This document shows positions 1 to 64,000 of a DNA stretch of 64,000 nucleotides, in pieces. Under the pieces are notes generated by a model. It saw only the letters and a program-made list of their open reading frames with translations, did no database searches and had not been told where the DNA came from. Made by a program: the position numbers and the translations under genes. This DNA comes from Arcobacter arenosus (lineage in GTDB: Bacteria; Campylobacterota; Campylobacteria; Campylobacterales; Arcobacteraceae), in assembly GCF_005771535.1 (NCBI RefSeq), contig NZ_VANU01000005.1:240213-304212 (forward strand). The letters run 5' to 3'. The stretch's first letter is position 1, and each line of letters opens with the position of its first letter.

Positions 1-423
1 GAATTATTAAGTAGTTTAGAAAACAATTCAAATAATAGTATGCAAAATACAGGTACTTTAGAAGAAACTCAAAATGAGTCTACTTACACTGAAGATGAAA
101 ATAAAGAAGAAAACTTAGCAGAAGAACCAGCTAATAATCAAGACCTTGAAGTAAATAAAGAGATTAACACCTTCTTATCATTTATAAATGTTGCTACTAT
201 AAAAGGGGAATTATATAAATCATTTCTTGATAAAGTAACTGCAATTGATAAAAATGTATCTTTGTGTAGAGATAATAAAAATAGAGTAGAAATCTATTTT
301 GGACCATATTATTCAAATAATGAAAGGGAAAAAGTTTTAAATAACTTATTAGAAAAAGGTTTTAAATATTCATATTCTGTAGATTTTACACAAGAAGAAT
401 ATGAAAAAAGATGTAAATATTAG
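1..423 (+). CDS. SPOR-like domain protein, 5' partial
   Basis: The frame is open to the left edge of the window, so the N terminus is missing; an internal ATG at 40 is not necessarily the start. The visible part has an acidic, low-complexity stretch (many E, N and D) followed by about 85 residues that resemble a SPOR fold: a line about parameters and residues 'VEIYFGPYYSNNEREKV' and a closing 'GFKYSYSVDF'. SPOR domains bind denuded peptidoglycan. No signal peptide is visible because the start is outside. It runs convergently into rimM, with 7 nt between the stop codons and a shared inverted repeat. The assignment is a fold-level guess. Confidence 0.55.
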   Translation, partial: ELLSSLENNSNNSMQNTGTLEETQNESTYTEDENKEENLAEEPANNQDLEVNKEINTFLSFINVATIKGELYKSFLDKVTAIDKNVSLCRDNKNRVEIYFGPYYSNNEREKVLNNLLEKGFKYSYSVDFTQEEYEKRCKY

Positions 424-450
424 AAGCTTTTTATGAGTTTTCTAATATTT
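415..450. terminator. Inverted repeat spanning both convergent stop codons
   Basis: AAATATTAGAA (415-425) and TTCTAATATTT (440-450) are perfect 11-base complements with a 14-base loop. Both stop codons lie within or next to the arms, so the hairpin could end transcription in both directions. The U tracts are short. Confidence 0.45.
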
Positions 451-961
451 CAAAAGAGTTTTTAACTTCTATTCTTTTATTATTGATATCAACATCAATA
501 ATATAATTCTCAAATTTAAAAGGTATTAGGAAATTTTTAGGAAGATTTTCTTTTATCAATGATTCATCTGTAGTAATTTCCATATAATCATCAAGAGGAA
601 ATCTATGCATCTCTTTTACAATACCCAAAAGTTTTCCATTTTCAAAAACTTCACATCCAACAATATCAAACCAAAAAAATTCATTTTCATCTAGTTTACA
701 ATTGTTTTTTGTTTCCTCTATTGAAGCATAAAGTTGTTGATTAGTTAATTTTTTAGCATTATCCATATCATCATAATTTTCAAACTTAATTAAGTCCCTT
801 GAAGGAATATATTCTGATACTTTAAGAGTTGTTTTTTTATTAGTAGTAAAAGTTACACCTTTTTTAAATTGCTCAGGGAAGTCAGAGTCAATAAAAAGTC
901 TTAAATGACCTTTTAAGCCAACTGCCTTCCCTAATTTTGCAACATAAATTTTATCAGTCAT
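431..961 (-). CDS. rimM: Ribosome maturation factor RimM
   Basis: 176 residues, the usual size for RimM, which binds S19 and assists late assembly of the 30S head. The N-terminal barrel has the family pattern GKAVGLKGHLRLF (residues about 11-23). The C-terminal PRC-barrel half begins around residue 95 (FFWFDIVGCEVFENGKLLG). It lies 10 nt after khpA and continues the rpsP-khpA-rimM unit. In most bacteria trmD and rplS follow; here a convergent unrelated gene follows instead. Confidence 0.93.
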   Translation of the reverse strand: MTDKIYVAKLGKAVGLKGHLRLFIDSDFPEQFKKGVTFTTNKKTTLKVSEYIPSRDLIKFENYDDMDNAKKLTNQQLYASIEETKNNCKLDENEFFWFDIVGCEVFENGKLLGIVKEMHRFPLDDYMEITTDESLIKENLPKNFLIPFKFENYIIDVDINNKRIEVKNSFEILENS

Positions 962-971
962 AACTTATTTA

Positions 972-1214
972 TTAAGAGTTCGCAAGAACTTGTATTTTAT
1001 AAGATACACCATCTTTAGCTTTACAACCATTTGCCATAGTTTTTAAAGCATTAATCATATTCCCATTTTTTCCAATTAGTTTTCCAATATCTGCAGAATC
1101 TGCTTTTATTGTAATTTCAGTAAAAGTATCATCAACTTTATTTGTACTAATAGTAATATCATTAGGTTTACTAACAATAAGTTTTGCGTAGTTCTCTATA
1201 AAATTTGTAATCAT
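972..1214 (-). CDS. khpA: KH-domain RNA-binding protein KhpA
   Basis: 80 residues forming one type II KH domain. The GxxG loop is GKNG in IGKLIGKNGNMINALKTM (residues about 42-59). Small KhpA proteins bind RNA, often with KhpB/Jag, and are commonly encoded between rpsP and rimM, as here. It lies 20 nt downstream of rpsP and 10 nt upstream of rimM, which fits one transcript. Confidence 0.92.
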   Translation of the reverse strand: MITNFIENYAKLIVSKPNDITISTNKVDDTFTEITIKADSADIGKLIGKNGNMINALKTMANGCKAKDGVSYKIQVLANS

Positions 1215-1234
1215 GTTATTATTCTATAATAAAA

Positions 1235-1465
1235 TTACTTTTGAGATGCTAATTTTTTAACTTTTTCAGATGGTTTAGCTCCAACACCTAACCAATAGTT
1301 ATATCTCTCTTCATCAATTTTTAATACTTTTGGTTCAGATACTGGGTTATAGTATCCAATTGATTCAATCCAACCAGAATCTCTTCTTTTTCTTGAGTCT
1401 GTTACAACGATTCTATAAAATGGTTTTTTGTTTCTACCCATTCTTGTTAATCTAATTACTGTCAT
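1235..1465 (-). CDS. rpsP: 30S ribosomal protein S16
   Basis: 76 residues. The start [19 protein letters not shown] is the S16 signature and the length is close to the usual 75-90. A strong ribosome-binding site (AAGGAAAG) lies just upstream on the minus strand at about 1468-1480. First gene of the rpsP-khpA-rimM unit, about 100 nt downstream of ffh. Confidence 0.97.
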
Positions 1466-1565
1466 ACTTTCTTTCCTTGTTAATTTATATTTTAGTATTG
1501 AATTCTAAACTCTAGCCTTTATAAAAAATAAAAAAGTTTACAACTCAATACTAATTAAGTTTTAC

Positions 1566-2927
1566 CTATCTAGGTAAATTAAGTCCCCCGGGACCACCTT
1601 GACCTTGCATTTGATTCAGCATGTTTTGCATACCTTTCATTCCACCTTTGGATGAAAGCTTTTTAGCCATTTTTGAAGCATTTTTAAACTGCTTAAGTAT
1701 TTTATTGATTTGAACCTCAGAAAGACCACAACCTTTAGCAATTCTTTTCTTTCTACTTGTATTCATTAAGCTTGGAGTTTCTCTTTCTTTAGGAGTCATA
1801 GAACCAATTAATGCTTTAATATTTTTAATCTCATCTGAATTTTCTAAATCCATATCTTTTAATTGACTTGACATACCTGAAAGACCTGGAATCATTCCAA
1901 TTATAGATTTCATTGAACCTAATTTACTCATCATTGATAATTGATCTAAAAAGTCATTAAAGTTAAATTCACCCTTTTTAATCTTTTTAGTTACAGCTTT
2001 TGCTTTTTTCTCATCAATTACTGCAGAAGTTTTTTCAGCAAGACCTTCAATATCCCCTGCTCCCATAAGTCTAGAAACAATTCTATCGGGAATAAATACT
2101 TCAAGGTCTGGCATCTTTTCACCAATACCAATAAACCTTAATGGAACCCCAACTTGGTGCGCAATTGAAATAGCAACCCCACCTTTAGTATCACCATCAT
2201 ACTTAGATAAAATTACTCCATCGATACCAATTTTTTCTTTAAAGGTTGTTGCTGTTTTAGTCGCATCATGACCTGTTAAAGAATCAGCAACATAGAAAAT
2301 CTCATCAGGAGATACTGCATTTCTAACATTTTCTAATTGAAGCATTAACTCTTCATCAATAGCAAGTCGACCAGCTGTATCTATTAAAAGAACATCATAT
2401 AACTCTTTTGTAGCTTTTTCTTTTGCCGCAAGAGCAATTTTTATAGGGTCTTTTTCATTATCATCATAATATATATCAACTTCAACTTGAGCAGCGATTT
2501 GTTTTAACTGTTCAACAGCAGCAAGTCTTTGTAAATCGGCAGCTGCAACTAAAACTTTTTTCTTTCTAAGTTTTAAGTAGTTTGCTAATTTACCAGTTGT
2601 TGTTGTTTTACCAGAACCTTGAAGTCCTGTCATTAAAATAGTTGTAGGAGGTGTACTTGAAAAAACAAAACCTTGATTTCCTTGAGTTGTTAATACATTA
2701 CTCAATTCATTTCTTAATGCTTTTAGGAAAGAGTCTTGTCCAATACCTAATCTTTTTGTTTCTAGTTCAATTGCAGTTATTAAATCTTTTGTAGTTTTAT
2801 GATGAACATCAGCTTTTAAAAGTGATTTTTTTAATTCTGTTATTGCTTTTTTTAACGAGGCAACATCATCTTTATGTCTAATTTTATTTACTGCATTTTT
2901 TATCGAACCGGTTATTGAATCAAACAA
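1566..2927 (-). CDS. ffh: Signal recognition particle GTPase Ffh
   Basis: Ffh binds the 4.5S RNA and signal sequences and targets ribosomes to FtsY. The NG domain shows the P-loop GLQGSGKTTTTGKLA, DTAGRL and SKYDGDTKGG. The methionine-rich M domain contains SRKKRIAKGCGLSEVQINK and ends in a Met/Gly/Gln-rich tail. I chose the TTG start at 2927 (protein MFDSITGSIKNAVNK, 453 residues) because GGAG lies six bases upstream (2937-2934). A GTG at 2939 is in frame, but that same GGAG is its second codon. The family also usually begins MFD. Confidence 0.95.
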   Translation of the reverse strand: MFDSITGSIKNAVNKIRHKDDVASLKKAITELKKSLLKADVHHKTTKDLITAIELETKRLGIGQDSFLKALRNELSNVLTTQGNQGFVFSSTPPTTILMTGLQGSGKTTTTGKLANYLKLRKKKVLVAAADLQRLAAVEQLKQIAAQVEVDIYYDDNEKDPIKIALAAKEKATKELYDVLLIDTAGRLAIDEELMLQLENVRNAVSPDEIFYVADSLTGHDATKTATTFKEKIGIDGVILSKYDGDTKGGVAISIAHQVGVPLRFIGIGEKMPDLEVFIPDRIVSRLMGAGDIEGLAEKTSAVIDEKKAKAVTKKIKKGEFNFNDFLDQLSMMSKLGSMKSIIGMIPGLSGMSSQLKDMDLENSDEIKNIKALIGSMTPKERETPSLMNTSRKKRIAKGCGLSEVQINKILKQFKNASKMAKKLSSKGGMKGMQNMLNQMQGQGGPGGLNLPR

Positions 2928-3032
2928 AATTAACTCCACTATTTTTAAATTTTGTGGATATTACTCTTTTTTTTCTTTAAATAAGTTTAAATGGGCATCA
3001 ATTTAAGTTTAATTTAATATAAGTGGGTTTTA

Positions 3033-3055
3033 AAAATCCCTAAAATAGGGATTTT
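3033..3055 (-). terminator. Intrinsic terminator after the pseudouridine synthase gene
   Basis: AAAATCCCTA and TAGGGATTTT form a ten-base stem with an AAA loop. The T-rich end on the minus strand lies just downstream of the stop at 3078. It separates the 3.1-10.7 kb block from ffh. Confidence 0.75.
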
Positions 3056-3077
3056 CTTTATTTTAAAAGCTTAAATT

Positions 3078-3827
3078 TTAGTTAAAGTCATACACTTTAA
3101 ATTCTCTTGGTTCCCGAGCTTCAAAGTCATAATCAAATATTTTAGTTCTTTTTGAGTGTAAAAGTACTCTATTTATATTAGCAGCTGGCTTACCATAAAT
3201 AGCATCTCCGATGATTGGAAGTCCTGCATAATTTAGATGAACTCTAATTTGATGAGTTCTACCTGTATCAATTACAACTTTAACCTTTGATTTATTACCC
3301 TCAACTAACATTGGATAAACAGTTGATTTTGCAGGTTTACCTTTTTTATCAACTTTAGACTTCGCTTGTCCTCTATCTTTTGTTGTTAAAATTGGTTTAT
3401 CAATCTCTATCTCTTCAATAACTTTTCCATCTACAATTGCAACATATTCTTTATAAACATTATTTGTCTTAAACTCTTTGATAGCTTTTTTTTGAAACTC
3501 TTCATTTTTAGCAAAAAGCATCACACCACTTGTTTCTTTATCAAGTCTATTTAACATAATAAATTCAGGGAATTTACGTGCAACTTCATCACTTGTCATA
3601 AAACATGGTTTATCTAAAGCTAATATATCATCATCTTGAAATATCACTTTTACTGGTGCTAATTCTTTTACTGAAAACTTCATATCAGTTGGTACATCAG
3701 CTCTAGCAATAACAACTTTTCTTCCCATTGCCCTTACTAAACCCTTATCTATTAACTCTTTTGCTTTTGAATTTGAGATTCCCTCTTGTTTTGCTAATAC
3801 TTTATATGCTTTGTCGTATTCAGCCAT
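3078..3827 (-). CDS. RluA/RluC/RluD-family pseudouridine synthase
   Basis: 249 residues. An N-terminal S4 RNA-binding domain (residues about 8-50) precedes the catalytic domain, with the RLDKETSG motif carrying the catalytic Asp at about residue 96. The later motifs RTHQIRVHL and GLPIIGDAIYG are typical. The enzyme isomerises uridine in 23S rRNA or tRNA, but the exact site cannot be read from the sequence. It starts 1 nt before the waaA stop, in the conserved ffh neighbourhood known from Campylobacter. Confidence 0.9.
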   Translation of the reverse strand: MAEYDKAYKVLAKQEGISNSKAKELIDKGLVRAMGRKVVIARADVPTDMKFSVKELAPVKVIFQDDDILALDKPCFMTSDEVARKFPEFIMLNRLDKETSGVMLFAKNEEFQKKAIKEFKTNNVYKEYVAIVDGKVIEEIEIDKPILTTKDRGQAKSKVDKKGKPAKSTVYPMLVEGNKSKVKVVIDTGRTHQIRVHLNYAGLPIIGDAIYGKPAANINRVLLHSKRTKIFDYDFEAREPREFKVYDFN

Positions 3828-4973
3828 TTATATTCCTTTTAATTCTTCTAGGATAGGTTTTATATCACCTGTTTGTTTTAAAGAAGACTTTTCTAAATTT
3901 TCTAAATCTTCTAATGTTTCTTTTAATTTATCATTTTCTATTATTTTATAATTTTCAACACACTCAAATAAAGAATGTTGATTAAAAATATTTTTTCCAC
4001 TAATTAATTTACAACCAAAATATGCTGGTTCTACTGGATTATGTCCACCTATATTTTCAAAGGCTCCACCAAGAATAACAACATCTGAAATTGAATATAT
4101 ATTATTCAATTCACCTAGGGTATCAACTAATGTAATATCACAATCAAAATTATTGTTTTTACTAAATCTATTATACGATAAATTTTTATTTTTAAGATAC
4201 TCTTTTATAAGATTATCAACTTTTTCAAATCTTTCTGGGTGCCTAGGAACAATAACTAATTTCCCAAATTCTCTTTTATAAGAGTCTAATATTAACTTCT
4301 CTTCATTTTCATGGGTACTACCTGCTGTGATTAAAATATCACTTTGTTTTTTATACTCTTTTGAAACCTTTGGAAGAACTGCCAATTTTATATTTCCTAT
4401 AACTTCAATATTTTTTGCACCAAGTTCCTCTAAACGTTTTTTATCTATAGTTGTTTGTGCAAAAATCTTATCTATATTTTTAAATATTCTTTTATAAAAA
4501 AAAGAAAATCTTTTATAAGATTCATAAGATTTATCAGAAATTCTAGCATTTATTAAAAAAGTTTTTGCCCCTTTCTTTTTTGCAAACAAAAATAGTAAAT
4601 ACCAAAGTTCTGCTTCCATCACAACTAAAGCCTTTTGTTTTCTTATCCAGAAAGGAAGAAAAATCTCAAAGGGTAAATACCTTACATTCTTTGTTAATTT
4701 TTTAGCTTCTTGAAAACCAGTATTAGTAATAACTGAAAGGTTTACTGTACCAGTTAGATTTTCAACTAATGGTTTAATTGCTTTGGTTTCACCCATTGAA
4801 CAAGTATGAAACCAAATCCCTTCTTTTTCAAAAGGGGGATTATTCCTACAAAAAAACTTTGAAGGAATTGCTACTTTATATTTATCTTTTTTTGATTTAA
4901 ATAATAAAAAAGGGATTGCTAATATATAAACTAATATTAATAATAGATAGTAGATATAAGAAAAGAGGCTCAA
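3828..4973 (-). CDS. waaA: 3-deoxy-D-manno-octulosonic acid (Kdo) transferase WaaA
   Basis: 381 residues. WaaA adds Kdo from CMP-Kdo to the lipid A precursor at the inner membrane. A hydrophobic N-terminal anchor (residues 4-25) precedes the GT-B glycosyltransferase. The catalytic Glu is in CSMGETKAI (about E62). The second half has AGSTHENEE, VPRHPERFEK and GGAFENIGGHNPVEPA, all characteristic. The start is TTG at 4973, with AGG seven bases upstream inside the end of the preceding gene region. Confidence 0.93.
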   Translation of the reverse strand: MSLFSYIYYLLLILVYILAIPFLLFKSKKDKYKVAIPSKFFCRNNPPFEKEGIWFHTCSMGETKAIKPLVENLTGTVNLSVITNTGFQEAKKLTKNVRYLPFEIFLPFWIRKQKALVVMEAELWYLLFLFAKKKGAKTFLINARISDKSYESYKRFSFFYKRIFKNIDKIFAQTTIDKKRLEELGAKNIEVIGNIKLAVLPKVSKEYKKQSDILITAGSTHENEEKLILDSYKREFGKLVIVPRHPERFEKVDNLIKEYLKNKNLSYNRFSKNNNFDCDITLVDTLGELNNIYSISDVVILGGAFENIGGHNPVEPAYFGCKLISGKNIFNQHSLFECVENYKIIENDKLKETLEDLENLEKSSLKQTGDIKPILEELKGI

Positions 4974-4975
4974 TA

Positions 4976-5695
4976 TTAAGCCTCTTCAGTTTCTTCTTCT
5001 TTGTATAGAATTCTTCCACAGTGAGGACAGTTGATAATCTCTTCTGATTTAATTACCTCAGAATAAGTTTTATCATTAATTTTCATAAAACATCCATAAC
5101 AAGCTTGATCTTTTACAGGAACTACCGCTGTATCTTTTGCCCATCTTCTAATTTTTTCATAGAAAGTTAAAATCTTTTTATCAAATTTTTCTAATAATTG
5201 ACCTCTTTCTTGAGATACATTATTTCTTTCTTGGTTAATCTCTTCAATAGCATTATCAACTGAAATTTGAATCTCTTTAATAGATTCTTCCTCTTCTGTT
5301 AATTTTCCTTGAAGCTCTTTTAACTCTTCCTCTTTAGCAACTGCAATTTCGTCTAATCTAATAATCTCTTCATTTGCAAATGAAACTTGCTCTTTAGCAA
5401 TCTCTTCTTCAAGTTGTAAAGCTTTTAACTCTTTTTCATTACTAACTTCATTATTCTTTCTAGAGATATCTTCTAACTTAGTTTTTAATTCTGCTAAGTG
5501 AATATTATTTTTTGTTCTTTTTGATTTTACATCATCAATTTGTGCATATGTATCATTTATTTGTGATTTAATTGATTCTGCTACTTCAACAAATGTAGAT
5601 AATTTTGCTTTTTCATTCTCTATCTTTGGCTCAAACATACTAATAGCAATGTCATATTTTGATAGTTTTACCAAATCTTCTAGATATTTATTCAA
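4976..5695 (-). CDS. Coiled-coil protein with C4 zinc ribbon
   Basis: 239 residues. Residues about 15-180 are a long, charged coiled coil. The C terminus is a zinc ribbon with CYGC and CPHC (about residues 200-225), the pattern of the DUF164/CdsZ family, conserved next to nif3 in Campylobacterota. Its role in this group is not settled; CdsZ-type proteins have been linked to the ribosome or type III secretion in other bacteria. It starts at TTG 5695 and overlaps the end of the nif3-like gene by 8 nt, suggesting translational coupling. Confidence 0.85.
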   Translation of the reverse strand: MNKYLEDLVKLSKYDIAISMFEPKIENEKAKLSTFVEVAESIKSQINDTYAQIDDVKSKRTKNNIHLAELKTKLEDISRKNNEVSNEKELKALQLEEEIAKEQVSFANEEIIRLDEIAVAKEEELKELQGKLTEEEESIKEIQISVDNAIEEINQERNNVSQERGQLLEKFDKKILTFYEKIRRWAKDTAVVPVKDQACYGCFMKINDKTYSEVIKSEEIINCPHCGRILYKEEETEEA

Positions 5696-6443
5696 CCGTT
5701 TCTCCTTGTGTACAAAACTTAAATGGATTTTTCGAAGCTGTTATTATAGCTTGTAATTTATTTTTTTTCAAATAACCTTCAATTAGTCCCATCATTAAGG
5801 GACTAAAATGTTTTTCACTTTCATAGTGTCTTATATCAATTAATGATATACCTCTTGCTTTTGCTTCCATAGCATCATGATATTTAATATCACCCGTTAA
5901 AAAACAATCTGCATCTACTTGATCAATTAAAGACATCCCAGCACCTGTAATAAGTGCAACTTTTTTTACGAAATCAGAACATTTCACATATTTGATATAT
6001 TCCAATCCTAATCTTTTTGAGATATTATTTGCAAAGTTTGAAAATGAATTATTTACATTTGCATAACAAATATAACCTTCACTATCAATTACCTCTAAAC
6101 CTAAAATCTCTTGAGCTACATACTTATTTAAATGTGTAACATCAATATTTGTGTGCATTGAAACTAAAGCAATATTTTTCTGAATCAAAATTTTTAGTAA
6201 CTTTGTACTATATGAATCAAAATTAACTTTTTTTAATGGTGAAAAAATCAAAGGATGGTGAGTAATTACTAAAGAGTTTTCCTCAATAGTTTCTAAAATC
6301 TCTTCATCCAAATCAATTGAGATATAAACTTTTTGTATTTCATCTTCTAAACTTCCAACTAGTAATCCTGAGTTATCCCATTTTTCTTGTAATTCAAAGG
6401 GTGAAAGTGAATCTAAAAAACTATAAATCTCTTTTAATTTCAA
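5688..6443 (-). CDS. Nif3-like dinuclear metal-centre protein (GTP cyclohydrolase I type 2 family)
   Basis: 251 residues. Conserved metal ligands are visible in ITHHPLIF and MHTNID in the first half and in LIDIRHYESEKHF near the C terminus. The family forms toroidal hexamers with two metals per subunit; the reaction in cells is unclear. It is encoded directly after glyQ (2 nt gap) and overlaps the zinc-ribbon gene by 8 nt, the same order as in C. jejuni. Confidence 0.9.
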   Translation of the reverse strand: MKLKEIYSFLDSLSPFELQEKWDNSGLLVGSLEDEIQKVYISIDLDEEILETIEENSLVITHHPLIFSPLKKVNFDSYSTKLLKILIQKNIALVSMHTNIDVTHLNKYVAQEILGLEVIDSEGYICYANVNNSFSNFANNISKRLGLEYIKYVKCSDFVKKVALITGAGMSLIDQVDADCFLTGDIKYHDAMEAKARGISLIDIRHYESEKHFSPLMMGLIEGYLKKNKLQAIITASKNPFKFCTQGETVE

Positions 6444-6445
6444 AA

Positions 6446-7330
6446 CTATATTCTTCCAATTCTTTTTAGTCTATCTTGCTCTTGCTCTTTATAAAGTACT
6501 GCACAACCTTGAGCTAATTCTCTAACTTTAAGAATATAATTTTGTCTTTCTGTAACTGAAATAGCTTTTCTTGCATCAAGGGTATTAAATGCATGGGAAG
6601 CAATCATACATTGATCATATGCTGGAAGAGGTAAACCTTTTTCTAAACATACTTTACACTCGTTAAATGCATCATCAAAGTGTCTAAATAACATCTCAGT
6701 ATTTGCTACTTCAAAGTTATAAGTAGAGAACTCATATTCACTCTCTTTATGCACATCAGCATAAGTTGTAGTTCCATATTCATTTTTATTCCATACAATA
6801 TCAAATACTGAATCAACACCTTGTAAATACATAGCTAATCTTTCAGTTCCGTATGTAATTTCAACTGCAACTGGATCACAAGGAAGACCACCAACTTGTT
6901 GGAAATAAGTAAACTGAGTTACTTCCATACCATCAAGCCAAACTTCCCATCCAAGTCCCCATGCACCAAGTGTTGGAGATTCCCAGTTATCTTCTACAAA
7001 TCTAATATCATGTTTTGAAAGATCTAATCCTAAAAATTCTAAAGATTGTAAATATAAATCTTGGATATTGTCTGGACTTGGTTTAATTAAAGTTTGAAAT
7101 TGATAATAAGCCCCTAATCTATTTGGATTTTCACCATATCTACCATCAGTTGGTCTTCTACTTGGAGCTACATAAGCTGTAGACCAAGGTGTTGAATCTA
7201 AACTTCTTAGTAGTGTTGCAGGATGAAAAGTTCCAGCTCCGGCTGGTATATCATAAGGTTGTACAATATTACACCCATGTTGTGCCCAAAATTGTTGTAA
7301 TTTTAATAGAATTTCTGAAAAAGTAACCAT
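6446..7330 (-). CDS. glyQ: Glycyl-tRNA synthetase alpha subunit
   Basis: 294 residues, the normal size for the alpha chain of the bacterial alpha2beta2 enzyme. The start [20 protein letters not shown] and the block [16 protein letters not shown] are diagnostic. It charges tRNA-Gly together with the beta chain. No glyS gene is in this window, so the two subunits are encoded apart, as is usual in Campylobacterota. Confidence 0.97.
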
Positions 7331-7564
7331 CTATTTAATTCCTAATGCTTTATTTATTTTATTTTTATCAAAACCACAAATCCAAGTATTTTCTATCAAA
7401 ACAACAGGTGCACCAGAGCAACCATGTTTTTTACAATCATTTAAAGCTTTTTTGTTTGTGGAAAGATCAACTAAATTATATTTGATCTTTTTTGCCTTGA
7501 AATAAGCTTTAGCTTCATTGCACCATTTACATTTTGGCAAAGTAAAAAGTGCAACTTGCTTCAT
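7331..7564 (-). CDS. Glutaredoxin-like protein
   Basis: 77 residues with a thioredoxin-fold layout. A CKWC redox pair lies at residues about 12-15 (LPKCKWCNEAK), and a cis-Pro loop at GAPVVLIENTWICGFD. This matches NrdH/glutaredoxin-sized proteins. It overlaps the purE stop by 1 nt and ends next to glyQ. Partners and electron donor are unknown. Confidence 0.85.
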   Translation of the reverse strand: MKQVALFTLPKCKWCNEAKAYFKAKKIKYNLVDLSTNKKALNDCKKHGCSGAPVVLIENTWICGFDKNKINKALGIK

Positions 7565-8058
7565 TAAAGAATAACTTCAATAGTAGCTGAGTCACTCTCA
7601 ACTTTTTTTGATTGAACTATTCTGTCCTCTTTTAATTTAACTGCTAATTCTTTATCAGTAATTGATAAGATTTGCATTGCAAAATATGCTGCATTTACTG
7701 CACCACTTCTTCCAAGGGCAACAGTACCAACAGGCATTCCAGCAGGCATTTGAACAGTTGAAAGCATAGCATCCATACCATCCATTGCTCCACCTTTCAT
7801 AGGTACTCCAATAACTGGTTTAGTTGTAGTTGCAGCAACAGCACCTGCTAAGTGAGCAGCCATTCCAGCAGCAGCGATAAATGCAACAGCACCTTTTTCT
7901 TCTGCTTCTTTAATATAATTTTTTGTTCTTTCTGGACTTCTGTGAGCTGAAGAGATGATGATTTCATATTTTACATCAAATTTTTCTAAAGTATCAGCAC
8001 AGTGTTTCATAATTTCATAATCTGATTTACTACCCATTAAGATAGATACAAAGTTCAT
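7564..8058 (-). CDS. purE: N5-carboxyaminoimidazole ribonucleotide mutase PurE
   Basis: 164 residues, the class I PurE size. Motifs GSKSDYEIM (residues 9-17), SAHRSPERT and AAGMAAHLAG match. PurE moves the carboxylate of N5-CAIR to give CAIR in de novo purine synthesis. Cotranscription with the glutaredoxin-like gene is likely (1 nt overlap). Confidence 0.96.
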   Translation of the reverse strand: MNFVSILMGSKSDYEIMKHCADTLEKFDVKYEIIISSAHRSPERTKNYIKEAEEKGAVAFIAAAGMAAHLAGAVAATTTKPVIGVPMKGGAMDGMDAMLSTVQMPAGMPVGTVALGRSGAVNAAYFAMQILSITDKELAVKLKEDRIVQSKKVESDSATIEVIL

Positions 8059-8097
8059 TGATTTTCCTTAAGTATTGTTAAAATGGGTAATATTATA

Positions 8098-9405
8098 TCA
8101 AAAAGTTTCTAACAGTTTTATAATCTTAGAAGATTTAAGTTTATTCCACCCTGTAAACCTATGTAAAATCAAGGAATCATTATCAAATATAAATTTACTA
8201 AAATTCTTTGATTCATCCTCTACATAAACAGCTTTACTGTTTGAATATATGTTTGAATTTGCACTTTCCTTTGCCGTTGTAAAAATCACTACAGTTGGAA
8301 TAAAAAAAGCCTCAGCAATATGGTATGTTGCCGTATCTACAGTAACAACTTTTGACATATTTGCAACAATATATGAAAAATCTAAAAAGTTTTGAGAATT
8401 TGAGGATAAATCAACATATCTGTCATCATCAGTTTTTGAATCAATTTTAATTGTAGAAACAATTGTATATTCAGGTAACTTTTCAATTAACTCTCTTAAG
8501 ATTCTAGATGCAATCTCTTTTGGTATTGATTTATTTAAATTTGCTGAATAGGGATGAAAAAGTAAAGTTTCACCTTTAAGCTTTAATCTATCTATTTTTT
8601 CTTTTAATTCATTTTTAGGTTTATATGATGAGATATTAATAGTATTAAACTTTTCATTTTCATCAATTTTTCTATAATCTATTCCTAGTTTATATAAAAA
8701 TGCATCGATTTTCGATAAATGTTTAAAATAACTTCTATTAGTTACTGAACTAAAATCTACAAAAAAATCATAGGCACAAAAAGATTTTACATCTATTGAA
8801 AGGGGATTTACACTATTAATAAAGTTTTGATTAGAAAAAATCATTTTATCCCTAGAATAAAACTTATTTTCTGAAGCATTTAAATAAATATCAAGTTTAA
8901 CACTTCTAAATTTTTTTCTTAGTTTCTCATAAAAGATTCTTAATGAAGTACACCCACAAATCATTTCAGACATCGATAATCCAACATTTCCCAATATCAT
9001 AATTGAAATATCTTTTTTTAATGTTCCTTCTAATTGTTTATTTAAATCAACACTATCCTCATTTAGATATATTGATTTTATTTCAGCTTCATTTATATCT
9101 GCTTTATTTAAATTTTTATATGAATAATCATATTTTTGAGTTAAAAAATGTTCATTTAAATTTGTAACCCCTAATTCTCTAGGGAATTGACTTAAATATC
9201 TGATTTTAGTTTCATCTATAACTCTTGCTTTATATTTAACGCCTACATTTAAAAAAACTTTTTTAATATCTTCAAAATCTTCAAATGTTGTTATATAAAC
9301 AGTTTCATTAAAAAGATTAGATGGTCCTTTTAGTTTTGAATATTTAACTAAAGTACCATCAGTTGTTTTTATATTAATATTTTCTGTAACTCTAAATATA
9401 ACCAT
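8098..9405 (-). CDS. Putative glycosyltransferase (GT9/heptosyltransferase-like)
   Basis: 435 residues and no signal peptide. The second half resembles the nucleotide-sugar domain of family 9 enzymes: LLFHPYSANLNKSIPKE, then VTVDTATYHIAEAFFIPTVVIFT, as in the 'DSG..H.A..L..P....F' pattern of WaaC/WaaF. The middle has ILGNVGLSMSEMI, like the first GT-B Rossmann half. The N-terminal 130 residues are not recognisable. It sits between purE and the U32 gene. Acceptor and donor are unknown. Confidence 0.6.
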   Translation of the reverse strand: MVIFRVTENINIKTTDGTLVKYSKLKGPSNLFNETVYITTFEDFEDIKKVFLNVGVKYKARVIDETKIRYLSQFPRELGVTNLNEHFLTQKYDYSYKNLNKADINEAEIKSIYLNEDSVDLNKQLEGTLKKDISIMILGNVGLSMSEMICGCTSLRIFYEKLRKKFRSVKLDIYLNASENKFYSRDKMIFSNQNFINSVNPLSIDVKSFCAYDFFVDFSSVTNRSYFKHLSKIDAFLYKLGIDYRKIDENEKFNTINISSYKPKNELKEKIDRLKLKGETLLFHPYSANLNKSIPKEIASRILRELIEKLPEYTIVSTIKIDSKTDDDRYVDLSSNSQNFLDFSYIVANMSKVVTVDTATYHIAEAFFIPTVVIFTTAKESANSNIYSNSKAVYVEDESKNFSKFIFDNDSLILHRFTGWNKLKSSKIIKLLETF

Positions 9406-9407
9406 TA

Positions 9408-10718
9408 TTAATTACTACAAGTGCTTTGTTCTAATATCTCTTCTACATTTTCAATTCTAAGCATAGTTAAATATGGCAATTTTCCAGGAAGTTGGATTTT
9501 ATTTGTATTTCCACTATGAACTGATTCAAGCTCTTTTCCAGTTTCTGTCAAAATCTTTTTAAATGAGATATAGTATTTACCATCATCTTTTTTATAGATT
9601 TTTCCAATTTCATTATCAACTTCTGAAATTACAGAATTTAAAGGAGCAAAAATTTCTGTTTCTTCGTTTGGGTAAGTTTTATACTTACACATAAAATGTT
9701 GTTCATCTTCTGTTACTAATCCACTTACTTCAAAACTTCCTTTGCTTAAAGCATATTCATGATTTTGTGTATCATTTTTTTCAAATGGTCTATGGATTAA
9801 ATAAGCATCAGTAAAACCTCTATTTTTAGTTGTTGCTAACTCCTCTTGATACTTATTAGCATCAAATTTATTTGCATAAAAATCATCAATGGCATTTCTA
9901 TAAGCATATGCAGTTACTGCTGCATAATAAGGTGATTTTGTTCTACCTTCAATTTTTATAGAATCAACTGCTCCTGATTCTAAAATTTCATCAACATGAC
10001 TTGCTAAATTCATATCTTTTGCATTAAAAATATAAGTTCCAACTCCTGGCTCTTCTTCTAATCTAAATAAAGTACTATGATCTTCATTTGCGGCATATAA
10101 AGTATATTCAAATCTACAATCGTTTGCACAACTTCCTCTATTTGGAACTCTTCCCATTTGAACAGCACTAACTAAGCATCTACCACTATAAGCAAAACAC
10201 ATAGAACCATGAACAAAGATTTCAATCTCCATATCAGGTAGATGTTTTTTTATCTCTTTAACATCTTTTAAACTTATTTCACGTGCAGCAATAATTCTTC
10301 TAACACCCATATCATAATAAACTTGCGCATCTAGGTAATTCATTACATTTGCCTGAGTTGACAAATGAATTGGAATTTGTGGAGCTAATTCTCTACAAAG
10401 TCTTACAACACCAGGAGCTGCAACAATTAAAGCATCTGGCTTAAGCTCAGCCATTTGTACAATATGTTTTTTTAATAAATCAATTTGAGAGTTAAAAGGG
10501 AATCCATTAATTGTAGCGTAAACTTTTTTTCCTAAAGAATGTGCATAATCAATACCCTCTTTAAATGTTTCAAAAGTAAATTCTTTTCCAGATCTAATTC
10601 TTAAACTAAAGTGACTAACCCCACCATATACGGCATCAGCACCGTAGTTAAAAGCGATTTTTAATTTTTCAAGATTTCCAGCAGGGGATAATAATTCTAT
10701 TTTTTTGTTGTTATTCAT
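9408..10718 (-). CDS. Peptidase U32 family protein (RlhA/TrhP-like)
   Basis: 436 residues. It begins KIELLSPAGNLEKLKIAFNYGADAVYGG, the U32 hallmark, and has the Cys-rich core SGRCLVSAVQMGRVPNRGSC followed by NDCRFEY, which could ligate an Fe-S cluster. Characterised relatives act in RNA hydroxylation (5-hydroxycytidine in 23S rRNA, or prephenate-dependent tRNA cmo5U/ho5U formation); older protease annotations are doubtful. The same gene is near purE in C. jejuni. Confidence 0.88.
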   Translation of the reverse strand: MNNNKKIELLSPAGNLEKLKIAFNYGADAVYGGVSHFSLRIRSGKEFTFETFKEGIDYAHSLGKKVYATINGFPFNSQIDLLKKHIVQMAELKPDALIVAAPGVVRLCRELAPQIPIHLSTQANVMNYLDAQVYYDMGVRRIIAAREISLKDVKEIKKHLPDMEIEIFVHGSMCFAYSGRCLVSAVQMGRVPNRGSCANDCRFEYTLYAANEDHSTLFRLEEEPGVGTYIFNAKDMNLASHVDEILESGAVDSIKIEGRTKSPYYAAVTAYAYRNAIDDFYANKFDANKYQEELATTKNRGFTDAYLIHRPFEKNDTQNHEYALSKGSFEVSGLVTEDEQHFMCKYKTYPNEETEIFAPLNSVISEVDNEIGKIYKKDDGKYYISFKKILTETGKELESVHSGNTNKIQLPGKLPYLTMLRIENVEEILEQSTCSN

Positions 10719-10834
10719 AATAAGATTTTCCTTATGTGTTTACAAGACACAGTTTGATAATTTCGCAATTATATCAAATTTTTTTATAAAAAAGATTTTG
10801 TATTAAGTTAATTAAGATTTATAAGAATAAATAA

Positions 10835-10856
10835 GGAAAGCTTTTAAAAGCTTTCC
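10835..10856 (-). terminator. Terminator built into the chemoreceptor stop codon
   Basis: A perfect 22-base palindrome (arms GGAAAGCTTTT and AAAAGCTTTCC) covers the codons for the last residues and the stop of the chemoreceptor gene. It is followed on the minus strand by TTATTTATT. Confidence 0.65.
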
Positions 10857-13747
10857 CATTCATCGTCATCATTATTGTTAGATGTAATTGTTTTTGAAGT
10901 AGTTGTTGAAACTTTTGCAGGAGTTGAAACTGTTGTTTTATTTTCAATCCTTGTTTCCATTTTAACAGGTTTTGGTGATGAAACTTCTGTAGTCCTATTC
11001 TCTTTTACCTTAGTACTTTGAATAGAACAGTTTTCAGCTTTAATTTTATCCATAGATCTAAATAACTCTTCAGTTTTTGTTTCTAAATCAGAAGAAACTT
11101 TTTCTAATTCTTCATTTGAAGCTTTTTTTGAATTTAATGAAATATATTCACCAACCAAATTATGAACTTGCTCATGATATTCTTTCATTTTATTCCAGTT
11201 AGATGTACTACAGAACTCTTTTCTTTGACTTTCTTGCTCTAAAATCCATCTACCAAAATCACACTCTTTTGGAGAAGTTACACTCCATGATTTAAAGGTT
11301 CCTACTTGAGCAAAGTTTTTGTTTTTGAAAACAATATGATCATTTTTTAATTTAGACATTGTAAAAACTAAATCTACATCACAAATCTCTTCTTGCTTTC
11401 TCTTATCAAAATTTGCTCTTTCAGCAATATCAAGTAGACTAGAAGATAATTCAGAAACTTCAGTTGCAAGATTACTAATTTGTGTTGCTGATGATGCATT
11501 TACTTGTGTTGCTTGGTCTAAAGAGTTAATAACATCATTAATTTGAACAATACCAGTCTCTTGCTCTTTAGAAGCAGAATCTACATCTGTAATAAGTTCA
11601 ATTGTTTCACTAACTTTAGCATTTAATTCAGAATAACCTTTAATCATGTTATCTGCAATAGCTTTACCTTCATTTGCTTTTGTTGTGGCATTTTCAACTA
11701 AATCTTTAATCTCTTTTGCTGCTTCTGCACTTCTACTAGCTAGATTTCTAACCTCTTGGGCAACAACGGCAAATCCTTTTCCTGCTTCTCCTGCTGTTGC
11801 TGCTTCAACTGCAGCATTTAAAGATAGAATATTTGTTTGGAAAGCTATTTGGTCAATTACTGTAATAGCATCATTAATAGCTTGTACTTGTGTATCAATA
11901 TCATCCATAGCAGAAGTTGTTCTTGACGCTAGGTTTTGTCCATCACGTGCAGATTTATTTAAATCATTTGCCAAAATAGACATTCTATTTACTTTTTCAT
12001 TACTTGATTTAATAATTGATGTAATCTCTTCTACAGCCGCTGCTGTTTGCTCTAAAGATGCAGCTTGGTCGTTTGCTGAATCTGATAGCTGACTAGAAGA
12101 TGATGATAAGACATCAATATCAGCATTTAACTTTTCACCTGTTTTTGTTATCATTGATAAAAATTCTGATACTGTACCACCTAGTTCCCTTGTACTAGCA
12201 AATATTGAACCAATAATACCATTAGAACCTTTTTTAGAAGAAGTTAATGATGTATCAAAATTAGAATCACCATATTCAAGTAAAACTTTATTTATATCTT
12301 CTAATTTATCATTTGTTGAATCTATCATTGAATTAATTGATTCTCTTAGTTTTTGAATAGTAGGATTATTAGATGTCTTTTCAACTTTATACACATAAAA
12401 ACCATTTTTTATTTTTCTAATAACATCTTCAACCTCTTCAATAACTAAGGCATCTTGAGCATACCCAGCTTTTAAGTTATCAACATAACCATTAAAGGCA
12501 TCAACTAAAGATCCAATCTCATCATCACTAGATTTTTTTATTCTTTCACTAGTATCATTACCTGAACCTAAATTTTCAACTGCTCCTTTTAAGTCTTCAA
12601 TAGGTCTAATGATAATTTTTTTAACTAAAAATGAATAAACTAAATAAATAATAATAATTGCTATGATAGTAAATACAGAGAAATAAATAACAATATCAGC
12701 AATCTCTTTATTTGTTTGCTCTTCCATTTTTAAAATGCTTTCTTCAATATCATCTACATAAGCACCTGTTCCAATAATCCAATCCCAAGGTTCAAATTTT
12801 TTAACATAAGAATACTTTAATTGTGGTGCATCTTTCCCCGGTTTTTCCCACATATACTCAACTAAACCACCTAAGTTTTCAGTTTTTGATACTTTAACCA
12901 TTTCATTAAATAAAAACTTTCCTTCTGGATCTTTAACTTTTGATAGATTTTTGCCATTTAATGATGGTTTGATTGGATGCATAATCATCTTTGGTTCTGA
13001 ATCGTTTATCCAAAAATAACCACTTTTCCCATATCTCATTGCTGAGATAGATTTTAATGCTTCTTTTTTTAGATTTTCAGAAACATCAGAAACATATTCC
13101 CCTGTACCTATAACCCAGCCAAAAGGCTCGAAAAGTTTTACAAAAGATACTTTTGGTTGTGGTTTTTCAAATCCTGGTTTTGGCCAAACATAATCAACAA
13201 AACCTTCTTTTTGTGCTTTTGCAACTGCTGCAAACTCTTTAAAGATTTGTTTTCCACCCTTGTCTTTATAATTATATAAATTTTTTCCATCAAGTTGTGG
13301 TTTAATTGGATGCATAACAATAACTGCATCTAAATCATTAATCCAAAAATAACCATTTTCTCCATATCTAGTACCCTCAACAATACTTCTTAATTTCTCT
13401 TTTAACTCATCTGTAGGTAATAAATCTTTGTTTTTTTCATACTCGTGATTTAAAATAGAAAATATAAATTTCGCTTCAGATTTTAAAGTCTCTTGAACTT
13501 CAACTTTAACTTTCTCAATAGATGTTCTTTCATAATAAGAATCAACTGTTTTTAAAGCAAGTGAAACATAATTTTCAAGTTCTTTTTCTTTATTTGAATA
13601 AGCCTCTTGCTTAAAGTTTTCAATTTTTTCTTTTGATACTTTTTTTAAAGTATAAATTGACTGAGTTGCTATTAATATAGATACAATTACAATTGCACAC
13701 AAAGATATTATTAACAACTTCCCTTTGATTGATATTTTTGATAACAT
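10844..13747 (-). CDS. Methyl-accepting chemotaxis protein with double Cache sensor, HAMP and CZB domain
   Basis: 967 residues from the ATG at 13747. An upstream in-frame ATG exists at 13795, but the later one starts [19 protein letters not shown], a normal membrane anchor. The periplasmic part holds two tandem Cache_2-type units, each with GYFWINDxxxxxIMHPIKP and W(V/I)IGTGxYV. A second membrane segment (about residues 350-375), HAMP and the MCP hairpin tip ([20 protein letters not shown]) follow. A CZB zinc-binding domain ([22 protein letters not shown]) comes next. The chain ends EWESF, a CheR-tether-like pentapeptide. Confidence 0.95.
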
Positions 13748-13880
13748 GAACTTTCCCACTCTCATTATTTTGAACTTATTATAATCCTTAAACATTAAAA
13801 TGTCAAGTTAGTTTGACCTTTTAAATAATTATTATTTTATTTTATGTTTTTATGTTAAAATAAGAAACTAAAGGATTTTT

Positions 13881-15809
13881 ATGATTAAAAAGCTATTTAA
13901 AAAAGCAACAATTGATGATTTATTAAAAGAATTAAAAAGTTCGACTTTTAAAGAAGATAAAGTTAATTCTATGCTAGAACATTTAAATATTAATCATGTA
14001 AATCAAAATAATGAAAACTTCTTGCACATAATGATTTTAAACAATAAAATAGAATCAGCAAAATGGCTTGTTAAAAATGGAATTGATATAAACTATCAAG
14101 ACTCAAAAGGAAATTCACCTTTAATGTTAGCTTGTAAAGATGGTTTTTTAAGTGCCATAGATTTATTGCTCGAAAAAAATGCTAATGTAAATTTAGAAAA
14201 CTATAGTGGTTATACAGCCATTGACTTTGCTGTATATAATGGACATTTTCCTGCATATAAAAAACTAAAGCCTTTAGTTAAAGATTTAAACAAAAAAAAT
14301 AAAAAAAATGAATCAATTCTACACTTTGCAGTAAAGTCACAAAATCTACAAATTATCGATGATTTATTAGAAGAGCCAAAATTTATTAATGATGACTCAA
14401 TATTATTTTATAAAGAATCTTTTGAAAACATTAATATTTTGAACACTCTTTTAGATAGATTTAATAGTTTAAAAAAACTTGATCATAATGGAAGAAATCT
14501 ACTTTTTTATGTAATTGAAAATGGTTTTGAATGTCACAATATTTTTCTAAAACTTCTTGAAGATGGCTTAGATATAAACTGTATTGATAAAAAAGGGAAT
14601 AATATACTTTTACACCTAATTGAGTATATTATTTATAAAGAAAATAATCTTGTAATTGATACAAAAGAGGATGTAGAAAAGCATAAAAAAGATATAAAAA
14701 ATCTAATTGATATAATTCCAATCATTATAGAATCTAATATAGATACAACAATAGTGAATAATGATAATGAAACAGTATTATCTCTTTCTGCAAAAAATCA
14801 ACACTTAAAACTTTTAAATTTATTATTGGATTGTGAAGTACCAATTGATATAGTTGATAAAAACAACAACACTGCATTAAGTTTGATAATAGAAAAAGGA
14901 AATAGTTATCTTGAAACAATTCATCTTTTACTTGATTATGGAATAAATCCTAATATTAGAAATTCAAATAATCATACAGTAATTGAAAAATTAATTGATG
15001 CAATTTTAATTGTAAGAGAAGAAAAAAAGGCTAAACCTAGCCAAAGAGTAAAACTTGATTTTAAAAGTGATTATGTATCTATTTTAGAGAGCGTCTTAGT
15101 AAATACAGATGTTAAATTAAAACAATACAATTCAAAAGATGAACCATATTTTTTTGAAGCATTAAGATATGGGGCAACAGATATTGTAAAACTTCTAATA
15201 AAATACGGTGCAGACATAAATGCCCAAGATAAAGATGGCAATAATATTATTTATAAATATATGTTAGAAAACCAAGAATTTAAAAAAGAGAAAGAGCAAA
15301 GAAACTATTACAATAATCTACAAGCAATCATTATAATGGGTGCAAATGTAAATGCAAAAGATTCTTATGGTGGAATAACCTTGCATAAAGCTATTCTAGA
15401 TTGTGATATCACTGTTATAAAAATGCTTTTACATAGTGGTGTAGATATGAATGCAATTGACAATAGAGGTAGACATATATTACACAATGCCGTTTGGAAA
15501 AATGATATTAAAATATTTAAACTTATTTATTCATACAATAAATCATTGTTAAATGAGCCTGATAAGTTTGGTGTTTTACCAATAAATTATGCAGCTTTCT
15601 TGGGATATACAGATATGGTTTTAGAGTTTATTGAACTTAGTGCCCATGTAAATAACCCTTACAAAAAAACAAAATATATTTTAAATTTTCTAAAAAAGTT
15701 TCATAAAAGTTTAGATACTTTAATATTAAATGCAAGAACAAAAATTCAAAAAGATAAAATAAAAGTTTTAGTAGAAAATATGAAAAAAGAGTTTGAAGTT
15801 AATCCTTAA
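13881..15809 (+). CDS. Ankyrin-repeat protein
   Basis: 642 residues, without signal peptide or membrane span. Ankyrin units recur through the chain, for example GNSPLMLACKDGFLSAIDLLLEKNANVN (residues 77-104), DEPYFFEALRYGATDIVKLLIKYGADIN and GGITLHKAILDCDITVIKMLLHSG. The central part (about 150-300) is degenerate. Probably a cytoplasmic protein-binding scaffold; the partner is unknown. AAAGGA lies seven bases upstream of the ATG. It is the only rightward gene between 0.5 and 36 kb and converges on recN with a 4 nt overlap. Confidence 0.9.
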   Translation: MIKKLFKKATIDDLLKELKSSTFKEDKVNSMLEHLNINHVNQNNENFLHIMILNNKIESAKWLVKNGIDINYQDSKGNSPLMLACKDGFLSAIDLLLEKNANVNLENYSGYTAIDFAVYNGHFPAYKKLKPLVKDLNKKNKKNESILHFAVKSQNLQIIDDLLEEPKFINDDSILFYKESFENINILNTLLDRFNSLKKLDHNGRNLLFYVIENGFECHNIFLKLLEDGLDINCIDKKGNNILLHLIEYIIYKENNLVIDTKEDVEKHKKDIKNLIDIIPIIIESNIDTTIVNNDNETVLSLSAKNQHLKLLNLLLDCEVPIDIVDKNNNTALSLIIEKGNSYLETIHLLLDYGINPNIRNSNNHTVIEKLIDAILIVREEKKAKPSQRVKLDFKSDYVSILESVLVNTDVKLKQYNSKDEPYFFEALRYGATDIVKLLIKYGADINAQDKDGNNIIYKYMLENQEFKKEKEQRNYYNNLQAIIIMGANVNAKDSYGGITLHKAILDCDITVIKMLLHSGVDMNAIDNRGRHILHNAVWKNDIKIFKLIYSYNKSLLNEPDKFGVLPINYAAFLGYTDMVLEFIELSAHVNNPYKKTKYILNFLKKFHKSLDTLILNARTKIQKDKIKVLVENMKKEFEVNP

Positions 15810-15821
15810 ACTCTTTTTTCA
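15781..15821. terminator. Inverted repeat at the ankyrin/recN convergence
   Basis: TGAAAAAAGAGTTT (15781-15794) and AAACTCTTTTTTCA (15808-15821) are perfect 14-base complements with a 13-base loop. The arms encode the last codons of both genes, whose stops overlap. A bidirectional terminator is likely. Confidence 0.6.
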
Positions 15822-17347
15822 TCTAAAAGATTTTTAGCAAAAGAAAATGCATCTTTTGTAACGCTTTCTCCACTTATCATCCTAGCAATTTCATTTATTC
15901 TTGATTCATCATCAAGTTTTTTTACAGTTGAAACACCATTTTTCTTATCCACTAAAAAATGTTGGTGGGCAGTTGATGTTAACTGAGGTTGATGTGAGAT
16001 TGCAAATATCTGATAAGAGTTTGATAATTTATTTAATACTGTAGCGATTGCTGAACTTTCTTTTCCACTTAAATTTGCATCAATCTCATCTAAAAATAAA
16101 ATTCCATTATTTACGATATCAAACTCACTAATAGAAGTAAGAAGTGCTAGTCTAAGTCTGTTGAATTCCCCTGAACTAATTGTCTCAAGGTTTACTCCAT
16201 TTAACTCAAAAAGAATCTCATCAATTCCATCTTTAGTCAAATTTTTCTCTTCAACTTTTATTTTTGCATTAGAAAGATATAAAAACTTTAAATAATAATT
16301 CATTCTTTCTTCTAATACTTTTACTGCTTTTTTTCTATATCTACTAATATCTTTTGATAAAGCTTCAACTTCAATTGTAATTTTTTTATGTTTTTTTTCT
16401 AATACTGATTTTTCAAAAGAGATATTTTCGTAAGATTCTAACTCTTTTACTTTATTCTCTTTATATTCTATTGCCTCTTCAATTGAACCAAATCTTTTTT
16501 GTAAAGATGAAAGTTTTTCAATTCTATCCAATACAGTTTCAATATCTAATTCTTCTAATTCATATAAAGAGTCATTAAATTTCTCATAAATATTATTTAA
16601 TTCATTTATAGCTTCATCAAAAAAACTACTATCTTCATCAAGCAAAGATAATGCTTCATTAACCGCTGAAGTGTAATTAAAAATAGCTTGTGATTTTTCA
16701 ATAGCTTCTTCTATCTTTTCTTTTTTAGATAATTTCTTTTTAATTAAAGCTAATTCCTCATATTCGCCAACTTGAGGATTAATTGAATTGATTTTATCTA
16801 TTTCAAATTTTGCAAACTCTTTCAAATCTTCGAGTTTTGATTCATCATTTCTAATTTTTTCAAGCTCTTTTTGAATAGTAGAAAGCTCTTTATATTTTTC
16901 ATCAAACTCTGATTTTATTGAAGCATATTCTTTCTCATATTTTTTACAATAAAAGTCTAAAAAAGCGATTAGTTTTATTGAATCAAAATCTGAGTTATCT
17001 TTTAAATGCAGATGTCTAATAAGTGTTTTTGAAAATTGATTTAGATTTTTTTTAGAGATTGTTTGGGCATTCAAAAAATATCTAGTTTTATCTTTTTTTA
17101 TCTCTTTGATTATAATATCATCATCTTTTTGTATATCATAAACTTCATCTTCAATCCCCATATTACTTAAAGTAATTTCTCCAAGTTTTGCTCTACACTC
17201 ACCTATTCCAAATAAAGATAAAATTGATTGCATTAAAACAGATTTTCCTGCTCCACTAGGTCCTGTAAAAACAACCAAACCTTTTTCTAATTCTAATTCA
17301 ACATCCTTAAATGATAAAAAATCATTTAGATAAATTCTATTAATCAA
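15806..17347 (-). CDS. recN: DNA repair ATPase RecN
   Basis: 513 residues, slightly shorter than the E. coli protein. An SMC-like layout is clear: Walker A GPSGAGKSVLMQ (residues about 29-40), long coiled coils, the signature ISSGEFNRLRLAL, and Walker B GILFLDEIDANLSG. RecN helps join DNA ends during double-strand-break repair. It overlaps nadK by 4 nt (ATGA), so the two are coupled. Confidence 0.93.
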   Translation of the reverse strand: MINRIYLNDFLSFKDVELELEKGLVVFTGPSGAGKSVLMQSILSLFGIGECRAKLGEITLSNMGIEDEVYDIQKDDDIIIKEIKKDKTRYFLNAQTISKKNLNQFSKTLIRHLHLKDNSDFDSIKLIAFLDFYCKKYEKEYASIKSEFDEKYKELSTIQKELEKIRNDESKLEDLKEFAKFEIDKINSINPQVGEYEELALIKKKLSKKEKIEEAIEKSQAIFNYTSAVNEALSLLDEDSSFFDEAINELNNIYEKFNDSLYELEELDIETVLDRIEKLSSLQKRFGSIEEAIEYKENKVKELESYENISFEKSVLEKKHKKITIEVEALSKDISRYRKKAVKVLEERMNYYLKFLYLSNAKIKVEEKNLTKDGIDEILFELNGVNLETISSGEFNRLRLALLTSISEFDIVNNGILFLDEIDANLSGKESSAIATVLNKLSNSYQIFAISHQPQLTSTAHQHFLVDKKNGVSTVKKLDDESRINEIARMISGESVTKDAFSFAKNLLDEKRV

Positions 17348-18216
17348 TTATTTCCCCATCCTAATTTCTCATTTAAAACTTTAAAGAAATCTCTTTTTGT
17401 TCTATGAATAAGTTTAGCTTTTTTATCTGCAATTGTAACTTTAATAATTGCTTCATCTCTTGCTTCTATAATATCTTGCCCATCAATTAAAATAACAGCT
17501 CCTTGAGAATCTTTTATTTTAAACTCAATCTCTATTTCTGCTGGCATTACTAGTGGCCTTTGGGTTAAAGAGTGTGAAGCAACAGGTGTTATAATAAAAG
17601 CTTCTGTCAAAGGATAAACAATAGGGCCACCAACAGATAGATTATATGCAGTTGAACCTGTTGGTGTTGAGATAATCACTCCATCCCCATGATAAGAGTT
17701 AAAAGATTCCCCATTAATTTTTGCATTAACTTTTAACATTGATGAAACTGTTTTTCTAGATATAACTATATCATTAAAAGCTACATAGGTTTTATCACTA
17801 ATTTTACACTCCACCAACATTCTATTATCAATTCTATAATTGTCATTCATTAAATCATTTAAAAATGAAGGAAGCTCTTCCAATACAATATCAGTTAAAA
17901 AACCTAAAGTTCCCATATGAATACCTAAAATTGGTATATCATATTTAAAAGAACTTCTTACAGCAGATAATAAAGTTCCATCACCACCTATAGATAAAAG
18001 GATATCTACCTCTTTGCAAATCTCTTCTAAACTTTTACCATGGTCTTCATTTATCATCTTTGCAGAGTTTTCTTCAAGAATAAACTCTATATTATGTACA
18101 TCAAAACACTTTTTAATTTTAAAAAAATCTTCTTTTATTTCAGGAGAATTAGGTTTTAAAAAAATTCCTGCTTTTTTTATAGATTTTAATCTTTCTGAAC
18201 TTTTTGTTAATCTCAA
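17344..18216 (-). CDS. nadK: NAD kinase
   Basis: 290 residues. The phosphate-binding motif SIGGDGTLLSAVR (residues about 71-83) and the conserved SPTGSTAYNLSVGGPIVYP block define NAD kinase, which phosphorylates NAD+ to NADP+. Upstream of recN with a 4 nt overlap, a common arrangement. It begins 9 nt after the stop of the SPOR-repeat gene. Confidence 0.96.
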   Translation of the reverse strand: MRLTKSSERLKSIKKAGIFLKPNSPEIKEDFFKIKKCFDVHNIEFILEENSAKMINEDHGKSLEEICKEVDILLSIGGDGTLLSAVRSSFKYDIPILGIHMGTLGFLTDIVLEELPSFLNDLMNDNYRIDNRMLVECKISDKTYVAFNDIVISRKTVSSMLKVNAKINGESFNSYHGDGVIISTPTGSTAYNLSVGGPIVYPLTEAFIITPVASHSLTQRPLVMPAEIEIEFKIKDSQGAVILIDGQDIIEARDEAIIKVTIADKKAKLIHRTKRDFFKVLNEKLGWGNN

Positions 18217-18225
18217 TTACTTTTC

Positions 18226-20082
18226 CTATTTAAATTCAATCATTTGAATTTGTTTCATTTCAGTTTCTAAAACTCTTCCATATTTCTCAAGCTTTTTTTG
18301 TTGACTTGAAATTTTTGAAACATATGGTTGATTTTCCCTTAAATCTTTACTTAAATTGTTTATAGCTTCATTTGCTTCGTCAAAACTATCATAAACACCT
18401 TTAATAACTCTATAATAACTATTTTGGCTCCCTATTGGAAAAGCTAGTACTTCTTCATATAAGTTATTATATTCAAAAAATTTGTCCACTCTAATATCAT
18501 CTTTTAAAAATGTAATTAAAGTGATTGTATATTTAGAAGTACCTCTATTAAAAAATTCTTTTTTTATTTTACTTTCACTATTTTCTAATTTTGCATATAC
18601 ACTTGAATAATCAAACTCATATTTACTAGTTTCATCTTGTGCATTATTTACCTTACTATTAAATATCATTTTATTTTTATGATAAATTTTATATAGCTTT
18701 TGATGATTTTTTATATTACTTACTCTTAAATTTTTTAAACTTGTAACATTTAATTCTTCAATGGTTTTTCTTGCATCATCTTTAGTTTCAAATGCTCCAT
18801 AAATAACTCTTGCATATTCTTGATTATCCCCATATTTATATGCTAATGCTTCATTTTTTATTTTATTGTTTAAAAAAGCTTGTTCAATTGTAGACTCTTT
18901 TAAATTTACTTCCCCAAAATCAATTGTAAAAAAAGAACTTCCATCATTTAAAAAAACTTCACTTAAAATATTAAACTCTCCATCCTCTTCAACATAATAA
19001 ACATCAACTAGTTTTGATTCTTTTAAAAAGCTATTATCTTTTTTTTCAATTATTGGTTCTGTCTTTTTTTTCTTAATCTTTTTTACACTATTTTTTTCTT
19101 TTTCTTTATTTTCTATTTTTCTTTCTTTAACTTCTTCTTTTATTTTATTAACTATCTTAGGTTTTTCTAATTTTTCATTTTTTATAATTTTAATATCATC
19201 ACTAAGATTAGGTTTACTTGCTAGCTCTTTTTTATTAGAATCATTCATTTTTAATTCAACAATAGAGTTGTCTTCATTTTTAGAAATATTTTTATTATAA
19301 AAACTTTGAAATTTTTCCATTTTCATAGAATATGGTTTATTACGTTTCAAATTTTTATTAAACTTTTTTATTGCATCAATTGCTTCTGCTCTTGTTTTAT
19401 ATAAACCATATATGATTCGTGCTTTATCTTTATTTTTCCCATATAAATGAGCTAAAGCTTCATCTTCTACTCCATAGGTTTCAAAAAAGTTTTCTATGCT
19501 ATTTCTTTTTAATGAAATACTTCCAAGTGCTATTGAATAAAATTGAGAATTTTCATTTAAAAACTCTTCTTTTAATTTTTTTGCTTCTTTTGAATTATTA
19601 ATAAAAATTGATTTAGAAGACTGCTTATTAACTTCTATTTTTTCTATGTTTTTTTTATTTGGTGTAATAGTTTTTTTAATACTATTTTGATATTCTGTAA
19701 AAACCTCTTGATGTCTTTTTAGATTTGCTGAATAAGGTTTATTTTTTATTAATCTAGGGTCTAAATCTTTTATTGCATTTGTTGCTTCAGTACCGGTTTT
19801 ATAAACCCCTGAAATAACCCTTGCAAACTGTTTATTTTCACCAAATTTATAAGCAAGTGCATTAGTCATATTAAAAGTCTTGAAGTATTCAATTGGATCA
19901 TATTTATTTAAATCTAAAGTGCAAATACTTATAGTGTAAAATTGCGTATTAGGATTTAAAAATTCATCTTTTAAACTTATATTTTTAGTACTTTTATCTT
20001 CTACATATACAATATCATCTTCCATTGCAGCGTTAAGATTTATTAGAGTAAAAAGAAATATGATGAAAATCTTATGTATCAA
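18226..20082 (-). CDS. Secreted protein with four SPOR-like repeats
   Basis: 618 residues from a TTG at 20082, with AGGA four bases upstream. A signal peptide is clear (MIHKIFIIFLFTLINLNA). Four units follow at about residues 35-125, 170-260, 375-465 and 500-600. Each has the pattern FLNxxTQFYTIxxxxL, then ALAYKFGENxxxARVIxGVYKTxxEA and KPYxxxLxxHQ. This resembles a SPOR domain duplicated four times, separated by a Lys/Glu-rich linker around residue 290-360. Likely periplasmic and peptidoglycan-binding; no name is known to me. Confidence 0.75.
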   Translation of the reverse strand: MIHKIFIIFLFTLINLNAAMEDDIVYVEDKSTKNISLKDEFLNPNTQFYTISICTLDLNKYDPIEYFKTFNMTNALAYKFGENKQFARVISGVYKTGTEATNAIKDLDPRLIKNKPYSANLKRHQEVFTEYQNSIKKTITPNKKNIEKIEVNKQSSKSIFINNSKEAKKLKEEFLNENSQFYSIALGSISLKRNSIENFFETYGVEDEALAHLYGKNKDKARIIYGLYKTRAEAIDAIKKFNKNLKRNKPYSMKMEKFQSFYNKNISKNEDNSIVELKMNDSNKKELASKPNLSDDIKIIKNEKLEKPKIVNKIKEEVKERKIENKEKEKNSVKKIKKKKTEPIIEKKDNSFLKESKLVDVYYVEEDGEFNILSEVFLNDGSSFFTIDFGEVNLKESTIEQAFLNNKIKNEALAYKYGDNQEYARVIYGAFETKDDARKTIEELNVTSLKNLRVSNIKNHQKLYKIYHKNKMIFNSKVNNAQDETSKYEFDYSSVYAKLENSESKIKKEFFNRGTSKYTITLITFLKDDIRVDKFFEYNNLYEEVLAFPIGSQNSYYRVIKGVYDSFDEANEAINNLSKDLRENQPYVSKISSQQKKLEKYGRVLETEMKQIQMIEFK

Positions 20083-20175
20083 TATGTCCTACTTTTTTAT
20101 TAGATATAGCCAAGATTTTATCTAAAAATAATTTAAACAAGAATTTAGAAGTTGATTATGATGAAGAAATAAAAA

Positions 20176-20200
20176 AGGGATATGCAAAATGCACATCCCT
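20176..20200 (-). terminator. Rho-independent terminator of the fusA transcript
   Basis: On the minus strand AGGGATGTGCA and TGCATATCCCT form an 11-pair stem (one G-U) with a TTT loop, followed by six T (20176-20171). It lies about 145 nt after the fusA stop. Confidence 0.85.
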
Positions 20201-20348
20201 CTTGTTCTATTCAGACCTTTCGATGTAATTACGAAAGCTCGTTAATTTTGAAAATGGATTTCAGACATTCTTGGTTCCTAAAGGAACATCAAGAATCTCG
20301 TTAAAATCTAAAAGAGTGACGCAGGTTACTCTTTTAAACGATTTTAAC
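20201..20348 (-). other. Structured 3' region downstream of fusA (candidate 3'UTR-derived RNA)
   Basis: No gene lies between fusA and its terminator, but three further hairpins do. The first, 20300-20348, has outer arms GATTTTAAC/GTTAAAATC, which include the fusA stop, and an inner 11-base stem with arms AAAAGAGT(A/G)AC. The second, 20267-20296, has arms ATTCTTG-TTCC. The third, 20217-20237, has arms CTTTCG/CGAAAG. The remaining bases up to 20082 (20083-20171) are plain AT-rich sequence that must hold the promoter of the SPOR-repeat gene. Confidence 0.5.
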
Positions 20349-22452
20349 CATTTCTCTTTTTGATGATTTCATCAGAAACGTTTTTAGGAACTTCTTGATA
20401 AGAATCAAATAACATAGAATAAGTTGCTCTACCTTGAGACATAGATCTTAAGTCAGTAGAGTATCCGAACATTTCAGATAATGGAATTAATGCAGTAACT
20501 AATTTAACACCAGCTCTGTCATCCATAGATTGAACTTGTCCTCTTCTTTTGTTACAGTCACCAATTACATCTCCCATATATTCTTCAGGAGTTTCAATTT
20601 CAACTTTCATCATTGGCTCTAAGATAACAGCTTGTGCAGCTGCAGATCTACAACCTTGTTTGAATCCCATAGAAGCAGCTAATTTAAACGCCATTTCAGA
20701 TGAGTCAACGTCGTGGTAAGAACCATCATAAAGTGTAACTTCAATATTAACCATTGGATATCCAGCAAGGATACCACCAGCCATAGCTTCTTCACAACCT
20801 TTTTGAACTGCAGGAATATACTCTTTTGGTACAACCCCACCTTTAATATCGTTGTTGAATTTGAAGTTATCTTCAGAATCTGCTGGAAGTGGATTAATTT
20901 TTAGGTATACGTGACCATATTGACCTTTACCACCAGATTGTTTAGCATATTTGTACTCTTGATCAACAGGGTTTTTAATAGTTTCTCTATAAGCAACCTG
21001 TGGAGCACCAACTTCTGCTTCAACTTTGAATTCTCTTTTCATTCTGTCTACGAGAATTTCAAGGTGTAACTCACCCATTCCTGAGATAATAGTTTGACCA
21101 GATTCTTCATCTGTAGCAACTCTAAATGATGGATCTTCTTCAGCAAGTTTACCTAAAGCGATACCCATTTTCTCTTGGTCAGCTTTAGTTTTTGGCTCAA
21201 CTGCAACAGAGATAACTGGCTCTGGGAATTCCATTCTTTCTAAGATTACTGGATCTTTTTCAGATGCTAAAGTATCACCAGTGATAGTTGATTTAAGACC
21301 AACAACTGCACCGATTTCACCAGCATATAACTCACTTACTTCTTCTCTATTGTTAGAGTGCATTTTAAGTAATCTACCGATTCTTTCTTTTTTCATTTTA
21401 GTTGAGTTCATTACATATGTACCAGACTGTAATTGTCCTCTATAAACTCTTGTAAATGTTAATTGTCCAACAAATGGGTCAGTCATAATTTTGAACGCTA
21501 ATGCAGCTACTTCACCATCATCAGAAGAAGGAACAATAACAGCTTCACCATCTTGAGTTTCACCTCTAATGTCAGCAACCTCAGTTGGAGCTGGTAAATA
21601 CATTGCAACAGCATCTAGTAAAGTTTGAACACCTTTGTTTTTAAATGCAGTACCACAAGTCATTGGAGTAATAGTCATAGCTAAAGTTGCAGCTTTTAAT
21701 CCAGCAACGATTTCTTCTTCAGATAATTCACCCTCTTCAAAATATTTTTCCATTAATTCTTCAGATGACTCAGCAGCAGCTTCAATCATTTTTTCTCTAT
21801 ATTCTTCAGCTTGATCTTGTAATTCAGCAGGAATATCTTCAACGTGGTAGTTAGAACCCATTGCAGCATCATCATCCCAAACGATAGCTTTCATTTGTAC
21901 TAAATCAACGATACCTTTAAAGTCTTCTTCAGCACCAATTGGAATTTGAATTGGAACAGGATTAGCTTTTAATCTTTCAGAAACTTGTTTTTCAACCATA
22001 AAGAAATCTGCACCAGTTCTGTCCATTTTGTTAACAAAAATCATTCTTGGTACTCTATACTTATTTGCTTGTCTCCAAACAGTTTCAGATTGAGGTTGAA
22101 CTCCACCAACTGAACAGAATACTGCTACAGCACCATCTAAAACTCTCATAGATCTTTCAACTTCAATTGTGAAGTCAACGTGACCCGGAGTGTCAATGAT
22201 GTTAATTTGCAGTTGCTCATTAGTTTTTGGGTGAGGCCAGTGACAAGTTGTCGCAGCAGAAGTAATTGTAATACCTCTTTCTTGTTCTTGCTCCATCCAG
22301 TCCATTGTAGCAGCACCGTCGTGAACCTCACCAATTTTATGAGATACACCAGTATAGAATAAAATTCTTTCAGTAGTTGTAGTTTTACCAGCATCGATGT
22401 GAGCAGCGATACCAATATTTCTAACTCTGTTAAGAGGGGTTTTTCTTGCCAT
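20344..22452 (-). CDS. fusA: Elongation factor G
   Basis: 702 residues. The GTPase motifs are [15 protein letters not shown] (residues about 16-30), [16 protein letters not shown] and [10 protein letters not shown]. Domains II-V follow, including [12 protein letters not shown] and [12 protein letters not shown] moves tRNAs and mRNA through the ribosome and helps recycle it. Third gene of the rpsL-rpsG-fusA order, but separated from rpsG by an intrinsic terminator. Confidence 0.98.
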
Positions 22453-22506
22453 CTTAAATTTTCCTTTTAAATTTTTAAATTTTGCGAGATTATATCTAAA
22501 ACTAGA

Positions 22507-22533
22507 TAAAAAAAAAGGGTGTTAGACACCCTT
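22507..22533 (-). terminator. Intrinsic terminator between rpsG and fusA
   Basis: On the minus strand AAGGGTGT and ACACCCTT form an eight-pair stem with a three-base loop (22533-22515), followed by about ten T running to 22507. This is a textbook terminator inside the str gene order, only about 35 nt after the rpsG stop. Confidence 0.85.
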
Positions 22534-22565
22534 CCTTATATGTTTGAAAAATAATTACAGTGTGA

Positions 22566-23045
<480 letters not shown>

Positions 23046-23049
23046 CTAC

Positions 23050-23424
23050 TTATTTCTTAGGTCTTTTAGTACCGTATTTAGATCTTGCAACAGTTCTGTT
23101 TGCAACACCAGCAGTATCTAAAGCACCTCTTACGATGTGATACTTAACACCAGGTAAATCCTTAACTCTTCCCCCTCTAACTAATACGATAGAGTGTTCT
23201 TGAAGGTTATGACCCTCACCACCGATATATGAGATAACCTCAAAACCTGTAGTTAATCTAACTTTTGCAACTTTTCTTAAAGCCGAGTTTGGTTTTTTAG
23301 GAGTTGTAGTATATACTCTTGTACATACACCTCTTCTTTGTGGACATTTTTCTAATGCAGGTGACTTAGATTTTTTGATCACCTTTTTTCGCTCTTTTCT
23401 AACAAGCTGATTAATAGTAGGCAT
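23050..23424 (-). CDS. rpsL: 30S ribosomal protein S12
   Basis: 124 residues. The decoding-centre loops [12 protein letters not shown] and [14 protein letters not shown] are intact, with the lysines associated with streptomycin sensitivity and the Asp that RimO methylthiolates. First gene of the str group; rpoBC is not directly upstream in this window. Confidence 0.98.
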
Positions 23425-23675
23425 TCTTTCCCTTTATTTTTTTTATAGAGATCTAGTAAAATTGTTGAATCATTATAGATTCTCTATTTTCGTGGTTTGA
23501 GCTTTAAAGCGGCTCATGCTTCTCGTTACGTCCCAATGACGCCATGACATATGACAAGAGTCATAATCAAAACGATACTACCATTCTAGAGAAACGTTGA
23601 GTTGTTTTCTAAAAAAGTTTTGGATTATACTTAATATAAACTTAAATATGACTTATATAGAACAATTTAAACTTT
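23425..23675 (-). promoter_or_regulatory. Leader/promoter region of the rpsL operon
   Basis: 251 bases without a convincing gene. The part at 23480-23600 is richer in G+C than its surroundings. On the minus strand it holds a chain of short inverted repeats: ATGAC-TCTT-GTCAT, CGTC-ATTGG-GACG and GAGC-N9-GCTC. AAGGGAAAG just before rpsL is its ribosome-binding site. It could be a structured 5' leader for ribosomal-protein feedback, or only a relic; no promoter was fixed with confidence. Confidence 0.35.
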
Positions 23676-24218
23676 TTAATAATATGTACCTAACCATAGT
23701 AATCCTCCAACTGATACTATTGAAAATAATACTAGCTGAAAATATCTAAAAGTACTATATGAATTAATTTCTCCATCAACTACTTTTATAGATTGAATCT
23801 CAATAAATGGTATAGGTGCTCTTCTATACCAACCTATAACTTCAACCTCTTTATTAATAAATCCATCAGCTTTGAATAAACCAAAAAAGAACTCCCATAA
23901 ACCTAATGGTTGTCTATAATCAACGTATAATATTCCTGTTTCATCCTTAATAATAAAATCCTCAGAAGCAATATATCCGGGTATTCCTTTTCCTATTATT
24001 GTTCCTTTAATTTTACAAGGAATAGGTCGTACTTCTGAAACTTTAATTTTTTTCAACAAAGCAGATATTGACATTTCTGGGAAATAAGAGCTTCTATAAC
24101 TATATATGTTTTTAATCATAGAACTTATTCCATAAATAGCTAAAGATATAGCTGCATATTTATCATTATATGGTAATTCCATTGCAGTTAAAATTATGTT
24201 ATAAAAAATAAAAAACAT
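23676..24218 (-). CDS. Membrane protein, probably the split-off C-terminal part of the M48 protease gene
   Basis: 180 residues from the ATG at 24218, which lacks a ribosome-binding site. A hydrophobic start (FFIFYNIILTAM) is followed by a soluble beta-rich segment (residues about 50-150: PIPCKIKGTIIGKGIPGYIA, then ILYVDYRQPLGLWEFFFGLF and EVEVIGWYRRAPIPFIEI) and a final membrane span (FQLVLFSIVSVGGLLWLG). The soluble part looks like a small barrel or a GIDE-type domain, but I do not firmly recognise it. Removing one C from the C5 run upstream would join it to the M48 gene. Confidence 0.6.
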   Translation of the reverse strand: MFFIFYNIILTAMELPYNDKYAAISLAIYGISSMIKNIYSYRSSYFPEMSISALLKKIKVSEVRPIPCKIKGTIIGKGIPGYIASEDFIIKDETGILYVDYRQPLGLWEFFFGLFKADGFINKEVEVIGWYRRAPIPFIEIQSIKVVDGEINSYSTFRYFQLVLFSIVSVGGLLWLGTYY

Positions 24219-25749
24219 AATAGCAACTATAGGGGGTCAAATAAATTATAAAATCTATTAAGAAATCATCATGATAGGACTCAGGTTTTTTTTCATTAAT
24301 AATAAAAAATTGTTTTTTATTTTGAGTTTCAGCAATATTTGATAAAGCTATTAAACGATTCGCAATTAATGGATGAGTTGAATTAAGTTCATACCAAGAT
24401 GACCAAGGGTTCCATAAGTCCCATTTCATAACCTCTTTTAAGTCATCAATATTGTCTTGGTTTTGATGTGAAGAAAAAGATGAAATAGCAAAAGCAGGCA
24501 CTGCTTTATTATCAAATATATTTAGAGGTGAACTTGAAAGAGTATGCTCTTTTTCAGTTTTTTGGTCAGAAGTTTTTATTAACCCATAACCAATTTTAAC
24601 CAAAGCATTAGCTAAAGAATGGGGTGATTTCGTAAAACTTGCAGAAAATCTATCAGCATGATACTCTCTTACTCTAGAAAAATATAATACAAACAATTGA
24701 CTAATATAAAAAAGAATATATGCTACGACCGCAATCAAAGCTAATTGGGCGGTTCCTTTTTTGTTGTCACCATTTGAACTACTTGTTTCTTTATTTTTCA
24801 TTTGTTCAACAAAATGCTTATAAATTAAATAAGTAATTTTAGGAATAACCATAATTATACTCATTAAAACCATATCCCAATGAATAATATGTCCAAATTC
24901 ATGTGCTACTACTCCATCTACTTCATCATCATTTAAAAGATTTAAAAGTCCTTGGGAAAGTACAATTCTACCTGAATTTGGTGAATAACCATAAGTAAAA
25001 GCTTGAGGAGCTTCATCTTGAATAATATAAAACTTTGGTATTTTGATATTATACTGGTTACTAATATTACTAGAAAGGTTTTGTATATTATCAGGAAGAT
25101 TATTAAAATCAACTAATTTTCCAGACATAAAAGTTGTTATATTAAAATCATAAAGCATTGGACTAATAAATAAACCCATAAAAGAAAATAAAATTGAAAG
25201 ACCAATAGAAATATAAAGGTCTACACTAAAAAAAGTTAATATAGATAAAAAGAAAAGTGTAAATAAAGAAAATACGGTTCCCATTGTTACAAATGATGTA
25301 AAGATAAGATTAGGAAGTTTTATTAAAGTTGTTTTTTCATTTGTCTCTTTAAATTCTTCTTCAAAATATACTGAAAACTTATTAACTAGTTCACCGTTGT
25401 TATTTTCAAAATCTAAAGCCTCTATATTAGATATTTTAGAAAATTTAGAAAACTCACCTCTATCAAACCATAAACCTTCACTTTGTTTACAATAATCAAT
25501 TTTTATTTTTTCTAAATAATTAATTGTTTCCATAGGTTCTTTTGAAATAGGCGAAAGTTTATTAGTGAATGCACTTTTTTTAATAGATTTTTTTAATTCT
25601 TTTTCAACAAATTCTTTATTCTCAACAAAAAATAAAATTTCACCTTTATCTAACCAATTTCCATTACATTTAGGACAAAAATCAATTTCTATTCCACTTG
25701 GAGTAATATATTGATTAAGTCTAATGTCATTACAATTTGGACAATACAT
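24199..25749 (-). CDS. Zinc-ribbon and M48-family metalloprotease, membrane bound
   Basis: 516 residues. The N terminus has a TFIIB-type zinc ribbon (CPNC, then FCPKCNGNWLDKGE; residues about 3-38). A second, degenerate copy (YCKQSEGLWFDRGE, about 85-98) has lost most cysteines. Two membrane spans (about 145-200) precede the M48 domain with the zinc site AHEFGHIIHWD and the third ligand in REYHADRFSA. More spans flank the site. HtpX-like quality control of membrane proteins is a reasonable inference. The last residues (YLTPYSCYYVFYFL) are probably out-of-frame sequence after a C5 run. Confidence 0.8.
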   Translation of the reverse strand: MYCPNCNDIRLNQYITPSGIEIDFCPKCNGNWLDKGEILFFVENKEFVEKELKKSIKKSAFTNKLSPISKEPMETINYLEKIKIDYCKQSEGLWFDRGEFSKFSKISNIEALDFENNNGELVNKFSVYFEEEFKETNEKTTLIKLPNLIFTSFVTMGTVFSLFTLFFLSILTFFSVDLYISIGLSILFSFMGLFISPMLYDFNITTFMSGKLVDFNNLPDNIQNLSSNISNQYNIKIPKFYIIQDEAPQAFTYGYSPNSGRIVLSQGLLNLLNDDEVDGVVAHEFGHIIHWDMVLMSIIMVIPKITYLIYKHFVEQMKNKETSSSNGDNKKGTAQLALIAVVAYILFYISQLFVLYFSRVREYHADRFSASFTKSPHSLANALVKIGYGLIKTSDQKTEKEHTLSSSPLNIFDNKAVPAFAISSFSSHQNQDNIDDLKEVMKWDLWNPWSSWYELNSTHPLIANRLIALSNIAETQNKKQFFIINEKKPESYHDDFLIDFIIYLTPYSCYYVFYFL

Positions 25750-25908
25750 ATAATTTCCTAAAATAAAAATAAAATATATTATAAATTATTTTTATAAAAT
25801 TTAAAGCATAAAATTAAATAAAATAATAAATTTTTGCAAATCTCTTATATCTTCCAAATATTATTGTCTACTTAAAAAGATTTTTTTTTAAACCAGCTTG
25901 TAGTGAGA

Positions 25909-26667
25909 CTAATTTAAATAATCAGTGAAAACTCCTTTTACACCCCAAGAAAAAAGTTCCTCTTTTCTCTTTTCATCATTTACAGTAAATACACAAGTAT
26001 AAATCCCATGTTTTAATAGTTCTTGAACTAATTCTTCTTCAACAATCTCATCACTACAATGAAAAGCTTCGATATTATATTTTAATAAAAACTCCAACAA
26101 ATATAAGGTATTTATATTTTCACATAAAAAAGCTTTTTTAATATGTTTATATTTTTTGTTTAATTGAATAATATATTCTGAAACAAAAGATGAGACTATC
26201 ACACTTTTAGACATCTTACACTCATCTATTATTTTAACAATTTTTTTAACAGCTTTTTTGTGAAAAGGGCTTAATGTTAAATCTTTGATTTCAATATTTA
26301 CATAAACTTCTTTTTTCTTACAAAAAGTTAACACCTCTTCTAATGTTGAGATTGTTTGTAATTTTAAATTTTTATCAAACCATGAAGAAAAATCCAATTG
26401 CTTTAATTCGTCTAAAGTAAACTCATCTATATGGGAATCTTTTTTCAAGGGGAAGATTTTTCCTACATTAGATGTTCTTAAAAGGGTATCATCATGAATT
26501 ACAACAGCAACTGCATCTTTTGAAAAGGCAACATCTAGTTCTATCATCTTTGTTTTTTTAATTGCTTTTTTAAAAGCAATCATAGTGTTTTCTGGGTAAA
26601 GAGAGCTAAAACCTCTATGTGCGATTTGGATATTTTGGTTATTTTCATAGAAACTAAAACTATTCAT
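25909..26667 (-). CDS. Glycerophosphodiester phosphodiesterase
   Basis: 252 residues, no signal peptide, so cytoplasmic like UgpQ. Motifs AHRGFSSLYPENT (residues about 17-29), IELDVAFSKDAV and VVIHDDTLLR hold the catalytic His pair and metal-binding acids. It hydrolyses glycerophosphodiesters to glycerol 3-phosphate and an alcohol. It abuts the potC-like gene (no gap) at the end of the transporter operon. Confidence 0.92.
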   Translation of the reverse strand: MNSFSFYENNQNIQIAHRGFSSLYPENTMIAFKKAIKKTKMIELDVAFSKDAVAVVIHDDTLLRTSNVGKIFPLKKDSHIDEFTLDELKQLDFSSWFDKNLKLQTISTLEEVLTFCKKKEVYVNIEIKDLTLSPFHKKAVKKIVKIIDECKMSKSVIVSSFVSEYIIQLNKKYKHIKKAFLCENINTLYLLEFLLKYNIEAFHCSDEIVEEELVQELLKHGIYTCVFTVNDEKRKEELFSWGVKGVFTDYLN

Positions 26668-27522
26668 CTATTTCCCTTTCTTGGAAAATATTAAATTAAA
26701 AAATGCGATTATTGAAGTACAAATAATCAATAAAAATGAGATTGAGTTTATTATTGGTGTACTTCCATCTCTAACTTGCAAATACAAATTTATAGGCAAT
26801 GTTGTATCTGAACCAATTAAAAAAAGTGTAGTGTTAAAATTTTCAAAGCTCATTAAAAATGCTACTGCTGCTGCCCCAATAAGTGCTGGTTTTAAAAAAG
26901 GTATTACAATAAAAAAAATAGTTTGAGGCATACTAGCTCCTAGATTTAAAGAAGCTTCTTCTAAGCAAACATCAAATTTTTTTAGTCTTGCACTTACAAC
27001 TAATAAAACAAAAGTAGTTATAAAAGAAAACTGACCAATTACAACCAACCAAAAACTAGGCCTTAGTATCTCTAAGTCTATTCCAAAATTTATATCTAAA
27101 TATAAACCTAAATCATTAACTGAAACCAAAAGTGAAATCCCTAAAATTACTCCTGGGATAACTAAAGGAGTTAAGGCTAAAAAATATAAAAACTGTTTAA
27201 ATTTAAAATCTTTTCTTTCAAATATCAAAGCTGCATATGTTCCAACAATCAAAGAAAAAATAGTTACAAAAAAAGCTGTTTTAAAACTGTTGTAGATACT
27301 TTTTAGATTTTCACTATCGTTAAATATCCCTACCCTTTCACTATTATCAGCTATAAACCAATCTAATGTAAACCCATTCCAAGGGAGTGATGGAAAATTT
27401 GAATCATTAAAAGCAAAAATACAAGTCACAACTAAAGGGGCAAATAAAAATAGAAAAAATAAAGAAACATAAATACCAAAGGCAAAATTGTAAAATCTAA
27501 ATTTAGGAAGAGTTCTTATCAT
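26668..27522 (-). CDS. potC: PotC-type ABC transporter permease
   Basis: 284 residues with about six membrane spans. The EAA loop that contacts the ATPase is EEASLNLGASMPQTIFFIVIPFLKPAL (key residues E-A-A/S-x-x-L-G, around residue 187). This is the PotC/PotI subfamily. It overlaps potB by 4 nt. Substrate is inferred from family only. Confidence 0.88.
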   Translation of the reverse strand: MIRTLPKFRFYNFAFGIYVSLFFLFLFAPLVVTCIFAFNDSNFPSLPWNGFTLDWFIADNSERVGIFNDSENLKSIYNSFKTAFFVTIFSLIVGTYAALIFERKDFKFKQFLYFLALTPLVIPGVILGISLLVSVNDLGLYLDINFGIDLEILRPSFWLVVIGQFSFITTFVLLVVSARLKKFDVCLEEASLNLGASMPQTIFFIVIPFLKPALIGAAAVAFLMSFENFNTTLFLIGSDTTLPINLYLQVRDGSTPIINSISFLLIICTSIIAFFNLIFSKKGK

Positions 27523-28382
27523 CTAAGTGCCTTTGAAAGTGATTGTTTACTAAGTTTTAATGCCACAAAAATGATTAAGGAAGATAAAACTAAAAGTAAA
27601 AACCCAAATGCTGATCCTTGATTCCAATTCATACTTGAAATAAATTGATTATAAATTTGTTCAGTAAACCAAAGAGAGTTTTTCCCTCCAATTAAATTTG
27701 GAGTTAAATAGTTTCCTAAAGTTAACATAAATACAACAATAAAGCCAGATACAATTCCACTTGAAGCATAGGGGATTATGATTTTAAAAAAGATTATTAG
27801 TTTTGAAGCTCCTAAATCATAAGCTGCTTCAATATATGAATCATCCATTCCGTCAAGTGCTGAAATAATTGGAACAATCATAAAAAGCATTGAAGTATAA
27901 ACTAATCCCATAATCATACTAACATCATTATATAAAAACTCAATTCCTTTTGATGTAAAGCCTAAGTACTGTAAAAAGAAATTTATAACTCCTGTTTCCC
28001 TTAATAATATTGTCCAGCCATAAACTCTAACCAACTCACTTACCCAAAAAGGAAGGAGTAATAAAATTGATAAAAACAATGCATATTTTTTATCAACTAT
28101 TTTTGTAATATAAAAAGCAACAGGAAAAGTAACTACAAAAGTTAAAAATGTTACAAAAATAGCATAAAAAGCGGTTCTTGCAAAAGTATACCAATATATT
28201 TCATTTGTAAAAAACTCTTTATAATTTTCAAATGACCAAATCATATCTCCATAATCATCTTCAAATCTAAAAGATAACATAAGTAATTCAAATTGGGGAA
28301 TTACAATAAGTAAAAAAAGCCAAAGAAAAACTGGTAAGAAAAGGAGATATATTCCTAACTTTAATCTAATCCCATTAAACAT
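27519..28382 (-). CDS. potB: PotB-type ABC transporter permease
   Basis: 287 residues, about six spans. The EAA loop reads YIEAAYDLGASKLIIFFKII (about residue 180-200). PotB/PotH family. It overlaps potA by 1 nt and potC by 4 nt, so all are translated together. Confidence 0.88.
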   Translation of the reverse strand: MFNGIRLKLGIYLLFLPVFLWLFLLIVIPQFELLMLSFRFEDDYGDMIWSFENYKEFFTNEIYWYTFARTAFYAIFVTFLTFVVTFPVAFYITKIVDKKYALFLSILLLLPFWVSELVRVYGWTILLRETGVINFFLQYLGFTSKGIEFLYNDVSMIMGLVYTSMLFMIVPIISALDGMDDSYIEAAYDLGASKLIIFFKIIIPYASSGIVSGFIVVFMLTLGNYLTPNLIGGKNSLWFTEQIYNQFISSMNWNQGSAFGFLLLVLSSLIIFVALKLSKQSLSKALR

Positions 28383-29434
28383 TATTTAAAAACCTTACAA
28401 TCTTCAAGACTAACACCAACAATTAAGCTATCATTTTCTTTTATATTTTTAAATTGTTTATTTTGAGGAAGAGAAATCATTATCTCTTTTTCACTTGCCA
28501 AAAGAGCAAGAACTTTAGTATTAGAACCATCAAATAAAATATCTTTTATAACAACTTCAAAACAGTTAATATCGTTCATATTTTCATCTGGATTTATTAT
28601 AATTGCTTCTGGTCTAATAAATAAAAAACATTCATCTTCCACTTTATCAATAAACGTTACATCAAACTCTATATCTTCACTGATTACTTTATTTTCTGAT
28701 ATTTTTTTGGCTTTTAATTTATTTGTTTCACCCACAAAAGAAGCAACAAAAGCTGTTTTTGGATTTGCATATAGATTTTGAGGAGTATCGATTTGCTCAA
28801 AAATTCCACCATTCATAACAGCAACTCTATCACTCATAACAAGTGCTTCAGATTGGTCGTGGGTGATATAAATAAAAGTTGTTCCAAACTCATGTTGAAG
28901 TTTTTTTAGCTCAATTTTCATTGACTCCCTAAGCTTTAAATCTAAAGCTCCTAAAGGCTCATCTAAAAGTAAAATAGAAGGTTCTAATATCAAAGACCTT
29001 GCAATAGCAACACGTTGTCTTTGACCACCTGATAAAGAGGAAACATCTTTTTTCTCATATCCACTTAAATGAACTTTTTTTAATATCTCTTTAACTTTTT
29101 TATCAATCTCAGCTTTTGGAACTTTTCTTCTTTTTAAACCAAATGCAATATTTTCATAAACATTCATCATAGGGAAAAGTGCAAGATTTTGAAAAACTAA
29201 ATTAACAGGTCGTTTATTAGCAGGAATACCTTTCATTGATTTCTTGTTTATAAAAATCTCACCAGAAGTTTGTTCTATAAAACCAGAAATCATTCGAAGC
29301 AAAGTTGTTTTACCACAACCTGAAGGACCTAAAATAGAAAAAAACTCACCTTTCTTTACTTGGAGATTAATCTCTTTTACTGCAAGGTGGTCTGCGAATT
29401 GTTTTCGCAGACTCCTAATATCTAAAATATCCAT
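28382..29434 (-). CDS. potA: PotA-type ABC transporter ATP-binding protein
   Basis: 350 residues. Walker A GPSGCGKTTLLRMI (residues about 37-50), signature LSGGQRQRVAIARSL, Walker B ILLLDEPLGALD and the H-loop YITHDQSEAL are all present. The last 100 residues form a TOBE domain (FLFIRPEAIIINPDE). It powers the PotBC pore. It begins 4 nt after potD. Confidence 0.93.
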   Translation of the reverse strand: MDILDIRSLRKQFADHLAVKEINLQVKKGEFFSILGPSGCGKTTLLRMISGFIEQTSGEIFINKKSMKGIPANKRPVNLVFQNLALFPMMNVYENIAFGLKRRKVPKAEIDKKVKEILKKVHLSGYEKKDVSSLSGGQRQRVAIARSLILEPSILLLDEPLGALDLKLRESMKIELKKLQHEFGTTFIYITHDQSEALVMSDRVAVMNGGIFEQIDTPQNLYANPKTAFVASFVGETNKLKAKKISENKVISEDIEFDVTFIDKVEDECFLFIRPEAIIINPDENMNDINCFEVVIKDILFDGSNTKVLALLASEKEIMISLPQNKQFKNIKENDSLIVGVSLEDCKVFK

Positions 29435-29438
29435 CAGA

Positions 29439-30503
29439 TTATTTTGAAGCTTTAACTTTATCTAAAAGTTTTCCTTCAATAGACTCTAATTTTGCTGGCA
29501 CTGGTGGATACCAGTTAATATTATCAATATCAGCTTTAGTAAATGATCTTTCAAAATTATCTTTAATCTCTTTATCTAAGAATTTATTTGCACCATTTGA
29601 AGCAGTACCATACCCCTCTTTGTTTGTAAAATATGCTGCATTTTCTGCTTCTAACATAAAATTAATCCAAGCATATGCACCTTCTACATTTTCAGCTTTT
29701 GCAGGAATTGCAAAAGTATCAATCCAACCTAAAGCTCCACTTTTTGGTGCAACAAAATCTAAATCAGGATTTTCTTTATGTAATTTCCAACCACCATTGT
29801 CCCATCCCATAGCTACAACAACTTCACTTGATCTTAATAATTCTAATAATGAATCCCCATTTGACCAATAGTTTTTAACATAAGGTTTAGCTTTGATTAA
29901 ATCTTTTGCAACACCATCCATTAATGTTTTATACTCTTTTGCATCTGAATATTTTTCAAATGGGTTTTCCCCTTTAGCAAATGCAACTCCAATTAAAGTT
30001 GGTCTTTTTAATCTATAAGAGATTTTTCCTGCATACTCTTTATCCAATAAGGCAGAATAATCTTTAGCATTTGGTGCTAGTTTTTTATTAACAATTAGAC
30101 CTGAAGTTCCATAACAAAAGGGAACTGCAAAGGAATCATCTTTAACTTTTGTGTTCTTTTTTACAGCATCTAACATAGAAGTTACTAAAGCAGAAGTATT
30201 TATTTTTGAATAATCTATTGCTTTATAAATTTTGTATTTTTCTTGAACAGATGAAATTCTATCTTGGCTTGGCTGAGCTACATCAAAACCAGCACCTCTA
30301 GTTGCTCTTAATTTTGCAATCATCTCTTCATTATTAGAATAAGTAATTTCAACTTTATAACCTGTTTTTTTTTCAAATTTCTCAACAAGTTCATTAGGGG
30401 CATAACCCTTCCAAGTTAAAATTTTAAGTGTTTCTGCAGCATATGCACAATTTGATAAAGCCGATAGTGCCAAAGCACAAGATAAAACTAATTGTTTTTT
30501 CAT
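29439..30503 (-). CDS. potD: PotD/PotF-like periplasmic substrate-binding protein
   Basis: 354 residues with a signal peptide (MKKQLVLSCALALSALSNCAYA). The family patterns LTWKGYAPNELVEKFEKKTG and GWIDTFAIPAKAENVEGA match PotD, including the Trp-x-Asp of the second (E. coli W255/D257, from memory). The E. coli acidic pair D168/E171 seems replaced around KRPTLIGVAFA, so the ligand may not be a classic polyamine. First gene of potDABC-gdpd. Confidence 0.82.
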   Translation of the reverse strand: MKKQLVLSCALALSALSNCAYAAETLKILTWKGYAPNELVEKFEKKTGYKVEITYSNNEEMIAKLRATRGAGFDVAQPSQDRISSVQEKYKIYKAIDYSKINTSALVTSMLDAVKKNTKVKDDSFAVPFCYGTSGLIVNKKLAPNAKDYSALLDKEYAGKISYRLKRPTLIGVAFAKGENPFEKYSDAKEYKTLMDGVAKDLIKAKPYVKNYWSNGDSLLELLRSSEVVVAMGWDNGGWKLHKENPDLDFVAPKSGALGWIDTFAIPAKAENVEGAYAWINFMLEAENAAYFTNKEGYGTASNGANKFLDKEIKDNFERSFTKADIDNINWYPPVPAKLESIEGKLLDKVKASK

Positions 30504-30584
30504 TTTCTTTCCTTAAAAAATATTGGAAATTATTTTACCACTTGGCTATTACGAATTAGTTACAATATTTGTTATTTTAAGGAG

Positions 30585-31652
30585 TTAATTTTGAGGTATA
30601 AAATACATAACAGTTTCATATATACCTTCCATGTAATGTCTTAAATAAAGTTTGTAGTTAGGATATATATCTAATACTATTTTAGGAATCATATACCAAT
30701 CTTGTGCTTTATGATAAATACAAACAGCTAAAATTGGTGTATATTTTTTTATAGTTTCTTTAGCTCCTAATAAAGCATCTTGTTCTGCACCTTCTATATC
30801 AAGTTTTATAAAATCAACTTTTTGATTAATCAAATTATCTATGGTATTAATATTTATTGCTTGATAATCATGTTCCCCATGATGTTTTTTTTCTTGTGAT
30901 TCTTCTTTTTGAACTTTCATCTTTCCTAAACCACAGTTTATAAATTCTATTTTCTCATTTGAAGAAAAATCTCTTTTTGCAATATCTATGTGCAACAAAT
31001 TTGGTTCTATTGCATAAATCTTTTTAAAATCTGGAAAGTTTTTTATTATATTAGGCAGGGTATCTCCTACATAAGCTCCCCCATCTAAAAAAACAATATT
31101 TTCAAGTTTTGGGATTAAGTCCTTATCAAAATATTGTTCATCATGATTATTTGTAAACCCTTCCATAAAATTTAAATCAAAACTTATTTTAAAATTAATT
31201 AGTTTTTCAAAAATCTCTTTTGATTTTTTATCCTCTAAAAGATTATAAACCTCTTCATATCTTTTTTTATTATTTTTATAATCTTCTTTAAAATCACAAA
31301 TAAAAGGTGGTTCTTTTAAATCTAAATTAGAATATTTAAAAAAAGCTAAGTAGTTGATATTTTCAAAGCCTTTTTTATCTAACTCATTTTTTACTTCTAA
31401 AGGACTTCCCATAGCAGTTGAAAGGATTAAAGCATCCTTTGAAACCTCATCAATATGTAAAATTGATTTTTTTCTTGAGCTTTGAACCCTTGTAAAATCA
31501 TCAATAATTCCATCAACTTCTACATATTTTTGAACACATTTAGTAAATTTATTAATGCCTAAGATATATTTTTTTCTTGTAGTTGAGAAAAGAAACTCAT
31601 TTACTAGTTTCTTATCTTTTTGATTTATATAATCTAAATTAATTAGATTCAT
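30585..31652 (-). CDS. FkbM-family methyltransferase
   Basis: 355 residues. The C-terminal half carries the SAM-binding motif VFLDGGAYVGDTLPN (residues about 188-202), then YAIEPN and VDFIKLDIEGAEQDALLGA, as in FkbM enzymes, often O-methyltransferases of sugars. The N-terminal 180 residues include a phosphosugar- or nucleotide-like 'DALILSTAMGSPLEV'. It overlaps the following DUF234 gene by 1 nt. Acceptor unknown. Confidence 0.82.
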   Translation of the reverse strand: MNLINLDYINQKDKKLVNEFLFSTTRKKYILGINKFTKCVQKYVEVDGIIDDFTRVQSSRKKSILHIDEVSKDALILSTAMGSPLEVKNELDKKGFENINYLAFFKYSNLDLKEPPFICDFKEDYKNNKKRYEEVYNLLEDKKSKEIFEKLINFKISFDLNFMEGFTNNHDEQYFDKDLIPKLENIVFLDGGAYVGDTLPNIIKNFPDFKKIYAIEPNLLHIDIAKRDFSSNEKIEFINCGLGKMKVQKEESQEKKHHGEHDYQAININTIDNLINQKVDFIKLDIEGAEQDALLGAKETIKKYTPILAVCIYHKAQDWYMIPKIVLDIYPNYKLYLRHYMEGIYETVMYFIPQN

Positions 31653-32464
31653 TAGATAATTAAGGACTTAAGACTTTTTACTGTATATAGTTTTAAACCA
31701 TTAGATTTTTCTGCTTTTAATTCATTTGAAAAACCTGCCTTTGAAAATAAAACTACATAATCTGGCGTAATTTCTAGATTTTCACAATAATCTCTTAATA
31801 TACTTAATTCATTTTTTTTCATTTTTGAATTTGTATATCGACATGAACCAATTATTACTTTACCAGATTCAGTTTGAGCTAAAAGATTTATATCGTTTTT
31901 TTCCTCATCCCAATATCTTCCAATATCTTCAATCTCATCATCTTTAAAGGTAACCTTTATAAACTCATGGCAAAGTTGTTCAAACACTAAAGACATAAAT
32001 TCATTATGATAATTATTGAATTTTTCAAAAGATTCATCAAATTCACCCCTTGAGATACCCCTATAAAGAGGAGACACAAAGGCAAACCAAAATCTTAAAA
32101 AGGGTGCAGTAAAAAGTAATTTATCAGCAACATCATTTTCTTCAAAATTTTTAGTTAAAAAATCCATTGAAGTTTCAGTTTGAATAATATTTAATTCTTC
32201 AAGTTCATAAATTGTTTCAATACCTTCATCATATTCAACATCTGCTCTTTTAAATGCTGAATTTACTCGTCTATCACCCAAAGCAATTCCAGTTAAAATC
32301 TTATGATATGGCGCTTTATTTTTTGTAAGTTTTTGAATATATTCTTGAATATCATAATATTTATCTAAAATATCTCTTTTTATTAAAGTTCGAAGAGGTT
32401 TTGTCATATCAACTTTAATATCAAGTCCACCAAATACAGCAAAATAATTTAGTGCTGTTTCCAT
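31652..32464 (-). CDS. Stand-alone DUF234 protein, start uncertain
   Basis: 270 residues from the ATG at 32464. It resembles the C-terminal DUF234 part of archaeal-type DEXX-box ATPases (a winged helix, LRFWFAFVSPLYRGI, then a nuclease-like region), but no ATPase domain is present. The nuclease-like motif seems degenerate: D-x-N-L-L...GKVIIGSCRY, where D...ExK would be expected. The frame stays open and protein-like for 31 codons upstream (LLEQFQIFCETNKPSD) without ATG, GTG or TTG. An ATT at 32533 preceded by AAAAGG could be the real start. Confidence 0.65.
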   Translation of the reverse strand: METALNYFAVFGGLDIKVDMTKPLRTLIKRDILDKYYDIQEYIQKLTKNKAPYHKILTGIALGDRRVNSAFKRADVEYDEGIETIYELEELNIIQTETSMDFLTKNFEENDVADKLLFTAPFLRFWFAFVSPLYRGISRGEFDESFEKFNNYHNEFMSLVFEQLCHEFIKVTFKDDEIEDIGRYWDEEKNDINLLAQTESGKVIIGSCRYTNSKMKKNELSILRDYCENLEITPDYVVLFSKAGFSNELKAEKSNGLKLYTVKSLKSLII

Positions 32465-32562
32465 ATCACTTGGTTTATTTGTTTCACAAAATATTTGAAA
32501 CTGTTCTAATAGGGTTTTTTCATTAAGTATAATTGTAGAGCCTTTTTCTTTTTCTGATTATA

Positions 32563-33012
32563 TCATAAATGTTTTTGGAAAAACATATTTAACTGGTTGG
32601 CAAAATTTTGTGAATCTTTTTTAGAAAATGGTGCAGGTCCTTTTGTTACTTCACCACTATCCCTTAACTCTTGCATCAAATTTCTAAAAGCTAAATACTC
32701 TTTTATATTGTCTTGTGTATATAACTCACCTCTATGGTCAATTGCATGGGCATTTTTTTCAATGGTTCTATTGGCAAGGGGAATATCAGCAGTTATAACT
32801 AAATCACCCTCTTGTAATAACTCAACTATTTTATTATCAGCTTCATCCATACCCTCTTCAACTACCATATAAGTTATTAAAGAGCTATTTTCACCAATTG
32901 AGATTTTTTTGTTTGAGATTACAAGGGTATTAATCTTTAATCTATTTATTGCTTTAAAAACAATTGGCTTTAAAAGATTAGGGAAAGCATCCCCATCAAC
33001 AAATAAAGTCAT
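32563..33012 (-). CDS. YaiI/YqxD family protein (DUF188, PIN-like)
   Basis: 149 residues. The start MTLFVDGDAFPN, the middle DLVITADIPLANRTIEKNAHAIDHRGELY and the C-terminal GPAPFSKKDSQNFANQL match this conserved family of unknown function, structurally related to PIN nucleases. It overlaps the YwbE-like gene by 1 nt. Confidence 0.92.
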   Translation of the reverse strand: MTLFVDGDAFPNLLKPIVFKAINRLKINTLVISNKKISIGENSSLITYMVVEEGMDEADNKIVELLQEGDLVITADIPLANRTIEKNAHAIDHRGELYTQDNIKEYLAFRNLMQELRDSGEVTKGPAPFSKKDSQNFANQLNMFFQKHL

Positions 33013-33209
33013 TATAAAATCTCTTTTATTCGACCCACTTGCCCATCTTTTAATCTTACTTTTATGCCATGTGGGTGTGTTTTAGAATTTGTTAAAATAT
33101 CTTTCACAAAACCATGGGTTAATTTATTTGTTCTTTGGTCTTGTTTTAAAACTATTTTAACCTCAAGTCCCGCTTCTATATCATCCCTGTCTTTTGGGTC
33201 TCTAATCAT
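33012..33209 (-). CDS. YwbE family protein
   Basis: 65 residues. DDIEAGLEVKIVLKQDQRTN and HPHGIKVRLKDGQVGRIKEI match the small YwbE family named after a Bacillus subtilis protein; function unknown. A short SH3-like barrel is plausible. It overlaps the upstream gene by 8 nt and the DUF188 gene by 1 nt. Confidence 0.9.
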   Translation of the reverse strand: MIRDPKDRDDIEAGLEVKIVLKQDQRTNKLTHGFVKDILTNSKTHPHGIKVRLKDGQVGRIKEIL

Positions 33210-33693
33210 TATTTTTCTTATAAAAAAGTGCTTTTTTTAATTCATCTAAATGATAAAAGAAAATTGCTTTAAAGATAAATGTAACTTTTGTTTTTTTAGG
33301 TTCACTTGTATCTAAAATATCAAAGGTAAACTTTTGATTTGTTTCTTTTGATTCAAAAGTCACACTAATAGGTTTTAGTGTTCTAATCATATTCATAGTT
33401 GTTTTATACTCTTTTGGACTAGCGCCATCAAGCATATCACCAGTTTTCTCTTCTCTTCTTATTGCATCATACAAAGCTGTAAGAGTATCTTTATAAATCG
33501 ATTTACTAAGAACTACTTTTATTTTTGTTGTATGAAAAATACCAGTTTGATTTAAAATTGGGTTTGGTTTTTGCTTTCTTATTTCCTCAACTGCAGTTAA
33601 TAGAAAGTTATCTCCACCTAAAATACTTGAAAAGTTTTTAAACTCTTCACTTAAACTCTCTTTTTGAGTTGAATCTAATTTGTTAAAATCCAT
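33202..33693 (-). CDS. Hypothetical protein
   Basis: 163 residues, soluble, no motif that I recognise. The centre (KIKVVLSKSIYKDTLTALYDAIRREEK) and the C-terminal half (ISVTFESKETNQKFTFDIL, then VTFIFKAIFFYH) look alpha/beta. It heads a three-gene set with the YwbE-like and DUF188 genes, with overlapping ends, so it is expressed with them. Confidence 0.75.
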   Translation of the reverse strand: MDFNKLDSTQKESLSEEFKNFSSILGGDNFLLTAVEEIRKQKPNPILNQTGIFHTTKIKVVLSKSIYKDTLTALYDAIRREEKTGDMLDGASPKEYKTTMNMIRTLKPISVTFESKETNQKFTFDILDTSEPKKTKVTFIFKAIFFYHLDELKKALFYKKNND

Positions 33694-33781
33694 ATTTATC
33701 CATTATTGTAATATTAAATGCAAAGATACCATTGTTTTGCTAAATTTATATTACAAAACAAATATACATAGACTTTAAGAT

Positions 33782-33800
33782 AAGAGAGCTAGGCTCTCTT
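33782..33800 (-). terminator. Terminator of the second chemoreceptor gene
   Basis: AAGAGAGC and GCTCTCTT form an eight-pair stem around a TAG loop, starting at the stop codon. The T tract after it is broken (TTATCTT), so strength is moderate. Confidence 0.55.
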
Positions 33801-35923
33801 TAATCTTTTTTAAATTGTTTGTCACTTAGATTTTCAATAATATTTTTAGCAATATTTGAAGTATCAATTGAGATTTGTTTTGTATGACTTGCAACATTAG
33901 CATTCTCTTGAGTTCTTGTATCTAATTTGCTAACGGTATCATTTATTTGTTCTATCCCCTCTCTTTGTTCTTTAGAAGCAGATTCAATTTGTGAAATAAG
34001 TTCTGATGTTTTATTGATATTTTCATTTAGAATAATATATCCATTTATCATTTCATCTGCATTTTTCTTACCAATTTCAGTTTTATTAGTTGCATTTTCA
34101 ACTAAATCTTTAATCTCTTTTGCTGCTTCAGCACTTCTACTAGCTAGATTTCTAACCTCTTGTGCCACAACTGCAAATCCTTTTCCTGCTTCCCCTGCTG
34201 TTGCTGCTTCAACTGCAGCATTTAAAGATAGAATATTTGTTTGGAAAGCTATTTGGTCAATTACTGTAATTGCTTCTGCAATAGCATTTGTTTGATCATT
34301 GATTTCATTCATCGATTCAACAGTATTTTTTGCTAAACTTTGACCGTTGGCAATTGAATTTTTTAAAATATTAGAATTTTCAGCCATTTGAGATATATTT
34401 TGAGTTGTCTCAACTATTGTTGCGGTAATCTCTTCAAGAGAAGCGGAACTCTCTTCTAAAGAAGCTGCTGTTTGATTAGAAGAAGTATTTAAGGTATCAA
34501 CATTATCTAAAAGGTTTCTTGCATTTTCTTCTAAAACTTGTCCTAATCTATAGTTTTCTTGCAACATTTTATTAATCATTTCACAAAGATTGTTTAATCC
34601 TTTAGAGATTTTTCCATCTGCATTTGGAACATTATTTACAAAGTTAAAATTAGAATACTCTTCTAAAGATTTTAAAATATCATTAATATCACTATTTACA
34701 TTTTCACTAATAGTTTCAATCATCTCATTTAAGATATCTCTTAACTCATTTAATGATTTATTTGTTGTTTTCTTTTCTACTTTAACATTTAAAGTTCCAT
34801 CTTTTATTTTATTAACTACACTTTTAACATCTTCAATTAACTCTTTATCTTTTTCTATACTAACTTTAACACTATCAATTTCTATATCAATTTTTTTTGC
34901 CATATTACCAAACTCATCATTTGTTTTAATATTTAACATAGAAACATTATCTTTCTCACCTTTTAAGTAAGAGAAGAAATCATTTAAACCATTTTCTAAG
35001 ATTTTAATTGGTGATAAAAGTTTAATTAGCATAAAATAAAGTAATGATAAGATTAAAACCAATAATACTAAATAAAGAAAAATCTCTTTATAAATATCTG
35101 CTTTTATATCATGAAAGATTGAATCTTTTTCTATTTGAACAACTAAAGCCCAAGAAGAGAATGGAACCTTACTATAACTTACTAAAGTATCTATATTATT
35201 CATATTAACTTCAATAAAATCTTCATTTTTATTAAGTTTTATTTTCTTTGAGATTTCACTAACTTTTTTTAATAGTTTTTTATCTTTGTGAACTAAAAAT
35301 TTTCCATCTTCAGATAATAAATATGAAATGGTTGGCACTCCCATATCAAGGGTTAAAATCTCTTTTACGATTGTGTCTAAGAAGATGTTTGCTCCAACTA
35401 CACCCACTAGTTTTCCATCTTTTTTAAATGGAGCAAAAAGTGTAATAACAAGTTTATTTGAACTTGCACTTATAAAAGGGTCTGTAACACCTTTCCCATC
35501 AATTTTTTTTGATTTTACATACCAAGGTCTTTTTCTTGCATCATAATTCATCGTTGCAATACTTTTTAAAGAGCCATCAAATTTTATTAAATCTCCACTT
35601 TCTTCAATCCCAACATACATACTCGCAAAATCACCTGATTTTTTACCAAGTAAAATTTTATCTACTAAAACTTTGTTTTTATTAGTAAATTCTTCATCTT
35701 GAATTAGTGTAGCAACAGACTCAACAATTTGCATTTTTGACTTTAGATAATCATCAATAAACTTTGATGTTTGTTTTGTCATACTTAGTTGATCATATTT
35801 CACTAAATTAAACTCTGACTCAAATTTATTTGTAGTATTGTAAAATCCTAATATCAAAAAAGAACAGGCAATACTTGCAAACAATAGCACCAATAACTTT
35901 GCTTTAATACTTGAAAAATTCAT
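33800..35923 (-). CDS. Methyl-accepting chemotaxis protein with dCache sensor
   Basis: 707 residues. A first membrane span (residues about 9-27), a periplasmic dCache_1-like domain (about 35-275, with [23 protein letters not shown]), a second span (about 283-305), a HAMP-like region, and the MCP hairpin with [20 protein letters not shown]. No CZB domain and no C-terminal CheR tether (ends KQFKKD). The dCache motif with R..W..Y is typical of amino-acid or related ligands, but the ligand is unknown. Confidence 0.95.
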
Positions 35924-36105
35924 AACAACCCCTTGTATTTTAATAAATAAAATTTTATATTGACAGTATGACTTAAGAATGACTTAAAGATAATACTATT
36001 TTTAAACTAAAAATATTAGTATTCTAGCCAATTAGTATATAGTTTTATTGTTCTAAGGAATTTTTCTATAAAGTATCACTCTTAATTAAATAATAGGTAA
36101 ATACA

Positions 36106-36855
36106 ATGTTAGGAACAAAAATAATTGGAAATGGAGATATTAAAATCATTTTTTTACATGAACTTATGGGTGATTGTAGAAACTATGAAGCAATATTTCC
36201 CTTTTTAGATAAAGAAAATTTTACATATATTTTTACAGATTTAAGGGGTTATGGATTATCAAAAGAGATAAAAGGGGAATATAATTTAGAAGAAGCTTCC
36301 AATGATGTTAAAAATTTAATAACAAAATTAAATCTAGATGAAGTTATCCTTGTATCACACTCAATGTCAACAATGATAGCCCAAAGAGTTGCACTAATTG
36401 AACAAAAGATTAAAAAACTGATTTTAACAACACCTATTTCAGCTTCAGGGATAAAAGTTCCAGAAATACAAAAGAAAAGTTTGATTAGAAAGATGAGTGA
36501 AAATAAAAGAGCAATTGAACAGATTGTTAGAAGTTCAAGTAGAAGATATAATCAAACATGGGCAAAATATAGAATAGATATGGGATATAGTTCATCTTTA
36601 GTTGAGGCTAGAACTTCTTATATGAATATGTACCTTAATACAAGTGATAATGAAAATGATATTAATGAAGAGATTGAAGTTAATATAATACTTGGTAAAC
36701 ATGACTCTGCGGTTTTTGCAAAAAAAGAAACAGAAAAAAATTTCTCTAAATACAAGAATGTAAACATAATCGAATGTCAAGAAGCAGGTCATTATCCAAT
36801 GATAGAATGTCCAGTTTTTTATGCAAGTAAAATTGAAGAGTTATCTAAAAAATGA
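36106..36855 (+). CDS. Alpha/beta hydrolase
   Basis: 249 residues. The nucleophile elbow is VSHSMSTMIAQ (Ser about residue 86), the acid LGKHDSAVF and the His EAGHYPMIE, in the right order. The oxyanion region is HELMGD. No signal peptide, so cytoplasmic. Substrate unknown. It overlaps the next gene by 4 nt (ATGA), so the two are probably coexpressed. Confidence 0.9.
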   Translation: MLGTKIIGNGDIKIIFLHELMGDCRNYEAIFPFLDKENFTYIFTDLRGYGLSKEIKGEYNLEEASNDVKNLITKLNLDEVILVSHSMSTMIAQRVALIEQKIKKLILTTPISASGIKVPEIQKKSLIRKMSENKRAIEQIVRSSSRRYNQTWAKYRIDMGYSSSLVEARTSYMNMYLNTSDNENDINEEIEVNIILGKHDSAVFAKKETEKNFSKYKNVNIIECQEAGHYPMIECPVFYASKIEELSKK

Positions 36856-37856
36856 AAATAAAAGTTGCATCATTTAACCTTTTTCAGTTTTGTGCCCCAC
36901 CCTACTCATGGTATATAAAAAAAGATAAATTCACCAATGAACAATGGGATAAAAAAACAAATTGGATAAAAGAACAAATAGAAAAAATGGATTGTGATAT
37001 TATAGGTTTTCAAGAAGTTTTTTCAAAAAATGAGTTAGAAAAACTTTGTAAAGAGTTAGGGTTTAAATATTTTATTACAGTTGATGACGCTAAAAAAGAT
37101 AAAATAAACTCTAATGTTTACACAAGTACTACTGTTGCACTAGCTTCGAAATATCCAATTTTAAAAATAGAAGAAGTTAAACCCCATATAAAAAGTTTGA
37201 AAAAACATTTTTTTAATGAAAAGTTTAATTTCTCAAGAAAACCAATAAAAGCTTTAATAGAAATTGAAAATAAAAAGGAGATTTATATCTATGTAAATCA
37301 CTTTAAATCAAATAGATTAAATGAATTTGAATATATTTTTGATAAACAAACAAGCCTTGATGAAAAAAAACAAAAAGTTTTTAGTTCATTAAAAAATAAA
37401 AATCTATCTGCATTAAAACAAAGACTTTGTGAAACCTCATCTTTATATTATGATTTTTTAAATTGTGATAAACCTATAATTTGTTTGTGTGATTTAAATG
37501 ATAAAGAGTTTTCCCTTTCAATTGATGCATTAACAAACAGTTCATACCACAATGAAAGAAAAAAGTTTAATTCATATTTATTATATGATGCATATAATTT
37601 AGCCTCAAAAAAACAATTAAATCCCCATCCTGAAAAAAAGATTCTAAGAAAAGCAACTAGTTATTATCTATCAAAAGGAAATGTAATTGATTATATTTTT
37701 GTATCAAAGGATTTTAATAAAAAAGATAAGAATGCTATAGGAAAAATAAACTCATATGAAGTTTTAGACAATCATCTAAAAGATAACAAAGATGGCAGTT
37801 TATTACAAAGTGACCATGCTCAAATTGTTTGTGAAATAGAATTTTTTAATTTATAA
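36852..37856 (+). CDS. Endonuclease/exonuclease/phosphatase-family protein
   Basis: 334 residues. The fold's marks are VASFNLFQF (residues 4-12), CDIIGFQEVF with the metal-binding Glu, YVNHFKSNR, CDLNDKE, and the C-terminal VIDYIFVSKDF and SDHAQIV with the catalytic Asp-His. No signal peptide. It could be a phosphodiesterase or nuclease. Its end overlaps the convergent SGNH gene by 37 nt. Confidence 0.88.
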   Translation: MKIKVASFNLFQFCAPPYSWYIKKDKFTNEQWDKKTNWIKEQIEKMDCDIIGFQEVFSKNELEKLCKELGFKYFITVDDAKKDKINSNVYTSTTVALASKYPILKIEEVKPHIKSLKKHFFNEKFNFSRKPIKALIEIENKKEIYIYVNHFKSNRLNEFEYIFDKQTSLDEKKQKVFSSLKNKNLSALKQRLCETSSLYYDFLNCDKPIICLCDLNDKEFSLSIDALTNSSYHNERKKFNSYLLYDAYNLASKKQLNPHPEKKILRKATSYYLSKGNVIDYIFVSKDFNKKDKNAIGKINSYEVLDNHLKDNKDGSLLQSDHAQIVCEIEFFNL

Positions 37857-38341
37857 GCCCAAACTTTGTAAGCTTTTTCTCCTAAATGAAGACCATCAGT
37901 TGTTAAATCCTCTCTTAAAAGACCTTTCTCATTTGAAAAAACACTATTAAAATCAATCATCTCTATATTTTTAATTTCACAATACTCTTTTATCATGTTA
38001 TTTAAACTATTGACTTTTTTATTAACTGCTGGCATTTGTGTAATCAATATAGACTGGACAATAACTTTTATATCTTTTTGGAGGATTTTTTCCAAAATAT
38101 TTTTATAGTTTTCAAATATTTTTTCAAGTGGAACAGAAAGGCACAAGTCATTTATTCCTATCATCAAACAAATAAGTTTTGGTTCTAACTCTATTGCTCG
38201 ATTGACTCTATTTAATACTCCAAGGGTATTATCCCCATCGATTCCAAGATTTATTATGAAATCGTTTTCTAAAAGTTTTTTCCAATCACCTCTTGCTGTA
38301 ATTGAATCACCTAACATTACAAGTTCAATGTTTTTTTTCAT
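37820..38341 (-). CDS. SGNH/GDSL-type esterase
   Basis: 173 residues. Block I is VMLGDSITARGDW (Ser about residue 13), block II GIDGDNT, block III IGINDLC, and block V TDGLHLGEKAYKVW with the Asp-x-x-His. The N terminus has no clear signal peptide, so it may act in the cytoplasm on acyl esters. It lies 9 nt after the racemase gene. Confidence 0.9.
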   Translation of the reverse strand: MKKNIELVMLGDSITARGDWKKLLENDFIINLGIDGDNTLGVLNRVNRAIELEPKLICLMIGINDLCLSVPLEKIFENYKNILEKILQKDIKVIVQSILITQMPAVNKKVNSLNNMIKEYCEIKNIEMIDFNSVFSNEKGLLREDLTTDGLHLGEKAYKVWAYKLKNSISQTI

Positions 38342-38350
38342 ATTAAATCT

Positions 38351-39049
38351 TTATTTTTTCAAAGCATAGTCTACAGCACTTAAAACATGCAGTTTTGTAG
38401 TATCATAAATAGGGATATCAACATAACCTTGTTTTATTAACATTGAGATTTCTGTGCATCCTAAAATTACACCTTCACAATCATAATCTTTTTCTAATCT
38501 TTTGATGATTTTTATATATTCATCCCTAGATTTTTTAACACATTTACCTAAACACAACTCTTTGTATATAACTTCATGAATTAAATCTTGTTCATCTTCA
38601 TTTGGAACTACTACTTCAATTTTATATTTTTCTTCAATTCTATTTTTATAAAAATCTTCTGTCATAGTAAATTTTGTTCCTAAAAGGGCAACTTTTTTGA
38701 TACCATCTTTTAGTAAAGCTTGTGCTGTACAATCTGCAATATGTAAAATAGGAATATTTATATTTTCTTCAATTTGAGGTGCTACTTTATGCATTGTATT
38801 TGTACAAATAATAAGAAAATCAGCCTTTGCATTTTCCACTGCTTTGGCTTCATTTGATAAAATTTCAGCTGTTTCTTCCCAAAGTGAACTGTGTTGGAAT
38901 TTTTCTATCTCTTCAAAATCAACACTTGAAAGTATTATTTTAGCACTATGTAAACCACCAAGTCTATGTTTAATCTCTTCATTTAAAAGTTTATAATAAG
39001 TTGAAGTACTCTCCCAACTCATGCCACCTAGCATACCTATTTTTTTCAT
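38351..39049 (-). CDS. Aspartate/glutamate racemase family protein
   Basis: 232 residues. It begins KKIGMLGGMSWEST, typical of YgeA/RacX-like enzymes. The two catalytic cysteines lie in ICTNTMHKV (about residue 82) and LGCTEISML (about 197). It interconverts D- and L-amino acids by cofactor-independent racemisation; the substrate cannot be named from sequence. Probably in one transcript with the SGNH gene. Confidence 0.9.
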   Translation of the reverse strand: MKKIGMLGGMSWESTSTYYKLLNEEIKHRLGGLHSAKIILSSVDFEEIEKFQHSSLWEETAEILSNEAKAVENAKADFLIICTNTMHKVAPQIEENINIPILHIADCTAQALLKDGIKKVALLGTKFTMTEDFYKNRIEEKYKIEVVVPNEDEQDLIHEVIYKELCLGKCVKKSRDEYIKIIKRLEKDYDCEGVILGCTEISMLIKQGYVDIPIYDTTKLHVLSAVDYALKK

Positions 39050-39101
39050 ATTTTGTTTAACCTTTAAAACTTTATGTAAGTTGTAAAGATTATATTAAAT
39101 A

Positions 39102-39755
39102 TTAACTTATCTTTTCTAAGCCATTATTTTTTAATTTATAAATTGTTGGTGTTAACTTTTCAATAAAAGTTTTATGGTGAGATACAATTACCATTGATTT
39201 TTTTATAGAGTTTAGAATATTAATTATTCTTATTTCTGCATCTTCATCTAAGGCATTTGTAGGCTCATCAAGTAAAATAATTTTTGGTTTTGTAATTAGT
39301 ATTCCTGCAAGGGCTACAATTTTTTGTTCCCCTCCACTTAAATCATAAATATTTCTATTTTCTAAGTGTAATATTCCTAACTCTTCAAGCATTTTAATTG
39401 AGTTTTCATAAGCCTCATCTTTTTTTACACCCTTTGCCCTTAAAGCAAACATAACATCCTCTATAACTGTTGGACATAAAAAATGATCACTTACATCTTG
39501 AGGTAGATATCCAATATCACCCCTATAAGCTCTAAAATCTTTTTTTGAGTTCATCTTATCATGGAATAAAAAAATCTCACCCTCTTTTGGAGGGATTAAT
39601 CCTGCAAGGATTTTTAAAAGTGAACTTTTACCACTTCCATTAGAGCCAACTATTGCAACCTTTTCTTCATGGGAAACATTTAAAGTAACATCTTTAAAAA
39701 CCTCTTTTGTTGAAGTTTCATAACTTATATTTTTTAAATTTATAGAACAACTCAT
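39102..39755 (-). CDS. nikO: Nickel ECF transporter ATPase NikO
   Basis: 218 residues. I chose the ATG at 39755 because it overlaps the nikQ stop by 4 nt (ATGA) and has AAAGG seven bases upstream; a longer in-frame start at 39782 is less likely. Walker A GSNGSGKSSLLKILAGL, Q-loop YLPQD, signature LSGGEQKIVALAG and Walker B IILLDEPTNALDE are intact. The assignment to nickel rather than cobalt comes from the NikK/NikL neighbours. Confidence 0.88.
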   Translation of the reverse strand: MSCSINLKNISYETSTKEVFKDVTLNVSHEEKVAIVGSNGSGKSSLLKILAGLIPPKEGEIFLFHDKMNSKKDFRAYRGDIGYLPQDVSDHFLCPTVIEDVMFALRAKGVKKDEAYENSIKMLEELGILHLENRNIYDLSGGEQKIVALAGILITKPKIILLDEPTNALDEDAEIRIINILNSIKKSMVIVSHHKTFIEKLTPTIYKLKNNGLEKIS

Positions 39756-40396
39756 ACAAATACCTTTACATAAAGCATACAAACTAAGAATAATAAAATT
39801 ACATCATAATAAGAAAGTTTAGAATTATTTATTAAATAAATCCTTCCACCAAAACCCCTTAATTCGAAAGAATCCTGTAAGGCATTTGCTTTAATTATTG
39901 ATTTTACAAAAATATGCCCAAACAGATTTCCATAGGTTTCATAGGTAAACATAGATGAATTGGCCCTAAACCCCCTTGCCCTTAAAGTCATTTTTATTTT
40001 TTTAAGTTCATCATTTAAAGTTTGTATCATTTTAAGTGTAAAATAAACTGAACTTACTACTTTTTTAGGAAATCTTAATTCATTTAAAGCTCTAACAATA
40101 TCATAACCACTTGATTGTGAAAAAAGTAAAAGATTAAAAAATACAATCATATTTGTTCTAATATAGATATTTATAGCCTCTTCAAAACTATCTTGAATAA
40201 GTAAAACGACAAATATCATTAGGATAAATAAGTTAAGAAAAATCAGTTTTTTTATAATACTAAAAAGAGATTTATATTCACAAAAAGTCACAAAAAATAT
40301 AGGTAGAACATATAATAATTCGACTTGATTAAAACTAATAAAAATTGAGTACAAAAAAGCACATATTAATAGTATTGATGAGTTGAATCTATTCAT
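39752..40396 (-). CDS. nikQ: Nickel ECF transporter T component NikQ
   Basis: 214 residues, CbiQ/NikQ family, with about five membrane spans in the first 120 residues and the coupling helices that carry the Ala-Arg-Gly motif in KKIKMTLRARGFRA (about residue 135-148) and SFELRGFGG. It links NikO to NikM. Order in the operon is K-M-L-Q-O. Confidence 0.87.
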   Translation of the reverse strand: MNRFNSSILLICAFLYSIFISFNQVELLYVLPIFFVTFCEYKSLFSIIKKLIFLNLFILMIFVVLLIQDSFEEAINIYIRTNMIVFFNLLLFSQSSGYDIVRALNELRFPKKVVSSVYFTLKMIQTLNDELKKIKMTLRARGFRANSSMFTYETYGNLFGHIFVKSIIKANALQDSFELRGFGGRIYLINNSKLSYYDVILLFLVCMLYVKVFV

Positions 40397-40403
40397 AATA
40401 TTT

Positions 40404-40895
40404 CTATCTTTTTATTTTTTTTAATAAAAAGAAAACTCCTGCAATAACAAATAGAGCAAAAATCATTTTTAAAATTTCATTTTGTTCTGTTTTTTCTCTA
40501 AGCATCTTAACTTCAGATTTTAATCTTGCATTTTCTTCTTTAAGTATTTCTAATTCATTAGGTTTTTCATTGGTATTACTAACAATTGGTTCTTCTTTTT
40601 TTAAATCATTTAAAATCAATGAAGAAGATGCCCCATGCCCCTCTTGTGTTTTAACTTCAACTATAATAGTTGAAGATAATTTTGAGATTAGATATTCACC
40701 CTTTGAATCTGTTTTGCCACTTTCAAGCAGCTTACCATTTTCATCTTTTACTTCTAAATCACAATTTTTACAAAAACTTCCACTTGCAAAATATGCACTA
40801 GCAAAAACACTATTACCCTCTTGGTTTAAAAATAGATTTAATTTATGTGCAAATAAAAAATTTATAAATACAAACATCAATAAAATAGTTCTCAT
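40404..40895 (-). CDS. nikL: Nickel ECF transporter accessory protein NikL
   Basis: 163 residues. Signal-like start (MRTILLMFVFINFLFAHK), a periplasmic beta domain (about 20-90, with a CKNC pair), a short coiled coil (about 112-138) and a C-terminal membrane span (ILKMIFALFVIAGVFFLL). This is the layout of NikL, the small accessory subunit of NikKLMQO systems. It overlaps nikM by 4 nt. Confidence 0.8.
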   Translation of the reverse strand: MRTILLMFVFINFLFAHKLNLFLNQEGNSVFASAYFASGSFCKNCDLEVKDENGKLLESGKTDSKGEYLISKLSSTIIVEVKTQEGHGASSSLILNDLKKEEPIVSNTNEKPNELEILKEENARLKSEVKMLREKTEQNEILKMIFALFVIAGVFFLLKKIKR

Positions 40896-41494
40896 AATCC
40901 TGCCTCTTTTAAAATATTAGGGACACTCTTTTTTAAATAATTTATTAAAAACAATGTTACTAAACCCTCTATAACCATTGCTGGGATATTTGCTAAAATA
41001 ATTGTATAAGCTGCAAGTAAATACTCTTGTTTTGCAAAAACTAATATCAGGCATAAAAATATTGTTGCAAGAAATACAGATAAAAAACCAATTACAAAAT
41101 ATTTTATTTTTTCATTCAAAAAATTTAATATTCCACTTTTAGTCAAAAGATATATTAAAAAAGCAGGAAGTGCCATAATAATTAGATTTGCTCCTAATGA
41201 GCTTAATCCTCCATATCCTAATAGGGTTGCTTGCAATAAAAGAGCAATTGCAATTGCAAGAAAAACTCCACTTCCAAGAAGAATTCCAATAACACCAATT
41301 AAAACCAAATGAATTTGTGTAGGTCCTAATGGAATATGTACAAATGAAGCTATAAAAAATATTGCACTCATTGCAGAGATTAAGGCAATATTTTTATTTT
41401 TTAGATTTTTTAGTGATAGAGCAACTAAACCTAAAGAGATTATAGAAGTTGCAATAACTACATCACTTGATAATATTCCATCTGAGATATGCAT
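40892..41494 (-). CDS. nikM: Nickel ECF transporter substrate-binding component NikM
   Basis: 200 residues, CbiM/NikM family. The N terminus MHISDGILSSDV supplies the metal ligands (amino group and His2) known for this family, and FVHIPLGPTQIHLVLIG holds the other conserved histidines. About six membrane spans. It lies 3 nt after nikK. Confidence 0.92.
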   Translation of the reverse strand: MHISDGILSSDVVIATSIISLGLVALSLKNLKNKNIALISAMSAIFFIASFVHIPLGPTQIHLVLIGVIGILLGSGVFLAIAIALLLQATLLGYGGLSSLGANLIIMALPAFLIYLLTKSGILNFLNEKIKYFVIGFLSVFLATIFLCLILVFAKQEYLLAAYTIILANIPAMVIEGLVTLFLINYLKKSVPNILKEAGL

Positions 41495-41497
41495 TTT

Positions 41498-42214
41498 TTA
41501 ATAAACCTTTACCCACATAAGTGCACCATTTTCAATTGGATACATTTTACCTTGAAATTCCTTTTCACCCTCTTCAATTAAAGCTGCGAATCCCCACCAA
41601 CCTTTATGATTCATAACAAATGAAAATACTCCATTATCATCAGTTTTAACAACTTGAGTAATATGTGCATCACTTGGTGCTTTAAGACCAAATTCATTGT
41701 AAAGTTCAACTTCTACTTCAACATTAGCTGCTGGTTTTCCATTATGTAAAACTTTACCTTGGAAAAGGTTTCCAGAATAAAGACCAAAAGGTTTTGTCAA
41801 TGGAATAATCTCATATTTTAGACCAAGTGGTTCATCCCAGCCATCTTCTAAACCAAATGCACTAATTATTAATTTTGGTACATGAATAATATATTTTTCT
41901 TCAGCAGGTTCAAAATATGCTTCAGGAACTGCATGAAATTTATAAACACCTGGTTTTTTTACTTTATACTCACTGCTCCATGCTTTGTGCTCAAGCTTTT
42001 TAGTCTCTTTTAATGGTAATTTTTCATCACCTAAAAATATACCTTTAGGTTTAACCATAGTCATACCAGTTTGTTCAAAGGGATGAATAAACATTGCATC
42101 AAATTTTAAAGTTGATTGCTCTTTTGATTGAATATTATCTGTGTTAGATAAAAAAGTTAAGAAATGTGCATTAGCACAAACAGCTAAAAGTGTTGCTAAA
42201 ATCAGTTTTTTCAT
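41498..42214 (-). CDS. nikK: NikK-like periplasmic nickel-uptake protein (DUF4198)
   Basis: 238 residues with a signal peptide (MKKLILATLLAVCANA) followed at once by HFLTFLSN, a possible metal-binding His at the mature N terminus. The rest is a DUF4198 beta-sandwich protein (AMFIHPFEQTGMTMVKP, then GKVLHNGKPAANVEVEV). First gene of the nikKMLQO operon. Nickel would serve hydrogenases or urease encoded elsewhere. Confidence 0.82.
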   Translation of the reverse strand: MKKLILATLLAVCANAHFLTFLSNTDNIQSKEQSTLKFDAMFIHPFEQTGMTMVKPKGIFLGDEKLPLKETKKLEHKAWSSEYKVKKPGVYKFHAVPEAYFEPAEEKYIIHVPKLIISAFGLEDGWDEPLGLKYEIIPLTKPFGLYSGNLFQGKVLHNGKPAANVEVEVELYNEFGLKAPSDAHITQVVKTDDNGVFSFVMNHKGWWGFAALIEEGEKEFQGKMYPIENGALMWVKVY

Positions 42215-42320
42215 TATTACTCCTAAATAAATTTAGGAAATTATATGATTGAAGCTTTTATATAACAATAAATATTTTGATAACTTATGTATTTTTAGAA
42301 CCAATATGAATAGTTATTTA

Positions 42321-42767
42321 CTATTTATATATAACGGTTCTAATATTTTCTCCATCTATGTTTCTCATTTCATCATATTTTTTTTGATAAAAAACCTTTT
42401 CTTCATAGGGTATTGGAAACCTAATAGATTTATATTCTACTAGTTTACCATCTTTATAAACACCACTTACACTGGCATAAACCCAATAAAAACCTTTATC
42501 TTTTCTAAGATTTTTAACATACCCTTGCCATTTTTGTTCAGATTCTAGTTTCGACCACATCTCTTTAAATATTCTTTTTGGCATATCAGGATGTCTTACT
42601 AGATTGTGTGGTTTACCAATTAATTCATCAACTTCATATCCACTAATACTTGCAAAAGTCTCATTTGCATATGTAATTTTTCCACTTAAATCAGTTCTTG
42701 AAACAATTAGTTCATCTTCAGGAACAATTGTCTCAATTAAAAATTCGCTTTCAGAATATTCTTTCAT
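42321..42767 (-). CDS. Aer/CetB-like PAS sensor protein
   Basis: 148 residues consisting of one PAS domain close to the N-terminal FAD-binding PAS of Aer: DLSGKITYANETFASISGYE, GKPHNLVRHPDMP and KDKGFYWVYASVSGVYKDG. No membrane span or signalling domain, so it matches CetB, which in Campylobacter pairs with the chemoreceptor CetA for energy taxis. No cetA is visible here. It follows napD by 18 nt and could be read from the nap transcript. Confidence 0.82.
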   Translation of the reverse strand: MKEYSESEFLIETIVPEDELIVSRTDLSGKITYANETFASISGYEVDELIGKPHNLVRHPDMPKRIFKEMWSKLESEQKWQGYVKNLRKDKGFYWVYASVSGVYKDGKLVEYKSIRFPIPYEEKVFYQKKYDEMRNIDGENIRTVIYK

Positions 42768-42784
42768 CTTAAAAACCTTTAATA

Positions 42785-43168
42785 TTAATCAATTTTATCA
42801 AACTCTTCTGCAAAGCCTTCAAGGTTTTTTCTTTTTAAATCACCTCTATACATTATCTTATTTGGGTCAATATTTTCATCATTTAACATTTTAGGAACTA
42901 AATCTGCATTTTCTAAAACTTCAATATGTTCATCTAATTCATCTTCACTATATGCCATTTGCATATCTGCACTTGCCACATGGGGAATTGCTTCAATAAC
43001 TCTTAACTTTTCAAGTTCCTCTTTAACTCCACTACCTTCAATAGTAACAATGATTCTACCCTTTTCATCATGTAAATGATAATCACAAGCTTCACACTGT
43101 TTTAAACTTTCAACCACCTCATCAAGATATTTTGGTAAAGTTTGTACTACAATACTAGATACATTCAT
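42785..43168 (-). CDS. napD: NapA maturation chaperone NapD
   Basis: 127 residues. The first 80 form the NapD ferredoxin-like fold (MNVSSIVVQTLPKYLDEVVESL, GRIIVTIEG). The remaining acidic tail is longer than in E. coli NapD (about 87 residues). NapD binds the Tat signal of NapA and delays export until the cofactor is inserted. Last nap gene of the cluster. Confidence 0.88.
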   Translation of the reverse strand: MNVSSIVVQTLPKYLDEVVESLKQCEACDYHLHDEKGRIIVTIEGSGVKEELEKLRVIEAIPHVASADMQMAYSEDELDEHIEVLENADLVPKMLNDENIDPNKIMYRGDLKRKNLEGFAEEFDKID

Positions 43169-43178
43169 TGTTTTCTCC

Positions 43179-44126
43179 TTATTTCAATTTAAAATAGTTT
43201 ATACTTGAATCATCACTACTTACAAAAACTTCATCTTTATTTTTAAATAAAATTTGCGTTAAAGTAGCTTTTTGTCCCTTAAGATTATATAATTTTTCTT
43301 TTGTATTAACATCAAATATTAAGACTTCATTTTTTTCATTATAAGCAATACCACCAAGTTTTGCCTTTGGACTTAAACCACAACTATAAAGTAAAAAATC
43401 AAACCTCATTGAATAATCTGTAAAATCTTTGTAAACAACGGCTTGTCTATCTTGTCCCGCTGTTAAAATAACACCATTTTTGTAATCTATTTGATAAACT
43501 TTATCTAAGTTTTTATTTTTATTTTCACCAAAAATTTGAGCATTCTCAACTTTTATTTTTCTAACAATTCCACTCTCATCAGTTGTAACTAAAACCTTTT
43601 TATCTTCACTCAAAGAAAAATCAGAAAATGATGAAGCACTAACTTGTATAAGATAATCTAGTTTTTCTTTTTTTAAATCATATATTCCAATTTGATTACT
43701 AAGTAAAGCAAAAACTATTTTATCTTTTGAGATAAAGTTTGCTTTTTGAATAAAATACTTTTTATCTATATCAATCACTTTTTTTAAGTTCTCATTTTCA
43801 TAAATAAAAATATTTCTATAACCTTTCATACCTTGGGATACTATTAATAGTTTATTATCAATTAAATCTATAGAATATATTTTTGCAGGGATTATATCTC
43901 CCATAAAATCTTTAATCTCAGGAATATTTATCTCTTTTATTTTTTCAGCTGTAAAAGTATCAAAAACTTCAACTTTTCCTTCACTAGTACCTGCATATAA
44001 ATTATTGTTTTTATAAACTATAGATTGTACAGTTCCACTAGCTTTAAATATTTTAGAAGGTTCTAAATCCTCCATTGCAAATAAATTTATAAATAAAGCC
44101 CCTATAACAATAAAGATTTTATGCAT
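43179..44126 (-). CDS. napL: NapL-like periplasmic WD40-type protein
   Basis: 315 residues from the ATG at 44126, chosen because it gives a signal peptide (MHKIFIVIGALFINLFA) and overlaps the preceding stop by 8 nt (ATGCATAA). Internal repeats look like a beta-propeller (VQSIVYKNNNLYAGTSEGKVEVF, QIDYKNGVILTAGQDRQAVVYK and others). NapL is found in Campylobacterota nap clusters between napB and napD; its role in NapA maturation or electron transfer is not settled. Confidence 0.85.
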   Translation of the reverse strand: MHKIFIVIGALFINLFAMEDLEPSKIFKASGTVQSIVYKNNNLYAGTSEGKVEVFDTFTAEKIKEINIPEIKDFMGDIIPAKIYSIDLIDNKLLIVSQGMKGYRNIFIYENENLKKVIDIDKKYFIQKANFISKDKIVFALLSNQIGIYDLKKEKLDYLIQVSASSFSDFSLSEDKKVLVTTDESGIVRKIKVENAQIFGENKNKNLDKVYQIDYKNGVILTAGQDRQAVVYKDFTDYSMRFDFLLYSCGLSPKAKLGGIAYNEKNEVLIFDVNTKEKLYNLKGQKATLTQILFKNKDEVFVSSDDSSINYFKLK

Positions 44127-44427
44127 TCGGATTGAAGCCTGTATCATCTTGTTGTCCGTTGATTTTATTAATCTCTTCTTCGTACTCTTTTTGTAAAACA
44201 GCCATTTTATCATTTAAATCTTGATAACTTACAGGACTTAATGTTTTTGATTTTGTCCAAACTACTTCTATATCGTTTGCATAGTCTTCACCCATAATTT
44301 CAATATTTTTTTTGTATTCTTCTAAATCATTGCAAGTTACTGTTTTTTCGCCTAAAGTATCAGTTAATTCTATAAACCAATCCCCTGGATTTTTTTCATC
44401 TACGTGTGATATAAATTTAACAGCCAT
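44119..44427 (-). CDS. Small conserved nap-cluster protein of unknown function
   Basis: 102 residues, acidic, no signal peptide and no cysteine motif apart from one Cys. It reads as one compact soluble domain (WFIELTDTLGEKTVTCNDLEEYKKNIEIMGEDY) followed by a helix with KMAVLQKEYEEEINKI. It lies 3 nt after napF and overlaps napL by 8 nt, so it is part of the nap unit. I do not recognise it. Confidence 0.75.
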   Translation of the reverse strand: MAVKFISHVDEKNPGDWFIELTDTLGEKTVTCNDLEEYKKNIEIMGEDYANDIEVVWTKSKTLSPVSYQDLNDKMAVLQKEYEEEINKINGQQDDTGFNPNA

Positions 44428-44430
44428 CTA

Positions 44431-44913
44431 CTAACTCCTCTTTATTTTTATTGCATTTGTTGGACATACACTTACACAAAAGCCACAACTTGTACATTTT
44501 TCTTGATTTATACTTGGTCTAAACATTCCAATAAACTCTATTGCATCGTCCAAACATGGGTCTTTGCAAGAAAAACACATTGTATTATTCCAACTTAAAC
44601 ATTGTAACATCTCTATTTCCAACTCTGCAATAATATACTTTTTTTCATCAAGGCTTAAAACCTCACTTGGGCATACGTTTGCACACTCATCGCAATAAGT
44701 GCATCCCCCCTTTGAAAAATCTATTATAGGTGTTTGTTTTTCATCTAAAACAATAATATTCTCTTGACAAATAGTGATACATGGTTTATCAACACATTCT
44801 ATACACTCTTTGTCAAAAGAATCTAAATCTTTATAATATGGTGGTCTAATTACGGTCTCTTTTTCCTCTTTTCTTGAAGGAAAAAGAGAACCAAAAAGTT
44901 CTCTTCTTTCCAT
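44431..44913 (-). CDS. napF: Ferredoxin-type protein NapF
   Basis: 160 residues. Four Cys-rich sites are visible: CIECVDKPCITIC, CTYCDECANVCP, CFSCKDPCLD and CTSCGFCVSVCP. NapF is cytoplasmic and is thought to help load the Fe-S cluster of NapA before export. It lies 6 nt after napB. Confidence 0.9.
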   Translation of the reverse strand: MERRELFGSLFPSRKEEKETVIRPPYYKDLDSFDKECIECVDKPCITICQENIIVLDEKQTPIIDFSKGGCTYCDECANVCPSEVLSLDEKKYIIAELEIEMLQCLSWNNTMCFSCKDPCLDDAIEFIGMFRPSINQEKCTSCGFCVSVCPTNAIKIKRS

Positions 44914-44919
44914 AATAAT

Positions 44920-45525
44920 CTATTTCATTAAAGTATCTAAACCTTCAGTAAGGCTTGTACCTTCCCAAGAAGATTTTGAAGCTCCATCTTTTGAAGTATA
45001 TTCAGCTTGGAAAGTATTTTCAACTAACTGACCTTCACTTTGAGGAGCATGACATTGAGAACAGTTAAATCTTGCACCCGCCAATGTTTGCATTTCAGAA
45101 ATTGCAATCTCATTTTTCATATTGTCAATAGATTTCTCAAATTTTTTACCATCAAATTTATGAGTTGGTCTAAAATTTGTCATATGTGACTTTGGATATG
45201 GTAATGCATTTAATGTCTCCGCAACTCCTGGCGTATGACAACTTACACATTGGTTATTGTCAACTGTAATTGGCAACATACCTTCTGTACTATGAGGAAT
45301 CATAGGTGGAGCATCTTGAAATGCTCTAACAATTTTTGTACTAGTCCCAGCTACTGCTTGTGAATATTTTGTTTCTTCAGGTGTTACTGTATTTTCACTA
45401 TATAAATCAACTTTTCTAAGTCCTAGTGATTCTTCACTAACAGTCTGTTGAGCTGCAGCACATCCAGCTACAAATAAAACTGAAGCAGAAACAATACCTA
45501 AACCTATTTTAGTAATTAGTCTCAT
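44920..45525 (-). CDS. napB: Periplasmic nitrate reductase dihaem cytochrome NapB
   Basis: 201 residues with two haem motifs, CVSCH (about residue 93) and CSQCH (about 155), and the distal His-containing segments PPMIPHS and YPKSHMTNFRPTHKF. It passes electrons to NapA. The leader is MRLITKIGLGIVSASVLFVAGC, in which FVAGC fits a lipobox, so this NapB may be lipid anchored. It overlaps napH by 4 nt. Confidence 0.93.
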   Translation of the reverse strand: MRLITKIGLGIVSASVLFVAGCAAAQQTVSEESLGLRKVDLYSENTVTPEETKYSQAVAGTSTKIVRAFQDAPPMIPHSTEGMLPITVDNNQCVSCHTPGVAETLNALPYPKSHMTNFRPTHKFDGKKFEKSIDNMKNEIAISEMQTLAGARFNCSQCHAPQSEGQLVENTFQAEYTSKDGASKSSWEGTSLTEGLDTLMK

Positions 45526-46346
45526 GCTAATTCTCCTTTGCTATTTTTATTTTTTATTAAATCTCGAATTGAAAAATTAAGTGCGTCATCATCACATACT
45601 TCTATGCATCTTGCGCAATTTGTACACTCCCCAGAAAGTACTTGTTCAGATTTTTTACCAACCATAGAAAGTACTTGAACCTCAGGACAAACCTCTTTAC
45701 ACTTCATACATAAAGTACACTTTTCCTCTTCGTAGTCAACTCTTATTAGGCTAAATCTACCTATTATTGAGTAAACACCACCAATAGGACAGATATGACC
45801 ACACCATCCATTCTTTAAAACAAAAAGATCAAAAAGAAAGATAACTACAATTGCAGCCCATCCAAAGCCCATGCCAAAAATTATCCCTCTATGAACCATA
45901 GAAACAGGAGAAACAAATTCAAATGCCGTTATTCCAAAGGCAAAAGAGATTACAAGTGAAATTGCAATAACCCAGTACCGCATACTTCTACTTGCAGGTT
46001 GTTTCTTTTGAATTTGATTAAATCCAAGTTTTCTTCTTAAGTAATTTGCTAAATCAGTAATCATATTAACTGGACATACCCAAGAACAAAATGCTCGTCC
46101 TCCAATAATCCCATAAAATAAAACTGCTATTAATAATCCTAAGAAAATATTATTTGCAATTATTGCCCCGGCAACAAACATTTGTAACACTGCATATGGA
46201 TCACTCATTGGAATAAAACCAAATATTAAAGAAGAACTTAAGTTCCCCATAAGTATATTCCATCCCCATGCATTTGCACCAAAATACAGTACCATTAAAC
46301 TAATTTGAACGACTCTTCTTAGAATCAAAAATTTATTCTTAATCAT
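45522..46346 (-). CDS. napH: Membrane ferredoxin-like quinol oxidase NapH
   Basis: 274 residues with four to five membrane spans, the CxxxCP motifs FCSWVCPVN and GWCGHICPIG, and two C-terminal [4Fe-4S] sites (CTLCMKCKEVCPEV and CTNCARCIEVC). With NapG it replaces NapC as the quinol-oxidising route in Campylobacterota. It overlaps napG by 8 nt. Confidence 0.93.
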   Translation of the reverse strand: MIKNKFLILRRVVQISLMVLYFGANAWGWNILMGNLSSSLIFGFIPMSDPYAVLQMFVAGAIIANNIFLGLLIAVLFYGIIGGRAFCSWVCPVNMITDLANYLRRKLGFNQIQKKQPASRSMRYWVIAISLVISFAFGITAFEFVSPVSMVHRGIIFGMGFGWAAIVVIFLFDLFVLKNGWCGHICPIGGVYSIIGRFSLIRVDYEEEKCTLCMKCKEVCPEVQVLSMVGKKSEQVLSGECTNCARCIEVCDDDALNFSIRDLIKNKNSKGELA

Positions 46347-47133
46347 CTAAAAGTCCTTTCATATCATTTAATGTATCAACAGCTTTTCTTTTACTTCGTT
46401 CTGTTGTTGTTGTTTCCATTGTTGCATTTTCAAGCCTTTTTTCATCAGCTTTATCCCAGCCTTTGATATAGTGATCTCCCACTTTACCTAAAGCAACTTC
46501 CCTTGGTAATACAAAGATTGCTGCTTTTTCAGTTACACAGGCATGTTCACAAAGACCACAACCTGTACATACATCACTATCAACTACTGGTTTTAAAAAT
46601 GCATGTTTTCCTGTTCTACTATTTTTCTCATATTCTAATTTTATAGCTTCATCCATCAATGGACAGGCTCTATAACAAGCATCACATTGAATTCCCCAAA
46701 AAGCGATACAGTTTTTTGTATCAACTACTGCTGTTCCCATTTGAGCTTTATTGATATTAAGTCTATTTTCACTTGAAACTTTTTTAATATCTAAAGCATC
46801 CGTTGGACAAACAGGTACACATGGTATATCTGGACACATATAACATGGAATATCTCTTGGCGTAAAAAACGGTGTTCCAAGAGGTAAGTTATCTCCAGGT
46901 TTTGCTAATTGAAGAGTGTCAAAAGGACACGCTTCAACGCACATACCACATTTGATACAAGTTTTTAGAAAATCCTCTTCTTTAAGTGCTCCAGGTGGTC
47001 TTAGTGTTAGTTGAGAAGCTGTAACCTCATCAACATATGCACTCCAAACAAAACCACCAAGAACAGCAAGACCTGTTGCCCTTGCTATATTTAAAAAGAA
47101 TCTTCTTCTATCACTAATTGGTTCTTTTTTCAT
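46339..47133 (-). CDS. napG: Ferredoxin-type protein NapG
   Basis: 264 residues. A Tat signal (SDRRRFFLNIARATGLAVL) is followed by four [4Fe-4S] sites: CIKCGMCVEACP, CYMCPDIPCVPVCP, a CIAFWGIQCDACYRACP site and CTGCGLCEHAC. It takes electrons from NapH to NapB/NapA in the periplasm. It follows napA by about 40 nt. Confidence 0.93.
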   Translation of the reverse strand: MKKEPISDRRRFFLNIARATGLAVLGGFVWSAYVDEVTASQLTLRPPGALKEEDFLKTCIKCGMCVEACPFDTLQLAKPGDNLPLGTPFFTPRDIPCYMCPDIPCVPVCPTDALDIKKVSSENRLNINKAQMGTAVVDTKNCIAFWGIQCDACYRACPLMDEAIKLEYEKNSRTGKHAFLKPVVDSDVCTGCGLCEHACVTEKAAIFVLPREVALGKVGDHYIKGWDKADEKRLENATMETTTTERSKRKAVDTLNDMKGLLDD

Positions 47134-47172
47134 CTTTTTCTCTTTTTGATTTACTTAAAAGTATCTACTATA

Positions 47173-49980
47173 TTACGCTTTGTAAATCTTTACTGCACAT
47201 TTTTTAAAGTCTGTTTGTTTTGATTGCGGACAAGTAGCATCTAAACAAACTTTATTAATAAATACTTTTTCATCAAACCAAGGAACAAATACTAATCCTC
47301 TTGAAGGTCTATTTCTTCCTCTAGTTTCCACTCTTGCTTTAACTTTTCCACGTCTAGATTCAACCCAGCAAAGTCCACCTTGTGAAACTCCATATTTTTT
47401 TGCATCTTCTGGATGCATATAACATAATGCTTCTGGAACTGCTCTATATAATTCTGGAACTCTCATTGTCATTGTTCCACTATGCCAGTGTTCTAAAACT
47501 CTACCTGTACTCATCCATACTGGATACTCAGCATCTGGTTTTTCTGGTGGATCCATATATGGTCTAGCAAAAATCTTCGCTTTGTTTTTTAAAGATTTTT
47601 TAGTTTTATCTTTGATACCTGTTAAATCACCTTGTGCAAGTGCTTTAGCTAAAGTACCATAGAATGCAAACTCTGTATGACCTGTTTCTTTTCCATATTT
47701 TTTTGCATATGGATCGTATTTAGTATTAAATCTCCATTGAGTCTCTTTACCATCAACAACTGGCCATTTTAAACCTCTTACTTTGTGATATGTATCAAAG
47801 TCAGCTAAATCGTGCGCATGCCCTCTTCCGAAGTTTGCATACTCTTCAAATAGATATTTTTGGATATGGAAACCATAACCTTTCCAAACTTCTCCATCAC
47901 TTCCTTTAACATTTCTACTATCACCTAATGCATCTGTATCATCAAAACCTACATTGATTGGGTCTTCCATATCTTTTGGATATTTAACTCCACCTTGTTT
48001 ATATAAAATTTCAAACATTGTAGTGTTTTCGTCATATCCCATTTTTTTAGCTTCTGCTATTACATTTGGAAGTTTTTTACCATTTCTTAGAGTATATTCA
48101 CCCCATAAATCTTTAACTGTAAATCTTTTTGAAAGTTCTACCCATTGCCATGTATCAGACATTGCATCACCTACAGGTAATACTTGTTGTCTCCAGTGTT
48201 GAGTTCTTCTTTCAGCATTTCCATATGCTCCCCATTTTTCATAAATCATTGCTGATGGTAAAATAAGGTCAGAAACTTTTGCAGAAATTCCTGGATATCC
48301 ATCTGAAGTTACGATAAAGTTATCCATTTGTCTTGCTGCTTTAATCCAGTGAGTTGCACTTGCAGTATCTTGATATGGATTACAAACATTTACCCATGCA
48401 AATTTAATAACACCATCTTCAATATCTCTATGGATTTTCATAATATGTTGATTTCCTACTGGATTTAATGTTCCTAATGGAACTTTCCATGCTTTTTCAA
48501 CGATTTCTCTATGTTTACCATTTGCAACCATCATATCAGCAGGTAATCTGTGACAGAAAGTTCCTACTTCTCTTGCTGTACCACAAGCACTTGGTTGACC
48601 AGTTAATGAGAATGCTCCAGAACCTGGTTTTGCTTGTTTATTTAATAAAAAGTGAACATTATATGCTAAAGTATTTACCCAAGTACCTCTTGTGTGTTGG
48701 TTCATACCCATAGTCCAGAAAGATACTACTTTTCTAGATTTTTCAATATATAAAGAAGCTAATGTTTGAAGTTTTTGTTTAAACTCTTCTAGTGACTCAT
48801 CAGGGTTACCTTTAGAGATTTTAGCAACATAATCTAATGTATAAGGCTCTAAGAATTTTTTGTATTCTTCAAAAGAGATTTCCCAGTGTTTTAATCCAGC
48901 TGGTTTATTAACCATCTCATCTCCAGCTTTATATCCATAAGGTGCTAGTGCAGGAGCTTCTGTTTCAGAAACTATTTTTTTCATCTCTTTAGAGATTGTT
49001 TCCATCTCAGCAGCTGTATATTTACCATCTTTAAGTGATTTTTCACCCTCTCTTCTCATACCATAACCCATATTAACAGGGCTTGCTGCAAAAACAATAT
49101 GTTTTTTAACAAAATCCCAATCAATTGCTTCAGGGTGGTTATATACAATCTCTCTTGCAATATAGTTCCATAAAGCTAAGTCTGTGTTTGGAGTAAAGAT
49201 AATCTCCATATCAGCTAAGTCTGAAGTTCTATGTCTATAAGTTGAAATATTTACAACTTTAACGTTTTTTGGATCAGATAATTTTCTATCAGTTACCCTT
49301 GACCATAAAATTGGGTGCATCTCAGCCATATTTGATCCCCAAGATACTACAGTGTCAGTTAACTCAATATCATCATAACATCCAGATGGTTCATCAATAC
49401 CAAATGTTTGATAGAAACCAACAACAGCAGATGCCATACAGTGTCTTGCATTTGGATCAATAGCATTTGATCTAAATCCACCTTTCATCATCTTTTGTGC
49501 TGCATAACCTTCCATAACTGTATATTGCCCAGAAGCAAATACCCCTACTCCCTCAGGTCCGCTAGCTTTAAGTGCTTTTTTGATGTGAACTTCCATCTCA
49601 TCAAATGCTCTTTGCCATGAAACAGGTGCAAATTTACCGTTTTTATCAAACTCACCTTTTTCGTTTACTCTTAATAATGGAGTTTTTAATCTATCTGCTC
49701 CATACATAATTTTTGCATTAAAATAACCTTTAATACAGTTAAGACCTCTATTAACTGGTGCTGCTGGATCTCCTTTAACTGCAACGATTCGTCCATTTTT
49801 CGTTGCCATCATAATTCCACAACCTGTACCACAAAATCTACATGCTGCTTTGTCCCATCGCCAACCAGCTTCTGCTTGATTTGAAGCTGCTTGTAAATTA
49901 CTTGGGACTGACATACCAACTGCTGCTGCTGCAGAAGCTGCTGCCGAACTTTTTAGAAAATCTCTTCTTGAAAGTGCCAT
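47173..49980 (-). CDS. napA: Periplasmic nitrate reductase catalytic subunit NapA
   Basis: 935 residues from the ATG at 49980, which has AGGAGAGG immediately upstream and gives the Tat signal [20 protein letters not shown]. An in-frame ATG 33 nt earlier (50013) is rejected. The [4Fe-4S] site is CRFCGTGCG plus a fourth Cys in GLNCIKG. The molybdenum ligand is the Cys of [12 protein letters not shown]. It reduces nitrate to nitrite with a bis-MGD cofactor. The length and insertions are those of the Campylobacterota type. Confidence 0.97.
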
Positions 49981-50016
49981 TTCCTCTCCTTTAATGAAAT
50001 TGTTTTCAAACAAGTA

Positions 50017-50022
50017 ATTCTA
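50017..50022 (-). promoter_or_regulatory. Putative -10 element of the napA promoter
   Basis: TAGAAT on the minus strand. With it, transcription would start near 50010, and the nearest activator palindrome would be centred about 42 bases upstream. Confidence 0.4.
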
Positions 50023-50045
50023 ACAATTAAGTAAAGGTTTATTTC

Positions 50046-50059
50046 TTGACTTGTGTCAA
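50046..50059 (-). promoter_or_regulatory. Crp/Fnr-type operator upstream of napA (proximal)
   Basis: TTGACTTGTGTCAA, a perfect TTGAC-N4-GTCAA palindrome 66 bases before the napA ATG. It fits the FNR/FixK/DNR family and lies at about -42 to a plausible -10, the class II activator position. Confidence 0.65.
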
Positions 50060-50134
50060 ATTTTTTAAAAAGTTTTATTGTTTACAGATACCATAAAATG
50101 GGAGATTGAAACTATTATTTTTTTTGAAAGAAAA

Positions 50135-50148
50135 TTGACCTAAGTCAA
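50135..50148 (-). promoter_or_regulatory. Crp/Fnr-type operator upstream of napA (distal)
   Basis: TTGACCTAAGTCAA, a second perfect TTGAC-N4-GTCAA palindrome, 89 bases upstream of the first. The stretch 49981-50237 has no gene; apart from these sites and the terminator at 50189 it is AT-rich. Confidence 0.55.
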
Positions 50149-50188
50149 ATTTTTTTAGAAAAAAAGTGACTATAATTTATGTAAAAAT

Positions 50189-50232
50189 AAAACCGATATA
50201 ATGTTTTCTATCCAATTTCAAATATCGGTTTT
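50189..50232 (-). terminator. Terminator of the regulator/sensor transcript
   Basis: AAAACCGATAT (50189-50199) and ATATCGGTTTT (50222-50232) are perfect 11-base complements with a 22-base loop. On the minus strand the hairpin just follows the stop at 50238 and is followed by ATTTTT. Confidence 0.65.
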
Positions 50233-50237
50233 TTTTC

Positions 50238-51233
50238 TTAAGCTTTTTTATCAATACTACAACTAGACAATAACTTATCTAATTCTGCTTTTAAATCTTG
50301 TAATTTTTTTGTTGATTTTAATAACTCTTCGGTTGATTCAATTACTATATCTTCACTTCTATCAATTTGACTCATAACTTCAGATTTATTTTCAATTTCA
50401 CTAATTAAATTATCAAACTCATCGGTTAAACTTTCAAGTTTTTCTGATGCTAGTTTAGATTGTTCTAAAGCATTTTGTGAATAATTTACTGCACTTGAAA
50501 CTTTTGAGATAAATTGATTAAAGTTATCTGCCATCTCAACAAACTCTTTTTCACCTTCAACTTTTATTGGTGCCATCTCATTAATATTTTTAGTTCCAAT
50601 CTCTTTAGCTTTTTCAATAAACTCATTTGCATGACTTTGTATTTGTCTTAATTGTATTAAAGAATAAAGTGAGAATATAAATAAAAAGGCAAAAGCAGTG
50701 TATTGGAAATTTTTAATAAAATTAGTTTTTTCCTCTATATAATTAGTATAAAGGGTAACAATCTCATCTACTTCAAATAGTAATTCATTATTTGCTTCAT
50801 TAAAGTAAAGTAATAATGAGTTGATTTTTTGTGTATCATTTTTTAAAATTGCTTCTTTAAACTCTAAAGAATTTTTATAAAAAACATTCCATAAAACTTG
50901 AACTTTTTCAATTTGAGATTTGATACTATTAACAGGTGCTTCTGCTATATTAAGAGTTTTATTTCCATCTTTTAATGTTGCTAGTCCAAAGATAAATTGA
51001 GAAATTGCCTTATCCATCTCTGTAAAATTTTTTGATTTTGTTTGATTTATTAAATATATGTTTTTAGTAATTCTTTGAGTAAGCATTCTTTGTTTACCTG
51101 CAATATTTACAATCAAGGCATCTTTAGTGTTTTTGTAATTAAGATGTATTGTAATAGAGATAACTGTAAATATTGTTATCATCAATAATGCACCTATAAC
51201 TTTTATTTTATTACTTACACTTTGAGTTTTCAT
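50238..51233 (-). CDS. Orphan PilJ-type (nitrate/nitrite sensor-like) membrane protein
   Basis: 331 residues. Membrane span 1 (about 10-28) and span 2 (about 173-193) flank a periplasmic helical domain that begins AGKQRMLTQRITKNIYL, the P-box-like motif of PilJ/NarX-type sensors. The cytoplasmic part is a coiled coil with no kinase, MCP or other output domain (ends KLQDLKAELDKLLSSCSIDKKA). It overlaps the upstream Crp/Fnr gene by 4 nt. Signalling to that regulator, or to another partner, is inference. Confidence 0.75.
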   Translation of the reverse strand: MKTQSVSNKIKVIGALLMITIFTVISITIHLNYKNTKDALIVNIAGKQRMLTQRITKNIYLINQTKSKNFTEMDKAISQFIFGLATLKDGNKTLNIAEAPVNSIKSQIEKVQVLWNVFYKNSLEFKEAILKNDTQKINSLLLYFNEANNELLFEVDEIVTLYTNYIEEKTNFIKNFQYTAFAFLFIFSLYSLIQLRQIQSHANEFIEKAKEIGTKNINEMAPIKVEGEKEFVEMADNFNQFISKVSSAVNYSQNALEQSKLASEKLESLTDEFDNLISEIENKSEVMSQIDRSEDIVIESTEELLKSTKKLQDLKAELDKLLSSCSIDKKA

Positions 51234-51895
51234 ATTCCAACTCCCATATATATTCCTTTTAATTCATCATAATTATTTATTATTATCTTACCCTTATCTA
51301 TGTCAATGGTTCCATTTCTAGATAATCTTTTTAAAACCCTTGATAAAGTTTCAGGTTGGATATGTAAAAGAAGTGATACTTCTGTTCTTTTTAAATCATT
51401 AAACATATCTAAATCATTTATTAACATAAATGCAACCTTTGATGTTGCATCAAAAACCAACTCTCTGTTTATAATACATTGGAGCTGTTGATTTTTATAT
51501 ATTAATTCTTCAACAAATTTCATTACAAGTTCATTTTGATATAAAAAACTCTCTTTGAATTGTTTATAATCAATTGATAAAAGTGTACTCTCTTTTATAA
51601 ACTCTGCATTTGAGAAACACCTAACTTGATTTTCCTCTAAACTTGAAAGTTCAGATATCATAGTATTAGCATATACATAATATAAAAAAATCTCATTATC
51701 ATATTTATCAATTTTGTAAACTTTTATTTGACCTTCTAATAGAAACAATAATTTATCCGTAGTATCAGCTTCATAATACAAAATTGAATCTTTTTCATAT
51801 CTTGAAATATGACTTATCTCTTTTAATACCTTTAATTCCTCTTCACTAATATGTGAAAAGAGATTGATACTTTTTATAGCCTCATCTAATTTCAT
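51230..51895 (-). CDS. Crp/Fnr-family transcription regulator
   Basis: 221 residues from the ATG at 51895 (preceded by GGGAG); an in-frame start at 51952 would run through the promoter palindrome. A cyclic-nucleotide-type beta barrel (about 15-120), dimer helix and winged helix. The recognition helix is IQPETLSRVLKRLS, with the E..SR pattern FNR uses to read TTGAT. The N-terminal FNR cysteines are absent, so it is not an Fe-S oxygen sensor. Divergent from the second regulator. Confidence 0.88.
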   Translation of the reverse strand: MKLDEAIKSINLFSHISEEELKVLKEISHISRYEKDSILYYEADTTDKLLFLLEGQIKVYKIDKYDNEIFLYYVYANTMISELSSLEENQVRCFSNAEFIKESTLLSIDYKQFKESFLYQNELVMKFVEELIYKNQQLQCIINRELVFDATSKVAFMLINDLDMFNDLKRTEVSLLLHIQPETLSRVLKRLSRNGTIDIDKGKIIINNYDELKGIYMGVGI

Positions 51896-51923
51896 TTTTC
51901 TCCCTGTATTCCCAACATCAGAT

Positions 51924-51929
51924 ATTGTA
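51924..51929 (-). promoter_or_regulatory. Putative -10 element of the leftward regulator gene
   Basis: TACAAT on the minus strand. A start site at 51917 would place the palindrome at 51952-51965 exactly at -41.5. Confidence 0.4.
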
Positions 51930-51951
51930 TAAAAAAAAACTTTTAATATCA

Positions 51952-51965
51952 TTGATTTATATCAA
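51952..51965. promoter_or_regulatory. Crp/Fnr-type operator between the two divergent regulators
   Basis: TTGATTTATATCAA, a perfect consensus TTGAT-N4-ATCAA. It lies 57 bases from the leftward ATG and 44 from the rightward one, so it can serve both genes, and autoregulation is likely. Confidence 0.75.
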
Positions 51966-52008
51966 CTTCAGAATAACATTTTAAGGAATCTGTATATATA
52001 CTTCTTGA

Positions 52009-52650
52009 ATGAAAACAATAAATAGATTACAAAAGCATGAAATTTTTAATGGCTTGGAACAAAATGAATTAGAAAAAATAGCCCAAATCACCATAACAAA
52101 AAATTTTGATAAAGACCAGATAATTTTCTATGAAACAGAAGAACCTAAATATTTTTATCTACTAAATAATGGGGTAGCAAAGGTTTATAAAGTTGATTCA
52201 AAAGGAAATGAGATAGTTTTGCATAATTTTGCAGCTCCAACTATGATAGCAGAAATGGCATCCATTGAAAACTTTAAATTCCCTGCAAGTTGTGTCGCTA
52301 TGGATAATTGTGAGTTTCTTCTAATAAAAAAAGAGGAATTTGTTAAACTTTTAAAAGCTAATCCTGACATCTCTTTTCATGTAATTAAATCATTAACAAG
52401 AAAAATCAGAGGAATGGAAGGTCTTTTAAATAGAAGTTTAATTTTTGATGCCACAACAAAAGTTGCTCACTATATAATTGAACGTACTGACGATTTTATT
52501 ATGAAAAAAAATAAAGAAGTGGCAAATGAGTTAAATATGACTCCAGAAACTCTATCAAGAGTTCTTAAAAAACTTAAAGATTTAAATATCTTAGATAAAG
52601 ATAGAAATATACTAAATAAAGATAAATTAGAAACATTCTTAGACTTTTAA
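52009..52650 (+). CDS. Crp/Fnr-family transcription regulator
   Basis: 213 residues. Sensor barrel (about 15-120), dimer helix, and winged helix with recognition helix MTPETLSRVLKKLK, nearly the same as in the divergent neighbour. No FNR-type Fe-S cysteines; a DNR/NssR-like role in nitric oxide or nitrogen-oxide sensing is possible. The ATG at 52009 has an in-frame TGA just before it and no ribosome-binding site in the normal place. A TATATA box lies 10-15 bases upstream, so the mRNA may be almost leaderless. Confidence 0.88.
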   Translation: MKTINRLQKHEIFNGLEQNELEKIAQITITKNFDKDQIIFYETEEPKYFYLLNNGVAKVYKVDSKGNEIVLHNFAAPTMIAEMASIENFKFPASCVAMDNCEFLLIKKEEFVKLLKANPDISFHVIKSLTRKIRGMEGLLNRSLIFDATTKVAHYIIERTDDFIMKKNKEVANELNMTPETLSRVLKKLKDLNILDKDRNILNKDKLETFLDF

Positions 52651-52654
52651 TTCA

Positions 52655-52668
52655 TTGATTTATATCAA
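52655..52668 (+). promoter_or_regulatory. Crp/Fnr-type operator of the hemerythrin operon
   Basis: TTGATTTATATCAA, identical to the site at 51952, inside a larger perfect palindrome ATTCATTGATTT/.../AAATTC-like (52650-52673). A TATTAT -10 box at 52691-52696 puts the start at 52703 and the operator exactly at -41.5. Confidence 0.75.
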
Positions 52669-52717
52669 TGAATTTATTTATATTTTCATATATTATTCTT
52701 AAAAAAAAGGATGATAT

Positions 52718-53143
52718 ATGAATGTAAATGAATTTATGACAAATGACCACAGAGCTTGTGACGAACAATTTGCTAATCTTGAAAATATGATTGACCAAGG
52801 AAATTTTGACAATGGTATATCTATGTTTGAAGAGTTTCATGAGCATATGATAAAACACTTCGATATGGAAGAAAAAGTTATGTTCCCAATGTTTAATGAG
52901 GCACAAAGTGAAGGTTGTAATCCAACTCAAGTTATGATAATGGAACACAATCAAATGAGAGCTTTATTAAATAAAATGAAAAGTGCTATCCAAGTAAAAG
53001 ATAAAAACTCTTTTTTAGGTCTTAGTGAAAATCTAATGTTTTTAGTTCAACAACACAATATGAAAGAAGAACAAATAATGTACAACTTAGTTGATAATGC
53101 TTTAGATTCACAAGAAGTTATAAACAAAATGAACGAGATTTAA
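52718..53143 (+). CDS. Hemerythrin-domain protein
   Basis: 141 residues, four-helix hemerythrin. Iron ligands are visible in TNDHRACDEQF (His about 11), FEEFHEHMIKHFDMEEKVMF (HxxxE region), MIMEHNQMR and LVQQHNMKEEQIMY. It could bind O2 or NO, or act like YtfE/Ric in Fe-S repair. AAAGGA lies six bases upstream of the ATG. First gene of a three- or four-gene operon behind a Crp/Fnr operator. Confidence 0.9.
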   Translation: MNVNEFMTNDHRACDEQFANLENMIDQGNFDNGISMFEEFHEHMIKHFDMEEKVMFPMFNEAQSEGCNPTQVMIMEHNQMRALLNKMKSAIQVKDKNSFLGLSENLMFLVQQHNMKEEQIMYNLVDNALDSQEVINKMNEI

Positions 53144-53144
53144 A

Positions 53145-53399
53145 ATGTTAAAAGAGATTTTACTTGATTGTACAATGCTTGAATCACCAGAGCCACTAAA
53201 TTTGGTTATTCAAAACCTTGGAAATATATCTAAAACAACTTATATAAAAATGATCCATAGAATGCAACCAATGATGTTATTTAATATCTTAGATCAAAAT
53301 GGTTTTAAATATATAACAATGGAAGAAAACAATCAAGTTGAAATCTATATATTTAAAGAAGAGTTCTATGAGGAGCAAAAAAGATGTATACAGGATTAA
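53145..53399 (+). CDS. DUF2249-type small protein
   Basis: 84 residues. LLDCTMLESPEPLNLVIQNLGN, then YIKMIHRMQPMMLFNILDQNGF and a short C-terminal beta strand resemble the DUF2249/TusA-like fold found beside hemerythrins and nitric-oxide genes. It follows the hemerythrin gene by 1 nt and overlaps the membrane-protein gene by 16 nt. Confidence 0.78.
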   Translation: MLKEILLDCTMLESPEPLNLVIQNLGNISKTTYIKMIHRMQPMMLFNILDQNGFKYITMEENNQVEIYIFKEEFYEEQKRCIQD

Positions 53400-54643
53400 G
53401 CCTAGACCAAGCTCCACCATTTGAAGCACCTTTAAAATTTTTCTTAACAGCTCCACTTTTTGCAACATTGGCTGGAATAATTGTATTTTTTTTAGATGAC
53501 TTAAATATGTTTGCAAGGCAAACTATTGGACTAGTACATATCTTAACAATTGGATTTATGATGATGATTATATTTGGAGCATTACTTCAAATGCTTCCAG
53601 TAGTTGCAGGAGCAGTTATAAAAAAACCAAAAATAGTAGCAAATACAACTTATAGTTTTCTATTAATAGGGGTTATATCATTTTTTCTTGGTTTTTATTT
53701 TTATGAAAAAAGTGCTTTGTTTATTTCATCAATATCATTACTAACAGCATCAGTTGTTTTTTTAGGTATTTGTTTATATGAACTAATGAAAGTAAAACCA
53801 AAATCTTTTATTGTTCAAGGTATGATTTTTTCTACTTTTTTTGCACTTTTAGCTATATTTATTGGGATTTATATGGGTATTTCCCATGCAAAAGAAAATA
53901 TTAGTGCATCATATTTTCTTTTTACAAGTATCCATTATAATTTTGTTTTTGTAGGATTTATCTTTTTATTAATTGCCTCTATTACATTTCAAGTTGTTCC
54001 TATGTTTTGGGTAACTAATCCATTTGAAAAAACAAAACAAAAATTTATAATCTATTTTACAGTAGTTATGTTAGTTATATTTTCTATATCTTTATTATTA
54101 GGGCTTCAAGATTTATTTTTTTATAAAATTGCTTTATTTTTTATTTGTTCATATTTTGCATATCAAACAATAAAAACTATTATAAGTAGAAAAAGAAAAT
54201 TAAAAGATTTATCAGTTAACTACTATCTTACAAGTATGTTTTTTCTAATTTTAGGTTCACTATATTTTATAATTTATGATTTTTTTAATCTTAAAATTGA
54301 GATTTTAGCAGTCTTATGGGGAATTGGTTTTATTATGTCAATTATGAATGGAATGTTATATAAAATAGTTCCTTTTTTAGCATGGTTTCATCTAAGCTCA
54401 AAAGGTTTTTTTGATATACCAACAATTAGAGATATGATTCCACCTAAACAAATTGAGATACAATTCTTTTTACACCTTGGTGCAATTATATTTTTTCTAT
54501 TATTTTTGATTTTTGAGTACTCAATTTTATTAAAACTTGCAGCAGTTGTTTTTGCTCTATCAAATATATATTTATTTTTTAATCTTTTCAAAGCTGCTAA
54601 AGTCTATTTAGATTTTGATACAAGTCAAAGTATACTAAACTAA
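53384..54643 (+). CDS. Polytopic membrane protein with repeated haem-copper-like His/Gly/Pro motif
   Basis: 419 residues, about 12 membrane spans, AGGAG eight bases upstream. Three segments share a pattern: HILTIGFMMMIIFGALLQML-P (His 52), HYNFVFVGFIFLLI...QVVP (His 184), and WGIGFIMSIMNGMLYKIVP (about 312-330), the last ending WFH with His 336. This resembles NnrS and cytochrome oxidase subunit I-like proteins, but I cannot assign it to either. Membrane histidines could bind haem or copper. A link to NO handling comes from the hemerythrin/DUF2249 context. Confidence 0.7.
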   Translation: MYTGLSLDQAPPFEAPLKFFLTAPLFATLAGIIVFFLDDLNMFARQTIGLVHILTIGFMMMIIFGALLQMLPVVAGAVIKKPKIVANTTYSFLLIGVISFFLGFYFYEKSALFISSISLLTASVVFLGICLYELMKVKPKSFIVQGMIFSTFFALLAIFIGIYMGISHAKENISASYFLFTSIHYNFVFVGFIFLLIASITFQVVPMFWVTNPFEKTKQKFIIYFTVVMLVIFSISLLLGLQDLFFYKIALFFICSYFAYQTIKTIISRKRKLKDLSVNYYLTSMFFLILGSLYFIIYDFFNLKIEILAVLWGIGFIMSIMNGMLYKIVPFLAWFHLSSKGFFDIPTIRDMIPPKQIEIQFFLHLGAIIFFLLFLIFEYSILLKLAAVVFALSNIYLFFNLFKAAKVYLDFDTSQSILN

Positions 54644-54682
54644 TTTAGTATACAATTGTTTTATCCCAATAAAGGATTTAAC

Positions 54683-54925
54683 ATGTACAAATTAGTTTTC
54701 ATTTTAGCTTTTTTAATTATTGGCTCTTATGCTAATGATAACTTACAAGAAAAGAATCTTCAAAAACAAATTGAAAAAGAAAAGAAATATAAAGAGGAAC
54801 AAAAATTTTATCAAGGGAAAAACTACGATTTAGATAGTTTTAAAGTTGATGAAAACTCTTTAAAAAATATTCCTGAACAAAAAAACTACAATGAAGACTT
54901 TGATATGGATCATACCTATGACTAA
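54683..54925 (+). CDS. Small secreted protein
   Basis: 80 residues from the ATG at 54683, chosen for AAAGGA six bases upstream and the signal peptide MYKLVFILAFLIIGSYA. The mature part is about 64 residues, charged (QEKNLQKQIEKEKKYKEEQ), without cysteines, so it is probably disordered or helical. It lies 39 nt after the membrane-protein gene. I do not recognise it. Confidence 0.7.
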   Translation: MYKLVFILAFLIIGSYANDNLQEKNLQKQIEKEKKYKEEQKFYQGKNYDLDSFKVDENSLKNIPEQKNYNEDFDMDHTYD

Positions 54926-54950
54926 AAGTAGAGAATTTAATTCTCTACTT
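54926..54950. terminator. Bidirectional hairpin between the small secreted protein and letB
   Basis: AAGTAGAGAATT and AATTCTCTACTT are perfect 12-base complements separated by one base. It sits just between two convergent stop codons (54925 and 54955). T tracts are short on both sides. Confidence 0.6.
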
Positions 54951-54954
54951 AAAC

Positions 54955-57615
54955 TTAATCAAAAATCTTTATACTAGGGTTAATGTTTTCCCAGCCATCT
55001 TTTAATTCTTTTTGTAAAACAAAACTATTTTTAGTAGTTGCTACTTCATCATAATCATAAGGTGTAACTACCATTAATCCACCTTTAATCAAAGAAGTAA
55101 AAGTGTTTGTTTTTATTTCTGTACCACTAAATAAAGAGAATTTCATTTTAAAACCACTTATATCATGGAAAGTAGAATTTGTTCTAACAAAGTGTTTATA
55201 TTTATCGTAAATCAAACAATAAATATATGTTTTAGAACCATCAAAACTAAGTTTTATTTTATTAACTTTTCCGATTTGTACATTTTTATAATAAATTGGC
55301 GCTTCTTCATTTATTTTTGTTGGCTCAATTGAAACAACTTTTAAAATCTCTCCACTTTCATTTGCATGAACATCCTCTAATGAATCAAGACCAACAAATC
55401 TATTATTTGTAGCTTTGTTAAAGCTTGGTATAACCCCAATATTTACAGGCATTATTGTTGAACCAATATTTTGAATCTCATTTAATGAAATTTTAGGTTT
55501 CTTAAGATAAAAAACTGTACCTTTTTTTGCAAATTTATCATAATCTTTAAAAATCTGGATTTTTACCAAAACCTTATTTTTATTTGTTAAAGATATATTT
55601 GTAACCTTTCCAACTTCAACACCTTTATAAACAAGTTTAGAAAACTGTGTTTTTAAACCTTCAACATCATCAAAAGTTACATTTAAAGTATTTACAGAGT
55701 TAATCATATCATCATAAGAAGCATAAATTTGATACCCTGAGAACTTTTGTTTAGAACTATTATCAAGATTGATAGAACCATTTAAAAGTGAACTTAAATT
55801 ATCAAGTTCAAAAACAACACCCCCTAAAGAAGCATCAAATTTAATTGGATTTTTTTTGTAAAACCTACTATTTTTATCTATATATTTTTTATATTTATTA
55901 TAGACAAACATTTTAACTTTTGATTCTTTTTCACCAAAATCAATATTTTTAATATACCCAATCTCTTGATTTTTGTAGTTTATTGTTTGTTTAGCTTTTA
56001 ACTCAAAACTATTATCAAAATAAACATCAATAACAAAACCTTTAGTTTTTAGTTTTTTTAACTCATCAACCTCTTTATATGTTTCATAAAGTTTAAAAGT
56101 TTTTGTTGTTGATTTATAATCCCCTATATTTATAAGGGAGATTCCCCCATTTAAAAATGGTTTTACACCTGAAAAATTAATATTAAAATCAAAGTTTTTT
56201 AGCTCAATTAATCTTGAACTTATATCATAAAACATAGTTTTATCATTTACCAAAGATTTATATTTTGATTTAATTAAAACAGATATTTTTACTTTTTTAA
56301 AATCATCACTTAATGTATAATCTAAAACTTCCCCAATAGGAATATTTTTATAATAAATCTTACTATCTTTTGTAATTGAATTAAGCCTTTTACTATTTAA
56401 AGTTATGATTAAATCATCATCTTCTTTGTTTATTTTTTTATTTTGAATTACAAAAAAATATTTTGCTTTTCCTTTTTTATAATCTACAGATATAAAATTT
56501 CCACTTACTACTGTATTTAGATTTTTTACCCCATCAATCCCAACCTCTACACTATTTAAATAAAATTTTGAGTTTTCAGAAAGTAAATATTCGTAATCTT
56601 TATAAACAAAAGCTTTTGCAATAACACTATTATTGTTTAAGTGAACCTCTTTTATTTTTCCAACTTCAATCCCTTTATACATGATTGAAGTTCTCTCTCC
56701 TATACCATTTGCAGTATCAAACTTCAAGTTTAAAAAGGTTTTTTCTTCAAGTTCTTCTTTATTTTCATATAAAATATAAGACTCATCCTCTTGCATTTTT
56801 TTAGCATCTTTTTCTAATGTCAAAACATTTATCCCACCAATTAAAGCAGAATAAAAAGAACTGACTTCTAGTTTCACTCCACCAGGACCAAAGTTAACAT
56901 TTAAAGCTTTATTCATATAAAACTTTGAACTACTATTTATAAGATGATTGTATCTATCATAAATATAAGCTTTTAAATATACTTGTTCATCTTTAAAAAC
57001 CTTTGATACAATTTCACCAATTTGAAATTTATTATAAAAAATTGGCGTTTCAATCTCTACAAAATCAGCTCTATTTGATAAGATTGAAACATAATAACCA
57101 TTTCCATTTGTTTCTAAACTAGGCTTGGTATCAAGCCCCTCAAATTCATATTTAGGCTTTACATTCTCATATTTTTTCAAATCATTATATTTAGGAAGAA
57201 CTTCAATTTTATTACCACTTAATAAAGTCCCTAAACCAGAAACCTTTGTTAAAGAGATAGTAGGTTTTTTAATCCAAAAACTTGAGCCCTCAATTGCAAT
57301 AAAATCTGCAACATCACTATTTACAAGGATATTTACTTTAACACTATTTAAATCATTGATATGTATTTTGGTTACTTTTCCTAATTGAAGCCCTTTATAT
57401 TCTAAAGGAGTAACTCCTTCTTTAAGGCCTTCTGCACTTTTAAAAGTAACAGTAATATTGGTACCTTTTTTAGTATAGCTTTCATAAGCAATCCATCCTA
57501 AGATACTTAAAATTATTAGTGGTAAAACCCAAATAAAAGAAAGAGTTTTTTTCTGTTTTTCTTTAGGTTTATAAACTTTTGTTTCTATATTATCTTCAAA
57601 TTTTTCACTACTCAT
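54955..57615 (-). CDS. letB: Seven-MCE-domain lipid transport protein, LetB-like
   Basis: 886 residues from the ATG at 57615, which has AAGGA upstream and overlaps the previous stop by 8 nt. One N-terminal membrane span (about 26-45) is followed by seven MCE units. Each has a start like EGLKEGVTPLEYKGLQLGKV and a later loop (FYxxxPxIxL, G). Count and length match E. coli LetB (seven MCE, 877 residues), which forms a tube for lipids across the periplasm. It is encoded with two PqiA/LetA-like halves. Confidence 0.88.
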   Translation of the reverse strand: MSSEKFEDNIETKVYKPKEKQKKTLSFIWVLPLIILSILGWIAYESYTKKGTNITVTFKSAEGLKEGVTPLEYKGLQLGKVTKIHINDLNSVKVNILVNSDVADFIAIEGSSFWIKKPTISLTKVSGLGTLLSGNKIEVLPKYNDLKKYENVKPKYEFEGLDTKPSLETNGNGYYVSILSNRADFVEIETPIFYNKFQIGEIVSKVFKDEQVYLKAYIYDRYNHLINSSSKFYMNKALNVNFGPGGVKLEVSSFYSALIGGINVLTLEKDAKKMQEDESYILYENKEELEEKTFLNLKFDTANGIGERTSIMYKGIEVGKIKEVHLNNNSVIAKAFVYKDYEYLLSENSKFYLNSVEVGIDGVKNLNTVVSGNFISVDYKKGKAKYFFVIQNKKINKEDDDLIITLNSKRLNSITKDSKIYYKNIPIGEVLDYTLSDDFKKVKISVLIKSKYKSLVNDKTMFYDISSRLIELKNFDFNINFSGVKPFLNGGISLINIGDYKSTTKTFKLYETYKEVDELKKLKTKGFVIDVYFDNSFELKAKQTINYKNQEIGYIKNIDFGEKESKVKMFVYNKYKKYIDKNSRFYKKNPIKFDASLGGVVFELDNLSSLLNGSINLDNSSKQKFSGYQIYASYDDMINSVNTLNVTFDDVEGLKTQFSKLVYKGVEVGKVTNISLTNKNKVLVKIQIFKDYDKFAKKGTVFYLKKPKISLNEIQNIGSTIMPVNIGVIPSFNKATNNRFVGLDSLEDVHANESGEILKVVSIEPTKINEEAPIYYKNVQIGKVNKIKLSFDGSKTYIYCLIYDKYKHFVRTNSTFHDISGFKMKFSLFSGTEIKTNTFTSLIKGGLMVVTPYDYDEVATTKNSFVLQKELKDGWENINPSIKIFD

Positions 57616-58189
57616 CCCAAATAATCCTTGTATCAAATCTATTTGCTGCTATCATTGTTAATATTACCACTAAAGCAAAAGATGTTGCAGCAATTCCACC
57701 TTTTATATTAAATATCTCATTTATTTGTACAGTTGAAGCTAACAAGGCAACAACATAAATATCAATCATAGACCATTTTCCAATTAATTCTATAAAATGA
57801 AACATTTTTAACTTTGTTTTATTTTTAAAAGGGGTTTCAATCCATAAAGAGATAAAAATAAACATCAAACCTAAAAGCTTAGTTAAGGGAATTATTACAC
57901 TTGCCGTTAAAATTACAATTGCAATAAAATAATCCCCATGATTTAAAAAAGCAATTACCCCTTCAAAAATTGTACTACTCTCATTTAAACCAAATCTTGT
58001 AACCTCCATCATAGGATAAAGCATCGCAGGTATAAAAAGTAACAATGCACTTATAACTAAAGCAAGGGAGATTTGTAATGAGTCTTTAACTCTTCTTCTT
58101 ACTGTGTGATCACAGCTATCACATTTAAATGGTTTATAATCTTCTTTTTTAAAAACCTTATGACAATTTCTACAAGATATTAAAACCAT
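57608..58189 (-). CDS. PqiA/LetA-type membrane protein, second half
   Basis: 193 residues. An N-terminal zinc ribbon (CRNCHKVF...CDSCDHTV, residues about 6-28) is followed by four membrane spans (about 44-65, 85-110, 125-145, 155-180). This is one PqiA domain. E. coli LetA has two such domains in one chain of about 427 residues. The gene overlaps the first half by 1 nt and letB by 8 nt. Confidence 0.87.
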   Translation of the reverse strand: MVLISCRNCHKVFKKEDYKPFKCDSCDHTVRRRVKDSLQISLALVISALLLFIPAMLYPMMEVTRFGLNESSTIFEGVIAFLNHGDYFIAIVILTASVIIPLTKLLGLMFIFISLWIETPFKNKTKLKMFHFIELIGKWSMIDIYVVALLASTVQINEIFNIKGGIAATSFALVVILTMIAANRFDTRIIWDE

Positions 58190-58761
58190 TATTTAAACAC
58201 ACTTTTTACTTCAAATTTTCTGTTTGACATATAAAATAAAAATAGATAAAAAAGCATAATATAAAATCCAATATCAAATCTTGTACTAGAAACCATACCA
58301 GCTAACTTTATATATGTAACTATAATACTTATCACAAAAACCTCAACAAATCCCCATGCTTTGAAAAAATGAAATCCATTGTATAAACTTTTATTGGAAA
58401 ATATTTTTAACTTTTGATTTTCTTGAACAAATGCAAAAATTATAACAAGAGAATTTAATATTGGTGCAATTATAACTGTAAAAAAACCCAACATAGAAAC
58501 AAAAATAAAACCTTCATCAAAAAGGGTTTGAAAGGTATTAAAAAGGGTTGTTTTTAAAATGTTTCCATTAATAGAAAGACTCATCAAAGGGTATATATTT
58601 AGAAGTATTAATAGAAGTAAAGATGATATGGCATAATACAAGGAGTCTTTTGAGTGGGTATTAAATAGTTTTATTTTACTAGAACATCTAGGGCAAATTG
58701 CCCTTTTTGTTTTTGCTTTAATAAATAGACCACAGTTTTTACATTCTATAATTTCATTCAT
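58189..58761 (-). CDS. PqiA/LetA-type membrane protein, first half
   Basis: 190 residues. Zinc ribbon CKNCGLFIKAKTKRAICPRC (residues 7-26), then about four membrane spans. It is the first of two adjacent single-domain PqiA proteins that together equal LetA. They are likely to pair in the membrane and supply lipid to the LetB tube. Confidence 0.87.
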   Translation of the reverse strand: MNEIIECKNCGLFIKAKTKRAICPRCSSKIKLFNTHSKDSLYYAISSLLLLILLNIYPLMSLSINGNILKTTLFNTFQTLFDEGFIFVSMLGFFTVIIAPILNSLVIIFAFVQENQKLKIFSNKSLYNGFHFFKAWGFVEVFVISIIVTYIKLAGMVSSTRFDIGFYIMLFYLFLFYMSNRKFEVKSVFK

Positions 58762-58817
58762 AATTTATATTTTTTTATAAATTATATCTTTTTTTTCTTC
58801 AATATTAATTTTTTAAA

Positions 58818-61800
58818 CTATACTAACTTTCTATTTCTAAATGATACTAAAATTAATACTAAAATCACTATTATCGTAATAGGTACAAAAGTAGGTATTG
58901 GTATTGGGTCACCTGCTGCATATGAATGTAATCCAGATAGATAATAATTAACTCCAAAATATGTCATTACAATAGAAGCATAAGCAACTAAAGATAAGGC
59001 AGAAAATAAAAAGTTTGAAGCCAAACCTTTGATATATTGCAGGTGTAAAATCACTGCATAAATTAAAATTGAAACTAAAGTCCAAGTCTCTTTTGGATCC
59101 CATCCCCAGTATCTTCCCCAAGATTCATTTGCCCAAATTCCACCAAGAAAATTCCCAATTACAAGTAAAACAATACCTATTATCATAGACATTTCATTTA
59201 TTCTTCGTGCTTCTTTAATTGACACTTTTAATGATTCTTGTTTTAAATCATCTTTGTTTTTATCTAAAAAGATATAAAACACTAAAGTTAAAAATCCCAA
59301 TAAAGCACATAAAGCCAAGAATCCATAACTTGCAGTTATTACACTTACATGAATTGTTAACCAATAAGATTTTAACACTGGTGTTAAAGTTGTGATTTGT
59401 GGTTCAAGCCATGAAAGATGTGCCACAAAAAGAGTAATACCACTTAAAAGTGAAGTTGTTGCTAAAGCAAGAACTGATTGTTTTGAAAATATAATTCCTG
59501 ATAAAACAATAGCCCACGCAATATATATCATAGATTCATATCCATTTGACCAAGGTGCGTGTCCTGAAACATACCATCTTAAAGCTAATCCAAAAGTATG
59601 AACAAAAAATAAAACTACAAAAAGTGATAAAAAGATTTTTGAAATTTTTTCTAATTTTACCATTGGTTTAAATATTTTATAAAATACTAAAGCCAATAAA
59701 ACAAGTCCTAAAACTAAATAAGCTGGTGTTAAATTATTGAAAATATTGTATTTATTAAACATCAACTCAGCATCTATTTTAAAACTATTAGGCATAACTT
59801 CTTTGCCATATTTATTCTGATAATCTTGAATTTTTTGTAAGGCATAATCAGCTTTTTCCCAACTACCATTATTTTCATTTGCATCTTTTAAAGCAATAAA
59901 ATAGTTATCCATTAAACTTGCAATAACTTCTGCTTCATTTTTTTGTAAAGCACCAACTCCATCGTTTATTACAGAGATTGCTAATGTTGGGTCTAACCAT
60001 TTATTGTTTTTATCTTCTATTTTAGGAAATAGTTTTAAAAATGCACCCGTAAAAAGATTATAAATGATATTTAATCTCTCATCTACTTTTATAAGTTCTT
60101 TATCAAATTTTGTTCTTTGTGATGGCTTTTTTTGATTTATTAATTCTAAATCATCCTCAAATTTATAAGAACCAAATTGATTATAAACATTATCAAAACT
60201 AAAATACTTATCACTTTGTTTTATTCCTAATAGTTTTTTTAACTCATCATTTTTAACTTTAATAATTGGTAGTTTTTGCCATTCTCTTGGATTTATTATC
60301 ATACTTATAAAAAGTTGATTTGCATTTAATCCATATAAAGACTCTTTTCTAATAACCTTATTCATAATCTCAATAGCCAAAGAGTTTATTGGTTTTATTC
60401 TTCCTTGGTAATCTTGAATTAAAACTTTTCCCAATTTATTTGCATGATTAATATCTATATTTTTTATAATCTTTAAATCAGCTGTATTTTCCTGTGCTTT
60501 TAAATCTGAACCAAATAAAAATAAAATACTTAGAACTATAGCTGTAGAGATATTTTTAAGTTCATATTTTTTATTTGCAAGTTTTCTAAATCTTCCATTT
60601 TTCATAAATAAACTTAAAAATAATCCAGTAAATAGTAAAGCATAACCAATATAAGTTGGAATCACACCTGGGTCTTTATTTACAGAAAGGATTGTTGCAC
60701 TCTCATTCATAGTGTATGAACTTTGAAAAAATTTATACCCTTTGTAAGATAGAGTATTATTCATTGATATTGTTTGTTCAAAAGTTACATCATCTTTTGT
60801 ATCATAAACTTTTACATCACTTGAATATGCTGAAGGTGAATTAGAGCCAGGATATCTTTCAAGTTTAAAATCCCCTAAATATATTGAAAAAGGAAGTTCT
60901 AAAACCTTTGCTCCCCAAGATAATTTTAATGTTTTTTCTCCATCTAATTTTAAAGTTTTTGTGTAACCTTCATTTGAACCACCTTTTCCAAAAAGTGCTA
61001 TCTCTTCAATTTTATTAGCAATTTTTAAATCAACAATTACAGCATTTAAAACCTTCTCTTTTTTCACTAACTCTTTTTTTAAACTAACTACCTCAACTTT
61101 TCCTGAAGCTGAAAAATCAGGAGTTGCAAATCTTGTTTGAGCTACAGTATAAATCACATCATCTCTTAATGGCAATGCCTCATTTGCTTTAATAGTTCCT
61201 CTTTTTGTTCCATCCATATATTCAAATGAAAGACCAATATTAGATTTAATATATACTTTTTTATCTTTTGTAATAAAATAGATTTTTGATTTACTTTCAT
61301 CTTTTATCTCTTTATTTAAAGAGAAATTTGCAAATTTTGATTCATAAATTTTTTCATTTTGTAAATCAATACTTTTTGCTCCTGCCATACTTGTAATAAT
61401 CAAATTTACTAATGGTTTTCCATTTTCAACTGTGATAATTTTTTCAGCGGCATTGGGAACAAATCTTTTAAATCTTAGATTGATATCTTCATTTAAATCA
61501 AGTTCAAAATCTGTTTGAGATAATTGTGTCATTAAAACTTTTTCATCTTTTTTTAAAAGTTGTTTATTATCTTTATCAAAAAGAGTTGCTTGAATATACT
61601 CATCATTTGATAACATTTTATTTTGAATAGTTGATTCAGGAATTGTCATAATTGCTTCAAAACCTACATATCTAGTTAAGGCACTTCCAATAAGTAAAAA
61701 AGCAAAAGAGATATGAATAAAAAATATAAAAAACTTTTTGATTTTGTACATTTTAAACCATATGATATTTAATATAGAACCAATAGTTAGAATTACCATA

Positions 61801-61958
61801 ATTAATTCAAACCATGTTTGATTATATACAAATGATCTAGCAGCTAATGTACCATAATCGTTCTCCACAAAAGTTCCAACGGCACAAGCAAATGCGAATA
61901 AAAGCATTAATACAGTCATAACTTCCATAGAAAAAAGATTTTTCAATAGTTTTTTCAA
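58818..61958 (-). CDS. Cytochrome c synthase, ResB-CcsA fusion (CcsBA, possibly NrfI)
   Basis: 1046 residues from the TTG at 61958 (MKKLLKNLFSMEVMTVLMLL); AGGAA lies seven bases upstream. Longer in-frame reading to a GTG at 62006 enters a hairpin arm. An N-terminal ResB part with four spans and a large periplasmic domain (about 100-430) is followed by a CcsA part with the haem-binding WWD motif WGRYWGWDPKETW near residue 955. It attaches haem to apocytochromes c outside the membrane. Its place directly after nrfA mirrors nrfI in Wolinella succinogenes, needed for the CxxCK haem of NrfA. Confidence 0.88.
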   Translation of the reverse strand: MKKLLKNLFSMEVMTVLMLLFAFACAVGTFVENDYGTLAARSFVYNQTWFELIMVILTIGSILNIIWFKMYKIKKFFIFFIHISFAFLLIGSALTRYVGFEAIMTIPESTIQNKMLSNDEYIQATLFDKDNKQLLKKDEKVLMTQLSQTDFELDLNEDINLRFKRFVPNAAEKIITVENGKPLVNLIITSMAGAKSIDLQNEKIYESKFANFSLNKEIKDESKSKIYFITKDKKVYIKSNIGLSFEYMDGTKRGTIKANEALPLRDDVIYTVAQTRFATPDFSASGKVEVVSLKKELVKKEKVLNAVIVDLKIANKIEEIALFGKGGSNEGYTKTLKLDGEKTLKLSWGAKVLELPFSIYLGDFKLERYPGSNSPSAYSSDVKVYDTKDDVTFEQTISMNNTLSYKGYKFFQSSYTMNESATILSVNKDPGVIPTYIGYALLFTGLFLSLFMKNGRFRKLANKKYELKNISTAIVLSILFLFGSDLKAQENTADLKIIKNIDINHANKLGKVLIQDYQGRIKPINSLAIEIMNKVIRKESLYGLNANQLFISMIINPREWQKLPIIKVKNDELKKLLGIKQSDKYFSFDNVYNQFGSYKFEDDLELINQKKPSQRTKFDKELIKVDERLNIIYNLFTGAFLKLFPKIEDKNNKWLDPTLAISVINDGVGALQKNEAEVIASLMDNYFIALKDANENNGSWEKADYALQKIQDYQNKYGKEVMPNSFKIDAELMFNKYNIFNNLTPAYLVLGLVLLALVFYKIFKPMVKLEKISKIFLSLFVVLFFVHTFGLALRWYVSGHAPWSNGYESMIYIAWAIVLSGIIFSKQSVLALATTSLLSGITLFVAHLSWLEPQITTLTPVLKSYWLTIHVSVITASYGFLALCALLGFLTLVFYIFLDKNKDDLKQESLKVSIKEARRINEMSMIIGIVLLVIGNFLGGIWANESWGRYWGWDPKETWTLVSILIYAVILHLQYIKGLASNFLFSALSLVAYASIVMTYFGVNYYLSGLHSYAAGDPIPIPTFVPITIIVILVLILVSFRNRKLV

Positions 61959-61992
61959 TAGATTTCCTAAATAAAATTTAAAATTAATATTC

Positions 61993-62050
61993 TTAATAAA
62001 TAACACCTAAAATATCAATAGGAGGAGAATGAATAGGTGTTATTTATTAA
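61993..62050 (-). other. Long hairpin with CU-rich loop between nrfA and ccsBA
   Basis: TTAATAAATAACACCTA (61993-62009) and its perfect complement TAGGTGTTATTTATTAA (62034-62050) give a 17-pair stem. On the minus strand the 24-base loop reads TTCATTCTCCTCCTATT with an anti-Shine-Dalgarno-like CTCCTCCT. There is no U tract, so it is not a plain terminator. It might be an RNA element of the ccsBA leader or a small RNA. Confidence 0.5.
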
Positions 62051-62057
62051 AAATAGT

Positions 62058-62085
62058 AGAAGAGAGGGATGAAATCCCCTCTTCT
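62058..62085 (-). terminator. Terminator after nrfA
   Basis: On the minus strand AGAAGAGGGGAT and ATCCCTCTCTTCT pair around a TTC loop (one bulge) and are followed by ACTATTTTTAA. It lies 23 nt after the nrfA stop. Confidence 0.7.
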
Positions 62086-62107
62086 AAAACAGTAAGTTTT
62101 GGAAGGA

Positions 62108-63598
62108 TTAATTGTAAGAAGTTTTATCTTCTACACCTTTAGTCGATTCAGGGTTATAAACACCTTTTTTCTCTGCTTCTTTTTTCCACTCAATTAAAAG
62201 ACCATTTTTGAATTTCTTTTTATCTTCAACTAATTTGTCGAATGGTAATCCAATAATCTCTTGAGCTTTCTCTTTTGAATCAATTGATGGTGCTACATAA
62301 TCTGCTGCTCCATATTTAGCTAAAATTTTAGCTAATTTGATTCTTGCATTTCCTGCTTTTTCTAACGCAGTACCTAAAACTCTTAAAGTTTCTTCTGGTG
62401 CATGGAAGAATGCTGGGTGTGATGCAACTGCATAATCCCATCTCCATTGTGCGTGTCTAATATCTTTTAATACTGGTGCCATCTCTGCTTCAGTTGCTCC
62501 AACTTCCCAAGCTTTTCCAGCTTCTAAGTGTGCAGCAGCGATTTGAACCATAGATTTTTTATGTAACTCAGTTTTTCTTTTCTTTTTCTCTGCAATTGTT
62601 GCAAGTAAAGATTTTTCAGAAACTCTGTGACAAGTCATACAAGTATTTTCCATATTTTCTAATGGATTTCCTATATTATGATCTGTATATTTAACTCCAC
62701 CTTCTCTTTTGTAAGGCATATGACAATCTGCACAAGAAACATTGTTTTTACCGTGTGCACCTGTTAAATACATTTCATAACCTGGGTGTTGAGTTTTTAA
62801 CATTGGAGTTTTAGAAATTTTATGTGTCCAATCTTTGAAATCAATATTATCATAATATCTTTCCATATCATCAACAGTAGTACCTTCAGCCCATGGTAAT
62901 GTTACAACTGCAGCTTTTCCACCTTTACCATTATCAGTTTTTTTGAAATAGTATTCTACGTGACATTGTGCACATACCATAGTTCTCATCTCTTGGTGAG
63001 TTGCATCAGCTAAAGGAGTTAACCCAGCAGCTTTTAGACCATCATCTAGATATTTTCTGTTAACTTGCAGTTCCATAGTTTTAGGGTTATGACAATCCAC
63101 ACAACCAATAGGATTAATAATGTCAGAACCATATTTTGCCCATTTACCAGTAAAGTACTCTAAATCACCTTGCTCATTCATAATTCTTGGAACATCAGGA
63201 GATTTACATGTCCAACATGCAGTAGGCATTGGACCAGTTTTTCCATCAACAGGAGCACCTGTTCTTAATGTATTTCTGTTATCTTCGATTGCATAAAAGT
63301 GCCCTCTTGGAGCATTATAATCTTTTGCAAATCCATATCCAGCCCATAATACAACTAATTCTGGATACTCTTTTAACATATCATCTATGTCATCACTCTC
63401 TTTTGTTTTTTTCCAAGAATCATATTGTCTTGGATAAAACTTTTTAAACTCTTCATTTTTAGTTTGCCATCTCTCAACTTGTGGTACAGAGTTTATTATT
63501 TTTTGTTCTTCTTTCTTTTCATTAATAGATGCAATTAATGCTGTTAAACAACCAATTGCTAATAATGAAACAGCAAGTAACACTTTGAACTTCTTCAT
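62108..63598 (-). CDS. nrfA: Ammonia-forming cytochrome c nitrite reductase NrfA
   Basis: 496 residues with an N-terminal signal/anchor (KFKVLLAVSLLAIGCLTALIAS). Five haems: the catalytic CWTCK (residues 128-132), then CVDCH, CAQCH (followed by VEYYF with the catalytic Tyr), CADCH and CMTCH. The catalytic His lies in GAHGKNNV. It reduces nitrite to ammonium with six electrons from NrfH in the periplasm. It follows nrfH by 14 nt. Confidence 0.97.
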   Translation of the reverse strand: MKKFKVLLAVSLLAIGCLTALIASINEKKEEQKIINSVPQVERWQTKNEEFKKFYPRQYDSWKKTKESDDIDDMLKEYPELVVLWAGYGFAKDYNAPRGHFYAIEDNRNTLRTGAPVDGKTGPMPTACWTCKSPDVPRIMNEQGDLEYFTGKWAKYGSDIINPIGCVDCHNPKTMELQVNRKYLDDGLKAAGLTPLADATHQEMRTMVCAQCHVEYYFKKTDNGKGGKAAVVTLPWAEGTTVDDMERYYDNIDFKDWTHKISKTPMLKTQHPGYEMYLTGAHGKNNVSCADCHMPYKREGGVKYTDHNIGNPLENMENTCMTCHRVSEKSLLATIAEKKKRKTELHKKSMVQIAAAHLEAGKAWEVGATEAEMAPVLKDIRHAQWRWDYAVASHPAFFHAPEETLRVLGTALEKAGNARIKLAKILAKYGAADYVAPSIDSKEKAQEIIGLPFDKLVEDKKKFKNGLLIEWKKEAEKKGVYNPESTKGVEDKTSYN

Positions 63599-63612
63599 CT
63601 TCCTTCCCCTTC

Positions 63613-64000
63613 TTATTTCATTCTTTCTTTAACACCAATACTATATGGAGTTGATGTTAAACTACGCACTTTGCCATGAGGTGTAAACTTATGACAATCC
63701 CAACACTTTCGATCACTATTTAAACTATACTCATCACCACTATGGTAATTTTTTGCATTAGCTCCCATTTGAGATGTTAAATCTCCATGACATCTAATAC
63801 AGTTTGCTTGTACTCTATTTGCACCATCTTCACTTATGTCAATATTATTTTCATAAGTGTTCATTGTAAATGCTACCGAGTGATTCCATCCGTCAATTGC
63901 TTTTGCTTTATACTTAGCAACAACATCACCCACAGGCAAGTGACAATCAACACAGCTTGCAACATTTTTATGTGAGCTTTTAGACCACGTTGCGTAAGCT
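63613..64000 (-). CDS. nrfH: Cytochrome c nitrite reductase quinol-oxidising subunit NrfH, 5' partial
   Basis: The frame stays open to the right edge, so about 128 C-terminal residues are visible and the membrane anchor is missing. Haem motifs CVDCH, CIRCH and CWDCH are seen. NapC/NirT family: it oxidises menaquinol and feeds NrfA. Start codons inside (for example at 63939) are not the true start because protein-like sequence with a haem motif (SCVDCH) continues upstream. Confidence 0.92.
   Translation of the reverse strand, partial: AYATWSKSSHKNVASCVDCHLPVGDVVAKYKAKAIDGWNHSVAFTMNTYENNIDISEDGANRVQANCIRCHGDLTSQMGANAKNYHSGDEYSLNSDRKCWDCHKFTPHGKVRSLTSTPYSIGVKERMK

Follow-up and report, generated by a model that had tools for sequence, protein, structure and literature searches.

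Genes and predicted promoters of the locus

In the window (the 64-kb stretch of Arcobacter arenosus DNA analyzed here), two divergent Crp/Fnr-family regulator genes are followed by rightward genes for a hemerythrin-like protein, a DUF2249 protein, a membrane protein and a small protein with a signal-peptide-like start (Table 1). A napA-like gene was found on one side of this region and a cytochrome c552/NrfA gene on the other; the original prediction had likewise placed the module between nap and nrf.

Table 1. Positions of genes and predicted regulatory elements in the window
Feature	Position	Strand	Remarks
napA-like gene	47173-50013	minus	identified from its own sequence and its neighbours, not by profile
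Second Crp/Fnr-family regulator, divergent	51230-51952	minus	Pfam; same recognition motif (QPETLSRVLKRL, from sequence)
Second copy of operator TTGATTTATATCAA	51952-51965		separates the divergent Crp/Fnr genes; on the minus side, TACAAT 32 nt away
Crp/Fnr-family regulator, candidate regulator	52009-52650	plus	Pfam cNMP_binding and HTH_Crp_2
FNR/DNR-type predicted operator TTGATTTATATCAA	52655-52668	plus	exact match, class-II position (-41.5), centre 52661.5
-10 hexamer TATTAT	52691-52696	plus	32 nt from operator TTGATTTATATCAA, centre to centre
HHE hemerythrin-like di-iron protein, 141 aa	52718-53143	plus	PF01814, E = 4e-20, above the Pfam cut-off
DUF2249 protein, 84 aa	53145-53399	plus	PF10006 via relatives
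12-helix membrane protein, 419 aa	53384-54643	plus	predicted heme-copper oxidase subunit I fold; H52 and H184 invariant
Second predicted operator TTGATACAAGTCAA	54615-54628	plus	within the last part (3' end) of the membrane gene; followed by TACAAT, spacing 32 nt from the operator centre
80-aa protein, signal-peptide-like start	54683-54925	plus	homologues in 8 other genomes of the family
Cytochrome c552/NrfA gene	62108-63598		flanks the module region

The first gene was expected to encode a hemerythrin, and both the Pfam match and the conservation of the ligands agree with this. The predicted di-iron ligands are H11, H47, E51, H77, H113 and E117, and these four His and two Glu are kept in all 72 homologues, truncated rows aside. 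Cys14 (motif DHRxCDE), which is not among the expected di-iron ligands, is conserved in 67 of the 72. The solved relatives found for this protein were YtfE structures only (E = 3e-4). The YtfE/RIC/DnrN repair proteins likewise have an HHE domain, a comparable ligand pattern and an NO-stress context, whereas the hemerythrin of the window consists of one short domain, lacks the N-terminal ScdA-type part and stays below the cut-offs of the curated YtfE/RIC equivalog models (35 of 254 and 24.9 of 204.7 bits).

The second gene had been assigned to DUF2249, and its relatives bear this out. The 84-aa protein alone is sub-threshold (20.3 bits, cut-off 29.5), but all 16 of its aligned relatives match PF10006, with a best E-value of 1e-15. 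Its AF2 model (pLDDT 94.9) has a mixed alpha/beta fold of the order b-a-b-a-b-b-a. The last 16 bases of the DUF2249 gene are shared with the start of the membrane gene.

The perfect TTGAT-N4-ATCAA site predicted at -41.5 from a TATTAT box was confirmed upstream of the hemerythrin gene, and the two elements together correspond to a predicted FNR/DNR-type class-II promoter. The window contains six copies of the pattern TTGAYN4RTCAA, where 0.9 would be expected, and as many were seen in none of 100 shuffles. Five of the six sites fall within 50.0-54.6 kb. Two of these lie ahead of the napA-like gene, and there is one each between the two divergent Crp/Fnr genes, in front of the hemerythrin gene and in front of the 80-aa gene; these latter three are each accompanied by a -10-like hexamer 32 nt off. 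Two TTGAC-N4-GTCAA boxes (50046-50059 and 50135-50148) are located upstream of the minus-strand nap-like operon, which may be a member of the same regulon. The recognition helix of the plus-strand regulator, as read from its sequence, carries the E-x-x-S-R motif (TPETLSRVLKKL), and the minus-strand regulator probably starts downstream of its listed start. Directly downstream of the latter, boxed gene, a membrane protein with a PilJ-type sensor domain is encoded (50238-51233, minus strand), in which a kinase domain was not found.

Elsewhere in this genome, the same box was found upstream of a prismane/hcp-type gene (L194, 2878-2891) and of nosZ (L192, 7448-7461). The 14-mer occurs 22 times in the genome against 13 for the reversed-pattern control, a modest excess with several sites inside genes, and single sites were counted only where they are placed before a relevant gene. 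Among the relatives, a perfect TTGA[TC]N4[AG]TCAA precedes the hemerythrin gene in 26 of 71 loci, compared with 0.2 expected from mononucleotide shuffles. Most of these box centres lie about 56-69 nt ahead of the start codon, and most have a TATAAT-like hexamer 31-33 nt from the box centre. This spacing holds in Arcobacteraceae, some Sulfurimonas and others, which as relatives are not independent. Most Sulfurimonas loci have no perfect box and carry imperfect sites only, several of them at the same position.

The original prediction treated all four genes as one unit under one site. This stands for the first three genes but not for the small secreted protein: its gene appears to have a promoter of its own, given the box TTGATACAAGTCAA and the -10-like hexamer 32 nt away, and TTGATACAAGTCAA is the predicted operator that drives it. 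Its homologues lie apart from the membrane gene, and in one relative (L206) the gene has its own box away from the membrane gene. We therefore rejected it as a member of the module; it is probably co-regulated, within the regulon and outside the conserved module. A perfect 10-bp hairpin (GTATACTAAA-CTAA-TTTAGTATAC, 54630-54653; fold z-score -3.2) is present just 3' of the membrane gene and overlaps the -10 region of the 80-aa gene; it may be a terminator or an operator.

The membrane protein and its predicted haem

The 419-aa protein had no match in Pfam, NCBIfam or PHROGs. A profile was built from 62 relatives, and AF2 was run on that alignment. The resulting model (pLDDT 95.8, pTM 0.94) contains 12 long helices, in line with the 12 spans that had been predicted. 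At E < 0.001, its Foldseek matches were exclusively cbb3 CcoN and cNOR NorB. The structure comparison covered the Foldseek candidates, and among the matches listed there were oxidases and NO reductases alone (Z 34, 2.9-3.3 A over 380-390 aa); with VIA-align, the model was superimposed on cbb3 CcoN at Z = 34 and 2.9 A over 380 residues with 10% identity. The profile compared with solved structures also pointed to cbb3 CcoN (E = 2e-5). On the model, the protein has the heme-copper oxidase subunit I fold, with 12 helices (Z 34) and a three-fold pseudo-symmetry.

The repeated segments noticed earlier do exist, in the form of four-helix units. The first two (units 1 and 2) can be aligned with each other (hhalign E = 6e-5), with H52 falling on H184, but the shared His does not extend to the third segment: unit 3 has no corresponding residue, and H336 sits at the opposite end of its helix. 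In a unit-by-unit hhalign comparison, units 1 and 2 both resemble the third unit of CcoN. It should be noted that both the unit-level and the full profile comparisons with CcoN are weak.

Thus, the suggested likeness to oxidase subunit I holds at the level of the fold. By sequence, COX1/NorB membership was rejected after Pfam, relatives' and profile-profile comparisons: the window protein has no match to PF00115 (COX1), and 5 of the 62 relatives match it weakly, with a best E-value of 1e-5. The suggested resemblance to NnrS was not sustained. The window protein has no match to PF05940, which is weakly matched by 2 of the 62 members (best E = 0.00097), and the profile-profile probability was 0.4%, so NnrS membership was rejected as well. 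A transporter reading was discarded, since profile searches with the window protein and its relatives gave no convincing transporter match; a strong match of this kind had been named in advance as a result that would speak against the prediction.

Compared with CcoN (3mk7, 9g6b) and cNOR NorB (4xyd, 3o0r), the membrane protein has the same 12-helix, three-unit fold and likewise His near the start of TM2 and TM6. However, it is shorter, shares about 10% identity with them and has neither CuB/FeB ligands, nor the HxH of TM10, nor a CcoO/NorC partner gene. NnrS is likewise a membrane protein of 12-helix size in NO regulons, and a haem protein according to the literature, but it has no profile relation to the present family and differs in its conserved residues, and the two families can be found next to each other within one genome.

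Three His (H52, H184 and H336) do not vary among the 62 members. Adding the homologues of clade B (the paralogous clade described below), Thermus and rhizobia leaves H52 and H184 as the sole invariant His. H168 varies, and clade B often has Glu in place of H336. Of the haem sites predicted at His52, 168, 184 and 336, only the first and third thus remain as candidates, and H168 and H336 were rejected as family-wide haem ligands. The profile alignment places H52 opposite H347 of CcoN (the match of E = 2e-5), and in a second, weaker stretch, individually non-significant, H184 is opposite H60. In CcoN (3mk7), the low-spin haem b is held by H60 and H347. The sequence match to CcoN extends over a short part only and appears to be offset by a four-helix unit. 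The conservation of the His and their alignment to H60 and H347 suggest that the membrane protein binds haem; given the three-fold pseudo-symmetry of the fold and the alignment of units 1 and 2 with each other, a bis-His haem between TM2 (H52) and TM6 (H184) would be the simplest reading. The positive residues in the even loops, taken from the sequence and the AF2 helices, put H52 and H184 on the periplasmic side, and the conserved K327, W334, H336, R269 and R271 face the cytoplasm.

Catalytic subunits I have six conserved His for the low-spin haem, the high-spin haem and CuB/FeB, and this set is incomplete here: TM7 has no His pair, and the haem end of TM10 has no His. Without CuB/FeB ligands and the TM10 HxH there would be no binuclear centre, which argues against the reduction of O2 or NO by the membrane protein itself.

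Conserved pairing and genomic context

The 80 loci from named genomes were picked by the membrane protein alone. By ORF calling, a hemerythrin gene was found just upstream of the membrane gene in 71 of 79 loci (window included), and a further nine came from tblastn, among them a partial one cut by a contig end. Altogether, 80 of 81 loci have a hemerythrin gene ahead of the membrane gene; the remaining locus (L094) is truncated, with some 313 bases on the upstream side. In 19 loci, ORF calling placed a DUF2249 gene between the two. Hemerythrin had been proposed as the partner of the membrane protein, with a lack of co-occurrence in other genomes named as a contrary result; the pairing proved to be near universal.

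The family comprises clade A, to which the window copy belongs, and the paralogous clade B, the two being one family by hhalign (E = 3e-39). Clade B shares the two His and the DUF2249 partner and is found in nor/nir/nar clusters of Campylobacterota, Thermus and rhizobia; in contrast to clade A, no hemerythrin partner was seen, and usually an Fe-S assembly gene is present instead. In this genome, paralogue B belongs to a cluster (L157, 5412-15856; G000:C1, about 455-466 kb) of YgbA_NO, NnrS, TM_HPP, an Fe-S assembly protein, paralogue B and DUF2249, which is divergent from norEFCBDQ and an Rrf2 regulator gene. A Thermus plasmid carries a nar operon, two DUF2249 genes, a protoglobin-like gene, a family member and an Fe-S assembly factor, the position of the DUF2249 pair matching drpA/drpB of PMC6282519. 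The protoglobin-domain gene (L201, 7099-7938) adjoins the family member. On pSymA of S. meliloti, the order is norD, hemN, DUF2249, family member, DUF2249, Fe-S assembly factor, NnrS, nirK. The expected nitrogen-oxide context is apparent from both the paralogue in nor/nir/nar clusters and the box before nosZ and the hcp-type gene.

Among 150 genomes of the order, clade A is present in 57, clade B in 78 and the family in 89, the clades being split by E-value. With kinship ignored, nosZ was found in 36 of the 57 genomes with clade A versus 20 of the other 93, and in 52 of the 78 with clade B versus 4 of the other 72. About a third of the clade A genomes lack nosZ. Many carriers of the module are sulphur-oxidising Campylobacterota. 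Within the genus of the window, clade A occurs in 6 of 16 genomes at 37-39% identity to the window copy, which is closer to two MAGs (L047, 56%; L048, 49%) than to its own genus. This patchy distribution suggests gain and loss or horizontal transfer.

A proposed role in protection against nitric oxide

The module is real and conserved, and it most likely shields iron and Fe-S sites from NO. Since the pairing recurs in essentially every relative examined, this defence is probably conserved too. We consider it probable that the three genes form an FNR/DNR-activated operon guarding the cell against the NO that arises from nitrate/nitrite respiration, and suggest the following scheme. A Crp/Fnr-type (FNR/DNR) activator would turn on the hemerythrin, DUF2249 and membrane genes when nitrate/nitrite respiration yields NO that threatens iron and Fe-S sites. 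The membrane protein would retain a single low-spin haem b close to the periplasmic side, with H52 of TM2 and H184 of TM6 as its two His ligands; having no binuclear centre, it would not reduce O2 or NO of its own but would support its partners in their di-iron and Fe-S chemistry in the cytoplasm. The most likely route would lead electrons from the quinol pool via the membrane protein to the HHE protein, and NO-damaged iron and Fe-S sites would thereby be protected or repaired. A haem on the periplasmic side would need a further relay to reach a cytoplasmic partner, and this electron-relay version of the NO-protection role is put forward tentatively. Rather doubtful is its most elaborate form, in which a branch of the oxidase fold has lost catalysis, holds its haem one four-helix unit away and acts as a quinol-to-hemerythrin line for reducing or trapping NO or for rebuilding Fe-S clusters.

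A somewhat unlikely alternative is that the haem of the membrane protein itself binds NO or passes on signals of NO damage, without electron flow to hemerythrin being involved. NnrS, a haem protein said to limit dinitrosyl-iron damage (PMC11526790), offers a precedent; its genes occur in the same clusters, and two family members match it weakly. However, a bis-His haem offers no free site unless one ligand leaves, the family has no profile relation to NnrS, and the strict pairing with hemerythrin would be left unexplained.

It is unlikely that the module serves protection from oxygen, with hemerythrin binding O2 and shielding Fe-S enzymes in a microaerophile while O2 or electrons pass between the membrane protein and the respiratory chain. 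A similar role was proposed for the Campylobacter jejuni hemerythrins, those of Sulfurimonas are discussed as O2-binding or detoxifying in a passage of PMC10066037 that cites Kendall 2014, many of the hosts are sulphur oxidisers, and an FNR-type box would be compatible with control by O2 too. Against this stand the HHE ligand pattern with its YtfE-like nearest solved relative, the paralogue and DUF2249 genes in nor/nir/nar clusters, and the same box ahead of nosZ and hcp.

The membrane protein could also be a sensor of nitrate, NO or redox state signalling through DUF2249 and hemerythrin, as in the proposal for DrpA/DrpB of Thermus. These DUF2249 proteins affect nar expression (PMC6282519), and a family member lies three genes downstream in the same direction. 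The membrane protein nevertheless has no output domain and its conserved partner is a metalloprotein, not a regulator, so we regard sensing as distinctly unlikely.

The DUF2249 family corresponds to COG4309. Least likely is a part in assembling NO reductase or cbb3 oxidase or in handling haem or metal for them: paralogue B stands beside norCBDQ and an Fe-S assembly gene, and COG4309, whose genes co-transcribed with norB were flagged in 2005, was suggested to be important for NO reductase function (PMC1274295), but a close relative of the cNOR of this genome is present in 4 of the 150 genomes as against the 89 with the family, and clade A does not adjoin oxidase genes in the loci examined.

As to earlier work on the components of the proposed NO-protection module, Pei et al. 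2014, as cited in PMC11218638, reported on divergent families of the heme-copper oxidase superfamily and linked DUF2249 to this superfamily. For this reason, the oxidase-fold assignment of the membrane protein may be partly known already. The original prediction of a possible new membrane system somewhat overestimated its novelty in this respect; in the open literature, we found no description of the hemerythrin/membrane pair, the conserved class-II promoter or the two-His signature.

The membrane gene is labelled 'hypothetical protein' in the paralogue B cluster of this genome and even within such well-studied N-oxide clusters as those of Sinorhizobium pSymA and the Thermus nar element. Should its product prove to be an oxidase homologue that carries haem, is not catalytic and is tied to di-iron and Fe-S repair proteins, the DUF2249 and hemerythrin orphans of denitrifiers would gain a membrane partner. 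The oxidase fold would then have been reused outside respiration, as the membrane partner of a soluble di-iron protein, and a group of NO-regulon genes of undefined role would become testable.
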